Origin: Chytridium lagenaria
Lineage: Eukaryota; Chytridiomycota; Chytridiomycetes; Chytridiales; Chytridiaceae
Length of the DNA: 64,000 bases
Reading direction: 5' to 3'
Assembly (NCBI GenBank): GCA_025449115.1
Contig: JAHLKC010000071.1
Span: forward strand, 124,001 to 188,000
Shown here: positions 1-64,000 of the stretch, in pieces
Layout of the letters: each line of letters starts with the position of its first letter
Position numbering within the stretch: position 1 is the first letter of the stretch
Position numbers and translations under genes: made by a program
Notes under the pieces: model-generated
Seen by the model: only the letters and a program-made list of their open reading frames with translations
Told to the model about the DNA's origin: nothing
The model's database searches: none

Positions 1-578
1 ATTGAGGGTTTCCGGACCCATGTTGACGAGATCCTGTCCTGTTACATGGTATTGAGAGAAATATCCACTGAACGCCCCCAACCCGTTCTCATGTAACCAA
101 GTCACCACCATCGCCTCTGTCCATTGACTCACAAGCTGTTCATAAGATTGCGTTGGGGGGTATCGCTCCGCACCTCCCGATAAATTCCGTTGATGTCCGC
201 TTCGCACTGGTGCCAGTATCCCAACGCTTTCACTACGATCCCGACGTTGTGGGGAACGGCGGGGGGTTGTTGGAGGCCTATTGCACCCATGTTGGAGAAG
301 AAGGTAAAGTCTCGAGGGGAGGTTGGGGATTTGATTTCGATGGAGGAGTTGGAGGTTGAACGGGTGCGACCAGAGTTGGGGGGGTGTGATGATGGGTTGG
401 GGGAGATGATGGAGCCGTACGGAGGGATCCGTTGATCGAGGTGGTCGGTCCATGTTTTGCGGTCAACTTGCTGTTTGTGGATTTTAAATGAATTGCCGGT
501 TCCTCTTGATATTGACGTTGTAAGGGCTTTGGGGGTAACGCCCAACTTCTTTAAACTCAAAATAAAGAGATGACGCAA
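1..578 (-). CDS. SAM-domain protein, partial, runs off the left edge
   Basis: On the minus strand, positions about 150 down to 1 encode a segment typical of a sterile alpha motif: W-T-E-A-M-V-V-T-W-L-H-E-N-G, then Y-F-S-Q-Y and G-Q-D-L-V-N-M. SAM domains are small helical protein-protein interaction modules, common in fungal signalling adaptors. The upstream part (578 to about 160) is an open frame rich in Pro/Ser whose coding status is unsure. It joins the SAM segment only through a frame change near 160, next to a run of six C, so an intron or a one-base error lies there. The C-terminus is outside the window. The parent family cannot be named. Confidence 0.45.
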
Positions 579-1149
579 AAGGTGATAGATGAATGAATGA
601 TAAACGCTCGTCCAGAGACTGCAATGGATGCGCTTGACAATGGACGGAGGAGTAGGATGGGATCACTCAAGTGCAGTCCTGCAGCGTATTGTAGCTGTAG
701 GAGTCTCTGGGACAGGATTTGGCAAGTTGCCTTAGAAAATCAGCCCAGAAACCACACCTTTTTTTTCTTTTCTTGTGTTTTTGTCCCGTATCACTTGAAA
801 AGGCAACCCTTTCCTTTTCCCACCTGCTGCTCCGCCTTGAAACACTCTCATTTCCCCCCCCTTTCCTTAAAAATGAGCCGCTGCGCTATGACATCAAAAA
901 AACCTGCTGTTTCCCAGTAACAAAAAAAAGCTTTTTATTTATACATACAAAGAGAGAAAAAACAGAGTAGTAGGTTGGATCTGCAAACGAAGATAAAAAA
1001 CTAGGAACAAAATGAGCAGAGAGGTACGTGATCAGAACACCAAACATGAAAAAGAAAAGAAGGGGACCAAAATTGTCCCCTAATACATCCATCATCACAA
1101 CCAAACGTTGACCTCACCAAAGCCATAAAGAATAAAAATGGGAGAAGCG
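579..1149. other. Intergenic, no gene seen
   Basis: Short spurious frames, T/A runs and no recognisable motif. It separates the 5' side of the SAM gene from the 3' end of the kinase gene; both lie on the minus strand. Confidence 0.5.
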
Positions 1150-2167
1150 TCATTTTCCACCAGCAAAAACTCCCATATGAAGGCGTGGGCGGAAAACGAA
1201 AGAGAGTTCCCTCAACACCATCTTGACAATAAAGGGAACTCTCACGCACACATCTATGCATGCCAGCGGCTCCTCGTTATCACTTAACCGTGAAAGATGA
1301 AGGTACGCATCGGTTCTAAATAAAGCGACAAACGTATTAGGACATGTTTAACCCCAAGGATAAACAGAAAAAAAAGAAAGAAAGAAAAAACTCACCCCAT
1401 ATCCCTCCATGCTAATCAGCCTCATGTCGCCCCCAAAATACCTCGCATACAACCGACTCAATGGCAATCCATACCCAAACCCTGCCAACGGTGCCCTAAA
1501 ATCACTCTTTGAAAACCCCCTCCTCCAACTCGGGTTTCTCCGCCGTCGTATACATATACGTCCAAATCATCGCATCCCACTCCTCGGAATTCCTCCTCCC
1601 TCATCACTAACCTTGATCGTAATATCCTCCCTCCCCCTCCGCCACCACAATCCTAATCTCGGGATACTCATCCGCATCCACCCCAAACCTTTCCACGACA
1701 GCCCTCAACGAGTTCTTAAGCAACTCGAAAAGCATATGATGCAGATGCGACGGAACGTACATAAACTCCACATCATCTTTCCCCAAAAGTCGGATCTCGG
1801 GCCCCCCCCAGAGTCCGTAAAAATCCTGACAGACCACTCGGGCATTCTCTGCAGCCTCGAGTGCGACTTTGCGGATCGACGTTTTGGTGCAGATGATCCC
1901 AACGTATTCTTCGGGTGGAACTGGGACTCACTGAGGCTTTGGCGAGGGCAACGTGTTGGCCTATGAGCATGCGGATGCCAATACGGGACATGTAGAAACG
2001 GTCAAGGAAGGACTGGACTTCGACAGGGAGGAGTTGGACCATGTCGCCGTTCGGAGTTTTGATGTTGGGGGAATTTGTGCGGACCCAATGTTCCTTAAGT
2101 TCCTGAATACCCTTGGCTTATAGTTTTAAGAAAGAATGTTAAAAAGGCACGGGGTGGTGGATTAAAG

Positions 2168-2202
<35 letters not shown>

Positions 2203-2899
2203 TAAACTTACCGATGGTAGTGGCTACAGGATCGTGCCTTTTCTTGATATTCTCAATGCAAGTCACAAACTTTTTATTGTACTGTGCAACCTCTGGCGGT
2301 AGCCTCTCTTCGCTCATAGGATTATAATATCTATAGTATATAAATAAGGCAACAATGATGAGCTTTAAACTAATCTCGAAACAAACTAAAAAAACAACAT
2401 ATATTCAAATGATTGCATAAACCATAAAGTATATCTCACCTCACATTGATCGGTCCAGCACTGACAGGTCTATCCGAAACCAATTTCGCCGACGCCAACT
2501 CTTTCGGAATTCCAAACTCTTCTGGTCTCGGAAACTCGACCAAGTCCTGGAAAGACTGAGAATACCAATTCTTGACGCGATGGATGGATGGCATGGAAGA
2601 GAGATGATCAGGAAGGTTCTCTAATTCAACCACGCGTCTTGCGAGACGGATGGGGAGTTCGTTGTGGATGAATTGGGTGGCGTGAAGCATTGTTGCCTGG
2701 GATGGTGCGCGGCCTGGTTTGTAGATGGGCGAGTTAATCGATGGTTGTTTTTGTTTTTGGAGGGGAAGAGAGAAACATAGAGATGAGGGAGGTATTGTTT
2801 ACCAAATTCGACCATCTGTCGTAGCGAGACGGCGGTCTGTGGGAGGACAGATGCTTGTTTGATCTTTTCCATGATCAGCGGAGATATTTTGCCAGCCAT
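1150..2899 (-). CDS. Pyruvate dehydrogenase kinase-like mitochondrial kinase
   Basis: Mitochondrial GHKL-type kinase that would phosphorylate and inactivate the E1-alpha subunit of pyruvate dehydrogenase (or the branched-chain complex). Exon 1 starts at 2899; intron 2714-2802. Exon 2 carries [20 protein letters not shown], followed by exons with the family signature [19 protein letters not shown], the ATP-site N-box [16 protein letters not shown], a GGGIP D-box and the G-box [18 protein letters not shown]. The last exon begins after an intron near 1310-1397 and encodes [17 protein letters not shown]. The reading frame shifts near 1937, 1590 and 1527, the last two in or beside G, A or T runs. 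Each time the conserved kinase sequence resumes in another frame, so sequence error is more likely than a pseudogene. The exact C-terminus is uncertain. Assignment to the PDK/BCKDK family is firm; the choice of PDK over BCKDK is inference. Confidence 0.85.
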
Positions 2900-3179
2900 C
2901 GTAGTAGAGTTGTTGTATTGGATGGATGTGGATGGAATGATGCGCTACGGGGAGCACAGAAGAACAGAGTGGTCTGTTTGAGGTTGTAGCTTGACTGTAT
3001 GTGTAAAGTAAATGAAAGATGACATATGGATGATGAGTAATTAACTCAACACACACATAGAATAACGAAACAGAAGCGCGAAATGGATGATTTATAGATG
3101 AATGACTGAGAGAGTGAGAATGATGTGTGAGACTCATAGACAGAGCGCATGATGTATACCATGTTCTAACTCGCTACGC

Positions 3180-3475
3180 TTCACCCATTCTGTCATATCA
3201 TTGTCACTCACTCACTCACTCACTCATTCACTCGCCCATGACCCACAGACTTATACAGACTCATCCACTCATCCACTCATCCATTCATAAACAAGCATAT
3301 AAACTTACTCTCTTTGTGTGTGTGTGTGTGTGTGTGTGTGAGTATCAAGGTGTAGGTGTAGGTGTAGCTGTAGTAGTAGTAGCAGTAGCAGTAGTTGTAG
3401 TAGTAGTAGTTGTAGTAGTTGTAGTAGTAGTTGTAGTAGTTGTAGCAGTAGTAGTAATAAAGTACTTTGTATGTA
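3180..3475. repeat. Microsatellite cluster
   Basis: Successive simple repeats: (CACT)n near 3205-3235, (CATC/CCACT)n near 3262-3285, (TG)n at about 3316-3341, then a GTA/GTT trinucleotide tract to about 3460. These make a false valine-rich open frame on the plus strand. Confidence 0.85.
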
Positions 3476-3741
3476 GTGAAGTATAAGAATTACCTACCCA
3501 CAACAACAAAATTTCAAGTGGAAATCATATGAAGATGCACTAATTAATTATAACGAATGAATGATAAAAAGATTGTACTACCTATGAGGTTTTTCAATTA
3601 ATATTAATTTTTATAAATTAAATTAAATTAATTTTGTTTTCTATATTTATTATTTAATAAATAAATACCATGTGTAAAATATAAAACCAATTTCATGAGT
3701 CAGTTTATATTTATTATTTATAGATTATTAATAATAATAAT
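3476..3741. other. AT-rich spacer
   Basis: Almost pure A/T with TTAATTAA-like and ATTATTATT motifs. No gene is seen. It lies downstream of the zinc-knuckle gene. Confidence 0.5.
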
Positions 3742-5423
3742 TCACGTCGTCCCCCTTTTACTTAAAAACACATTGCAACTCCCAACCGTATGCAGATACG
3801 ATCCATATCCAACACATGCTTTAGCGTGAATGGGCATCGCAGCTACATGAACACTGCCTTTGACACTCGTCTTACCAGGTCGCGCTGCCAGTTGGCAATC
3901 AGCAATAATATGATCTTCAGCTCGACAATACGTGCACCACCCCTTCTTATAATACATTCTCCTCTCTTCATCCGTCAAGGGTCCACTTCTCGGTCTCGCC
4001 GTAAGCGTAGGCCGTGGCGGCAACGCCGTATTCACCACGACACCCCCATCACTCCTCAACGACGCCTCAGATCCTTTCCCATTCAACACCCTCCCATCCC
4101 CATTCCTCACCGCATCCCCTCCCATCTTCCCCTCCCTCTCCCTGACAACGCATTCACTCACAACATGCGTCTTTTCCCGACAAAACGAACACCAAACCCC
4201 TCGCGGTAATACCGTTTCCTCTCATCCGCGCTCAACGGTCCCCTCCCATGTCTCCGTCCCCCAACCGTGCATGCATCAATCACATGATCCTTGGAGCGAC
4301 AGTACACGCACCACCCGTTTCGAATGTATTCGGCGCGTTCTGATGGCGTTAAACGCGGGGTGCGATGACCGCGGGGGTAGTCGAGACGGGTTGGGAGGGA
4401 GAGTTCGTCAAAGATGCTTGCAGAGTGGGAGGAGTGGGAGGAGATGGTGGAGGAAGAGTCGGAGAAGATGTCTTCTTCCTCTTCTTGTTCGTCTTGTTCT
4501 CTTTTTTCTTCGTCTCTTTCATTCTCCTGGGTGGAGGTGATGGGGAGGGGTTGAGCTAGGGCAGGGGTAAGGGGTTCAGCAATCAGATGCCAACCGGACG
4601 GGATGGTCGGGGTAGGTATTTCCGTCGCATGCGGTGAAATAAACGGTTCAGGTTCCTTCTTTTCTTCAACGGGTAGCGGTTTCCAAACATTTTGGAACAA
4701 CCCAAGCGTAATTAAACGTGACTTGCACCCATTCTTAAACCCTTCCCAACTCATTGTCCGTCGTTGATCCGCCGGAACACCTCTCCACCTCACCCTCATC
4801 TCCCCAGAAAGTTCCAACGTGACCCAATCTACCGCCGTTGGTTGATTCCAAAACGTCGCGGGTTCATGATGGTCTCGTCGAAACCCTAAAAACCGAGCCT
4901 TCTCCTCACACTCGTAAAGGTAATCCTCAATCACCTGTTGACGATCGTCCATGTCCAGATCAAATAGATTAGACGGCAGTTGAGGTGCTTTTGTTGCGGG
5001 GATCTCGAATTGAGGGAGATGACGGGTTGTTTGTTGGTGTTCTGCTAGATCGGACATGGTGATGGGTGATGGAGCTGTGGGGTCATCTTGCGTCAGTTTT
5101 GGGAGGTGGGAGGACCATGTTACATCTTGTTTTGATGTGGAACGATGGTGGGATACTGCTGTTAGGATGGTGGAGATGATGGAGAGAGCGTCTTTACGGT
5201 TTGGGAACGTCAGGGGGATAAAATCTTGAATCTGGTGGAGTAGGTCGGATGAGGCGTTTTGCGGAGGTGGTGGAGGGCTTGAGGGGGGTTCGATGAGGAC
5301 TTCACCGATTTCTGGGACAATAACGTGAGGGAGAGGTGGGGAACGGGTTTGGGAATCGATGAGACGGTTTTGGGCTTTAACGGTCATGTAGCGACGACCT
5401 GCAGGGGTTCTGGTGTCTGTCAT
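3742..5423 (-). CDS. Gag-like protein with three zinc-knuckle-like modules
   Basis: I do not recognise a named family. From ATG 5423 (chosen over 5597 because a TATA box lies at 5477-5484), the protein has a Pro-rich N-terminus and a central gag-like region (W-V-T-L-E-L-S-G-E-M-R-V-R-W, then M-S-W-E-G-F-K). An acidic Ser/Glu stretch follows, then three related modules of the form L-(T/S)-x-x-E-R-x-x-Y-x-x-x-G-x-C-x-x-C-R-x-x-x-H-x-x-x-x-C. Module 2 is split by a frameshift near 4203: the frame changes at a GGGG run, and the next frame supplies W-C-S-F-C-R-E-K-T-H-V-V-S-E-C and stays open through module 3 (W-C-T-Y-C-R-A-E-D-H-I-I-A-D-C) to the stop at 3742. CCHC knuckles bind zinc and nucleic acid in retroelement Gag proteins. 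No pol domain or LTR adjoins it, so it is either a domesticated gag or a remnant. Confidence 0.55.
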
Positions 5424-5476
5424 GCTGAAATGTAGAGACGTGTTTGTGACGGGGACGGATAGGGTGGAAAGGCTCC

Positions 5477-5484
5477 CTTTATAA
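5477..5484 (-). promoter_or_regulatory. TATA box of the zinc-knuckle gene
   Basis: TTATAAAG on the minus strand, about 55 bases before ATG 5423. It argues against the upstream in-frame ATG at 5597. Confidence 0.45.
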
Positions 5485-5597
5485 TGATGGTAACGAAAGC
5501 AGATTTGGTATGCTTTGGTGTAAGTCCAACCGACTATGTTATTGTGGAGAGTGCGATGGAAAGGTGTTAAGTCCAGGTAAGATGGCCAGAATTGCAA

Positions 5598-6536
5598 TTA
5601 ATGGAGATTAATCGGATTGAAGCGTGCGGAGGGCGCTTAACAAAGAGAGGAGGCGGATCTTTCGCAAAGGCGGGGGGATGAGGTCGTCAAGAGTGACAGC
5701 CTGTCCAGAGGGTACAAGTGACCTTCTAAAAGACACTTATTTTTTTTTTTTCCTTTTTCTTTTTTCTTCCTTGACGGAATGTCAACAAACTAAACAATCG
5801 GGCTAAAACTGTTAGCTTTCGCAAACCATTGAGATAATATGAGCTCGGCCTTTAACTTCAAATGAAAAGTAGCTTTGCGCATTTCTTTCCGTCATCCCCA
5901 ATTTCCTGGATTTTTGTTGCACCCTCACGACTCCACCGTGACTTTCTTTTGATGCTCTTCATTTCAAGTTGCTGAAAAAATGTGTTTTCTCGGTACACTT
6001 ATTATGTACACTCGCTCGTTTTGCTCCCCCGCTTGACAAAAATAAAGTGTTGACTCTCTCCATTGACAGGGAATCAAAGTGGAACGATAGCATAGATATA
6101 ACTTACGAATGCAAAACCTCTCCCTCCCACATCCCCCAAAGAGGTTGAGAGGCAAAGGTTTGTTTAACCGCGTCAGAGCCGGTGCTCATGGTACCTACCC
6201 TTTTTTCATTAAATTCTTTGACATTCAAAAACTTAATTGGTTGGTGTCAATAAGATAATGGATGGGGAGGCATCCATATACTCGAAATTGGGCCCCACCT
6301 ACCCACAGAGGTTAAACCGCCGTTTTTCTTACTTTAGCCACAACTCCAGCATTTCATGTTTTTAAAAAAAACTGCTGGTTTGTAGCTCTACCACCTACCT
6401 ACTCACCCAAAAGTCATAAAGACCGCCTCCCTTACAAATCTAAACAAATAAATAATGACGCCTTCCAAAAAACAAATGTCGTCGATTGTTTTCAAATCAC
6501 ATATAATTTGTCATCTCGGCTAAAACACATTTCTCC
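5598..6536. other. Divergent intergenic region, no gene seen
   Basis: Separates the minus-strand zinc-knuckle gene from the plus-strand oxidoreductase gene. It contains T/A runs and short spurious frames only. Confidence 0.5.
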
Positions 6537-6544
6537 TATATAAG
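6537..6544 (+). promoter_or_regulatory. TATA box of the oxidoreductase gene
   Basis: TATATAAG, about 50 bases upstream of ATG 6594, at a usual distance for a fungal core promoter. Confidence 0.6.
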
Positions 6545-6593
6545 TACCAGACAAACTTCTCCTTAACATCACATCCAAAAGTTTTCCGAGATC

Positions 6594-7771
6594 ATGTCAT
6601 CAACCATCCCACCCACCATCAAAGCCGCCGCATTCAGTCGTTACGGCGGCCCAGAAGTCCTCGACATCATCTCCATCCCGACTCCCCAACTCACCCCAAC
6701 CGACGACGCCGTCCTCATCAAGTAAATAAAGAAAAAACGATCTCAATTATCACCTAACCCCCATCCTTTCCAACAGAGTCTCATACGCAGGCATCAACCC
6801 CGTCGACTATAAAGTCCGTGAAGGCCACCTCTCCGCTCTTCTCGGCCTCCCCTTCCCCGCCATCGTCGGCATCGACTACTCGGGTGTCATTGCCTCCGTG
6901 GGTCCCAAAGCCGTCGGTGATTTCAAAGTTGGCGATCAAGTCTACGGGAAACTGAAAGGCATTAACGGGAAGGGGACATATGCTGAATACATTCGCGTAT
7001 CCACTAAAGACGATATTGTGGTGAAACGACCTGATCATATCTCGGCTGTTGATGCGGCAGGGGTGGGCGTTACCGCGCTAACGGCTTATGTTGGGCTTGT
7101 GAGTTATGGAGGATTGAGCCTTGAGGATGTGGATCAACCCGTTGGTCCGGCTTCGAAATCGGTGCTTGTCATTGGTGCTTCTGGGGGGTGGGATCATGGG
7201 CTGTTCAGGTTGCAAAGAAGCTTGGAGCCAAGGTCACGGCAGTAGCGTCAGGGAAGAACAAGGATTATGTGGTGAACACGTTAAAGGCGGATGTGTTTGT
7301 AGATTACACTGTTGGACCGATTGATACTTTGTTGACCACTGAGGCAGAGTTTGATGTTGTTTTCGATGCGGTTGGAGGAGATCAGTATTGGACGTTGGCG
7401 CAGAAGATTTTGAAGGCAGGGGGGTTGTTTACTACGGCTGTGGGGGGGACGGAACATGGTGGGAAGGTGACTTTTGGGGCTCTTGCTGGGATGGTGGGAT
7501 CGTTGGCTTGGAGGTCGTTGACGAATTCAAGAAAGTAAGTCCTGGCCTCCTTTTTTTTCTTGGTGTTGAATGCGATTATTAACGATTTGTGTATAGGTAT
7601 CGGTTTGTGTCGTCACTCCCGGTAGATCAGTTCCCGAATGTTGCGAAGTGGATTGAGGATGGATCTGTCAAGTTACCGCCTAGCACTGTTGTTCCTCTTG
7701 CGGAGGTGAGACGTGCTCATGAACTCAGTGCATCGCATAGGACGGTTGGGAAGATTATTCTTGAGTTATGA
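6594..7771 (+). CDS. Zinc-less MDR (quinone-reductase-like NADPH oxidoreductase)
   Basis: Medium-chain dehydrogenase/reductase of the quinone oxidoreductase type, expected to reduce quinones or alpha,beta-unsaturated carbonyls with NADPH in the cytosol. Three exons: 6594-6721, 6777-7534 and 7597-7771. The N-terminal GroES-like domain shows SRYGGPEVL, V-S-Y-A-G-I-N-P-V-D-Y-K and G-I-D-Y-S-G-V-I-A-S-V-G, with no catalytic or structural Zn ligands. The Rossmann part shows V-L-V-I-G-A-S-G-G and W-A-V-Q-V-A-K-K-L-G-A, then F-D-V-V-F-D-A-V-G-G. The C-terminal exon ends V-G-K-I-I-L-E-L. A frame change at 7184-7193, in a GGGGGGTGGG tract within the nucleotide-binding loop, looks like loss of two bases because both sides match the family. 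Otherwise the gene is complete, at about 345 residues. Confidence 0.85.
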
Positions 7772-8742
7772 GTTTTGATGTGACGTTTCCTATGTCTCCT
7801 GCCTCCTTTTCGTATCGTCTTAAACATGTTGTGTGAATGATTGAATATATTTTTTGTGGGTATATTTATTGAACCATCTCTATAAAGATATTTTATTCGT
7901 TACAACCACTGCTATTATTTACTAAAGATGTTTGTTTTTTAAGTAAGTAGTTAAATCATTTTCTGTGATTTGACGTAAGGCTAGAAAGGAAAAGTAGCAA
8001 CACGAAATCTATATTTAACAATATGCCTATCTTTTGCTTCAAATTAGTAATAATTACTTACCACATCTCGTTATCGAAATGGTATCGCGTTTGTTTTAAA
8101 TCGGTTTGGAGGTCAATACATCATTATTTGAGACGTATTGCTGAGATATATCATAATTTCTTATCACACTAAGCTAGCACTAACAGAATTTAATAACAAA
8201 AGTCCACACAAACGTTTTTACATCACAACAAATTACATGAAAAAAAAGTTTACACCAACGACATGGAAAAGAAACCGGCACAGAAGCCCACACCAAACCA
8301 TCAGCGGTTCGACGTTTAAAGTCAGTCGTCGCTCTCGGGAGCATTGCCTACGAAAAAAGAACATGGGAAAAACTGCCTCCCATTATTGGCGCTGCACGAA
8401 TGTCTAATAGATACGCTCACTGCAGCCATTGCAAGGACGATATCTGTTCTAATCGACGTTATGTTTGACAGCGGGATTCGGCGAAAGTCGAGATCAGGAT
8501 TTAAAAAATCGATTTGGACGGTTTTTTTAAGCCCTTTGTTTCCGTGGATGGCTGAGAAGGAACAAAATGAATTCACCTCTCCTTGCTTTATTTCAGGAAG
8601 AATATCTCGAACTCCATTTCCACTTCACCAATCCTCAATTACTTATCATTAAGTCAACATCCCTAATTCCATTTCGTTTCAGTCATGTTTTCTCGTCTTC
8701 CGATCTCTTTTTGCTTTATTAGAATGTATGAAGGAAACACCT
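7772..8742. other. Intergenic, no gene seen
   Basis: 3' flank of the oxidoreductase followed by AT-rich DNA. The frames of 80-100 codons near 8140-8650 on both strands have no recognisable motif. Confidence 0.45.
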
Positions 8743-9078
8743 AATCCCACTTATTTCTGTCATGCTTTCCTTCATCTTGCCAATAGTTTGAGGATTAATA
8801 CCAAAAAACAGTTGCTACGCTTATGGACTCTTCACTATGATACTACGGAAAACGGCCACTCTGGCTCTTCTTGAACGTTTCCTCTGCAAACTATATAATA
8901 AATATACATGGTCGTTAAAAAATCAGGGGACGATCTAATTTCTTTCCAGAATGACGCCTTTTTTTTATTGAAGGTTCATTTATAAGAGACCGTGACAATA
9001 AACTACGAGAGTTGCGGTTTTTACTAATATGATGATTGAAAGAGAGGCACCATTTGACCTAATCTGATCAAAGAACGA

Positions 9079-9876
9079 CTACTTCCTAGGGGGTTTCTTA
9101 ATGGGTCCAGGTTCGAGGTCCACATCAACCCAGTATGGGTACCAATGCTGGTTTCCGTTCTTCGTGTCACAAGTCAAGAGGTAAGGCTGAGCACCATTCC
9201 CAGGCCAACCAGCAGAGTCAAGGCAAAGCTGACCTTGTCCCCAACTGTCTGTAGCATGAGCATTTCGGTACATGTAGACGCCACTACCAAAAAAAAAAAA
9301 GAGGAAAATGGATGAGTATATGTTCGTTGGAGAGAAACGTGCAAAAGATAGTCTCACTTTCCGATATGCATGGGGTACCACTGAGTTCCCCATCCGTATG
9401 AGCTGCCAGAGTAGCATGGGACGATGACGACTTTACGGTCGATGGGGCTTACGACGCCATAGCAGTTTGCTTTGATTCAAAGAGTAACAGTAAGAAACAA
9501 CAAAAAAATGATGCAGACTGCTGGAGAGTAATCAACTTACAAGAGTTGGGAATGCGCCAACGCTCATTATTGTTATCGGTCCTAGCGAAATCGATCTTGT
9601 TCCAACCGGCATCCTGCCACAACTGAACCCTTTTACTGAGAACAGGGTCAGCAGGGACACCCCATGTTTGAATGGTATAAAAATATAGACTCACTTGAAC
9701 TCCAAGGAGTAGGATCTGTCGTTGTTGGTGAAGAGGCCACCCATGGAGAGGTGCTCAACGTAGAGGCGGCGCTCCAGCGTATGATGGGCCTCTGTGGCGT
9801 TGTTGGCTGTTGGGGCAGCAGCACCTGAGCCCGCGAGGCTGGCAGCTATGGCAGCTATGAAGAGGTTTATGATCAT
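9079..9876 (-). CDS. Small secreted beta-trefoil/ricin-B-like lectin, copy 1
   Basis: Predicted secreted carbohydrate-binding protein of about 180 residues. I use ATG 9876: the TATA box at 9941-9948 leaves no room for ATG 9912, and 9876 opens a classic signal peptide (M-I-I-N-L-F-I-A-A-I-A-A-S, then an Ala-rich end). Four exons: 9876-9695, 9636-9541, 9469-9358 and 9283-9079. Mature motifs suggest beta-trefoil repeats: Q-L-W-Q-D-A-G-W-N-K-I, N-N-E-R-W-R-I, W-G-Q-G-Q-L-C-L-D and the QxW-type N-G-N-Q-H-W-Y-P-Y-W. Cysteines suggest disulphides. Family assignment is from motif shape only and is tentative; the signal peptide and intact splicing are clear. No frameshift was seen. Confidence 0.65.
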
Positions 9877-9940
9877 GGTGTTGTTTGTAATTATGAGGTG
9901 AAACAGTGACAAAGTAAACGAGGGTAATAGAGTGGGTGCT

Positions 9941-9948
9941 TTATATAC
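9941..9948 (-). promoter_or_regulatory. TATA box of lectin copy 1
   Basis: GGTATATAAAGC on the minus strand, conserved at the same place in copy 2. It lies about 70 bases before the chosen ATG 9876. Confidence 0.55.
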
Positions 9949-10387
9949 CTATCAATACTTATTAATTATTATTTGTTTGGAAATAAGGGTCAAGCCATGA
10001 ATCAAGCCTAAATCAAGGCACGAATTACGGCGGTATCAGGCATGCAGATATAAACTATAATTAATTATGGTAAATAACTATTTAAAGATCTTTTTGTCTT
10101 TTTGTTATATGCATTTCTACCTTTACTTCATGAGTTTCTTTATTTACATTAATATTATTATTTATAAAAAGTGTGTAACGAAAACTGGAACAACCTCAGG
10201 GAATACTTGGTTTTCCCTTGACTTTACCATATGACGCTATTTAAAGTTGGTACTTTTTACTATATACAGTATTTCGTGGTCTAGAGAGTCGTGGGTAGGA
10301 CTTTTTTTTACTCTTAGTTTTGTTATGCATCGATCATCTTTTTTTTTTTTTTTTTTTTTGTTCAGCCAAACAATAAATATTATCATG

Positions 10388-11330
10388 TCAATAATAAAAA
10401 ATGTAGACAGTAAAAGATGCCCAGATGTCTGGAAAGAGATGCCGTCGTAAGTCCCTATCTGCCTTGTTTTTGCCTTGCTCTGATCCGACCGTCCGACGCA
10501 TGTATTTTTTTTCCCCTCTACGCAAAAACTTTATTTTTGACCGTTTTACGATTTCATGAACAACCTGAGAGATGAGCGAAGTTGAGCTGTATCCCTTGGT
10601 AGGTATATACTGCAACGTTGTTTGCGTTGTCTGTATGCCATTGAACGCATTCCCCAGATAGTTCTCCGCCGAGATGGTACAGCCGATAGCAATGGTAGCT
10701 AACTCGAGGTTTGCGCTTCCGGCCCTTCTTTCAGAGCGCTCACGCAATGGGGACACCATGACCAAGACCAAAAATGATATTGAGAGCAAAATCCTGCTCC
10801 TGTGAGAGAACTATCACTAACAATGCCAAAGTGGCTTGTTGCGAACCATTCCTCTTCTCGGATGAAGTGGATGCCCGGCCACTCGAGAATAATATCGGCG
10901 AACCACAAGATATCATCAGCCTTTGCTGCAGGGGTAAACTGTTCGTGATTTTTTCCTGTCTTATCAACCTGTAAGTGTTGCTGAGGTACACCCTTCCTTG
11001 TGGAAGGACCCGGCACACCCACGTTAAATTTCCTGCAATTGACGAAATCTTGCTTTTCGACAGCTTTTGTTTCTTTGATGCTTCTACTAGAAAGTTGCTC
11101 ATTTTTCGCATTTTCTCAACAGTAATCGTCACCGTCATAGCATTTGTGTCAATTCGGAAGCCCAGGATCTTCAACGACGGCCCTATCAGGATTTCCTTCG
11201 TCTTTATTTCATAGCCCAAGAAATTAAGGATTTTGTGGAAGAATAAGATGGTGAGGGTGATCAGGTCTGGGTGAGTGACGGCAAAAAAAATTATCGCTGT
11301 GATGGAAGCAATCAATAAAAAACTGTTTTA
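10388..11330 (-). pseudogene. DIRS-type retrotransposon RT/RNase H fragment, decayed
   Basis: Minus-strand frames from 11315 down to 10388 give, in order, the end of a reverse transcriptase (I-L-G-F-R-I-D-T-N-A-M-T-V-T-I then E-K-M-R-K-M, typical of DIRS/Ngaro RTs) and a linker with I-A-G-N-L-T-W-V. An RNase H-like part follows (I-V-S-D-S-S-L-T-G-A-G-F and N-L-E-L-A-T-I-A-I). At least two frame changes (near 11000 and 10760) break it, and neither the RT active site nor a tyrosine recombinase is present. It sits between the two lectin copies, partly overlapping the 3' flank of duplication unit 1. Confidence 0.7.
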
Positions 11331-11731
11331 ATCCCCAGCACACCATGTCGCCAAACAAAGCAGCATGGGAAACCAGAATCCATCATTTCAAACATTGTTG
11401 CGTGGTCAATGAGGAATTCATTTTGTGAAGTTTTCCCTTTGGCCAAGTTGGATTAATCCAACTTATTTCAGTCATGGTTTCCTTCATCTTGCCAACAGGT
11501 TGGGGATAAGCACCAAAAAATTAGTTGCTACTCTTATGGACTCTTCCCTATGAGACTACAGAAATCGGTCACTCTGGCTCTTCTTGAACGTTTCTTTTCT
11601 GAATATGTACTATATAGATAAAATGTAAAGAAACAGGGGACGATCTAATTTTTTTTTCGAGAATGACGCCTTAACTTTATTGAAGGTCCATTAAAAGAGA
11701 CCGTGACAAAAAACTACGAGAGGTGCGATTT

Positions 11732-12577
11732 TTAATTATATAACGATTGAAAGAGAGGCACCTTTTGACATAATCCGATCAAAGAACGACTAATTCTTAC
11801 GGGGCCTCCTAATGGGTCCCGGCTCGAGGCCCACATCAGCCAGTACGGGTACCAGTGCTGGTTCCCGTTGTTCCTGTCACAAGGCCAGAGGTGAGGCTGA
11901 GCACCGTTCCAAGGCCAACCAGCAGAGTCAAGGCAAAGCTGACCTTGTCCCCAACTGTCTGTAGCATGAGCATTTCGGTACATGTAGACGTCACTACAAA
12001 AAAAAAAGAGGAAAATGGATGAGTATGTTCGTTGGAGACAAACGCGTAAAAGAAAGACTCACTTTCCGATAGGCATGGGGTACCACTGAGTTCCCCATCC
12101 GTACGAGCCACCAGAGTAGCATGGGACGATGACGACTTTACGGTCGTTGGGGTTTACGACGCCATAGCAGTTTGCTTTGATTCAAAAAGTAATGGTAAGA
12201 AACAACAAAAAACGATGACTGGTTGAGAGTAATCAACTTACAAGAGTTAGGAATGCGCCAACGCTCATTATTATAATCGGTCCTAGCGAAGTCGATCTTG
12301 TTCCAACCGGCATCCTGCCACAACTGAACCCTTCCACTGAGAACAGGGTCATTAAGGACACCCCATGCATGAAAGGTATGAAAATAAAGACTCACTTGAA
12401 CTCCATGGAGAAGGATCTGTCGCTGTTGGTGAAGAGGCCACCCATGGAGAGGTGCTCAACGTAGAGGCGGCGCTCCAGCGTATGATGGGCCTCTGTGGCG
12501 TTGTTGGCTGTTGGGGCAGCGGCACCGGAGCCCACGATGCTGGCAGCGATGGCAGCTATGAAGAGGTTTATGATCAT
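11732..12577 (-). CDS. Small secreted ricin-B-like lectin, copy 2, altered C-terminus
   Basis: Paralogue of the gene at 9079-9876, with the same signal peptide, four-exon layout and TATA box (12643-12650). Most residues are identical. Differences include I-V for L-A in the signal region and S-D-R-S-F-S-M for N-D-R-S-Y-S-L. After the last Q-H-W-Y-P-Y-W motif one base is missing relative to copy 1 (near 11840). The frame as written therefore runs on to 11732, whereas the ancestral frame would stop at 11790-11792. The trefoil core is intact, so the product could still fold. A sequencing error at this point is possible. Confidence 0.6.
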
Positions 12578-12642
12578 GGTGTTATTTGTTATTATGAGGT
12601 GAAACAGTGACAAAGTACGAGGGTATTAGAGGCAGTGGGTGC

Positions 12643-12650
12643 TTTATATA
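12643..12650 (-). promoter_or_regulatory. TATA box of lectin copy 2
   Basis: TATATAAA on the minus strand in the same context as in copy 1. Confidence 0.5.
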
Positions 12651-13609
12651 CCTATCAATAATAGTTTTATTATTTTAAATGTTTATTAATTATTTTTATT
12701 TGTGTGGAAATAAGGGTCAAGCCATGAATCAAGGTACGTATTATATAACAGGTAGATCATATCAGCTAGGCAGGGTAGAGGAAAATTAGTTCGGTGTAAA
12801 TTATAAAAATATTCTCCTGCAGACATAACTATAACCATGCCTTTCTGTCTTTCCGTGTAATATTGCATATCATGTAATAAACATTTATTATTTATTTATT
12901 AATACATTAATTATTGTGAAAACTGTGTAACTAAAACTGGGACAACAACTCAGGTAATACTTGATCTTCCCTTAAACCTAACCATGTGACGCTATTTAAA
13001 GTTGGTACTACTTCCTATATATAGTATTTCGTGATACATATCCCATAATAGTCTATTAATAGTGATATGGACACAGCCCCTTTGCCCCGCGCTTGCTTCC
13101 AGCCGTCAAGGGCTAAGTTTGAGGTCCAAATAATTAAAAGAAAAGACATGAAGTAAAAATCATTATAAATATTTAATATAATATATAAATATGATGAAAT
13201 AAGGTTTCCTAAAAAAAAAACACCCAGTCATCCTGTTTACTTGAGCTGTTGTTATATTTGCATTTTGCATGTCTATTATTCATTCATTTTAACGTAGGTA
13301 AATGCTACATAAATAATCCATCTCTGGTTTATATAATGCACGAAATAAAAAGAAGTCTGAGAACTGCAGTGGGACGCTGGATGGGAGTCACATTGACGTT
13401 ACCTGAAGAATTGCAGAGCCCTCGGTGGAATCGCTAACACGACCTGTCGCAGAACGCCAGGAGTTTGATCTTATATTTCAGGTTGCTTATCTGGGTTGGG
13501 AGACATGCAAACAAAAATATAACACGATTTTTCTTATTGCTCAATAGCCCAACGCGCCAATACCAACAGAACAAGATTTCTTATTGCTCAATGGCCTAGG
13601 CGTTGGGCT

Positions 13610-13840
13610 GAGTCCAACCCGAGCTGCACGGGTGAAATGCTGGTTCCCGTTGATCCTATCACAAGGCCAGACGTGCAGCTGAGCACCGCTCCAGGGTTAT
13701 TGAGCAGAGTCAAGATAAAGCAAGAGCATATCGGGACATTGGGGTAGGCGCGTGCACCAAGACTCACTTTCCGATAGGCAAGGGTACCATTGACTTCCCC
13801 ATCCGTGCCATGTCTTAACGATGAAAGGTAACAATCGCCG
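13610..13840 (-). pseudogene. Third lectin copy, relic
   Basis: Short blocks match the 3' half of the two lectin genes on the minus strand: the region around the QxW motif (13640-13700), the intron/exon edge (13755-13790) and the W-Y-P-M-P-I-G part. Many indels mean no reading frame survives. Confidence 0.6.
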
Positions 13841-14460
13841 TAGTGTCAGAGTTATTCATAGCAATCAAGTATTTGCATACATAAATATTTACTTACATTA
13901 AAATGTAACAATATCAGTGGCAATTTATTTGTAGTTTATTATTATTTCAAAATTGTCGTATTTCAACCCTTCACCATACCCTTTATTGCGTTCAAAGGTG
14001 CATCTTTTTCTGCAACTATCAGTGTCACGACAGTCAGAGTAAGACTGAGCACTATGCACGCAGCACGCGCAATAGGGATATGCCCTGGATTCAAATATTA
14101 TTGCCTTTTTAAGGTAAAGCAGGGGTTAACTGAATGTCATACAAACATTGATAAGGTTTGCTTACTAATAAACATGGAAAGACAAGAGTCTTTAGTCGTG
14201 CGTGGTTGTGGATGAGACTTTTTTTTTTACTTTTGTTATGCATCGATCGTCTTTTTTTTTTTCTTTTTCAGCCAAGCATATTATTGTGATCTTGTCAATA
14301 ACAAAATGTAGACAGTAACAAGTGATAGGATGTCCAGACGTCTGGAAAAACATGCCGTCGTAAGTCCCTATCTGCCTTGTTTTTGCCTTGTTCTGGTCCG
14401 ACGCATTCGTTTTTTTCCTCTATCTACGCAAAAACTTTATTTTTTAAAACTGTTCTTTGT

Positions 14461-14849
14461 CTTTTTTTACTAAAAACATTTTGATTGCTTGCATTTCGTC
14501 GTGCTCAACTATAAGGCATATGACGAGCTATACCTCTTCTTCCCTTTTTTTTTAACGCTTGATAAGAAGGTCACAATGTCTTCTCCTTACCTTTACATCC
14601 ACGTCAATTCCAAAACGTTTTTCATATTCCTCGCCCGTTCATACTTGCTCATCAACGTTGATGTCCGCAATCTCATTTAACAGCAACAAATTCATTAACG
14701 TCAACCAAAAAATATATCTACGCTCTATGGGAAAAAAGCATCGATATTCGACTGTGCTAAAGACTTTAACGAACGTTGATGTATGAGCAATCACCCGCAT
14801 CCACATGATAGACCAAACATTTATTCAAAAAAATGAAGCCAAAAAACTG
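14461..14849. other. Intergenic, no gene seen
   Basis: AT-rich DNA with T runs, lying after the duplication. No recognisable coding motif. Confidence 0.4.
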
Positions 14850-15345
14850 AAACAATAAAAGATATGAGAAACGTTTGATAAGGGAGGACATAATGGTACA
14901 AGGCCCTTCAAAAAGAAAACGACGGGGCCTTTCCCAAACCGAACTCAGCCAACAAACATCCCTAAAGAAAAGAAATTTAAAAGAACCAAGAAAAACGGGA
15001 CAACCAAAGATACGAAAAACGTTGATGAGGGAGAAATATCACGTAACGGTCAACGTCTCTCCACAGATAGAGAAAACGACGGGACCTTTCCCAAACCGAA
15101 ACAATGAAAAAAACTAATAAAGTCAAAACGAAATCAAACAATCAATGATATGAGAAAATGTTAACGAGAGAGATCAACCGCATAACGGTGCAAAACCCCT
15201 TCACAAAAAAAAAGGGCGAAACAAAGACCTTCCCGACAACAAAACTCCCAAAAAAAAACACTGACACAAAGCAACGTTTTGATGACGGAAAAAAAAGTAA
15301 TCACATGACAGAACAAGACCCTTCACACAAAAGACGACCAAGTCC
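14850..15345. repeat. Degenerate tandem repeat at the 3' end of the DUF885 gene
   Basis: Imperfect copies with starts near 14860, 15009, 15147 and 15270, each about 125-145 bp. They share GATA(T/C)GA(G/A)AAA-like starts, ACGAGGGAG-like and CCCTTC(A/C) blocks. The last copy overlaps the final codons of the DUF885 gene (15301-15345), so the array appears to have grown out of that gene's 3' end. Confidence 0.5.
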
Positions 15346-18300
15346 AGAGGGTTGATGAGTATCCTCTTCCATTGTGACCGTCCCCGTTTTAATGTCAGAC
15401 TTGACCGTGGTGGTGGTGGAACCGAGTCTAATCTTCTCTTGGGCAACCTAACACCAAATGAATATGGGAACGTTCATAATATCATAACATAAATAAAGTA
15501 AAGTAAAAGAAAGTACGAAACCACGCGGGAAATAAAAACAAAGAAATGAGGGTTCAACACTCTCTCCCTTTCCAAAAATAAAACAAATTAAAATACAACT
15601 CACCCACTCCCTCACAGCCTTCTCAACAACCCCCAACGCAACCGTCCCCAACCCCAACACACATTCATGAAACTCCCTCACATCAAACTCCATCCCCAAC
15701 TCCCTCTCCGCCCACCTCCTACACTCCCAAATCTTCAACTCCCCAATCTTATACGCACAAGCCTGTCCAGGACACACCGCATACCGTCTCGCCTCACTCA
15801 ACATCTCGTCAACGGGGCCAGAAAGATTCGCCTTCATGTACACTACACAGTCGTCTATCGACCATCCTAAAGCGTGGAGACCGGAATCGACTACGGGACG
15901 GATCGCTCGGAGCATCTCCATTTCGAGCCTGGGAAAAAAGGGTTGGGTGAGATGTGGAGAAAGTGGGGTTGGGGAAAGTTTTTTGGGGGGTGAGACGTGG
16001 GTGAAGTGATGTTGGGGGAGGGTTTTTTGGGGGGGGGGGTGAGACGTGGTTTAAGTGGTGTTGGTGGAAGGTGAGAAGTGAATGAAGTGGTGTTGATGTG
16101 GGGAAACGGGAAGGAACATGAAACTGCTTGTTTACCTCCCAAAATATTGAAAAGGATCCTCATAAAACCCCATTTCTTCACCAAGTCCCTCACAATACAA
16201 TCCCCACCCTAAAAAAAAAGCATTAAACAAAACCCACACAAAAAGAAAAACAACAACCCCTCTCCCCACCTTCCGCGAAAACCCCCTGTTCCAACACATT
16301 CCTAATCTTATGTCGATGTCGGATCTCCTGCGCAAGTGAAATCTGATGATGATGGCCAGGAACAGCCTACACACACTTCAGCGGGTATCACACACCGAAA
16401 CACATACCTCATGCATCGTCAACGCATTCACCTCAATCATGCTCTTCTCCTGATGCAACTTTAAATTCGCCATAAACACGCCCCCGCGGTCCGCCGTCCC
16501 CGCTAGATAGAACGCGAGTGGACTCTGATCCTCTGTTTCGGCGGGTACGCCTTCAACGCGACACCTTTGCAAAAAAATTTAAGTCATTTCGAAAAAAATA
16601 ATAATGGAATAATTCATCCCGAACACGAAAAAAACCATGCCACCCCCCCCCCCCGCCAAAAAAAAAAAAAATTAAAAAAAATAGAAAATCATCCAGGAAA
16701 AAAACCAATAAACTAAATCATCCCCCAAACAAAATGGAATAAACCACCCCGAAAGAAAAAAAACAATAAACTAAACCATCGGGGAAAAAAAAGAACAACC
16801 AAAAACAAAACCATCAAAACAACAAAACATACTTAAACTTTGGAAACGACTTGAAATACTCCTTCATCTTCTCCTCACTCTCCCTCAAAAACGCTTCATA
16901 CATGGGCACCACATCCTTCTTCACATCCTTAAAAAACAAATCCGGATACCTCGTTCGATCCGCCAACGCAACCCTAAATTCCTTCAACGAACCCTCAAAC
17001 CCACACTTCACTTTCACCTCCTCCATCCTCGCCGTAATCCTCGCAACCTCCCTCAACCCCATCTCATGCACCTCCTCCGCCGTCACCTTCACGGTGGTAT
17101 GTTGAAACAAATACGCTTCATACATCTATACCGTTTAATAAATAAAAAAAAACGAGGTTATACTTCTTTCGCATTCGGAAGCCCGTAAATCCCATCATGC
17201 TTTCTCGCATGGGGGCGATATTGGGTGACCAGGAACGCTTTCATGGTCGTGTACGCTGGGAAGAGATGGTGTTTGATTGCGTCTACCATGAAATCGGGGT
17301 CTCCTGTCACGCGTTCTGATTCGGTGCGTTTGCATAACACGTGGGTGCGGGCTGCTTCGTCGCGGTCTGGGATGGTGAGGACGGCGCCAACGTCGCAACG
17401 TTGGATGAGGAGGTCGATGGAGGAGAGGGGGAGGGTTATGCCTGGATGTGGGGGGTTGGGAAGGGGGGTGGGTGATAGGAAGCGTGGTTTGAAATGGGGA
17501 GGTTGGGAAGAAGGGGGGTGGGTGATAGGAAGCGTGGTTTGAAATGGGGAGGTTGGGAAGAAGGGGGGTGGGTGGTAGGAAGCATGGTTTGAAAATAGGG
17601 AAGTGGGGGGATTTGAAAGGGGAAAGCGGGGGGAAGAGAGGTGGAGGAATGTTGCCAATTTAAATGAAGGGAAGGAACGATGAGAGAAAGAGAGGCGGGC
17701 AAAGGTTGCGAATTTAAAAAAAAAAGGGAAGAAAACGATGAAGGGAAAAGAAGTAGGGGAGAGGGGATTTGGGGAAAGCGGGGAAAACGGGGATGAAAAG
17801 AAACGTTGAAGTAGGGAAGGAAGCGAACAAAAGACGAGATTCAGCGTTTACTTCCCCACAACAAAAAAAAAGAAGCCTTACATACCTCTCACAATCCCCG
17901 ATTTATAAGCCTCAATAATATCATTAAACCGTTGTGGGAATTTCATGATACGCGACCGAAAGTTTTCGAAATCTTCAAGTGTGTCGAGACGTTGGTAGAG
18001 GTCTAGGTAGAGCTCGTAGTTGACGATCGGACCTTCCATGTGGCTGGTTATAAAAGAACGGGGGGGTGTTAGTTGTATGTTGGTCCGCTATTGGGATGGT
18101 GGAACTCGACATGAAAAAAGTCGTGTCCTTTGAAGAAACATGATATTGCTTGTTCATAGCAAATGGGTTTAAGAATCCATAACATTGCATGAACCACGAT
18201 ATCGTTCGTCCAAAGCAAATGCTGGAAAGGAGCCCATAACATTGCCCTGAACCAATGAAACCGCGAACGATATCGCTTGTATAAGCAAATGTTGTAAAGG

Positions 18301-19170
18301 AACCCCATAACATTGCCTGAACCACGATATCGCCTGTCCAAGCAAACGTCGGAAAAACCCCCATCACTCCCTGACCCTAACGAACCCGCAAACACCATAT
18401 CGCCAATCCAAGCCAACGTCGTAAAACAAAACCCATAACACCCCCTAGCTCAACGCAACCGCAAACCAACGCAGCAAACATCGTAAAGTCACCCACACAC
18501 ACATCCCCTCCAAAAAAAAAGGCACACAAACCTCGACCCCAACTCCCACTGCACGCCCACCCCAGGCCTCCCATTCGCCACACACCACCACCGCGCCGAA
18601 AACTCCAAAAACTCCAAATCCTCCATCTCCTCCTTCCGCAACCTCGTGTCGGACAGGAGCGTCAATGTTTCTTTTAACACGGCCGAGACGTCGGTGTACG
18701 CTGAGAGACGGTCTTGGAAGGAGTAGCGGAAGATGTCGTCGGCGTAGCCTGGGAGAGCGTTTATCGCGGCGGTGGCTGGGGAGGGTTAGAGATTGGGGTG
18801 AGAGAGGGGGGTGAGAGGGATGGGGGTGAGAGGGATGGGAGAGAGGGGAAGGAATGGGGAGTGGTTTGAGAGGGTATGCGGTTCGAGAGGGGAAGGAATG
18901 GGGAGTGGTTTGAGAGGGTATGGGGTTCGAGAGGGTGAGAAATGGGGAATGACGAGAAATGAAGGTATCCAAGAGGATAAAGCATGGTGATTGACAGAAA
19001 ACGATGGTTTATGGAGATGAAGGAACGCCAAACCCCAGCGAGAACAGGCAGCCAAAAATAAAACAAAGGGAACGAGCATACTCACTAGGCTCCATACGAA
19101 CAAGCACATCCATGAACCGATCATTCAGGACAGCGATGCGTTCAGAAGTGGTGGGATAGTCTCCTTCCAT
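15301..19170 (-). CDS. DUF885 family putative metallopeptidase, paralogue A (intact motif)
   Basis: About ten exons, read from 19170 down. Exon 1 encodes M-E-G-D-Y-P-T-T-S-E-R, followed by exons at about 18781-18527 (D-D-I-F-R-Y-S-F-Q-D-R), 18050-17885 (E-G-P-I-V-N-Y-E-L-Y-L), 17445-17161, 17126-16835 (T-A-E-E-V-H-E-M-G-L) and 16566-16410. The next two give N-A-L-T-M-H-E joined to A-V-P-G-H-H-H-Q-I-S-L-A-Q-E, the family's HE...GHH metal-binding-like motif. F-A-E-G-W-G-L-Y-C-E-G-L-G follows, then 15930-15626 with the hallmark C-P-G-Q-A-C-A-Y-K-I-G-E-L-K-I. The final exon, 15445-15301, is short and Thr-rich. DUF885 proteins are widespread in bacteria and some fungi. A metallopeptidase role is inferred from the motif; the substrate is unknown. 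Several introns carry private minisatellites. One exon between about 18500 and 18050 is not resolved. Confidence 0.75.
17453..17600. repeat. Intronic minisatellite (about 48 bp, three copies)
   Basis: Three near-identical units starting near 17456, 17504 and 17553, G-rich on the plus strand, inside an intron of the DUF885 paralogue A gene. Confidence 0.75.
18150..18490. repeat. Intronic minisatellite (about 60-72 bp, five or six degenerate copies)
   Basis: Units begin with CCATAACATTGC-like sequence and carry ACGATATCG(C/T) and (A/C)AAGCAAA blocks. They lie within an intron, or an unresolved exon/intron stretch, of the DUF885 paralogue A gene. Confidence 0.65.
18780..18935. repeat. Intronic minisatellite (GAGAGGG-rich, about 45 bp)
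   Basis: Repeated GGGGAAGGAATGGGGAG + TGGTTTGAGAGGGTATG blocks within the first intron of the DUF885 paralogue A gene. Confidence 0.65.
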
Positions 19171-19229
19171 GATGTTAAATTTTGGAGTCACGGAATCGGA
19201 TGTTAATGGGAACCAAGCGTGGTACCCGT

Positions 19230-21065
19230 GTTTTTTTTGGGTGACAAGATATACAACAGGATGGAGATGATGTGAACGGTATCGCACATTGCGGGACGAG
19301 ATGGATGGGATGGCTGTAATGTGCGGTGATGAGTGTATCGAACAGGGTGTTTTTTTTTGGGTGACGGAACAATGAATGTGAGGATGGAGGTGATGTGAAC
19401 GGTGTCGCACAGTGCGGGACGAGATGGATGGGATGGCTGTAATGTGCGGTGATGAGTGTATCAAATAGGGTGTTTTTTTTTGGGTGACGGAACAATGAAT
19501 GTGAGGATGGAGATGATGTGAATGGTGTCGCACATTGCGGGACGAGATGGATGAGTTTGACTTTGTGTGAGGTAGAGCGCGTATCGAACAGGGTGTTTTT
19601 ATTTGGGTGACGGAACAATGAATGTGAGGATGGAGATGATGTGAACGGTATCGCACATCGCGGGACGAATGGATGGGATGGCTGTAATGTGCGGTGATGA
19701 GTGTATCGAACAGGGTGTTTTTTTTTGGGTGACGGAACAATGAATGTGAGGATGCAGATGATGTGAACGGTATCGCACATCGCGGGACGAGATGGATGGG
19801 TTTGACTTTGTGTGAGGTAGAGCGCGTATCGAACAGGGTGTTTTTTTTTTGGGTGACGGGACAATGAATGTGAGGATGGAGATGATGTGAACGGTATCGC
19901 ACATCGCGGGACGAATGGATGGGATGGCTGTAATGTGCGGTGATGAGTGTATCGAACAGGGTGTTTTTTTTTGGGTGACGGAACAATGAATGTGAGGATG
20001 CAGATGATGTGAACGGTATCGCACATCGCGGGACGAGATGGATGGGTTTGACTTTGTGTGAGGTAGAGCGCGTATCGAACAGGGTGTTTTTTTTTTTGGG
20101 TGACGGGACAATGAATGTGAGGATGGAGATGATGTGAACGGTATCGCACATCGCGGGACGAGATGGATGAGTTTGACTTTGTGTGAGGTAGAGCGCATAT
20201 CGAACAGGGTGTTTTTTTTTGGGTGACGGGACAATGAATGTGAGGATGGAGATGATGTGAACGGTGTCGCAAATTGCAGATCCAGATGGATGGGATGGCT
20301 GTAATGTGCGGTGATAAGCGCGTATCGAACAGGGTGTTTTGTTTGGGTGACGGGACAATGAATGTGAGGATGGAGATGATGTGAACGGTATCGCACATCG
20401 CGGGACGAATGGATGGGATGGCTGTAATGTGCGGTGATGAGTGTATCGAATAGGGTGTTTTTTTTTGGGGTGACGGAACAATGAATGTGAGGTTGGAGGT
20501 GATGTGAACGGTATCGCACATTGCGGGACGAGATGGATGGGATGGCTGTGATGTGCGGTGATGAGTGTATCGAACAGGGTGTTTTTTTTTGGGTGACGGG
20601 ACAATGAATGTGAGGATGGAGATGATGTGAACGGTGTCGCACATTGCGGGACGAGATGGATGGGATGGCTGTGATGTGCGGTGATGAGTGTATCGAACAG
20701 GGTGTTTTTTTTTGGGTGACGGGATAACAGGATGGAGATGATGTGAACGGTGTCGCACATTGCGGGACGTGATGGATGGGATGGCTGGAATGTACGGTGA
20801 TGAGTGTATCGAATAGGGTGTTTTTTTTTGGGTGCCGGGACCATGAATGTGAGGATGGAGATGATGTGAACGGTGTCGCACATTGCGGGACGTGATGGAT
20901 GGGATGGCTGTAATGTGCGGTGATGAGTGTATCGAATAGGGTGTTTTTTTTTGGGTGCCGGGACAATGAATGTGAGGATGGAGATGATGTGAACGATATC
21001 GCACATTGCGGGACGAGATGGATGAGTTTGACTTTGTGTGAGGTAGAGCGCGTATCAAACAGGTG
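19230..21065. repeat. 15-copy tandem array of about 123 bp upstream of the DUF885 gene
   Basis: Units start at the GGGTGAC/GGGTGCC block near 19239, 19357, 19481, 19604, 19727, 19850, 19972, 20096, 20220, 20345, 20468, 20590, 20712, 20829 and 20951. Each holds a T run, then GGGTGACGG, AATGAATGTGAGGATGG, GATGATGTGAACGGT and ATCGCACAT. Two end types alternate irregularly: A (GGGATGGCTGTAATGTGCGG) and B (GAGTTTGACTTTGTGTGAGG), in the order A A B A B A B B A A A A A A B. The array ends about 60 bases upstream of the start codon at 19170. Long minus-strand frames across it are by-products of a unit with few stops. Confidence 0.95.
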
Positions 21066-21379
21066 TAGTCTTTGGTTACGTATGTAAACTGTAAAATCCC
21101 TTTAAATACCTTTTTTTTTTTATTCTTTTATTTTTTTTATGCCAGTGATTAAAAAGAATGGGGGCTCGACCTATGTAAAAAACAGCGTGTTGACGGTAAA
21201 AGTGGTGGTGGTGGATACACTTGCAAAAAGAAACGCAAAAAGAACAAAATCAACAAAATGAAAAAAAAACAACAACATGAAACGTGAAATGCACAAAAAG
21301 GGAACAAGGGAAAAAAATAAAGAAACCGACGGAACATGTAAATACAAAAAGAAAATGACATCAAAAATACAACGATAGT
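21066..21379. other. Spacer between array and membrane-protein gene
   Basis: T-rich then A-rich low-complexity DNA. No gene seen. Probable 3' flank of the minus-strand gene ending at 21380. Confidence 0.45.
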
Positions 21380-22858
21380 TCACTCCTCCAACGTAGGTGA
21401 CAACATCCCATCCCCCTTCTTCATCGTCCCACTCACCGTCGTCAACGTCGGATGTTTCACACCCCAACCTTCCCCCTCAACACCCTCAAAAACGTCAAAG
21501 CCCCTCCGAACTCGTGTTCGAATCCGACCTCACCAGCGACGCGCCATCCGTCGAACCTCGAGACAACGGGTGGGCAGGTCGAGACGTGGATGAATCGGTG
21601 CGTGCAAGCCGGGAGGTGGTTGAATCGACGCGGACGAGACGGGAGGAATCAACGCGGTGGAGGTGAGAGGAGGTGGAGTCGGATCGGTGGAGGTTGGAGG
21701 AGGTGGAGGAGTCGGTGCGCCAGAGGTGAACGCCGGAAGGGGTGTGGGAGCGTTGACCTGTACCGTCTGATCGGGGCATGGAGAGGGAGCCCCAACCCCA
21801 TGTGGGAGTCCATCGGTGAGTGGTGGGAGCGCGGTCTTTGACGGGGTTGAGGAGTCGATCGTCTGGGGTGCGGAGTTGGCCGTAGGAGCGTTGGGCGGGA
21901 TCGGAGGGCGGGGAGAGGAAGCGGGAGAATTGGTCCATGATGGTTTTAGCGGTGGTGGAGGCGGTTGAGGGGGATGGAGGAAGGTGTGGAGAAGGAGGGG
22001 TTATGGAGACGGTGATGGGATCTGTGGGAGTGTCTGAGGAGGGAGTGGGAGGGGTTTCTGGGAGGTTGTGTGGTGTGGAAGGACATGGTTCCAGTGGTGG
22101 CGGGGGGATTGTTTGGTGGATTTTGAGCGATGGCGCCATGCAAGGAAGGCTGCAATGAGGAGACCGAGGACGACGAGGGAGGAGAGGGTTGCGAGGATTA
22201 TTATGAGAGTGCTAGGGGAGGAGGAGGAGGAGGAGGAAGAGGATGCTGGCGCGCCTGATGCTTGGGAGTCCGGCTAGAGGGGGAGGAGGAGAGTTTGGGA
22301 ATCGTGTTGGGATGGGGTTGGAGTCGGTGGGGATAGTGGAGATGGGATTGACGGGTTGGGTTGGGTTAACGTTAAGGTCTTGGATTTGAGCAGCTTGAGG
22401 AAGAGTGTCGGAAGTAGGGGGGGCAGGTGCTAGAGTGTTGACGACGGCTGCAGGAACGACGATGGAATTGGGTCTCTGCTGGAAAGGGATGACGGGGGAG
22501 TTGGTGTTGGGAAACGTATTTCCAGTGTTTCCAAAGCCGCCGCTGCCGATCGTATCCTCATTGTCATCTACAATGAATGGGAGCCAAGTTTGAGGGGTCA
22601 CTGTCACAACAGGAGGGGCCTTAAAGTTTTTTTAGACATGAACTATAAAATGTTCGAAAGAGCACCGATTGACAAGGAAAAAAGTGGTTTAAAGAGAGTG
22701 ACTTACGATAACAGGAATGACGGGTACTGTTGTAGCGACAAGGATGGGTGATTGTGATGGTAGTGGGTTGTCGGTTTGAGCTGCTGTCAGGATCCTTCCA
22801 CGAGGAGGTGGAGATGCAGTTGAGATGGAGCAATGACACTTTCACCACGACCACCACT
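21380..22858 (-). CDS. Single-pass membrane protein with RxDS-repeat cytoplasmic tail
   Basis: I do not recognise a named family. The layout resembles fungal wall-sensor or Mid2-like proteins by shape only. An upstream exon ends P-V-I-P-V-I before an intron at about 22623-22706. The next exon gives A-P-P-V-V-T-V-T-P-Q-T-W-L-P-F, a Pro/Thr/Asn-rich ectodomain and, after a frame change near 22240-22250 (a CTCCTC repeat), a poly-Ser run. The membrane helix I-I-I-L-A-T-L-S-S-L-V-V-L-G-L-L-I follows, then W-R-H-R-S-K as stop-transfer. The tail is Ser/Pro-rich with about seven R-(S/T/V)-D-S units at 21540-21720. A further one-base shift at a GGGG run (about 21526) leads to the end G-D-G-M-L-S-P-T-L-E-E, stop 21380. 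The start is not fixed; 22858 is the upper bound of the coding-like part. Confidence 0.5.
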
Positions 22859-23644
22859 CACATCACCAGCACCTTCACCCACTAGTACCACTACTAAAGG
22901 TGATGGTGATGGTGGTAGTGAAGCAGCAGTAGGTCACCCATGATCTGCACGCTCTCTAGCCCAAGTAAAGACCAGGAGGGGATGGTATGGATGGAATGGA
23001 AGGAATGGAAGGAGTGTCATTGATGACAGTGATGAATGGAGCCATGTGAAATATTATATATCTCTCCTCTCTCTTTCTCTTTCTTTCTCACACACTCTCT
23101 TTCTCTCTCTCTCTTTGAATGATGAATATAATAATAATAATAATAATAATAATCAATGAATAGTAATAAACAAACAATAATAAATAATAAATAATATATA
23201 CTATACTATAATAGAATACACTATTCATCATATATACATCATACACCACATTGATTAATGAGTTATTGAATGAAATATTTACAATAACAAGCAAAAGCGC
23301 ACAGTTACATGCTCATCATCCGTCTCATATATATACACTAATAATATACTCTATCATATATATTAAAGTTGATGTTTATTATTATATATCCTTTTTTAAA
23401 TATCTGTTTCAACATTTCTACTTCTATACTCTTTGAATAATTTGGATTGGATTGGATTGGATTTAATGTATTGATTATTAATATATTATTTAAATATTTA
23501 ATACATCTCTTCACTACTACTACATACATACATACATTCATACATACATACATACTACTAAATACATACTACTAAATACTATATACTCTACATATTAAAA
23601 GATAGAAAACATACTTTATTCATCATCAATAATAAATATGTAAT
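22859..23644. other. AT-rich spacer with microsatellites
   Basis: Holds (GGAAT)n near 22990-23015, CT-rich runs near 23060-23115, (AAT)n near 23128-23150, GGATT repeats near 23440-23460 and CATA repeats near 23520-23555. No gene seen. Confidence 0.6.
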
Positions 23645-23839
23645 TTGAAAATTAAATTAATTATATCCAAAAACGCGCTAATGTCTCCCATAACATACAG
23701 ACAGACATTTGAATATTCAATCAACTATATATGCGTCTCCCCTTTCCTTTTTTATATTTTATTCTTTTTATTCTTTTATTCTTTATCTGTTTTCTATTTC
23801 TATTTCTATTTTCTTTTTCTTTTTCAATTGACCAAGTAT

Positions 23840-24331
23840 GCAACCAAACCATCCACCATATCCGCCACACCAGCAACCGTGACGTCCTCGGCCGAGAAAA
23901 AGACACCTACAGGGGCATCCTCTCACCCTCCAACACCTCCTTCGAAAAAGACTGCTGCAGGAGCATCCTCTCACCCTACAGCACCTCCCTCGAAAAAGAC
24001 TGCTGCAGGAGCATCCTCTAACCCTCTAACACCTCCCTCTCATTCTTCCGAGCACAAGACGTCTAAACCTCCCGCCACTCACCAACCACCCAAAGGCGCT
24101 CGCAAAACAATCAAAAAGACCAAACCACCACCGCTACGTCCACCACCACCCCAAAGAGACCAAACGATCCAAAAAGTCACGCCTGTCAAAATGACTCAGC
24201 TCAAGCAAGAGGCTGCCGTGGCAAAGGGTGCAGATGATGATGACGAGGTGTTGAGAAGAATTCAAAAAGAGTTTGGCGTCGTGACTGTGAGCAAGGAAAA
24301 AGTCGATGACTATGTTTTGGGGAATTATTGA
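23840..24331 (+). CDS. Low-complexity Lys/Pro/Ser-rich hypothetical protein
   Basis: Not recognised. The open frame contains three copies of a 16-residue unit (K-K-T-A-A-G-A-S-S-H-P-T-A-P-P-S type). A basic Pro-rich stretch follows, then an acidic D-D-D-D-E-V-L-R-R-I-Q-K-E-F-G-V and the end K-V-D-D-Y-V-L-G-N-Y. The frame also extends back to 23645, but that part (Phe/Leu/Tyr from a pyrimidine-rich tract) looks like an intron. A first exon near 23682-23735 (ATG-TCT-CCC) is possible. Cellular role unknown. Confidence 0.35.
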   Translation, partial: ATKPSTISATPATVTSSAEKKTPTGASSHPPTPPSKKTAAGASSHPTAPPSKKTAAGASSNPLTPPSHSSEHKTSKPPATHQPPKGARKTIKKTKPPPLRPPPPQRDQTIQKVTPVKMTQLKQEAAVAKGADDDDEVLRRIQKEFGVVTVSKEKVDDYVLGNY

Positions 24332-24608
24332 TTTGCTTGTGAGCCATTTGAGTGCGAATGCTACTTGATCATGAGCTCATGCTGCTGCTCTTGTATTTGG
24401 TTTCTTGCAAAAAAATATATTATACCATGTCGCTTTGCTTTCAGCAGAATTATGCTTTTCATTTGTTTTATTGACGAGCTCACACTCATTGTTAGAATAG
24501 TATCTTGCAATAACCTGCGCGCTCCTCAGAGCAATAAGGTGCCGTACGGTTTTTTTCCAAAAAACATCTTGTCCTCCATTTATTATTTTTTCAAGACAAA
24601 CCTTCTTG

Positions 24609-27600
24609 ATGCCCTCTCTCAAAAAGAAGGGCTCAAAACCCTCACCCCCATCCATATCCCCGCGTTCCCTCCCATCCCCTCCCACCATCGACACCTTCTA
24701 CCTCACATGCATCCTCATCCGCTGTCTAACCGCCTACCTCCCCGGCTTCATACATCCCGACGAATACTTTCAATCATCAGAACCCATGGCCGGTATAACC
24801 CATCCCCCCACATTCTAACAATCCTAACAAAAACCAGGCTTTGCGTTCGATGCCAAGATGAACATCCCGTGGGAATGGAAAAACACTGCCCCAGGACCTA
24901 GTCGCCATTTCCTTGTTCCGTAAGCAAAGCACACACTTCTTTTTTAACCTATTATCAGATACATCACCCTTGGCATCCCGTTCCAACTTCTTCGTCTCAT
25001 CAACCCACATCCATCCGGTCTCGTCCTCTTTATTGTTCAACGTACCGTCATGCTCGGTCTATCGTTTTGCATCGGTGAGTCCTTTGAATAGACTTTTTTG
25101 TTGGTTTTTTTTTGGTTTGTTTTCTTTTTTGTTTTCTTCATTTGTTGTGTTTAGTTGTGTTTTGTTGTTTAATGTGAAATAGATTTGGTATTGTGGGATT
25201 TGAAAAGGGAGTACCCGGATTTGGGGATGACGCATATACACCTTTTCGCGTCATCGACGGTGACTTTGGCGTTTATTGTGAGGCCCTTTTCCAATTCGTG
25301 GTTAGCGATTTTACTCGCAACATGTATCTGGGCCCTCATTAAAATGGTAAGTTTGCCATCCATTCCATACTTTCTCATTGAGCCCATCATAAATTATCTC
25401 ATACCATACCTATTTCCCCCATTTCCTAATCCCCTTATCACAAAACTACAAAAAAAAAAAAAACCCACTTTTGACAACATCAGCGCCACTACGTCACCCT
25501 CTTATCCAGTTTCGCTCTCGGCCTCCTCTCCGGTCTCACCCTCCTCACCCGCACCGACGCCCTCTTCTTCCTCATCCCCCTCGGCAACGCCTTCCTCTAC
25601 CTCTCCTTCATCGACCTCTCCACCAGTCCCCTCTACCACCCCTTCTCCGCGTCCTCACCTGTCTCCTTGGCGTCCTCCTCTCCGCCTCCCTCATCCTCGT
25701 CACCGACTCTCTCTTTTACGGGGACTGGGTCAACGTTTACCTCAAATAACATGACGTATAATCTGGAATAATGGGAATTTGAGGTTGCATGGGTTGCATC
25801 CCCGGTGGCTCCATTTAGTGAATTTGGGAGTGTTGTTTGGAGGCGTGCCGGGGGTCGGGGTTTGGCCTTATTTGAGGAGGGTTGGGAGACGTCGTGTCGT
25901 GGTGAACGTGGTAGATAAGAAGGATCAAAGCGAAAAGGCTGAGACGACTTTGAAACAAACGCCTCTTCAACCTATCCACTTGGATCATGAAGCCGTGAAC
26001 GTGGCAAACAAGAAGGATCAAAGCGAAAAGGCCGAGACTACTTTGAAACAAACGCCTCTTCAACCTATCCACTTGGATCATGAAGCTGTGAACGTGGCAG
26101 ACAAGAAGGATCAAAGCGAAAAGGCCGAGACTACTTTGAAACAAACGCCTCTTCAACCTATTCACTTGGATCATGAAGCCGTGAACGTGGCAAACAAGAA
26201 GGATCAAAGCGAAAAAGGCCGAGACTACTTTGAAACAAACGCCTCTTCAACCTATTCACTTGGATCATGAAGCCGTGAACGTGGCAGACAAGAATGATCA
26301 AGCGAAAAGGCCGAGACTACTTTGAAACAAACGCCTCTTCAACCTATTCACTTGGATCATGAAGCCGTGAACGTGGCAGACAAGAAGGATCAAAGCGAAA
26401 AGGCCGAGACTACTTTGAAACAAACGCCTCTTCAACCTATCCACTTGGATCATGAAGCCGTGAACGTGGCAAACAAGAAGGATCAATGCGAAAAGGCCGA
26501 GACTACTTTAAAACAAACGCCTCTTCAACCTATCCACTTGGATCATGAAGCCGTGGCGAGGCTTAAAATATCTTTATTGATGTGTGGTAAGTGTATCCCC
26601 ACTCCTTTTTTTTTTTGGCATTGACTTTTAACGCGGTGTTTTTTTTGGTAAAGTTAACCTTGCTACCGTGTTTTTTGGGGTTACCCTTTTATCGGCTGCG
26701 CCACATCAGGAACCACGGTTTCTCGTCCCGCTTGTTGTCCCTGTGGTGTGTTTAGGTGCTATGGGGGTGAAATTGATGACAGCGGGGAATCGGAAACGAT
26801 TTTGGGTAAGGCCGTTACTGATATACTTGCCTTCCCCTTTATCCTCTTTTTTTTTTTTTTTTTTTTGTTTGGTATCTTGTCGTTTGTTTTTTTTGTGTGG
26901 TGCATTGAATCTTGACGTTTAGCTTTCTATAAACCGCACCCATTTCTTCTTTGTTTATGAAATCTCACCGTTTTTTTTTCGTGGTGCAGTAAACATTACC
27001 GTTTTTTTGCGTCTTGATTCAAACCTCCCCAGGTTTTCGTGCTTCATTGAAACCTCACCGTTTTTTTTTCGTGTTGCATTAAATCTTGCCTTTTTTTTTC
27101 CTCGTGTTGCATTAAACCTTACCGTTGTTTTTTTTTTCGTGTTTCATGGAACGTCATCGTTTTTTTCCTTCTTTATTAAACCTCACCTTCATATCTTATC
27201 TCACTATGTTTTCGTGTTTCATTTAACCCCCCCCATTCGTTTCGTTCATCCAACCCTCCCCCATTTTTTTCGTTCATCCAACCCTCCCCCCCCATTCTTT
27301 TCGTTCATCCAACCCTCCCCCATTTTTTCGTTCATCCAACCTCCCCATTCTTTCGTTCATCCAACCCTCCCCCATTTTTCCTCTATTAATTTCCTCCCCT
27401 TTTTTGTCTCTAGACCCTCTGGCTCCTCTTCAACGCTCTCACGACCCTCTTTTTCGGAGCCATGCATCAATCTGGATTGGTGGCAGTTTTGTTTGGCATG
27501 CAGGCTAGAGGTGACCTTGGAGAGGCGTTTGGAAGATGCGGGGAGGTGAAAACGGGTGTGGTAGAGTGTTTGTGGGGGGGGATGAGGGGGGGAGATGGAG

Positions 27601-27772
27601 ATGTTTACGAGGGTTGTGACGAGGAAGACGTTTGGAGCGCCGTGGCATTTGGGGGGGATAGGTGGGTTGTTTTTGTGTTTTTTTTTGGGGTTTGGAGTGG
27701 GGAGGGGTTTGGCGTTTTTTTTTGGGGGTGTTTGGAAGATGTGGTGTTTGGTTTGGGGGTTTTTTTTGGGTT

Positions 27773-27814
<42 letters not shown>

Positions 27815-28766
27815 TACGGGGTTTTAGGCGTGTGTTTTTGGAATGGGGGTTTTTTTTTTGGAAGGAATGGAGTTGATATGTTGTTTTGTTTTACCCTTTT
27901 TTTTTTTTTTTTTGGTATGGTTTTTTACTGAATGTTTTTGGAAGGGATGAAGTTGATACGTTTTTTTTTTATGTTTTTTTTTTTTTTATGTTGTTACTTG
28001 TTCTATTCTTTCCTTTTTTTTGTTGGATTCTTCGCATAACTTGACGCTAACCCATCGCCACTCCTTTTTTTTTTTTGAATTCTGCTGGGATCTTCTCATC
28101 AGCCAACCCTCATCCATCAAAGCCCATCTCTCACACTGTCGAGGTGATTGATTTGGAGGGAAACCCTGCCTCCCGCCTCCTCCCGTTCACACGAGGCGAC
28201 AACGTTCCGCGGCATTGTGTTTTGGATGAAATCTCTAATCCGCCTGTCATCACGCCTAGCATCTTGAATGTGTTTTGGACGAATCCGGTTGAACCTTATG
28301 GGAAACGGTTTGGTGTCTCACATCGTCGGGGGTACGTAGGCTTCCCCCTCCCCCCCCACCTTTTTTTTTGTGTTTTTTTTTGTTCCTTTTTTTTTGGGGG
28401 TGTTATTTTTTATTTTTTTGGTGTTTTTCTTTGCATTTTTTGTTTGTTGTTTTTTTTTCCTTTTTTTATGGGTGTTATTTTTTATTTTTTTTGGTGTTTT
28501 TCTGTAATGTTTTGTTTTGTTTTTTTTTTTTCCACGTCGCTGATTAGGGGCTTTTAGGACACGTCTTTTACTCATCACACCGGGGTATGAGGTTGACAAT
28601 GTGATGGAAGTTTTGGTGGAGGGGAATTTGACGATGATACCCCTTTTGTGACGGGGGGGGGTTGCCTTTGAATTTGAATATGGATGATGTTGGGAAGATA
28701 TTTGGGAAGGGGTTGAAGGGGACTTTGGTGGGGGTTTGGGAGGTTGTGAGGACGCCGTGTTTGTAG
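24609..28766 (+). CDS. GPI mannosyltransferase 4-like (GT22, Smp3/PIG-Z type)
   Basis: ER membrane enzyme expected to add the fourth mannose to the GPI-anchor core using dolichol-phosphate-mannose. Exons give G-F-I-H-P-D-E-Y-F-Q-S-S-E-P-M-A-G (luminal catalytic loop), P-W-E-W-K-N, P-F-Q-L-L-R-L, A-F-I-V-R-P-F-S-N-S-W and V-T-D-S-L-F-Y-G-D-W. N-L-R-L-H-G-L-H-P-R-W and then the family signature P-H-Q-E-P-R-F-L-V-P-L-V-V-P follow, then F-N-A-L-T-T-L-F-F-G-A-M-H-Q-S-G (exon from 27414). A luminal part at 28114-28331 precedes the end V-G-V-W-E-V-V-R-T-P-C-L, stop 28766. A 31-residue repeat (seven copies, 25902-26552) lies between the second and third conserved blocks. Intron 26806-27413 is unusually long. 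Frame changes occur near 25650, 25765, 26215/26300, 27590 and 28650, several in homopolymers. Confidence 0.8.
25902..26552 (+). repeat. Coding minisatellite, seven copies of 93 bp (31 codons)
   Basis: Units start at 25902, 25995, 26088, 26181, 26275, 26367 and 26460; each starts V-N-V-A-(D/N)-K-K-D-Q-S-E-K and ends P-I-H-L-D-H-E-A. Spacing is 93 bp except 94 (extra A near 26215) and 92 (missing A near 26300), which cancel. The array enters and leaves in the frame of the flanking mannosyltransferase exon. Confidence 0.95.
26940..27400. repeat. Two intronic minisatellites in the mannosyltransferase gene
   Basis: First block, about 26965-27190: units of roughly 40-50 bp with ACCGTTTTTTTT then TCGTG(T/C)(T/C)(G/T)CATT. 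Second block, about 27235-27375: units of about 28 bp with CGTTCATCCAACCCTCCCCC. Both lie inside the 608-bp intron 26806-27413. Confidence 0.75.
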
Positions 28767-29573
28767 GGGATGGAGGGGGTGGGGGTGGGAAGAGGGGATG
28801 GAGTGGGGATGGGAATTGGAATGAATGATGCGGGAAAAAGAAGTGGAGGTTGGAGGAAGGGTGGAGGGGTGATTTAGTTTGTTTTTGTTTTTTTTTTGTG
28901 ACGTGGGGGATTTGACTGTATGCGTCAACGTCATGCGGTTTTTTTTTTTTTTTGGACACTTGTTGATGGATTTTGTGGGTGCTGCAATAGATACGTTGTT
29001 TGGGTTTTGGCCAGTTTCTCAGTGACTCTGTTTTTGAGGATGTATTCCTTTTTTGGAGGGGATGGTGGTTGTTTTTTGTCAGAGTTTGGAAGGTGGAACG
29101 TTTAGGTGATGGTGATATTAGGTGTTTCATTGTCACAGTTTGGAAGGTGAATCGTTTTTTTTTTGGGTAGTGATTTTGGTGGTTTTGTTGATGTTCTTTG
29201 TCAGAGTTTGGAAGGTGGGTTGTGTTTGCGTGGTTGAGGATTGGATTGGGGGGGATAAGCTTGTCAATCAAGCTTGACAACTAAAGTTCTGGACAAAGGG
29301 CATATTGACAAAGGTAGTGAACGAAAAAAAAACCCTTATCATGAAAGAAAGTCGTTGTGCATTTCCCAACGTTATTTTCTTTCAACGTGCATTCCCCAAG
29401 GTTGATTTCTTTCTTGCGACGAAGAGTTTTCTCCATATCGTCTTTTTTTTTTAATTGTGAGCCATGAGTCAACGTAGCTGGGAAGACAGTGCTTACAGCG
29501 TGATGCCGTCACCGCCCTTCTCGGAGGGGTGGGGGACGATGAAAAGGGATATGAAGATACGAGGGTGGATGGG
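28767..29573. other. G/T-rich spacer with short repeats
   Basis: Between the mannosyltransferase and DUF885 paralogue B. Contains three copies of a GTCA(C/G)AGTTTGGAAGGTG block near 29078, 29131 and 29200, and an inverted repeat TTGTCAA...TTGACAA near 29264-29283. An ATG at 29464 opens a short frame that may be part of the next gene's 5' end. Confidence 0.4.
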
Positions 29574-31884
29574 ATGAATCCTTTGTTGATCATGACTGAG
29601 CTAAAAGCTTTAACTCGTCGATTTGTGGAAGTCATGGTCAAGTTGGATCCAAGTAAGTAGTTTTTCCCCCTTAAAAATAAAAAAAAAAAGTGTTTTGGAT
29701 TTAATAAAAGCGTTTTCCATCATCCATTTAAGCACTAACCCAAATAATCTCAATAAAGCGCTTTCCATCATCCATCAAATAGATACCGCGTATCATTCTG
29801 ATGTGTTTCGATATTCTCTTGAAGACGCGCATAACGCTTACACCGACGTCCACACGATCCATCGTCAAGTCAAAGCCCTTTGCGACGTCCTCAAAAAAAC
29901 CGCCTCAAAACAACCATGGAATCCCACCGTCTATCAAGATGTGAAAACCAGCTTGATTTTTTAGTCTACGCAGGAGGATGGTGGTTGAAATCTAGAGCTG
30001 TGCCGGGGAAAGCGTTGGTGGGATTTACCTGTTACGTGAGTGCTTTTTTTTTTTTTTTGGCTACACGTTGTGACGTTTTGGTAGACATGTTCGGAATCCG
30101 TTTTGTTACTTTCAGAAACACCTTTTGGAGAAACCGCTGATGACGTCGGCGGATTGTTTGGAGTATCAGACACGGCTTCTTCTTTTTCCGATTCGGATTC
30201 GGCAGCTTGTTGAAGTTTTGAGCGATATTCGGAAAGGTGATATAAACATTTATTTGATGTATGTACTCAACCCGCGCGCTCTTTTCCTTTCAGGCATATC
30301 CCTTCCACGTTTCTCCATTCGTTCCCTTCTCCTTCAAATTCAAGCCCAGTTCTCGCCTTACGTCCGGCAGGCGTTGTTTCGGAATGTGGAGGCGTTGAGG
30401 ATATATGGGGATCCGTGCTTGTTTGAGAAAGCGGTGATGGAGCATTGGTTTCCGGCTGTTATCGAGTTTGAGCGGTTTGTTAGATTGGAGATGATGCTGA
30501 ATCCAAGAGTTTATGATGGGATCTATGGATTACGAAATTACGAAGAGGTACAGCTTTTTTGTGGTTTTTTTTTTGGGGGGGGGGGTTGACTTTCTTTTTT
30601 CGTCATTGACCCTGGGGTTTAGGAATATCTTATGGGGGTGTATCGGTATACAGGACTTTGCGTCACCGTGGACGTGATAAGGAAAATGGGGGAAGATACC
30701 TTTCAGGAACTTCAAGATCAACTCTTTCTCGTTAAAAACATGTTGGGGTATTCGAGTCTTTGTACGCGTGATTTCCTTGTTGGATTTGTTCGGGGCGTGA
30801 TTCACCCTATCCGACGGTTGGGTATGATGGAATGGCAGGAGAATTTGTTAGAGTGCATGGATGTGGCGTTGATGTGGGTTGGGAAGGGGGGGAGATCGGT
30901 GTTAAGGTTTGTGCGAGATGGTATTTTTAAAGTGTGTATTTATTTTTTTTTTCAGACATACTTATAGACGTGAGGATTTGGATGCGGAGATGTCGACTGT
31001 TTTACGTAGGATACAGTGGAAGGCTGTGACGATGGGACATGTAAGGGGGCTTGGGGGTTTTCACGCGCGTATCTTGATTTTTTAATATTTTTTAACGGTA
31101 GATTGCAACGATGGCGCTTGGGTTATCGATGGATTCCACGAGTGTTCGTGATGCCACTGTGATTGAAAAAATCGTAAGAGATGAAATGGATTTGACTTGG
31201 TTCAGCGCGTACGCGGAATACGCGGGAGTAGGGTTACAGATGTATACTTATCATATGGATTATATTGGATGGTGATTGTTTTGATCTTTGCGTGATGAAC
31301 GTTAATAGGTATTTCTAGGATCATGCGAGATCTCTTCCGTACCGTTTCCTTGATGGTTGATATTCGACTCCACATCCATGGCGCGTCGATAGAGGAATGT
31401 GTTCAGTTTATGAGTCAACATGTTCCGTGGTTCTGTGTGGATGAGGTGCGTGGATTTGTTGGGATGTGGAGTGTTTGTCCTGGGTTGGCTGTGGCGCCGA
31501 AATTGGGGGAGTGGAAGATGAGGGAGTTGACGAGGGAGGCTTTGAGGAGGTATCCTTGTCATGTGGGTGAGCTTCATGGGGAGGTGTTTTTGGAGAGGGA
31601 GATGCCGATTGGGGTTGTGGAGAAGAGGGTGGAGGAGTGGGTGAGTTTTTTGGGGTTGGGGATTTTGCTTGTATTGACTGATTTTTGATGGTTTGTTGTT
31701 TTTTTGTAGATGGCGAGGAGACAGGCGCGGCTTGATAAGAATGCGGCGGATGCGAGGAGAGGGAGGATGAGGATGACGAGAGGAGGAAGATGAGGAAGAT
31801 GAGGACGACGAGGAGGATGAAGAAGATGTCGACGAGGAAGAGGATTTAGAGAACGAGGAGGAGCCGATCTTGGTTAAGGACTGA
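29574..31884 (+). CDS. DUF885 family protein, paralogue B, metal motif lost
   Basis: Paralogue of the minus-strand gene at 15301-19170, with matching exon order and intron positions. Exon 1 ends K-L-D-P at 29652 in the same phase as its relative, and exon 2 (29783-) reads S-D-V-F-R-Y-S-L-E-D-A. Exons at 30113 and 30294 and one with Y-D-G-I-Y-G-L-R-N-Y-E-E follow. At the place where paralogue A has T-M-H-E / A-V-P-G-H-H-H-Q, this gene reads T-M-G-H / I-A-T-M-A-L-G, so the HE...GHH residues are gone. The C-P-G-Q-A-C-A-Y-K-I-G-E-L-K block is C-P-G-L-A-V-A-P-K-L-G-E-W-K. The tail is very acidic (Asp/Glu run to stop 31882-31884). Frame changes near 29890 (a run of seven A) and 31770. Likely a catalytically dead or repurposed paralogue. 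Confidence 0.65.
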
Positions 31885-32286
31885 TGAGGAAGACTGTAAT
31901 TATTGTAAAAATGACCCCTGTTTAGAAACCAATATATAATTTAAGGATTCCGACAGTTTTTTGAGTTGTTAAAATTCTTGTTTAAACGTCACGGTTTTTA
32001 AGAAAGTTCTTCGTACCTTTTATGTTAGAAGAGAAAAGGCTTAAAGAAAAATTAAAGAAGAAACCGGAAACCCTGACTATGGTATTATTAGAAGAAGCGT
32101 AAAACTAACGATCGGATCTGTAATTAGGTCGAGTTTTCTTACATAAAATAAAATAGCGTTCTTCGTGGCAGCAGATTGATGAGTAGTTTAGTTCGCGTCA
32201 GTAGGTTGAGGCGAAGTTTTGACGCAACAACTTTTTTGTTTTTTTTTTTTAAAAAGAAAGTTCGTTTGTGTCAAGAAGCTTATTCA
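31885..32286. other. Intergenic, no gene seen
   Basis: Short spacer between DUF885 paralogue B and the F-box/ankyrin gene, both on the plus strand. AT-rich. Confidence 0.45.
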
Positions 32287-34951
32287 ATGTCATTAATCGG
32301 AGGTCTGTCGATGCCGTCAATAGGAATGAAGAAAGCCTCCACAACAACTAACCCACTCATGCTCACAAAATACATAGGACTCCGAATTACGGATCTTCCC
32401 AGAGAAGTTCTCCATCGCATCCTCATCCGTCTCCATCCAAACCAAGTCCAAACAGCATCTCGAATCTTGGGAGTCCCCGAAGCCTTGAGTTCATTACCAT
32501 TTGCTCTAGAGAACCTCGCCCCCTTACGATGGAACGGAGTTCTCCTCTCAAAGCTTAACTGGGTTAGTCTGGGCAAGACTTACATTGCTGCTTTGTTAAG
32601 CTCAGTACTGCTTTGCAATGGGATCATCCGGATTGTGTTTTACAACCACAAGAAGTTTGCGGAAAGGAACAACCGGAGAACAAACGTTTACATTCTTACC
32701 ACCGATGAACAGAACCTTCTGCTAGAAGCTTCAAGGGTGTCTTGAGACGGTTCAACAATGATTTTAAAAGATGGAAGAAGGCGACTCAACCTGATGCATT
32801 GTGCTTCTTTGCGCAAATCGGGGACATCGAATTGTTTGAGCAAGCCTTGATGGCAATGAATGAAGCGCATCCAATGCTTCCACCGAGATTGGAAGATGCT
32901 GTTCACATTGCAGTGGATCTTCGACATCGTGAAATTGCTGAACGGATATGGAGCCACCCCAAACTTCTTCGGGAACAACGATTTAGGTTCTGGGTGGATA
33001 CGGATCAATCTGGTTCAGCCTTCTTGGCGGCGGTGTTGGGGGATATGCAGTTTTTTGGATGAACGTTGCAAGCACAACAATAATCATTTACATGCCGAAC
33101 GGGTGCTTGAGCTTGTAGAGGTTGTTGTGGCTCTTGTGCCAATTACCGAGGGAGATGGGGATAGGGATGTGGATAATCGAGTGAGGGCGGTGACGCATTT
33201 GTTGGGTTTGAGAGTGTGAGGGGTGTGAATTGGGATGTGGGGATGCTCCTTCCAAATGTGTGTAAACGACTTCTTGAAGTTCTGTTGACACATCCGAACA
33301 TTTAGTGGATTAGAGACAGCGTTGTTGAAAATGGATGGGGAATGTTTCAAAGAGGGTGTTTGAGGACGAGAGGGCTGAATTGATGAAAGTGGAGGAATTT
33401 GTCGTGACGGATGATGATGATGAGTTGGAGGAAATTGTAGCAGGATTGGAGGGGAGACGGAGAGTTCAGCAGCAGGAAGAGGTGTCTTACCTTGTGAGAA
33501 TTGTGGAGAGTGTGGTGGGGAGAGGGCTGGTTGATATCCTAGAGTTCATTCTATCACATCGGCGGATTGGGAACGACGAAAGGGTTGTTGCCATTAAGAA
33601 AGCATTTTACAAGGCTGTGTCGATTCAGAATGGAAAGATGGTGGATATGCTGGTTGATCGGTTTGATGCGCTCGAATTAGTGAATGAGGTCAAAGCACTT
33701 GATGCGCTGCTCTGTGTCAATCCGTTCGCAGAGTCTATGTCGTTTGTCAATGCAGACGCCCCGGGAATTTTGCGAAGACTTCTACAGCATCCCAGGGTGA
33801 AGGTTGCCGAGTATTTAGGGATGTCGGGCTCGAGATTTTTTAACACACTGGAAGAAGACGTTTTGGTACAGGCTGACCTCGATCCAAAGTTAAACCATGC
33901 CGGTCTTTTCACATGGATAACGCTGAAATGGCTAATGTTGTTTTGGAGGATGCGAGGTTTGATCTCATCACCCAGGATAATCGATTTTTGCATGACTTTA
34001 TAAGAGGAGAGCCGGCTCTACTTTTTCGATTGTTGGAGGACGAGAGGGTTTCTGAGGTGGATCGGAATTACTTTAAATTCCGGTCTGCATGCTATCAGGG
34101 GGACTTTGAAGCCGTCAAGACTCTTGTGCAAGATAAAGGTGTTGATCCGTCAAGGCATTCAAAGGAGGTTCTGATTGACGCCATCACCAAGTTCCAGGGT
34201 CAGCCTCCGCTTTGTCGGGAACAAAACAAGAACATAGTTAACTTACTTCTTCGAGACGAGCGCGTTTAAATCAGTGATGACATCATTGATCTCATTTTCA
34301 AGCCCAACACTGTCTTTGAGCCGACGTTTTTGGATTCCTTGTTAGCAGGTCTGATGTCACCGAGACTTCATATCCAAATGTGTTTGTTGCTTTATACGCT
34401 AGACGCCGGTGATGCGGATGAAATTCGTCGGCTGGCGAAAGTACACAGCAACAGAACATCTGCCGGTCTCATCTCTGTTGTCTCGACTTTTGAAGAAGCC
34501 GATTTTATCAAATCATGTCGATGTTCTTCTTGCCATGCTCTCCGTGAACCACATCAAATGGTTCTGCATGGAAGACGCGTGGCGGTCTGCCATCAAATTT
34601 AAAAAATTCGATATCCTCCGCACGCTCTGTCGCCACCCTGGCCTCATGCTGAAGTTCATCGTTTCGAAGAATTTATCATTAGGGAGGTCAAGACCAACAG
34701 ATTGAGATTGGGGAGGATGTGGCGGATTTGTTTGCCGAAACATGGAGGATTGAGCCTGAACTTGTGAATGATGTGTTGTGCTTGGCTTCTGAGGTGGGCC
34801 TAGTTGAAGTGTTGAAAAGAATCGTGAAAAAAGATGACGTGAAGGCTTTGGGGAACTGGATGATGCTTGTCTGTTTGCGGATATGGCAAAGTCGTTTAGA
34901 CAGCATGAGGTTTTGGAGGTGTTGATGGAAGCTTTTGTAGGGGAAATTTGA
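32287..34951 (+). CDS. F-box / ankyrin-like repeat protein 1, frame-disrupted
   Basis: The N-terminal I-T-D-L-P-R-E-V-L-H-R-I-L-I-R-L resembles an F-box, the Skp1-binding part of SCF ubiquitin ligases. Downstream are helical repeats of ankyrin-like form, for example A-L-C-F-F-A-Q-I-G-D-I-E-L-F-E-Q-A-L, then A-C-Y-Q-G-D-F-E-A-V-K-T-L-V-Q-D and A-S-E-V-G-L-V-E-V-L-K-R-I. At least six frame changes (about 32740, 33060, 33330, 33915, 34267, 34500-34700) and an in-frame stop at 34267 split it. Each piece continues the same repeat style. No introns are obvious. It may be a decaying member of an F-box/ankyrin family or a victim of indel errors. The most probable end is TGA 34949-34951. Confidence 0.55.
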
Positions 34952-35874
34952 GAGAAATCATAATAATTATTCTGCGACGTTCAATGTACTTTTTTTTCTT
35001 TCTTGTTTTATTTTTCATCTTTTGTAAAATCTGATGGCTTTGTCTTTTAACACACGATTACATTTACCATTTGTGCAATGTGATGATATTGATTTATATG
35101 GTTAAGGCATTTCAATGTTTATTATTTCTCCGTATGCAAGGAAGGCAAAAAGGACAGCAATTAAACTTCAAGGATTGTTCCAGTGACGGACTCGGCCCTT
35201 AACGGCCCTAGTTTCCTTTTTTCTGACTATCTATTTCTTTATATTTTTTTTAACAACCACCTTTCGGCCTCCCGCACTCATGCTAACTATATCTATTCAA
35301 AGTGTGAAACTACGGCCTCCTACCACGTATCCGAAGGTATGGTAGGACCTTCTAATGGTACATAGAACGTCTACACATAAATAAATAAAGTTTAGTGTAC
35401 TTGACAAAGATAAACAATGTCCAGAGCATGAAAGAATGGAGCTCAATGATGATCAGCGGGAATCAAAGAAAGTAAAGGGAATAAGGGTGGATACAAGCAC
35501 GGGACCAGAAATAAAGGATACTTAGCTGCGGTGTTTTCAAGTAAGTCTTCCTACAACCATTTTTGCCCATTCCGTCGATCATCGCGGCGGTAAAGGCGTT
35601 TCCTTAGCGTTCCCGGTGCTAAGGGCAATCTCTAAACCCGAAACGACGACGACGAGGGGAAGCTGCGTTGATACTCTATCTCACCGGCCGTGAGCCGAAG
35701 GGGGGTTTGCTGATCGGGGCTTTGCAGCAGCCGATCACCCAACGCCACGGAACATACGCGGTGTGTCGAGGACCTGACGGAGGCACCTTCTGGTAAGACT
35801 ACTCAATACTAACCTTGGTGCCAGAGGTAGGCGCGTGTGTATGCGAGAAGACCTGGACCTGGACCTGGACAGGA
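34952..35874. other. Intergenic, no gene seen
   Basis: Between F-box/ankyrin gene 1 and the hAT insertion. A GC-richer part (35570-35830) contains the hairpin TGATCGG...CCGATCA at about 35709-35736. (GACCTG)n repeats at 35850-35870 abut the transposon target site. Confidence 0.4.
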
Positions 35875-38608
35875 CTGGGGACTAGACCTGTCGGCCGCAA
35901 CCGACCCGACCCGAAAAGCCGAACCGATTCGAGGCGGCTTCGGCTCGGCTGGAATCTCTGACCCGACCCGTACTTTTCCGGCTTGTAGTTATTTCAATTA
36001 TTCGTTATATTTTAATAAATATTACTTACAAAAAAAGTTATTCTAAACATTTTATTGATCTAAAATAGTATGGAGACGGCCAAAGCGTGCTTGCCATTCC
36101 TTTAAAACGAGCAGGGATTGAAAGTTGTCGTCGGTCAAACTGTGTCGTTGATCGGACATTATGTAACTGCCAATCGAAAATGATCGCTCCGACGGGGCAC
36201 TAGTAGCTGGAATACCCAAATACATTGATGCGATGGCAGCAAGTCTTGGAAAGTTCACTCTCTGACTCTTCCAGTATTGAAAAATATCGTCAACATCCCG
36301 CCTTTCCTCGTTAAGATATCTGTGTAGTTCTGTGGATAACGTTGATGCGGAAACTGGCATCATTCCAAGGCTTGAAAGGAATTGCTTGCCGGGAGTAGCC
36401 AAGGGTGAGGTTTGTTGAGACGTTTCATGAGTCCCAGTTGGTGGTACGTCCGCGGGTTCCGCAATTGCAGCCAGTACGAGATTTTTAAAATAGTCCTCAG
36501 TAAACGAGATTCCAGGTACCAAGAAATTTAGAACATCTTGAACCTATGGACACATGCCGCAGGTTAAAAGGAATCTGTAGTCAAAGACAGTAAATACCTT
36601 TTTTAGAAGAAGAAATTGAAGCTTTAAAGACGGATCCAGAATGCAAGCAATGAAATATGCCGGTTTTTTGCAGGCTTTCATCAGGTATTCATCCAGCTTT
36701 GCAGTCATTGCTTCTGCTAGCGGGTGTAGCTGATCGTTATCGTAGCCATACTGTACCTAAGCATATTAAATATATTCATGACCTCCTCAGTTACAAACCT
36801 CTGTGAACGCAAAGCGCAGGCGCAAAAAATCCAGCAGCACTCTGTTGAAAGTGGAATACCGACTCTTGCACACAGATTCCGTAACATCACTCGGAACCTC
36901 AAGTAATCTCATAATCTGTTCCATCTTCGTCCATTCTAGGTTATCCATTGCAAATTTATGAAACTCCTTGTAGTCAGGATGTTGGCAGAGGTCCGTCAAT
37001 GTTGGGCTTACATATGTTAGAAATATATTTGTTACAAGCACAAACCGCAAAATAAGAATCCTAGCAATCATGGCAAACGTTGAATTCCACCTCGTTCGTA
37101 CGTCCTGAATTAAACCTCTAATTGACTTATCATAAACTTCCTTCTGCTTGATTTCAATACGATTCCCCAACAAAGCTTCCCGCTGGGGAGATGCTTTGAC
37201 GAAAACAACGAGGTCGTGGACCTATTAAAAATGGATCCAACGTTGACAGTAACTCCATCGGCAGGGGTTGTCATCGCAGCCATACTCATTGGATTCCGGT
37301 AATTAATGTCCGTTGCTTCAGACGCCACATCGTTTAACAAGGCCCTTGCAGATTCCCTACTTCCCAATGCAGCAAGCCCCTTATTAGCCACAATATTGAT
37401 TGTATGGGCCATGCATCCAAAAAGATTGGTGTTGGGTTGAATGTTGGTCTGGATGTGTCGCGAAGAACACGAGCCATTTTCCCGTTGACAGCAGCATTGT
37501 CCGCCGTAATAAAAATGGAGTGGTTTTCCCCGATACCAAACTCGTAGAGAATTTCCGAGAGCAAGCCCGAATAGTTTTCCGCTGTGTGGCTACCTATTTA
37601 TACAATCAGGTTATTCCAAAAGCTGTAACAAATAATTACCAATCATTAACGCAAAGCTATGCAATAGTCGACGAGCTCAAAGTTTTGGTTAACAAAATGC
37701 ACCGTGACGCCCACCATTGCACGATTATTTGGAGACGTCCACCCGTCCAACGTCAGTGATACACTCTTTGCGCCTTTCAATTCCTCCACTACAAGTTTCT
37801 TATAGAAGTCGTACATCGCAGAGATATGACGTGTGGTCGCTGTTCGTTTCACCATGAACTTTGATACATCCCGATTAACTAGGCGCATCAGTTCTACAAA
37901 TGTTTCGTCCTCCACAACAGAAAGTGGCAGGTTATTGTTGACAATAAAATGGCAAATGGCAGTCTTCAAGCTTTCAGCGTTGAGCTTTATCTAAAACGTT
38001 GAGATAAAATAATGAAAGCAAACATCTACCGGAGTCACTAGGTTTCCATGTTGAAAAAACTGATTAATAGTTGCTGTAGGCACCGCCGATATGATCCTTG
38101 CTTTTTTGCTGTTGGGATTTTCGATTCCATGAACATCGTAAAGGTGATCCACTAAAGAAGAGGTGCTTTTGTCCTTTTGTTTACGAACTTTGCGAGACAA
38201 AGCTCACTATTCACGCTCCCTGGATTACGCTTGCGCCTACCCTTTGGATGCTGGCATTCATATTTTGTCGCATCCGTTGGGCAGTCAATAAAATGATCCC
38301 ATGCGATGCTTTGCTTTCGCTTTTTGCCACCACCCTCTACAGATAAAGCCCGACTACCTGCATTGCTGACGCTATCATAGGGACCAATGCTGCTACTACC
38401 CCCATCATCCGTCTCATCACCGATACCACGATCCATCAATTTAAATATATGTTGCACATCAAAACATCATCGATCGTGATGTTTTAATAGGTCTCGATTT
38501 TTTACTATTTGGGCCGAAGCCGACCCGAAGCCGACCCGAAAGTCGGAGCGGTTTCGGCTAGAGGACGAAACCGAACCCGGTGGACCGGCCGACAGGCCTA
38601 CTGGGGAC
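35875..38608. mobile_element. Complete hAT DNA transposon with 8-bp target duplication
   Basis: The element proper is 35883-38600 (2,718 bp). Its ends are inverted repeats: TAGACCTGTCGGCCG at 35883-35897 against TAGGCCTGTCGGCCG (reverse strand) at 38586-38600, one mismatch in 15. The same 8 bp, CTGGGGAC, flank it at 35875-35882 and 38601-38608, the duplication length expected of hAT elements. Subterminal CCGACCCGAA-type motifs recur at both ends. It carries a minus-strand transposase. Confidence 0.93.
36052..38457 (-). CDS. hAT family transposase, frame-disrupted
   Basis: RNase H-fold DDE transposase that would cut and reinsert the surrounding element. The N-terminal region has a BED-finger-like part (W-D-H-F-I-D-C-P and S-S-L-V-D-H-L-Y-D-V-H-G). 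V-E-D-E-T-F-V-E-L-M-R-L-V follows, then S-L-T-L-D-G-W-T-S-P-N-N-R (first catalytic Asp region), I-T-A-D-N-A-A-V-N-G-K-M (second), M-A-H-T-I-N-I-V and V-R-T-R-W-N-S-T. The hATC dimerisation end has F-P-R-L-A-A-I-A-S-M-Y-L-G-I and S-A-P-S-E-R-S-F-S. Introns seem to lie near 36540-36590 and 37600-37650. Frame changes near 38190, 37430 and 37190 interrupt it. Because the element ends and target duplication are fresh, these may be sequence errors rather than old decay. Confidence 0.85.
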
Positions 38609-39069
38609 AGGTTTTGGGATGGGACAACTTCTCCATCTTTATTTGTAAGACCCTCTCGCTCAACATAAACATAAACAAAGAATAAATAAACATATAAACA
38701 ATGGTATAAATGAGCGAGGGGATAAAGAAGAGATATATATACAAAATAAAACAAAGTCCCAAGATACAAAAGGGCGGTAAACAGGGAAAACCCGACGGCG
38801 ACATATATACAATGCCGTGGGAAAACCTGAATACCGTATAAGGTAAGTTAAGACTTACCATGACGAATCCTAAAGACTTCGTTAGTGTACAAGCAGGAGG
38901 GGGTAAAAGGAAAAGCCGTACATATAGCATCTTGGGAAATATGCTTACGGTGAAATATCATTTATTGAATATTTCACAAAAGCCTCAAACAACTCATGCT
39001 GCCTCACATAATCTCAAATAGAGGCGATTTTACGTTTACAAGATATATCGCAAAACTTTATTCATTCCA
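38609..39069. other. Intergenic, no gene seen
   Basis: AT-rich, with no recognisable coding motif on either strand. Confidence 0.4.
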
Positions 39070-39203
39070 GTAACGTAAATCGCGCATCTACCCTACGAAA
39101 GAAGCATATTTTAGTAATGCGATAACGACGTGCTTCGAATCCCGGACAAGGCGCAGTTCTGCAGGTTGGAGGTGGTCGACCAAGTTACAAGTATGCTATG
39201 TAA
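39070..39203 (+). repeat. SINE-like repeat with Pol III B-box, copy 1
   Basis: 134 bp whose two ends match the 135-bp minus-strand segment at 47566-47700: start TAACGT(A/G)AATCGCGCATC, end ACAAGTATGCTATG. About 60 bases in lies GCTTCGAATCCCGG, close to the tRNA T-arm/B-box consensus. The middle is diverged between copies. A tRNA-derived SINE is the simplest reading. No A-rich tail was seen. Confidence 0.45.
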
Positions 39204-39657
39204 CCTTATGGGTGTTTTTCACGAATATCCTAGGTCAACTATGTATAGTGATGGTGATAGTACAGTGCAACTTCCCGTAGTGGTTTCCATTTGGTGAAGT
39301 CATCGGGCCAGATGACTTACATATATTTTTCCTGGTTTAGATTTACCTTCTTTAACCGTTGTAATAAATTTGGGTTTTAGCCTCATTTGATACTTTCTTA
39401 CGCTTGTATCGCCTCTGTCACCTCTAACTACTTTCCTTCTTACCTGTTTTCGTGTTGTACCATCGGCATTGCTCCTTTTACCACCTACCTGTATTTCTCT
39501 GTCATTAGTGCTGCTAGTAGTCATATACAGAACTCTTAACTTTATTTGAGATTAAGTGACGATAGTTCTCTTTTGGAGCGCGCCATTTGCTGCGATTCTT
39601 CGGCTGGACCCGGAAGTCATGCTGGTATCCACCACAAATCACCGGCATCCCGCCGTT
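39204..39657. other. No gene assigned
   Basis: A 74-codon basic minus-strand frame (39524-39300; K-Q-V-R-R-K-V-V-R-G-D) is open but unrecognised. It could be a fragment of a small gene. Confidence 0.3.
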
Positions 39658-39756
39658 GCTCTTCATCGTGATAACTTGCCGACCGAATACGCTCTTCATC
39701 GTGATAACTTGCCGACCGAATACGCTCTTCATCGTGATAACTTGCCGACCGAATAG
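39658..39756. repeat. 33-bp repeat, three exact copies
   Basis: Units start at 39658, 39691 and 39724. The minus strand stays open across them as an 11-residue repeat (I-R-S-A-S-Y-H-D-E-E-R). A two-copy 32-bp repeat (TTTAGCTATCTTGTA...) follows at about 39798-39860. Confidence 0.85.
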
Positions 39757-40029
39757 TGAAGAACTTCCTCCCTTTTATATATAATTCATTTAATAATTGT
39801 TTAGCTATCTTGTAATCTATGTTATTCGATTTAGCTATCTTGTAGTCTATGTTATTCGATACATATTTTGTCTTCAACATTTTAATTTGGCCACAGCAAA
39901 TTGTATCATTAATTACAAAAAACACATTTGCAAACACTGAAAGATATTATTCGGAAGAAGGACCGTTCAAGAATCCCAAACACAAAAAACAACACCAAAG
40001 CTCAACACATATATATACACTCATTCAAT
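39757..40029. other. Spacer, no gene seen
   Basis: Contains the two-copy TAGCTATCTTGTA repeat and the 3' flank of the GH76 gene. Confidence 0.35.
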
Positions 40030-42013
40030 TCACATCAGCATTCCCACCATAACACTCACAATCGACCCAACCCCAATCCACACTTTACTCCCCAAGGATT
40101 TCGTCGTCACAGCCCCCTCAGTCCTGGTCCGCGTTGTTACCCTTCCCGTCTGCAAATCCTGTGTTGGTGCATTTCCTAGAATAACCGAGAGTGCAATCAA
40201 CGACTCCATCACTTCGATTTGATCACGAGGGTTGGTGCCATTTGCAAGAACGTATTCGGTACCGGTAGCTACAAAAGTGGGGAATAACGTTAGCGGAAAA
40301 ATCGCGCTGTAAATGAAAGAGAACTTGCGAAACGAGATTTACTCACGCATGTTATCCCTCATGCAATTCCAATTGTCTCGGCAAGTCACGATAACTTCCG
40401 TCGCATGTCCACTAACAGCTTTTCTAATCGTCTCCTTTCGTGTCGTGTCGTTTGTGGTCCGATGCAACCACTGCAGTCCTTTCAACACCGACCACGTGAA
40501 CCCGGTTGGACTTTTGCATCTTCCAATGTTACAGCTCTGTTCGCGTACAATAATGGAGCCGTTTGTGGGGGAGAGGAAAAGACGGGAGTAGCCGTCGAAA
40601 AGATTGTGGGCTTCGGTAAGGTACGTGGGGTCTCCGGTGGCGTTGTACCATGTAGCGAGCCCAGAGAGGAGGGGACCGTAGTGATAAGACCACTTTATAT
40701 GAAGTTTATAGTTAAAAGAAAAGATATAGCCACGGAAAAAGGTCAAAAGAAAAGAAGAGTTTAAAAAAATCAGGCATTGCAAAGGCATTATAATGAAGAA
40801 TAAAAGTCAAAACAAGTAAAGACAAAAGCCATGATGTTAACTCACAGTTATTCCGTTAATAGTCCCACAACTAAACGTTCGATCCGTCGGATCCGTCGCA
40901 CTCACTCCATCATAAATCACATACTCGTTCGTAATCAACCCCCTCCTCAACCAAGCATAAAGATCATCGCTCACTTTTTTCAGCGCAGGATCAGGCCTAA
41001 ACGCGTAAATCCTTGCCGCAAGTTCAATCGCCTCCACATTCGTGATAGTAGATTTGTATACACGTTCAGATTGGCGTCCGTTGCGGTTTCGAGACCAGTA
41101 GATGCCACCCCCACAAGCAGGGTCGTTTTGTTGAAGCATTTGGTAGAGGGTATTGTTGGCTGTAATACTTGGAGGTTAATCTGATGGATGAAAAACAGAA
41201 CAGAGGTGCAAAGTTACTTACCTATATCAAGCCAGGTACGACCAGGATTAGGACCTGCAGGGTCAACGATGGCGAGTGGGCCGAAGATTTCTGTCGCCGT
41301 CATTGCTAATAAATAGTAAGAGGTGAAGAAAGTAAGAGAAGTCAAGATGAAATCGGTGAATCAATAAAACAAGCAAACACTAGGGAATATTGTGAAAAGG
41401 CCCTAATAAATTACCTGTCAGAACCCCACCACCCAATGTCATCATTCCACCTTCCCCTCGTAGTAGCCTCCAAACCATCCGCCAAGTTCAAAAACGATCC
41501 TTGCTGTCCATACGTCGACTCAATAAACTCCTTATTGATAAAATCGTCGTATGTGGGATCAGCAAAGTACTTGCGATAGCCCATGTAGGTGTTCCAGTAT
41601 AGCGCGCTTTCGTGCCATTGGAGAAGGTTTTCTGTCCACGCCTGTGAGGTGATTGATTTAGCAAATAGTAACGGAAATAGAGGGAGGCAGTGACGGACAA
41701 ATCGTGGGGATGAGTGAAAGGCAAGCTACTTACTCCTCGGCCATCGGGGGCGTAATGCAGGTTCATGAACTTCATACCCTGTCTGACAGCGGTATCCACG
41801 GCACCTGTTCTTTAGCGTTAGTAATCAGACATGTCAACGGATCGAGGATTGCTCAGAAAAGTGACGGTAAAAGTTGATGGCAGATTCGAGATGCCCCTCA
41901 CCCTTGTTAGTCACATCTAAAGACTGCTGCGCCATGACGCTGGTCGTTGTGGATGTTCCGAGGAGAAGAAGCAACAGGGAAGAGCCCTTTGTCTTAAAGC
42001 CGTGTTTTTTCAT
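40030..42013 (-). CDS. GH76 GPI-anchored alpha-1,6-mannanase-like wall enzyme (Dcw1/Dfg5-like)
   Basis: Predicted cell-surface glycoside hydrolase/transglycosidase acting on alpha-1,6-mannan, including GPI-glycan cross-linking to the wall. From 42013 (ATG 42049 is also possible) a signal peptide is read: K-T-K-G-S-S-L-L-L-L-L-L-G then V-M-A-Q-Q. Seven or so exons follow in frame without shifts: G-M-K-F-M-N-L-H-Y-A-P; W-T-E-N-L-L-Q-W-H-E-S-A-L-Y-W; R-W-N-D-D-I-G-W-W-G-S-D, the paired-Asp active-site motif; G-G-I-Y-W-S-R-N; N-V-E-A-I-E-L-A-A-R-I; S-Y-H-Y-G-P-L-L-S-G-L. The C-terminal hydrophobic tail (W-I-G-V-G-S-I-V-S-V-M-V-G-M-L-M) follows a Ser/Thr/Gly-rich stretch, as in GPI-anchor signals. 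Confidence 0.85.
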
Positions 42014-42049
42014 GGTGCAGCTGTTGGTGAAAGTTGGCGATGATGGCAT

Positions 42050-44027
42050 GGTTTGCTTTTGTTGTCGTGAGTAGGTAATGAGCTTCCTACTAAAGGAGAG
42101 ATACAGATGCGTGTCGGATGTGTGTGTTCCAATGCTGTGGTGTAATGCGACTAGGAATGTATGTACGAAGATGATGGAGTGACGCCCACGAATGCTAACA
42201 GTACGTTTGAGCAGTAAACAAAAAGTAAAAGAATAAAATTGTAGATGAGGCCTCGTCGATTAACGGAGGGGGAGGGTGAGGGGAATGAGGCAGCAAGCTG
42301 GAATGGGGGGCTGTTGATTTCACCCCCTTGTCCTTTTCTATTTATTTTTTTCGTCGAATGCATGGGTGGATGAATTCTGGACTTGTCCATGCGGATTTTT
42401 CAATTCCCGATAAGGTTTTTTTGAGATTCTTTGACATCACGACATCAGGAAAAATACTGTTTACAAATACAGTGTAAAGGTGTGCTGTAACTACGGCAAA
42501 ACAAATAAGGCTGTGCTAGCAGATTGCAGCATCGTTAAAAAGTAAGCAATAAAAACAGGAGTTTGCTAATTTCAGATATGCTTCATACATAATTCGGAAT
42601 TCCACCCGTTATAATTCATTCACAATTCCAGGCTTCAGTGCTCGCCTTTCAAGTATCGGCATCGACTGCGCCTTAATTTTCAAAGCTAAATGCATACTAA
42701 TAAAGACATGGTTAAACTCCAACTCGTTTGTTTGGAATTGATTGCGTTGAAATTCGCACGGAAACTTTTATCGCCAAAACCAGCATTTACAGACATTAAA
42801 AAAAACGTAACAGAGTTCAGCATTTTCAAGATAGAGCATCAAAGCAAAATTGTTACTATTCACCACTGCCGTTCTGTATCGTCCAAGTTTGTCGTATCAT
42901 CAGTCAACTATGTCTACTAGGAACCTTCACTCAAATTAGGACATCTCACAAGAAGTTGCGAATAGACCCAAAGCGCAAAAGTTCAGGGCTCACAATATCA
43001 AAAGTGCCACTGCACAATGTTTTAAAACTCTTCTCACTTCAAATCCAAATATCAATCCACATTGATGGCAAAATACGCGCTGTTTAACGAATCCGTTATC
43101 CTGCAATCTGCAATGGGCAAATCTTAGATAAAACCTTTTGTCGTGAATAATGCCAACATCATCACCGTCTGCACATTCGCCACACGGGAGATCGAGAATT
43201 GACGAGGCGACCGATGCAATTTATTTACTTGTACATTATAAGTAATCCCATAGAACATAGAAACTAATGAGGCGAGCCTCTAGGCTCTAAATTTTTCATG
43301 GCTCACCCGAAGTTTATCCTTACATTTCGGTAAAAGCACAAGTTTCGGAAAAATGACCCAACACCGTGGTATTCTTTAAACCGAAACCCTGGAAGAACAA
43401 CGTCCTTTAATACTCACAGGCCCACAGGCCCACAAACCATGACGAGTGCTTGCTTCCAAAATCCTTTCGGCATTGCCGACGGTTAAAGAAGAAACTTTTC
43501 AAAGACTATAAACCCTTCATGTCTGGCGACTTAAACGTTTAAGTCGCTTTAAGTCGTTTGGACAAACGGACTGTAGTGTAAAAGTCTTCTTTCATAGGGC
43601 ATCTTTAACACTTGAGTCAAACTGATGGAAAAGGGGATAGTTTTTAATAGGTAAGAAAGTGCAGGAGTGTGGGAACCGCAATCTCTTTCGTCTCTCTGAT
43701 GCACAATACCCCTTCTTTCCTCTCCTGCCTTTTCTTCGACCTTCCGCCCCGGTCAAACCTCATCTGTTACCATCGCCCTTTGCTTTCCAAACGATAAGCT
43801 TCGTCCTCCTCATCAATAAAAATCCCTGTCTGATCTTTGTCCACCACGGGCCTGAGTGACTTTGCGCATGCGAATACATTATTGAAATTGTCCCTTTTTT
43901 TTTTTTCTGTCCATCCATCCAATCTCAACTAAAACCTCGAAGACCTTAACCACTTCTTCGCCCACCGAATACAGACTCAAAAACAACAGTCACCCAGAGG
44001 AAGAGAGGGTGCTCCACCGACACCTCA
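42050..44027. other. Long intergenic region, no gene seen
   Basis: Divergent spacer between the minus-strand GH76 gene and plus-strand RRN3. Frames of 60-80 codons have no motif. A perfect 22-bp palindrome lies at 43526-43547. CT-rich sequence precedes RRN3 at 43890-43990. Confidence 0.45.
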
Positions 44028-46987
44028 ATGCCAACTTCCGTCGTTCTTACACGGCACGTTTCAGCCGCTATTTCATCATCGTCATCACCTTCTGCATCAA
44101 CAACATCTCAACCTCAACGCTCTTCTCTCCACAAACCATCATCCTTCTCCTTCTCCTCCTCACCGTCTTCCAACTTCATCAAGAAAATGCCTTTATCGTC
44201 ACCGTTCGTCATACCCGCTTCATTGGGGACACCGCCTGTTGCTACGAAGAAAGTCCGGTTTTCTGAACAGCAAAGTGGGGCAAGGTCACCGGTTTTGGTG
44301 ACGTCTGAGGATGATGACGATGACGAGGAAGATGAAGATGGTGTGGAAAGTGGAGAGGGTGCGGTAAAGGCGGAAACACCGAATGTGGAGGATATGGACG
44401 ATTCTGCATTGGCGACTTTCTTGCTGGAAGCCCTATCGTTGCATGAGAAGGTGAGGAGATATCTTTAGACAGCTCAGTGTTTGCTTGATTGCAGAAAAAC
44501 ACTTAAAATCTAAACAACTTCTAACCAAAAATATCCACGTCATCACCAGGGTGATTCCTCAGCATATATTAATATTCTCGAATCCATCGACCTCAGCAAC
44601 CCCAAGACAAAAGACACTATCACCACGCCCGTTCTCACCAAATGGATCAAATCTTTCTCTTCCGTCGTTTCAAGCCTTAATCCTCGGTTAGCATCGCTTG
44701 TGGATGTTTTATTGTCGCTAGATTGGTTGGCACGAGGGAAAGAGTTTGGAGATGTTTACAGGGGTTTTTTAGAGAACCTTGTGTCGGCGCATGCGTTTTA
44801 CGTGAGACCTGTTGTTAAAATGCTTGTGGTTGGTTTCAGAAGCGGTGAGTTTTGCAGTATTGCGATTGAAAACCGTTGTTTTTCTTTCTTGTTAACTAAT
44901 TACATTGTGATATCCCTACTTTTCGTTCTTTTTTCTTATTTGTTCTTCCACGTCTATCGTTTACATGTCACAATGAACTAAAATTGTCGGGCATCGTTAA
45001 TGTCTCGATTAGTTCTCTCGTCTTTGGCTCCCCTCAGTGCCTTGAATGTTTTTCTTTTGCTTTGTGATCTGACCTCCCTTTTCCATTATCATAGCTCAAG
45101 TCACTCACAAGAATGGTGCCGAAATCTCGAACGATTTTGATAGAATTCATGAAGCTCTTCGAGGGGTTTTAAGACTTATTCCGTCGGGGTTGTCGTTTAT
45201 GGTACCCATCTTGACAGAGCATTTCCCTCATAAGTCCGAGGACCTGCATGCGAACGTGTGGTATATGAAGAATATGATGAGGGTGGTGGAATATGCACCA
45301 GTGTTGATGAAACCCATGTGGGGTTTGGCGGTGGATCGGATTCTGCAGATTGATGTAAGAGGTTTTTTTTTTCATCCTCCCTTTGGTTTTGGTTTGCCTC
45401 AAATATTTCCGACTTGATGGCCTTTTGCGATGGCTTTCTTTGAAAACATTGAGTTTTTCGTTTATGCCTGATATTAATACATTTAATTGTAGGTTGAAAT
45501 CAAAACTGCGTTGGATGATTTGGACGACGATGAGCACAAGGAGGTGTTAGAACACTGTTTTGATCCCGACGCGCCGGACTTGTATCAAAAGTCATTGTAT
45601 CTCGAGGGCAAAAAGGAGCACTACTCCGAATCCGATTCGGATTCTGATGACTTAAACCTGGACGATGATAGCGACTCCGACTCGGATTCTGAGCCTCCTC
45701 CCATCGTCCACGATTTTGCCAAATTGACGGGGAAGCTTGATTCCATGCTCAATGTCCTCATGGGATATGTTAAAGATACCCTCACATCACCCACACTTCG
45801 ACCTGCTCAACGCGACGCCTTCCACAACCTTCTCGCAGAAATTTTCGAACGCTCCGTCCTCCCAACCCACAGATGTCGGTGTACCCAATTCCTCTTTTTT
45901 ACGCCACATCCCTCGACAAAGCCTTTGCCGAAACCTTTCTCGTTTTACTTGCACAAAAAACTTTTGACACTTCTGCTCCTTCCATCATCCGCATCTCTGC
46001 ATCCGCCTACCTCGCCTCCTTTGTCGCGCGTGCCTCCTTCCTTGACGTAACCTCTGTTTTGTATTGTGTGCGGATGTTTAATAATTGGGCTGTGAATTAT
46101 GTGGAAACGAATGAATTAGAGGCGGAGGGACCGGATGTTTCGAGGTTTGGAGTGTTTTATGCGATTGTGCAGGCGACTCTCTATGTGTTTTGTTTTAGAT
46201 GGATGGAGATTGTGGGGGCTGCGAACTCTGGGGTGGCGAATGGGAAATTGCCGGTGGAGATGAATGGGTTTCAGAAGGTTTTGTCGTCGAGATTTGCGCC
46301 GTTGTTGGTAAGAGTAATCCTTAAATCTGTTTTTTAAGTGCCTTGCTTCGTTTGCGTTCAGCATTAAGTTTTCTTAATGCACGTTTTTCATTTGTGGACC
46401 GGGACCTTCTCAGACGACGCCTACTTTTCTTTTCTTTCATTTTCTTTCCACGTGTTATGATTATTATGGGTCCTAACACTTTTATCACATAGGTCTGCTC
46501 AAAATATGTCGTGAAAGAGTTTGCCAAAATCACACACCGACTCGACATCCTCTACGTATATACCCTCATGCAGAGATCTGGTTCCGATCGTACACAACCA
46601 CGCACCACACAACTACCGCAGTGACCACTACTCAATTCCTCCGTCCCCACCTTCGGCACCCCTGAGCTTCACTCCGCGCACCCTGGGCAGTCCGACGCGC
46701 AACTCCATGATGGCGATCTCACCCTCCCCATCCTCGCCATGTCCACGTCCCTCCCTAACGCTTCTGTGGGAAGCGCTGCAGGAGGAGGGTTCATGCAAGC
46801 ATCGGAATGCCTTGAGGCGTTTTTCCCGTTTGATCCGTGTTTGTTGAGGTTGACGGGGGCGAGCTGGAGGCCTTTATGCGGAATGGCGAGGGATGATGGG
46901 GATGATGGGGATGAGGAGGATGAAGGGCGGAGTGCGAGAAGTGCGGAAAGTGATATTGAGTTTATGAGTACGTCGATGGATGCTTGA
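44028..46987 (+). CDS. RRN3: RNA polymerase I initiation factor Rrn3 (TIF-IA)
   Basis: Nuclear factor that binds RNA polymerase I and makes it initiation-competent at rDNA promoters. The N-terminus is Ser-rich with K-K-V-R-F and an acidic run. HEAT-like helices follow over several exons: L-T-K-W-I-K-S-F-S-S-V-V; L-D-W-L-A-R-G-K-E-F; I-H-E-A-L-R-G-V-L-R-L-I-P; H-F-P-H-K-S-E-D-L-H. An acidic D-S-D-S-D-D loop (45625-45690) is typical of the family, then K-L-D-S-M-L-N-V-L-M, A-S-A-Y-L-A-S-F-V-A-R-A-S-F and the family end block L-E-A-F-F-P-F-D-P-C-L-L. Introns lie at about 44451-44550, 44846-45095, 45357-45492 and 46306-46493. Frame changes near 45875 and 46590-46740 are probably sequence errors. 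Strong family match. Confidence 0.85.
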
Positions 46988-47565
46988 AAGTTCTTTTATA
47001 TCCCCTTTGTTGACGTGTCTTCATCGTTTGGCGTTGTTTGTTAGAGATATCCCCTGTTTGGTTGTTTTTCAATTTGCCAGTTGCAACAGATTTTTTTATT
47101 TTTATCTCATCTGTGGTTTTTAGTTTTGCCACGCGCTCGCTCTTACTCTTTTGCTACCATCATCCCACCACCAAGTCCCGTATCCATATTTGCCCCCGCT
47201 CCCTCACCCTTTCTATTGAAATTGTATTATTTAAGGGAATTGGCCTTTTTTTTTTTATATGCATGTCTTTCTTTGCCGTATTATATAATTGCGGATGAGG
47301 AATGTTGAATAAAGTTGGTGCTTTACAAAGAGCTTTTTTGGTTCACTTTCAATGAGCACTTCTTTAGTTTGATTGGTCGAAAAGCTTGTTTAAAGCACCC
47401 AGCAACGACGTGATCAGAACAAGTTGTGCGTTTATCATCGACACTGTCTGTATTGATCAAAGCCGTCGGCTTCATTCACATTTGTCTCGGAATTTGAGAG
47501 TTGGATCTAGTCAACTTATCTTTCGGACACTACTGTAAATAATGAGTCTCACAATATAAGAATCT
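46988..47565. other. 3' flank of RRN3, no gene seen
   Basis: T-rich DNA with pyrimidine tracts. Frames here show no motif. Confidence 0.4.
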
Positions 47566-47700
47566 GTTCCATAGCATACTTGTAACTCGATGCCAGCGAG
47601 TTCAAGTGGTCACTATTACTTATCCGGGAGTTGAACCACAGACGGTATTGCAATGCAAAAATGGGCTCCCAACTTGACCCGGATGCGCGATTCACGTTAT
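47566..47700 (-). repeat. SINE-like repeat with Pol III B-box, copy 2
   Basis: Minus-strand relative of 39070-39203 with the same ends and almost the same length. B-box-like GGTTCAACTCCCGG lies about 63 bases in (47624-47637). An A-box-like TCAAGTTGGGAGC precedes it by about 30 bases. ATCCGGG and CCCGGAT can pair around this part, but the 63-nt span is too short for a normal tRNA. Confidence 0.45.
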
Positions 47701-48333
47701 AGGGGATGGAGAATATTGGGGGTGATGTGGTGTGAATGTAGATATTTTTTCCCCGAGTGGGAGTAGATGATGGAGGTTGAAAAAGATGACACTAGGTGTA
47801 GGAGCTGATCTTGGGCGTGACGGAGCTGGAGACGGTGCCGATTATTCTCTGGTTATAATCAATTTAACTAGGATGTACAGCACGTTAATGTATGTAATGA
47901 ATTTGGTTTTTTTTCCTCTCTTTCATGCATGTTTGGTATACTGGCTTCATGCTAACGCAAAAGATACATCATTTAAGCGGGTTATGCGTGTCCTTTCTCG
48001 TAATAAGTCTCTTAAATAATCACCCTTCAATTTGTCGTTAATCGATTTTTAAGTATGTTCAAAGAAACATAAACAAAGGACACAAACGTGGTTAACATAC
48101 AACGATATATATTTTATGTCAATCTTGAAACAAAAAAAAAATCACAGATAACAAGCCAGACTTAAACAAAACCACAACTAAGCGCGAAAAGAAAGGGAAA
48201 ACCGGGTATTCTCTCCATGGACAAACAGTAAACAAATTCCTTTTTCAATATAAAAAGAGATAGATAGATCTACAACAAAGAAGAGAAAAAGGACCAGAGA
48301 GGATGGACACTTCGAAATAAAATCAAAAACTAT
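47701..48333. other. Intergenic, no gene assigned
   Basis: An 80-codon plus-strand frame at 47777-48019 has no motif and no promoter signal. The rest is AT-rich 3' flank of the SOD-like gene. Confidence 0.35.
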
Positions 48334-50135
48334 TTAGTCAATAGGGTACCCCTCCACATCATTAAACCTCCTCCCATCATCAACCTCCACAAAGGCCACA
48401 CTCCCATCATCCAAAACAGGCGGCACGAACCTCTCCTCCTCCTCAGCAACCCTCTCGGATCCATATGTAATCTCAATATCATCCTCAAGCACCCTCTGTT
48501 TAGTCGACTTGGTCTTCATGGTGGTAGTCCCAATTCAGGACGCCCAGTCGCCGCAACAATACTGGCAAAGGCATCTCCAACAACCTTCCTGAGAGCTTCC
48601 TTAGTGGTAACCTCTTTACCGTTCGCACGCAACCCCACAACACCGAGGGCAAAGACGTTTACCAGAGTTTCCGACGGGTTGCGACGTGCAGTCATCGGGG
48701 TTCTCGTGAATCACAATGGCGCGTCCGGCAGCAAAGGCGTCATTGGCATTCGAGTAGATGTTGTACAGGTCAGACTTGATGGTCACGTCCACGTTCCCCT
48801 GCTGTCAGACTTGATGTTCGAAAGGTCACCAGCGTGACGCTCCTTTCCTGAACAAGCATGTGGCTTCTTGAAAGGGTTGAAGTGGAGACCAGCGTTGAGA
48901 CCACCAGTGGCAAGGTCTGAGAGATCGCCGAAGGCGTGGAGATGAAGACCGTACTTCTTGGAGGAAGGAGACCGCGGAGGAGAAGACGGAGGGTGACGGG
49001 GGAGGACGGGCTACGTTGGGAGAAGAGGGCTACACCGCGGACAGTGTTTTTAGCAGTAGGTGGAGACGGCGATCGAAAGGGCATCGGTGGTGCTTCCAAG
49101 GATACGTTTAGTGGAACGGGGATGGTGGAGTTTAAGCGGTAGCCAATGACACCTTGGGCGAGACGAGCTCCAGAGTTACCCGTGGGCTAAAATATGCGAT
49201 GAAAATAATAAATCAAAAAGGCCCGACCAAAAGAGAGAAAGTTTTTTTTTTTTTCCAATTTGATAACTAATTACCTGAGTTTTGCAGTCATCCGCCTTTT
49301 CATGGACGACAACAGCCCTTCCCAAAAAGAACCTTGGATCCTCTGTATCAAAGGTAACTCCATACCTCCCTAACCTAAACTTTGCCTTGACTCCCCATTG
49401 GCATTGGCCTTGATGTTTCCAATGTCACCGGGATGCGAGCCCTGGACAAGCATGCCAGCATCGTCACCCCGTGGTGGCGGGGCACCTGTGCGTGTTGTGC
49501 TTGCCGCCGCCTGTAAAGTGGAGGCAGAGGCGAGCCCTGCGGGATTGGAGATGTCACCGAATTCGTGGACGTGGGATGCCATGGGATGTGCCTAAAGAGG
49601 TGGATTGTGTTAATGATGTTTTTAAATGTGTGTCAATTAGTTGTAATAAAGATGTTGAAGGATGTTTGAAGCATGCAGAGTTATAAAAACGCGCAATCAA
49701 TTGCACAAGTCCGCTTAACAAGTATTCGCGGATGCCGCTTTAACAAATGCACACTCATCATTACTTCTACTAGTTCGTTACCTGGAGTGAGTCCAGTCAA
49801 ATTGATTTCAATGGTGATATCGGGTTGTTGGCGACGGTCAAACGGTTATTGGCCCAAGGAAGCTGCTGGAAGATGACTGTTCCGCGTACAGTGCTGTTGG
49901 CGGTAGGAGTCAAGACGGCAATGGCACCAAAGAAGAGGGGAGGGAGTGGGGATGAGGTGGGGCCAGCAATAGCAGTGGAAGTTTTGGTTGACGGTAATGT
50001 CACAGGCAGAGAAGGTTTTTTCGGAGTGTCATCCACAGGACCTCCTCCAGGCAGTGCATTGACAACATTGTTCGCGGTCAAGAGAAGACAGCTGAAGAGA
50101 GAGACAGCGACAGCACCAAGATGAGACGAGACCAT
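48334..50135 (-). CDS. Secreted protein with two tandem Cu/Zn-superoxide-dismutase domains
   Basis: The predicted signal peptide ([11 protein letters not shown]) is followed by domain 1: [51 protein letters not shown] and [15 protein letters not shown]. Domain 2 follows directly: [44 protein letters not shown] and P-V-G-N-S-G-K-R-L. Metal-ligand His residues are present in domain 2; domain 1 has a modified first ligand region. Introns lie near 49590-49790, 49510-49525 and 49190-49275. An acidic C-terminal extension (48519-48334) joins after a one-base shift at GGG near 48530; further shifts occur near 48817, 48640 and 49460. Likely removes superoxide outside the cell. Confidence 0.75.
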
Positions 50136-51185
50136 TATTTAATGCACAATGGCGGGTGTACTGACGAGGAGACGACGGAATGGATGTGGGGACTGCTGCT
50201 TGAGAGAGCAAGTTTTTAAATATATTTTTTTCTCGTCTGTACCTTCCGCCCCAGGTAGGTAGCCTCATCATCTAATCCTAATTAGGAAATAAAGAATTTT
50301 TAAATTTAATTTATTCTGTCCTTTGGAGGCTGTGATTTTGCCGCTCAGCGGCACCCCCTAGTCCACCACCAGCACTTGGAAGAGACGGCTGTGGTTGTGC
50401 GGATGTATGCGGTTGATGACGCGTCATTAGAGAGAGTGGTCTGTGAGGGATAGACTTACTTCTTAGGAGTGAAATAAAAGATTAACTTCAGATTATGAAT
50501 ATATGGGGGCTGAAAACAAATATTAAATATGTCGTGCTTCGTGTGTTTCGCGTATTAAAAAACGAGACTGAGATCACTGTCCACTTCTCAATCTTTACGT
50601 ACTCTGCGAGCAAGTCTTGTTTCGTTTAAATTCATAAATCTATATTAAAACCGTCCTAAAGGGTAAGTGAGCGCGATACTTGCTTCCCTTTGGTACCAAA
50701 GAAACCAAATTTAATGGTTTGCGTGAAAAGCCCAGTGTTAATTCACACTAGATTATCACGCGTTTATTCAATACCTAACATTCCGTCAAGAGATTCTTCA
50801 TGTACTTTCCTTTGTATTGATTCCCGTCGCTTTTATTCATTTAAATGTACCCGCCTTTGTAACTCAGTTGGCGTGGTGCATTCTAGTGCCAGTATCGTCT
50901 TATATATATAGTTGACAAAAAAGCACCAACTTATATAAATGGAAGCCATGAAGACGGACGGACACCACAATTTACCTTGAGTTTTTTTATAGTATGTAGG
51001 TATGCAAACAAGAATGATGCCTTAAAGTAGTCAACAAAATCCATTTTATTTTTTTATTTCCAAATTCATTCTCTTCTTTCTTTTCAAAATGCAAATAATA
51101 AAGTATGATAATAACAAAGCAAAAATGCGCTACCCCATCCCACCTTCAGAACAACGACCGTCTTCAAGCCTATCTCACACTACAA
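50136..51185. other. Intergenic, no gene seen
   Basis: 5' flank of the SOD-like gene and 3' flank of the RING-VWA gene. AT-rich. A 20-nt tRNA-5'-half-like stretch (GCCTTTGTAACTCAGTTGG, near 50850) has no matching B-box. Confidence 0.4.
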
Positions 51186-53065
51186 TCACTCCATTTGACT
51201 CATAGTACTCCTCCCCTGCATCGCCACACTATTAACACTCTGCAACCTCCCAGACAATGCACTCCCATAGCCAGCAAACTGACCCGGGAAATCTATACTC
51301 ATAGTCGGAGTATACGTCACCCTCTGCGTCTGATAAGTGCTTACAAGCGTTTGCTGAGAAGCCCTACCCCCACGAGTCACATAGTCACGATGATCTGCAT
51401 CAAATCGATCCGCAGCTCGATCAACGTCCTCGAGAACGTTGAGGTAGAACGACCAATCGTCAAGATCAAAGTTAAGCGGGAGGAGTGGAAGCGGCGCCGG
51501 ATGAAGCAGTGCAGAGTAAGACCGGTTGGTGGCTTACCGCGCGGTTGGGAGCCATGGTGTAAGAGTTATAACGTCAATGTTACAACCTTCGGAGATAAGC
51601 TTGATGAGCGATTTCCGAGTCTCTAGCATCTTTCTCTCGCCTCACCCATCGACCCTCCATCAGCAACACTCACTGCCGCTTTAATTCCTTCAAGCGCGGT
51701 AAGCCTCAACCGCTGCCTGACAATCCCAGGATCAGGTCTCTCCACTTCATCGCTCAACGTCGTCTTCACAACAAGTTCAACAGGCTCCTCAAGGGTCTTT
51801 AAAGTAGCCGCATCCCCATCCTGTGGCGCACAACAGAATAAGTGCAATCACCTTGAAGCAACTGATCATACCTCCCTCCACAACAGAATGTCCCTCAGCT
51901 AACCTCCACCAAAACCTCCACAATAGCATCCCTCGTCTCTCCAGCGAACAAATTCCCAAATTCAATTGTCGCCGTCCTCTTGTACTCTTCGTCAATCTTG
52001 AAAGCATACGAACATTGAAATCCCTTCAATCTTGACAGGCTCCAGGCTAGGAATGGCAAGCTCAACTGTAACACGATCAAACACCATCGATTTCAATCCT
52101 CCAATGCACCCGGCAAACGCATCCTGAACCATATCATTGGTCCTAATAAACGAAAACGTTCCCGTCCGCCCGGTAAGTCGAAGAAAAGCCGGTCATCATG
52201 ATCTGCCCCATACCCAAATGTAAACAACTCGTATTCAATTGTGTCGAACGTTCAAGCAACGTCGAATACTGATCTCGACGATTTCTCGAAGTATCCATCC
52301 CATCACTTAGCAACAACACACCCGTCGTTCGTTCGCGTTCAACTTCACGTCGTCCAGCAATCATATCAAGCGCTTTCGAAACACCCAACCGAATATTCGT
52401 ACCACCCTCACAAATATCCCATTTACGATCTCAATCAACTTCTCACGACTCCTCCCTCCACACATCAAAAATGGCGCAACAACCCTAGCTTCATCGTCAA
52501 AGGTAATAATGGACAATCGATCCCGTTGAGCATCCAACGCGCCAATAATGTATCGAAGTGTTTCCTTGACAGATTCTAACTTGGACCCGGACATGCTGCC
52601 AGAGATATCAACAACGGCTACAACGTCAAGTGCGGATTCTGTGATGGTCTGATTAGTCGGTGAGAGCGCGGGAGCGCCGACGGTCACCATTGCTGTGAAG
52701 GGATGGAAAGGTCTCCAGGTTTAACGCGGATAGACGGGTACAAGCCGGTAAGGGTGAGGTCTGGGGTTGGGCGTAGTGTGGAACTAAAGTCCATGGAGGT
52801 GGAGGTTCGTTCGAGCGTAGAAATGACGTCGTCGTCTTGGTTGGTAAATGTGGGAAGGAGCGTCGGCGCTGCCGGCAGATTAGCAGAAGACCATCTGGGC
52901 GGCGCATAGAGGGTCTTCTACCAAAGCTACTACGAACCTGTTGTTGTTGTTGTTGTTGTCCTCGTTGTTGTTGTCCTCGTTGTTGTTGCTGTTGTTGTTG
53001 CTGTAGCTGCAGCTGTAGCAGTTGTTGTTGCTGTAGCTGCAGCTGTAGCTGTTGTTGTTGCTGTA

Positions 53066-53096
<31 letters not shown>

Positions 53097-53913
53097 TTGT
53101 AATAGTGGTAGCTGGTGTGCAAGTGCGGCCTGTCGTTGCGGCATTCGTAAATTCACGTCAACTTGCTGCGATACGGGGATAACAGGTCCATATGGAGCGG
53201 CGGCCTGCACTTGCACAATGGGTCCCCCAGGATACGCCTGGAAATTAAAAGGTCCGACCGGATACGGCCCAGGAGGTTCGTAAACTCCTAGTGCTTCAAA
53301 GGTTCTACTTCCTTGAAACTCAAAGGGCGGAAGCCCTGGGAAAGCAAAAAATGGCCCTGATGCCCCAGTGGGATTTGTTAGTTCAGGTGCGAAAAAGGCT
53401 CCTGGTGCGGCGAAAGCGTTTATCGCTAATGGTGGTTGTGCTGGCCTAGTCAATCGAACAGCGTTACCTCGGATTGCGAAACCATCTCCCTGAGAAGCAG
53501 GTGTCCCGGGAAAGTCTTTTCGGCAAATAGGGCATCTAGTTGAACGAAATGGGAATCAATTAGCTCATTTTGTATTGTAACAGAAATGCACGGAGGAGGG
53601 GGGCGAGATAGAATAGATACCTAGCGTTACCACTTGACACACATTGTGTATAACAAGAAAGGTGGAGAGAATGTCCGCAACCTGGGTTGAGAATGGGTTG
53701 ACCACCCCTCTGTTCGCATGCCTGCAAGCACACAGGGCAGTCCTCCTGTGGAGGCGGAGGTGGAGGAGAAGGTTGAGCGACTTTGTTGTTGTTGCTGTTG
53801 TTGCTGTTGTTGTTATTGTTGCTGTCGATGTTGAGTGTCGCTGAGGAGTCGTCCTTTACAGGGGATGGAGGCTTTGAAGTGCTATGCTCGTCGCTTGTGT
53901 TTGTGGTGTCCAT
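51186..53913 (-). CDS. RING-finger plus von Willebrand A domain protein with polyQ tract
   Basis: Predicted intracellular E3 ligase-like protein. ATG 53913 (M-D-T-T-N-T-S-D-E-H) is preferred to 54078. Order: poly-Asn/Ser, poly-Pro, RING part 1 C-P-V-C-L-Q-A-C...C-G-H-S-L-H-L-S-C-Y, an intron at about 53538-53621, RING part 2 C-P-I-C-R-K-D-F. A Pro/Gly/Phe-rich linker and a Gln tract of about 55 codons (52935-53104) follow, then a VWA domain with the MIDAS motif D-V-V-A-V-V-D-I-S-G-S-M-S-G-S and V-L-L-L-S-D-G-M-D. C-terminal beta-rich parts include Y-K-R-T-A-T-I-E-F-G-N-L-F. The same RING-VWA order is known in plant and fungal ubiquitin-ligase-like proteins. Frame changes near 52880, 52430, 52190 and 51850 separate the pieces. 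The end near 51186 (T-M-S-Q-M-E) is likely but inferred. Confidence 0.7.
52935..53104 (-). repeat. Poly-glutamine (CAA/CAG) tract
   Basis: Trinucleotide tract of CAA, CAG and some CTG/CTA codons giving Gln runs with Leu, within the RING-VWA gene between the linker and the VWA domain. A copy-number-variable site. Confidence 0.9.
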
Positions 53914-54572
53914 GCCTGCAAGAAATCGACTGTGGATGTGTGTTTGTAGGTGGATATGTCTAAGAGTGTTGTTTTTGCAGGACAAATTTATACAGTGGCC
54001 CGAAGAGCTTTTGCAAAGTTTGTGGATTCGTAATAAAAGTGTGGCTTGCAGCTTATAATGAATGAGACCTGAGTACACTCAGAAGAGATGCGGACTCGCG
54101 CGTTCTGGGCTGCATATCCCAAGCTGTTTTTCTCGCTAGTTTCGTATGCTTGCGTTGATCTAATTACTTTTTATTTATTCATTCCTTGGATAAAAAGTCG
54201 TCTGTTCGACGGCAAAAACGCGTTCGTCAATAAATACTAACGATCGTTTCCATCTCACTCACGTCCATCTCTTTATGCATTTTGGTTGAAGAAAAAAACG
54301 TCGCTCATGATTAACTGTAAACAGAAATTTGTGTTTAGTTTTGTGCTGTTTCAATGTAAATTTTATATTTAATCCCAAGGCAACAAGCCTTCTTTCCGCT
54401 TTCCTCCGCCACCAACCCCCATGCTCAAAAAACTGACAGCGGCGGTCTCCAAAGTCCGAAACCTGAGCAGCATGTCTTTTGTGTGGCTCAAAACAGACGG
54501 TGAACGAAACCTAAGAGAGACTTTGGAACGAAACAACATTCTTCCTTGGATCTTCACCGGTGCAGCCCAACC
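53914..54572. promoter_or_regulatory. Shared divergent promoter region
   Basis: 659 bp between the start codons of the minus-strand RING-VWA gene and the plus-strand deacetylase gene. No clear TATA is seen on either side; pyrimidine-rich sequence lies just before the deacetylase start. Shared control is inference from layout only. Confidence 0.3.
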
Positions 54573-56198
54573 ATGTTTACCTGCACCTTCGCCATCCTCC
54601 TCGCTTATGTATCAATTGCATCAACGCAAAGGTAACATCCCCACTACAACTGCATCTCATCGCTTTTTAGATGCTCCGCAGACCCCCGGTACCCAACATG
54701 CGATTCGACGGATCTAGGTAACGGGGTCTGGCGCATCCCCTCTCCACCCACAAATCCATCCTGGACATCCATAGCCCTCTCCGCTCAGCATCCCATCTAC
54801 ACCATCCCGCCTACTCCACCGACAGGCGGCGTTCCATGGGGTCCAGGAGCGACTTACGGAGGTATACCTTGGGGCGATCCACGCAGCCTTAATACAGAGT
54901 TGTGCGCGTGTGGACAAGGACGGTGGGCTATGACATTTGATGATGGGCCGTCGAGATTTACGGGGGGAGTTTTGGATGCCCTAAGAGGGGCAAGAGCGAC
55001 TTTCTTTGTTATTGGAGCGAGTGTTGTGAATGAGGCAGGGAATGCTGACGTGTTGAGAAGAGTCTTTAATGCTGGACATCAAATTGGGTGAGCCTCTACC
55101 ATTCCTGTATAGGACGATGAGCTGATATATCATTCTATTTCAACTTTGCGTGACCTTCCATTACATCGTGTTTTAGATTCCATTCTTGGTGAGTTTGCTT
55201 TTTTAGCTGTTTCGATTTGGGGTTTCGTTTTGTGTTAATGTATAATGACATGACGCTGTGCCGTCTATTTTTAATATTGCAGGACGCATCAACCCATGAC
55301 GACGTTGACGACTGATCAAATTGTTTCTGAAATTGTGTGGAACGCTGTTGCTATTTATCGGGTTATTGGGAGGGTTCCGCGATATTTTAGGCCGCCGTGT
55401 AAGTGACATTTTCCCCCACCCTTTTATTTTATTTGAGACAAAACCCTTCGCCTCCTTTCCCTTCTCTTCCACGAAATTTCACACACTCTATTATCTAATT
55501 AATTTGGTTACTAACCGTACAACAAAGACGGGGACATCGACGACCGTCTTCGCAACGTCCTCCTCGCATTCCGTCTTCGGCCCGTTCTCTGGACCCTCGT
55601 CTCAGACGATACACTCCTCCCCGACCCTCCCACCGCTCCATCCCCTTACTCTCTCCCTCAACTCCTTGAACGATTTCGCACCACCACCGCTATGCGCTCC
55701 ATGCCCGGTCTCTCTTGGCCTCCTCCCGGTGCACCTTACCCAGGCTTCATCTCGCTCCAACATGACGTCCGGGCTGCTCACGTTGAGGTTGCAAGGGCGA
55801 CTGTGCCAATTATTCTTGATGAAGGACGGTTTGTGGGGGTTACTGTTGCGGAATGTGAGGGAGGGTCGCCTTATTTGGCGGATGGGGACGCTCTTGTGGA
55901 ATTGGTGAAGCAGGTTGCGAATGGGGATGGGGTAACTTTGAGAAAGGGTGGGAGCTGGGAGAATGGGACTTTTACTTATGCAGAGGATGAAATGGAGGTT
56001 GAGAAGAAATTCATTGAGGAGTCTTTGAATCAAGATAAGGAATTGGGAAATTCGGTGGGGGTTGGTCTTGATGGGGTTGTTGTGATAGGGGTGTTAGTGG
56101 GACTGATTTGGGGACTTTGGAGGGGAGTTTGTGGACGGAAGAATCGAGTCGAGGGTGTTACGAAGATGAATGATGTGAAGGAGGCCAGGGGAATTTGA
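54573..56198 (+). CDS. CE4 polysaccharide (chitin) deacetylase, membrane-anchored
   Basis: Predicted metal-dependent N-deacetylase of wall chitin, making chitosan. Signal peptide M-F-T-C-T-F-A-I-L-L-A-Y-V-S-I-A-S, intron at about 54632-54669, Cys/Pro-rich N-region. NodB-type motifs: T-F-D-D-G-P (motif 1, first base and metal Asp); G-F-H-S-W-T-H-Q (motif 2, two metal His), assembled from three exons including a 12-nt exon at 55177-55188; R-Y-F-R-P-P-Y-G-D (motif 3); L-R-P-V-L-W (motif 4 region); I-S-L-Q-H-D (motif 5 His). Introns 55088-55176, 55189-55282 and about 55399-55527. A Gly/Val/Leu helix (V-V-V-I-G-V-L-V-G-L-I-W) near the C-terminus followed by R-G-V-C-G-R-K-N-R suggests a type I membrane anchor. 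No frameshift. Confidence 0.9.
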
Positions 56199-56446
56199 CA
56201 CGATGAGGAATGCAAATTTAGAATCTACGGCTGTTTAATGTTTAAAGAGATTGTATATTGTGATCGATGTCGGTAATTGCAATTATAATGGGATTGTTTT
56301 TTATTATTAGCAGTCCGTTCATGTATGCAAAGGTCATATGCAGAAAGAACACATTCTGAGGAGCTTTATAATCAATAAATATATTGATCGAAAACGTTTC
56401 ATGGCAAAAAATCACAGAATTGAATTTTTTTGTTTATGCAACTCTG

Positions 56447-57774
56447 ATGTCGTTCAATGTTCCTCCAGAGCTTTTGCGAAAGCTTCCCCTCTACGGAGAT
56501 TTCGAACTGCTCACCGCTCTCTCGTCGACATGCAAGCGTCTCCGTCAACTTCTGTGGGGTTCTCCTCAGGCAATGGCCAACGCTTTCATGTCAACATACA
56601 ATGGGGACATTCAGCTTGCCTTGAAGAATCTGCTGGACAGGACCAGAGATTACAGCCTTCGGGACGGTTCACGTTTACCTCCAGAGGACGACAAGTACAA
56701 GAACGGCCATCCGTTGGGTGGTGATTTTGAACTTGCTATAGTTCAAAGCCTGGTGGGAAGTCATACCATTACAGATGACACACCCAACCTCATCCTTATG
56801 AAGGCGGCCCGTAACTTGGACCTGAAAATGTGTACTTATCTCCTTTCCATTGGCGCCAACGCCAACTATGCTTTGAGGACCAATGACAATGAATTGGAGC
56901 GTCGGGGCTTTTATCCGGGGCACGTCTTCTCTCGTCACTCTTACGTCTTAAGACGTACGACGATCCAAATCTCGCTGTTGCCAAACTTCTTCTAGAGCAT
57001 GGCGCCTCTCTTACTGAACCGGAAGTACTGAATTCTTTTTGGCAAAACGCTCTGCACGGTGATGATATCAGTATCTCGTACTTTATCAGATTCGGTATGA
57101 AAGTCGATGTCGTCGATGAAAGCGACCCTCATTCGCCTACAGCCCTTATCAAAGCATGTTCCAGGAATCCTTGCTTTCTGCCAAAGGTTCAAATTCTTTT
57201 GGATGCTGGAGCGGATCCAAACTTATTTAACGGCCAAGCTTTGAAAGGTGCGATCGGCGCACGGAGCATGCTGTAGTTCCACTCTTGATCTCTTATGGCG
57301 CAAAAGCGAATTTCACGATGGAGGATTTTCAAAGGACACTATTTTTCGGCTTTCTACTACAAACACAACATCGCAGTCGTCATCGACCGGCTTAAAGTCA
57401 TTAGTAATTCCAACTGCCAAGTTGATGGACAGTGGGCTCGCGATGGTATTCGATTTACGCCAATAACACCGAAAGAAAGATTGAAGGCATGCTATGGGGT
57501 GAAAAGCGATTACTGGATAGATGGGAAAATCGTTCACGAAATCTTTTGTCGAAAAGATCGTCGGAGGAGCATGACGACGAGGAAGCCAAACCTGCTGGAA
57601 GAGTTGCTGCTAGCAGGGGGACGATTGGATCCATTGGAAGTGGAGTCATGTAAAGGCGTTCTGAAGAAAGAGTCGAGTAAGAGGTTGGTCTTGATGTTGA
57701 AGGACTCTATCAGATCGGCAGCGGAAAGCATTCCCAATTATCCTCACGATCTAGGCTGGTTGACCGAGGATTAG
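56447..57774 (+). CDS. F-box / ankyrin repeat protein 2, frame-disrupted
   Basis: Starts at ATG 56447. The N-terminal V-P-P-E-L-L-R-K-L-P then L-L-T-A-L-S-S-T-C-K-R-L-R-Q-L-L-W is F-box-like. Ankyrin-type repeats follow: L-M-K-A-A-R-N-L-D-L-K-M-C-T-Y-L-L-S-I-G-A (within 56795-56860); A-V-A-K-L-L-L-E-H-G-A-S-L after a frame change near 56935; T-A-L-I-K-A-C...V-Q-I-L-L-D-A-G-A-D-P-N; then V-P-L-L-I-S-Y-G-A-K-A. Further frame changes near 57260 and 57350; the last open piece ends at TAG 57774. It has the same architecture as the gene at 32287-34951 but low direct similarity. Role presumably substrate recognition for an SCF ligase; target unknown. Confidence 0.55.
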
Positions 57775-58079
57775 AGAATGATTGCAAGAATGAGTAAATT
57801 AATTAATAACCCCATCTCATTTACTCCAATGTGCGTATTATTTATAAAGCACGTTAAAGATTTACTATTTGGAAAGCGAGACCAACACCACTTCTGGGGT
57901 CCAGCGAGGACCTTCAGGGGACGCGCCGGAGAAACCAGCCAGAACCAAAGTATATTTGAAGTAAAGAACATAAGACGTGAGAGAAATGCGCAGCGGTAAG
58001 ATCAGAGGGCAAGAAAGGGTCCCGAGGGGAGACAGGAGGAAAGAGGAGGGAAGAGAAACAGGAGTAGAGAAAAGAAAAC
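57775..58079. other. Spacer with polypurine tract
   Basis: No gene. Positions about 57990-58079 are almost entirely purine on the plus strand and end exactly where the older LTR begins. Confidence 0.45.
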
Positions 58080-58318
58080 TGTGAGATTATTGAATAATCT
58101 CACCGAGAGGCATAAACGCGTCATATTATATATAGTTGTTGTGCTTAATTGATGCTTCCCCAATTCCCGTTCCTCTCTTTCCTTCCGCGGTTTTTACATA
58201 GTTTTTCCCGCGCATATGATGAAAGGGGTTTTTAGAGAAGGAACGGCGGTCACTGCGGTTACGCGCGTGGTCGAGATGTTGCTGTTTATTATCCCCTGTG
58301 CTTGTACTTAGTGTACTT
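58080..58318 (+). mobile_element. Older LTR, left part (interrupted)
   Basis: Begins TGTGAGATTATTG. About 240 bp match, in reverse complement, the end of the LTR at 59020-59265, with clear divergence. A TATA-like TTATATATAG lies near 58130. The alignment resumes at 63142 on the far side of the younger element. Confidence 0.8.
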
Positions 58319-59265
58319 TGTGAAGTTCTCTCTATGGCCCCCTCTGCTAAGCCCCGGCATACAGAGGTAGAGAACCACATAATAGGTGACAAGACTAGCG
58401 TCTAGGAGGTACTCCTAGATCAAGAGTCAAGCCCTATTCTGCCTTTAGTGACAGCGGGGATTTAAGTTGCTGTGGTTCTGCTCTAAAACTAATCTATGAA
58501 AGAAAGGAAGGAAAAAGGAAGGAAAAAGGTACTCAGGCGGAGATCCAACGCGCCAGAGTGGAAGGGTCATCAAGGAGGGAGTCCATCCCGCTCCTAGTAG
58601 TGTACAAGGCCTCGTAATCGCCGCAATAAGCCGTTTTAACATGTTCTCATCTGATCTCTTCTACCTAAGGCCCTGCTCATGCCGCACTCCCACTCACAGG
58701 CAACTAGATAGCCAGTCATCGCAATCGAAAAGAACAGAGGTGGTTATACTACCCAAACCTTCGAAGGAATCATGCCACAGAGGCGTCTATCCAGGGCTCA
58801 GGCCTTCTTAGACTCAAGTGTCTTGGTTCAAGGTGTAGTCTCCCCCAGCGGCGTAATCCCCGAGCGCCCGCAGGTACAACTAAATAACACAATATTGAAT
58901 AACAGAAGAATGAAGAAAGCATGGCCCAAGGGCAGCCATGCCTGGATGTATGGGTGGGATCAATCCAGGACTACAGAGGTGCACGTAAATCTATTCAACT
59001 TTCTACAAATAATAAAACAATACATAAAGGGGAATCAAATAACAACAACAGGCATCTCGACCAACGTGGTAGCATGTCATAAGTTGGCATACCACGTCGA
59101 CCGCCCTTCCTTCTATAAAAACCTCTCTCGTATCTATGGGGAAAAACTATGAAAAACCCCGAGAGGGAAAAGAATGGAACGGGAACAACAAAATAAGAAT
59201 AAGGCACGACGTCTATATAAGCGACGCATTCATGCCTCTCGGTGAGGTTATCCAATAATCTCACA
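58319..59265 (-). repeat. Left LTR (3' LTR in the minus orientation)
   Basis: 947 bp, TG...CA ends. On the minus strand a TATA-like TTATATAG lies near 59211-59218. It contains, antisense to the element, an open frame of 126 codons (58772-59152) identical in the other LTR. Confidence 0.85.
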
Positions 59266-62186
59266 TGCACCCACACTTGAGAACAAGGTCCCTCGTGAGT
59301 TTTTACGATATAAATATATATATTCTTATATAGACTAGTATAGTGTAGTGAATACAAAGTCTTCTAAAGCTAAGGGTACATCATCATCTTAGCTTTTCCA
59401 TGTCTTCACGTGGAGAGACAAGTTCTATTGGATTCATATCTTGTGAGTCCTATTATGGTCAATGTCATCATGCACATTAACTCTATTGTCAAGTTCTACC
59501 TCTGGGTCTGGAACTATGACTTCTTCTGACGCTGTGCTGGACAACTCTTGGAAGCCAGCATTATCACTTGCGTCTGTATAGCGAGTTTCTACTTTCTCGC
59601 GTTTAGGTATGCCGTGCTTATCAACATGGGCTAATCGTTAAAGAATCTTTAACATTTGTCTTGGCCACGCCATTCCAATAATCTCTAACTATTGCGGAAG
59701 GAATCTCGTTCTAACAACCAAGTGTTGTGGTATGGGCCAAAGTTGCAGCAGCAACTTCTTCTTGAGTCTGTATCAGGACTATGTATTAACAGAGCTACTT
59801 ATAGCAACTATTACATTAATCAAGTAAGTAAACAAAATATATATAACGCGATAATTCACGTAATTATCATGATAAGTCACGTAATTATTATTTCAACACA
59901 AAAGTATCAAAACTTCTGCTCAAAATATAACAACTATATACTTAGTACAACAAATAGGCTCACTCCTAGATCCTATCTTCACGTAACGCACTTTACGCTT
60001 GAAAGAAAACTCTCAAACTTGAACGAATTTTTGTGATAAATCATCTTTAAACTACTTCAAGAAGTTTAACTGACGTGTATACATATTCAAACTTATTCTA
60101 CTCCACATCTCTGCTCATTGCGCGTTAAGCATCGACGTTAGTAGTCAAGTTTGTTTATGGTCACTTCTGCTATCTTGTAAGACATTCTAATGTTATTAAC
60201 AACCAATATCAAGGCATCATTAACACGAAACATAATCACTATGCTTACACATTATCTGCAGATAACGATAAGTTGACTCAGATTCTCAAACGAGAATATG
60301 ACTCTCCAACAGTTCACCCACCTCTTTAAAGCAAACACACACATATCCACATAAGGGTGGGAGGGTGAGGAAGTACGCGCAAAGCGTCTCCAACAAAATG
60401 AAAAATGGCAAAGCCATAATATATTGACATGCACGCATTGCAAGATACATGAGACATAAAGCTTTGTTGATGGTGTTAATACGTCAACCATAATTGCAAC
60501 ATTGACCAACACTGACCAGCAGTGTAAGTACAATAAAGTCATTAGAGGAAGCAGTTCCTTAACCAACGGAATCATTCTTCTGTTAAACGGCCCCGGTTCA
60601 AGTTGAGCTCCATAATCAAAGCATATTTATAATAAAAATGCAGATGCGCTATCATTTCCGTGACAAAAATAATATCAAGTTATATGATCGTCAAAGTTTC
60701 AATAAGAAGCTTTATATTCTACCATTAGCTAGTGCATATTATGAAAGAAGGCAACGGTGGCACCTTCCTTAAGCCATATACCATGAGGCCATGATTTGCT
60801 TTGTTATATTCAAAGTCACAAAAGTGACCCGTTTAAACATTGAGCAAGGGTTGCTCTGCGCATAAGTAAGACAGATTGCATACATAATTATCGGCAGGTA
60901 TAATTGTGTTATTATATTAGCAACAACTAATTGGATGTGGTGACCCGAAACATTTGTTTGTTAAGAAATTAACAAATTTGTCAAGCAAAAATGCTGAAGT
61001 CCAATGCCGACGTTTTTCAAAACGTTATAAGTCTGGAACGGTGCGTCGCCATAGCGAGACCTATATAAAAATGATGCCCTCATTGAGGGCTACGTGTATA
61101 GAAATTTCAAGTAAAAATCGCGATAAAAATTAACGAAGTAGTAAAACGGCAATTTCGTCGTCAATAATGAATTGTCAAAAAAACCCAAGACTTTCCAAAG
61201 TATTTCTACATCTTCGAATTATTTGTAATCTGGTATAAATGACTTCATTGAAGTCGAAATCCTATTTCGAAGATTTGACAAAATTCTTTCTTCATAAAAG
61301 TCGAAACGCTGTTTTAAAACTTATTTCAAAAGACTTTCCGGCTCTTCTGGACGATAGCTATCGGAATCACTAAGGTTTTACTGCTGGGGAGCAGCGGTCG
61401 TCAAGATCACAGGCATAAAGATCATAACCTCTGGACCCTGGGGATTGTTGTTAACATTACCAATTTTGTGTAACCTGTTTTGGTAAAAGTGAAAGTCCAG
61501 GACTCATACACAGTAAATAAAGACTGCCTCCTTAACGATTACAAGACCAATAGGGGCGCAAACGTTACCATATTTTACCACCGTTTGCGTAGTACTACGC
61601 ACTACATGTAAAGTTTCATAATTATAGTAATAAAAATGAGTGCGAAACGCGCAATCGAAAAAGCGTCGAAGTGATAAAAGCATATAGATCTCACTTAAAA
61701 GTAAGATCTAATACACTAAAAGGCTCCTAAAAGCCATAAAAAACGCTGAAAGCGTTCTAGGGTACTGGATGGTAGTCCAGTGTTGACAAAGGTGGCGGGG
61801 TGCCATAAAGACACCCAGTGCCAGGCCTCCATGACAGAGGCCCTTAATGTGCTTAGGTCGAAACCCTCGCATGTCAACAAGATCCCGACTACCCTGCCAG
61901 CAGGGGTCGTCAATGGATCAAAGTGAGTCTAGCTTGCAACAACATCCCTCATGCCTCCTAGGAGGCCTTCACTGGGTGTCGTTACACAAGTTTTGACAAG
62001 GGGTGGTTGCAAACAAATGTATAACTCACAACACAAAAACCGCGATCTCTCGACGACGGATACGGTAGAGACGTGGGACGATAGCGCAAACGACGCCCCG
62101 ACTCGTAGCTTTCATATGATATAAAGATCAATAAAATATGATTAGTAGAAGAAACCGAAACCACCATATTTGGTTGGGCCCCCATC
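59266..62186. other. Interior of the LTR element, no intact gene
   Basis: AT-rich, with many short frames. The minus strand at about 59650-59455 reads as an uninterrupted acidic stretch (K-H-G-I-P-K-R-E-K-V-E-T-R and E-E-V-I-V-P-D-P-E) ending at a stop. 59695-59640 gives I-V-R-D-Y-W-N-G-V-A-K-T-N-V in another frame. These look like decayed coding remnants, but no domain is recognisable. Confidence 0.5.
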
Positions 62187-63137
62187 TGTGAAGTTCTCTC
62201 TATGGCCCCCTCTGCTAAGCCCCGGCATACAGAGGTAGAGAACCACATAATAGGTGACAAGACTAGCGTCTAGGAGGTACTCCTAGATCAAGAGTCAAGC
62301 CCTATTCTGCCTTTAGTGACAGCGGGGATTTAAGTTGCTGTGGTTCTGCTCTAAAACTAATCTAAATGAAAGAAAGGAAGGAAAAAGGAAGGAAAAAGGT
62401 ACTCAGGCGGAGATCCAACGCGCCAGAGTGGAAGGGTCATCAAGGAGGGAGTCCATCCCGCTCCTAGTAGTGTACAAGGCCTCGTAATCGCCGCAATAAG
62501 CCGTTTTAACATGTTCTCATCTGATCTCTTCTACCTAAGGCCCTGCTCATGCCGCACTCCCACTCACAGGCAACTAGATAGCCAGTCATCGCAATCAGAA
62601 AAGAACAGAGGTGGTTATACTACCCAAACCTTCGAAGGAATCATGCCACAGAGGCGTCTATCCAGGGCTCAGGCCTTCTTAGACTCAAGTGTCTTGGTTC
62701 AAGGTGTAGTCTCCCCCAGCGGCGTAATCCCCGAGCGCCCGCAGGTACAACTAAATAACACAATATTGAATAACAGAAGAATGAAGAAAGCATGGCCCAA
62801 GGGCAGCCATGCCTGGATGTATGGGTGGGATCAATCCAGGACTACAGAGGTGCACGTAAATCTATTCAACTTTCTACAAATAATAAAACAATACATAAAG
62901 GGGAATCAAATAACAACAACAGGCATCTCGACCAACGTGGTAGCATGTCATAAGTTGGCATACCACGTCGACCGCCCTTCCTTCTATAAAAACCTCTCTC
63001 GTATCTATGGGGAAAAACTATGAAAAACCCCGAGAGGGAAAAGAATGGAACGGGAACAACAAAATAAGAATAATGGCACGACGTCTATATAAGCGACGCA
63101 TTCATGCCTCTTGGTGAGGTTATCTTATAATCTCACA
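62187..63137 (-). repeat. Right LTR (5' LTR in the minus orientation)
   Basis: 951 bp. Matches the left LTR with +2 bases near 62365, +1 near 62597 and +1 near 63074, plus about three substitutions close to the TCACA end. Confidence 0.85.
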
Positions 63138-63141
63138 ACTT

Positions 63142-63410
63142 AGTTGTGTGTCTTGTAATTATTATAAAGGAGAAGAAAGTTGAATAGATTTACGCACTAT
63201 AGTCCTGGCCTGATCACTCTTTAAACCAGGCCCAGCCCCTGAGTCGTTCCTTTCTGTTTCAATATTCTATATTGTTGTTATGAGTTTTGCCAGCGGGCGC
63301 TCAGGTTATTGCGTCGCCGGGGGAGACTACACCTTGAACCATGAGTCTAAGAAGGCTTGAGCCCTGGATAGACGCCTCTGTGGCATGATTCCTTCGAAGG
63401 TTTGGGTAGT
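63142..63410 (+). mobile_element. Older LTR, right part
   Basis: Continues the reverse-complement match of the LTR exactly where 58318 left off. AGAAAGTTGAATAGATTTACG near 63174 and the block at 63293-63405 match the reverse complement of about 58765-59000. Similarity ends abruptly near 63410. Confidence 0.75.
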
Positions 63411-63639
63411 GTGATCTTCTCTTGACCCATCCCTCCCTACCTAGCTTCGACTAGGGGGTAGGGGAGAAGAGTAAAGGAGTGGCTCCAGCAGAGCAAGTCC
63501 ACAGAGCACCTAAAGGACGGATGTACTCCGCCGTCTAAGTGATGTTAGTTGTTGTTTGGCTGTGTGTGGTAGTTTTCGCGAGTTCTATTAAATAAAAGGG
63601 AGATGGGAACGGTTTTAGTATCTTCATTATCGACTTACC
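63411..63639. other. Probable remainder of the older element's LTR/leader
   Basis: No similarity to the younger LTR. Contains a CTAGCTTCGACTAGGGGG hairpin-like stretch. No gene seen. Confidence 0.35.
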
Positions 63640-64000
63640 TTGCTTCTAAACCAATATCGGCACCAGATCGTCTCCTGGCGATCGGGATGGCTGAAAGCCT
63701 CCTTGTCTTCCTGCTATGGCACCTTTTGGAACGTGATGATCTCGTTGCCTCACGAGCTGGCACAGGGTAACCTCACTCATCACCTGCCTGCAGCGTCGAT
63801 CACCGGCTCGGGGATCATCAGAGGTGGAATGTAGCTGACCAAGCCTAAGCTAAAGGACACTGACAATGAGGAGGACCCTTGGGCTCCCATCGCAGCCTTC
63901 TGCTTCAAACAGCTGGATTGCGGCTTCACCAGGTGGCAGGGGGTACAGGGGTGGGCTGCCATCCAAGAAGGAGTGAAGGGAGATCACGGCGAGGCCACGC
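63640..64000 (+). pseudogene. Gag-like open frame with one TAG, runs off the right edge
   Basis: A single plus-strand frame is open from about 63640 to the window end except for TAG 63832-63834. After it come D-N-E-E-D-P-W-A-P-I-A-A-F, then F-K-Q-L-D-C-G-F-T-R-W-Q-G-V-Q-G-W. Composition and position, just downstream of an LTR and leader, suggest the start of gag of the older element. No domain is recognised, so this is tentative. A minus-strand frame overlaps it. Confidence 0.3.

What the first reader, a model, noticed from the sequence alone, without database searches (positions are those of the whole stretch)
58080..63410. LTR retrotransposon nested inside an older LTR of the same family
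Direct repeats of 947 and 951 bp with TGTGA...TCACA ends bound a 4.8-kb element flanked by ACTT on both sides. Removing the element and one ACTT rejoins 58080-58318 to 63142-63410 into one continuous, diverged LTR in inverted orientation. So a young copy jumped into an old one. The young interior lacks gag/pol, so it must have been mobilised by proteins from another copy.
Basis: seen in the sequence. Interest (0 to 1): 0.75.

Follow-up and report, generated by a model that had tools for sequence, protein, structure and literature searches.

The report
Nested parasite retrotransposon and its nuclease-bearing helper
A young, gene-less jumping element sits inside an older, inverted terminal repeat of its own family in what is probably a fungal genome, and the larger elements that most likely move it carry a DNA-repair-type nuclease built into their replication protein, a combination not found in the papers searched.

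Summary
58319-63137 is an LTR element with two LTRs (947/951 bp; 3 substitutions) and a 4-bp target duplication, ACTT; the flanks rejoin into one inverted, 88%-identical partial LTR. It reads on the minus strand; its primer site is an exact 13-nt complement of the genome's tRNA-Pro; its 2.9-kb interior has no long frame. At least 18 full interiors exist. The nesting is ordinary: a LARD-like non-autonomous family inserted into its own kind.

The helper is the surprise. The interior's last 473 bp recur in 11 other places (83-93%); in 8 they lie 2.54-2.61 kb downstream of a nuclease domain encoded by large Ty3/Gypsy-type elements, one with an LTR 98.5% identical to the window's. There an exonuclease III/AP-endonuclease domain (TIGR00633, above cut-off; far from LINE endonuclease) sits between RNase H and integrase. 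RT, nuclease and integrase share one open frame in C198 (2573 aa) and C95. dN/dS is 0.02-0.06 in 4 of 7 measurable pairs and 0.42-0.57 in 3 very close ones. Ten literature searches listed no report of it as a fixed Gypsy pol domain. The nuclease's role (tending or trimming cDNA) is inferred.

The parts
58080..58318 (+). left part of the older, diverged LTR of the same family (its 5' end, TGTGAGATTATT...)
   Evidence: aligns to the reverse complement of the young LTR, score 197 vs shuffle maximum 54
58315..58318 (.). target-site duplication ACTT, left
   Evidence: exact 4-bp match
58319..59265 (-). 3' LTR of the young element (947 bp)
   Evidence: orientation from PBS and coding partners
59266..59286 (-). 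conserved sequence upstream of the 3' LTR (TTGTTCTCAAGTGTGGGTGCA in element sense), possible polypurine-tract region
   Evidence: same or nearly the same in the non-autonomous copies and in coding partners C120, C138, C184, C185; function inferred
59266..59738 (-). 3' end of the interior, shared with the ExoIII-encoding elements (in L060 it begins about where the pol frame ends)
   Evidence: L060 91% over 481 columns; 11 other places, 83-93%; nuclease domain 2.54-2.61 kb upstream in 8 of these 11
60273..60321 (-). short remnant collinear with partner L060:5537-5588
   Evidence: 78.8% over 52 columns, E 1e-4
60648..60795 (-). remnant collinear with partner L060:8031-8184 (upstream of RT)
   Evidence: 71.6% over 155 columns, E 5e-10
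59266..62186 (-). interior, 2921 bp, 39% GC, without a long reading frame
   Evidence: 18 full-length genomic copies at 92-100%, the window's included; longest ATG frame 120 aa
62172..62184 (-). primer-binding site TGGGGGCCCAACC, two bases (GA) from the 5' LTR
   Evidence: exact complement of the last 13 bases of tRNA-Pro(AGG) with CCA added; 11 exact tRNA-end matches in the genome, control 0
62187..63137 (-). 5' LTR of the young element (951 bp)
63138..63141 (.). target-site duplication ACTT, right
63142..63422 (+). right part of the older LTR, up to LTR position ~530; the remainder is not found here
   Evidence: score 303 vs shuffle maximum 57

Best explanation
58319-63137 is one recent copy of a non-autonomous, LARD-like LTR retrotransposon family. 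It was transcribed from a parental copy, primed by tRNA-Pro, reverse-transcribed and integrated with a 4-bp staggered cut into an older LTR of its own family, in opposite orientation. The enzymes came in trans from a resident lineage of large Ty3/Gypsy-type elements (about 17 kb, estimated from one copy, C13) with the same LTR family, LTR-PBS junction and 3' end. The Pol polyprotein of that lineage has an exonuclease III/AP-endonuclease domain built in between RNase H and the integrase, which is followed by a chromodomain. Shown: structure, family, shared cis signals, domain order, one-frame coding, purifying selection on the domain. Inferred: actual trans-mobilisation, and the nuclease's role, most likely incising or trimming damaged or uneven cDNA (AP sites, blocked 3' ends, primer remnants) before integration.
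For: LTR/TSD/old LTR. PBS = tRNA-Pro(AGG). At least 18 full interiors without a long frame. A 4-bp TSD in 9 of 12 complete non-array copies with both flanks held. Partner L060 (C120): LTR 98.5%, 3' interior 91%, with RVT_1, RT_RNaseH, Exo_endo_phos, rve_3 and Chromo in order on one strand. Shared 3' end lies 2.54-2.61 kb from the nuclease domain in 8 of 11 places. C13: exact LTR-PBS junction, RT, nuclease, integrase and 3' end on one strand over 15.5 kb. C198: RT (YIDD), RNase H, nuclease, H2C2, rve and a C-terminal chromodomain-like stretch (seen by eye) in one open frame. Nuclease: TIGR00633 124.3 bits over cut-off 99.05; solved structures: ExoIII-type 4e-26, APE1 about 1e-20, LINE-1 EN 0.012. 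dN/dS 0.04-0.06 at dS 0.81-0.88 (3 pairs) and 0.02 at dS 0.09 (1 pair).
Against: The one partner found with a near-identical LTR (C120) lacks a 5' LTR in the 14.7 kb held and its frames are broken. The C13 copy, whole by its ends, has an LTR only 76-80% identical and stops in its nuclease frame; its 3' LTR was not read. In 3 of 11 places with the shared 3' end no nuclease was found. No expression, transposition or enzyme data. dN/dS between the three closest pairs is 0.42-0.57 (one of the three sequences, C229, is partly out of frame at its start), so the youngest copies may be decaying or carry sequencing errors.
Confidence: 0.84

Rival explanations
1. The nuclease domain in the partners is not part of the LTR element but the remains of LINEs nested in it.
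For: Exo_endo_phos is the usual LINE endonuclease, and nested repeats are seen in this genome. In 7 of 75 nuclease loci an RT lies downstream within 8 kb, the LINE order; 4 of these (C80, C114, C291, C319) share one gap, 2428 bp, as if copies of one unit.
Against: RT, nuclease and integrase share one open frame in C198 (2573 aa) and C95 (1604 aa); RT and nuclease in C324 and C50; nuclease and integrase in C76, C185, C234, C238. The nuclease-integrase gap is 555-751 bp in all 32 loci where an integrase was found within 3 kb. The domain is ExoIII/APE-like, LINE-1 EN only E 0.012.
Confidence: 0.03
2. The window element is a decayed former autonomous copy, not a member of a non-autonomous family.
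For: It keeps three collinear stretches of a coding partner.
Against: 18 copies share the 2.9-kb non-coding interior at 92-100%; in 14 LTR pairs compared, 0-10 substitutions. One of the 18 (L021, C33) has LTRs of the other subfamily, 86-87%. It amplified as a non-coding unit.
Confidence: 0.04
3. The nest arose by recombination or assembly error and not by insertion.
For: Some LTRs in this assembly carry 36-68 indel runs with few substitutions, which looks like uncorrected long-read error (4 of 14 pairs).
Against: Exact 4-bp duplication at the edges and a continuous old LTR after removal; a second case at C33: a solo LTR with AATA on both sides inside an inverted LTR.
Confidence: 0.04
4. Mobilisation uses a different resident Gypsy lineage (the one without the nuclease) and the shared 3' end is incidental.
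For: A second lineage with an RT-integrase gap of 1.16-1.22 kb and no nuclease between is present (8 of the 26 RT hits with an integrase within 6 kb). At C91 an RT hit lies about 1 kb from an LTR of this family, but on the opposite strand.
Against: The cis signals (LTR, PBS junction, last 473 bp) match the nuclease lineage. The LTRs of the other lineage were not examined.
Confidence: 0.08

Closest known systems
LARD (large retrotransposon derivative)
   Same: LTR-bounded, conserved non-coding interior, total 4.8 kb, many copies, presumably moved in trans
   Different: Here a coding partner lineage sharing LTR family, PBS junction and 3' end is identified in the same genome; interior is 2.9 kb, at the small end of what is called LARD (class limits recalled, not from a call)
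Ty3/Gypsy chromoviruses (Metaviridae type)
   Same: RT, RNase H, H2C2 integrase and a chromodomain in that order; tRNA-primed; LTRs
   Different: An ExoIII/AP-endonuclease domain between RNase H and integrase; about 9 kb between PBS or leader and RT (C13, C324); total about 17 kb (C13)
Gypsy elements with captured enzymes: KnitGypsy-Dnmt3 (PMC5890265), aRNH-bearing Archon/Chronos (PMC5348765)
   Same: An extra enzyme domain within pol (for Dnmt3, kept by purifying selection according to the passage read)
   Different: Other enzymes; here a DNA-repair-type nuclease
Kuafuorterviruses (PMC11673190)
   Same: Exo_endo_phos is mentioned in that reverse-transcribing lineage
   Different: There 'only present sporadically' (passage read); here at a fixed position in many subfamilies
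LINE (non-LTR) AP-endonuclease-like domain
   Same: Same superfamily (Pfam Exo_endo_phos)
   Different: The LINE domain precedes RT (recalled) and is far in sequence; here it follows RT/RNase H and resembles ExoIII/APE1

Membership tests
LTR retrotransposon (window element) | two near-identical direct LTRs with TG...CA ends | tested here: met
   3 substitutions in 947 aligned bases
LTR retrotransposon (window element) | target-site duplication | tested here: met
   ACTT, 4 bp; 9 of 12 complete non-array copies with both flanks
LTR retrotransposon (window element) | tRNA primer-binding site next to the 5' LTR | tested here: met
   13 nt, tRNA-Pro(AGG)
LTR retrotransposon (window element) | polypurine tract before the 3' LTR | tested here: inconclusive
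   conserved GTGTGGGTGCA, only partly purine
LARD | no coding capacity, conserved interior, total over 4 kb (limits recalled) | tested here: met
   longest ATG ORF 120 aa in 18 copies; short frames do recur at one place, e.g. 67-98 aa from base 2 in 12 of 18, without a Pfam match in the window copy; 4819 bp
LARD | mobilised in trans by an autonomous partner | not testable with these tools
   partner lineage with shared cis signals found; movement not observed
Ty3/Gypsy chromovirus (partner) | domain order RT-RNase H-integrase | tested here: met
Ty3/Gypsy chromovirus (partner) | chromodomain after the integrase | tested here: met
   Pfam Chromo 2.9e-7, 30.7 bits over cut-off 25.1, in L060; in C198 a chromodomain-like stretch in the same frame (by eye)
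Ty3/Gypsy chromovirus (partner) | RT phylogeny inside the chromoviruses | not tested
   no reference RT set was at hand
Ty3/Gypsy chromovirus (partner) | gag and protease upstream of RT | tested here: inconclusive
   no Pfam gag or protease in the pieces scanned
ExoIII/AP endonuclease (xth) | score above the curated TIGR00633 cut-off | tested here: met
   124.3 and 120.7 bits against 99.05; below the cut-off of the narrower TIGR00195 (123.0, 121.9 against 182.55)
ExoIII/AP endonuclease (xth) | catalytic motifs (QET, NVYxPN, GD(F/L/M)N, YTW, WR(V/I)DY, (S/T)DH; roles recalled) | tested here: met
   all six in 8 of 8 aligned copies; in C229 the stretch before QET is out of frame
ExoIII/AP endonuclease (xth) | cleavage at abasic sites | not testable with these tools
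   needs an assay

The most novel reading that the evidence does not exclude
This genome hosts an undescribed, old and diversified lineage of very large Ty3/Gypsy-type LTR retrotransposons that carry their own exonuclease III/AP endonuclease as a fixed, selected Pol domain, i.e. a retroelement that brings its own DNA-repair enzyme to its cDNA. Swarms of gene-less derivatives, one of which sits nested in the window, appear to live off it.
Probability: 0.6. Interest if true: 0.72.

Novelty: new variant of a known kind. Interest (0 to 1): 0.55.

Why it matters
The nest itself is textbook. The partner lineage is not: LTR retrotransposons are known to rely on integrase to join cDNA to the chromosome (recalled), and no search here listed a report of a DNA-repair-type AP endonuclease as a fixed part of a Gypsy Pol. 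If it acts on cDNA it would be a retrotransposon analogue of the uracil/AP-site handling that some retroviruses manage with dUTPase or captured host enzymes (recalled), and a directly testable case of a mobile element carrying its own repair. The non-autonomous family also gives a natural map of which cis sequences are kept: LTRs, the PBS end and the last 473 bp.

Tried and rejected
Plus-strand reading of the element: rejected, because the sequence after the plus-strand LTR does not start with TGG and the 8 linked coding partners read the other way. LTR clock: the 3 substitutions were not turned into an age. One is a very common variant; the adjacent pair recurs in four other LTRs held (L024, L032, L037, L038). 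LINE origin of the nuclease: rejected. Protein database search with residues 60-560 of the nuclease-integrase piece: 3 hits only (a group II intron-type RT with an N-terminal Exo_endo_phos, a protein named exodeoxyribonuclease III, and a Gypsy-type Pol that aligns over the integrase and shows no Exo_endo_phos), so that collection does not settle how widespread the lineage is. Viral-contig scan: nothing. Pfam of pieces upstream of RT: no gag or protease recognised. Three window ORFs for taxonomy: no Pfam hits. Chitin synthase model: 43 matches, best 2.6e-197; the model also rings in 4 of 14 prokaryote controls, so 'fungus' is likely, not proven; species not identified. Structure prediction was not run: these loci were fetched by tools not on its allowed list.

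Long result lists were seen only in part (20 of 336, 10 of 64, 15 of 137, 12 of 52 and 12 of 59 papers). Searches found no paper at all. Passages found by term were read in PMC3248453, PMC11673190, PMC10799480, PMC5890265, PMC5348765 and PMC3391268, PMC8605555, PMC6058741, PMC3441728, PMC4112212, PMC2864245. In PMC3391268, PMC10799480, PMC3441728 and PMC4112212 the Exo_endo_phos/AP endonuclease is that of non-LTR elements; PMC8605555 has a table row Exo_endo_phos_2 and PMC6058741 a motif list, both without architecture. Other papers were seen only as search listings. The library lacks most subscription journals and Repbase was not searchable, so 'not reported' is a weak negative.
Full report
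WHAT IS THERE. The two direct repeats 58319-59265 (947 bp) and 62187-63137 (951 bp) differ by 3 substitutions and 4 gap columns (3 indel runs), have TGTGA...TCACA ends, and are flanked by ACTT on both outer sides exactly at the edges. With the element and one ACTT left out, 58080-58318 + 63142-63422 align without a break to positions 1-530 of the LTR in inverted orientation: 88.1% identity over 471 aligned bases in 579 columns, score 478 against a maximum of 77 in 200 single-base shuffles; each half alone far exceeds its shuffles. The alignment is rich in indels, also around the junction. The outer LTR is clearly older and only its first part is present.

ORIENTATION AND PRIMER. Read on the minus strand, the 5' LTR (62187-63137) is followed by GA and then TGGGGGCCCAACC. 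This is the exact complement of the last 13 bases of tRNA-Pro with CCA added; the match ends there. A pattern of T-arm plus acceptor stem that I wrote from this prediction has 16 matches in the genome, 11 of them exact, and none in the reversed-pattern control. ARAGORN calls tRNA-Pro(AGG) at the two loci fetched. The 22-mer spanning the LTR end and PBS occurs at 34 places with up to 3 mismatches (28 exact; control 0).

A NON-AUTONOMOUS FAMILY. The window lies at C71:124001-188000 of a 41.9-Mb assembly in 356 contigs, held without a name; chitin synthase loci suggest a fungus. An LTR search gave 44 matches (40 of 363 candidates scored) and an interior search 44 (40 of 48 scored); both are lower bounds. 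Of the 44 interior matches, 18 are full-length at 92-100% (the window's own included), 5 share only 59266-61075 and carry LTRs of a second subfamily (84-87%), 11 share only the last 379-473 bp, and 10 are other fragments. In the 18 full interiors the longest ATG frame is 120 aa. Short frames do recur at the same place, as expected of sequences this alike (67-98 aa from base 2 in 12 of 18; about 80 aa antisense in several). Four frames of the window element (67, 107, 114 and, in the LTR on the antisense strand, 170 aa) have no significant Pfam match. Of 12 complete non-array copies with both flanks held, 9 have an exact 4-bp target duplication (misses L016, L023, L025). LTR pairs differ by 0-10 substitutions (14 pairs compared). 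The three substitutions between the window's LTRs also occur as variants in other LTRs: one very widely, the adjacent pair in four others held. They may come from gene conversion; I give no age.

THE PARTNERS. In 8 of the 11 places that share only the 3' end (C138, C184, C185, C120, C229, C13, C14, C54), a nuclease domain lies on the same strand 2.54-2.61 kb upstream. No such domain was found beside C91 (contig end), C51 or C144, nor beside a twelfth, weaker match on C40. The C120 copy (L060) has an LTR 98.5% identical to the window's, next to the 91% identical 3' end, and carries RVT_1, RT_RNaseH, Exo_endo_phos, rve_3 and Chromo in that order, in broken frames. No 5' LTR or PBS was found in the 14.7 kb held. 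The C13 copy has both ends of the interior: exact LTR-PBS junction at 438948, RT 429177, nuclease 426522, integrase 425630, 3' end 423446, all on the minus strand, 15.5 kb of interior, with a 5' LTR 76% identical to the window's and 80% to the second subfamily. Its nuclease frame has stops. C324 has a similar spacing, 8.9 kb from RT to a leader match. The window interior keeps three stretches collinear with L060, so it probably arose from such an element by internal deletion and divergence.

THE UNUSUAL DOMAIN. In C198 the frame is open from 50264 to 42786 and holds RT (YIDD), RNase H, Exo_endo_phos, H2C2, rve and a chromodomain-like end. RT, nuclease and integrase also share a frame in C95; RT and nuclease in C324 and C50; nuclease and integrase in C76, C185, C234 and C238. 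Merging the 126 nuclease fragments gives 75 loci. RT lies upstream on the same strand within 8 kb in 37 (32 of them at 0.96-2.10 kb, 5 at 5.1-6.8 kb), integrase downstream within 3 kb in 32, both in 18; the nuclease-integrase gap is 555-751 bp in all 32. RT lies downstream (LINE order) in 7 (I entered all 150 RT hits, all 126 nuclease hits and 42 of the 150 listed integrase hits, chosen as those on relevant contigs). Of 26 RT hits with one of these integrases within 6 kb, 18 (C37 counted twice) have the nuclease between and 8 do not; those 8 have a gap of 1.16-1.22 kb and look like a second, ordinary lineage. The domain passes NCBIfam's exodeoxyribonuclease III model TIGR00633 (124.3 and 120.7 bits, cut-off 99.05) but not the narrower TIGR00195. 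Among solved structures it matches ExoIII-type enzymes at 4e-26 and APE1 near 1e-20, but LINE-1 endonuclease only at 0.012 (an entry named LTX, recalled as an L1 endonuclease variant, 0.0055). Six motifs are kept in 8 of 8 aligned copies. Of 28 pairs, 21 are saturated at silent sites; of the 7 measurable ones, 3 give dN/dS 0.04-0.06 at dS 0.81-0.88, 1 gives 0.02 at dS 0.09, and 3 very close pairs give 0.42-0.57.

HOW IT WORKS. Shown: an LTR element with standard cis signals, no long genes, in at least 18 full copies, with 4-bp target duplications. Inferred: transcripts are packaged, primed with tRNA-Pro, copied and integrated by proteins of the nuclease-bearing elements. The nuclease's place in Pol before an integrase with its D, D, E motifs, together with target duplications of fixed length, argues against LINE-like target priming. 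Its kinship with ExoIII/APE1 suggests work on the cDNA: incision at abasic sites, clearing blocked 3' ends, or removing RNA primer remnants. The self-nest is not unique: at C33 a solo LTR flanked by AATA lies inside an inverted older LTR, and inverted LTR pieces also lie beside LTRs at C3, C23, C54 and C202 (junctions not read). Inverted nests may be common simply because direct ones are lost by recombination (inference).

NOVELTY. The nest and the gene-less family are known kinds. For the ExoIII-bearing Gypsy lineage, ten searches of the open library, whose long lists were seen only in part, listed no report of a fixed nuclease domain of this kind; passages in eleven papers name the domain only in LINEs, sporadically or without architecture. 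The nearest are sporadic Exo_endo_phos in Kuafuorterviruses (PMC11673190), a methyltransferase in a charophyte Gypsy (PMC5890265), extra RNase H and chromodomains in oomycete Gypsy elements (PMC5348765) and unspecified extra domains in fungal complex elements, there ascribed to multiple insertions (PMC3248453). Subscription papers and Repbase were not searchable.

Noticed in passing
G000:C6:299533-312169 and G000:C50:188355-~196880: Tandem arrays of the non-autonomous element sharing LTRs (4 LTRs + 3 interiors; 3 LTRs + 2 interiors), each array as a whole flanked by one 4-bp duplication (TAGG, AAGC): a single insertion later expanded, or inserted as a multimer.
   Followed up: partly
G000:C33:990-2290 (L074): Solo LTR with 4-bp duplication AATA inside an inverted older LTR of the same family, beside a third LTR piece: a second self-nest.
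   Followed up: yes
G000:C3:24094-25372, C23:141935-143721, C54:91186-92590, C202:20190-22114: LTRs with inverted LTR pieces close by; possibly further inverted self-nests.
   Followed up: no
L016, L024, L025, L026: One LTR of each pair has 36-68 indel runs but few substitutions: looks like uncorrected long-read errors in the assembly.
   Followed up: partly
L022 (C161) and L023 (C240): Both have the same left flank and the same ~727-bp deletion in the 5' LTR, but different right flanks: duplication or recombination.
   Followed up: no
L021 (C33:167680-170639): A full interior of the window's type bounded by LTRs of the second subfamily (86-87%), one of them split by about 200 bp: LTR subfamilies and interiors have been reshuffled.
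   Followed up: no
P0001 (protein, 947 aa): A group II intron-type reverse transcriptase (RVT_N, RVT_1, GIIM) with an N-terminal Exo_endo_phos domain: a separate nuclease-RT fusion.
   Followed up: no
window 19132-21148: 123-bp tandem repeat over ~2 kb overlapping minus-strand open frames of up to 665 aa.
   Followed up: no
window 8742-14402: Long direct repeats about 2.7 kb apart (84-93%) plus further partial copies: a locally duplicated unit.
   Followed up: no
window 25835-26648: 93-bp tandem repeat.
   Followed up: no
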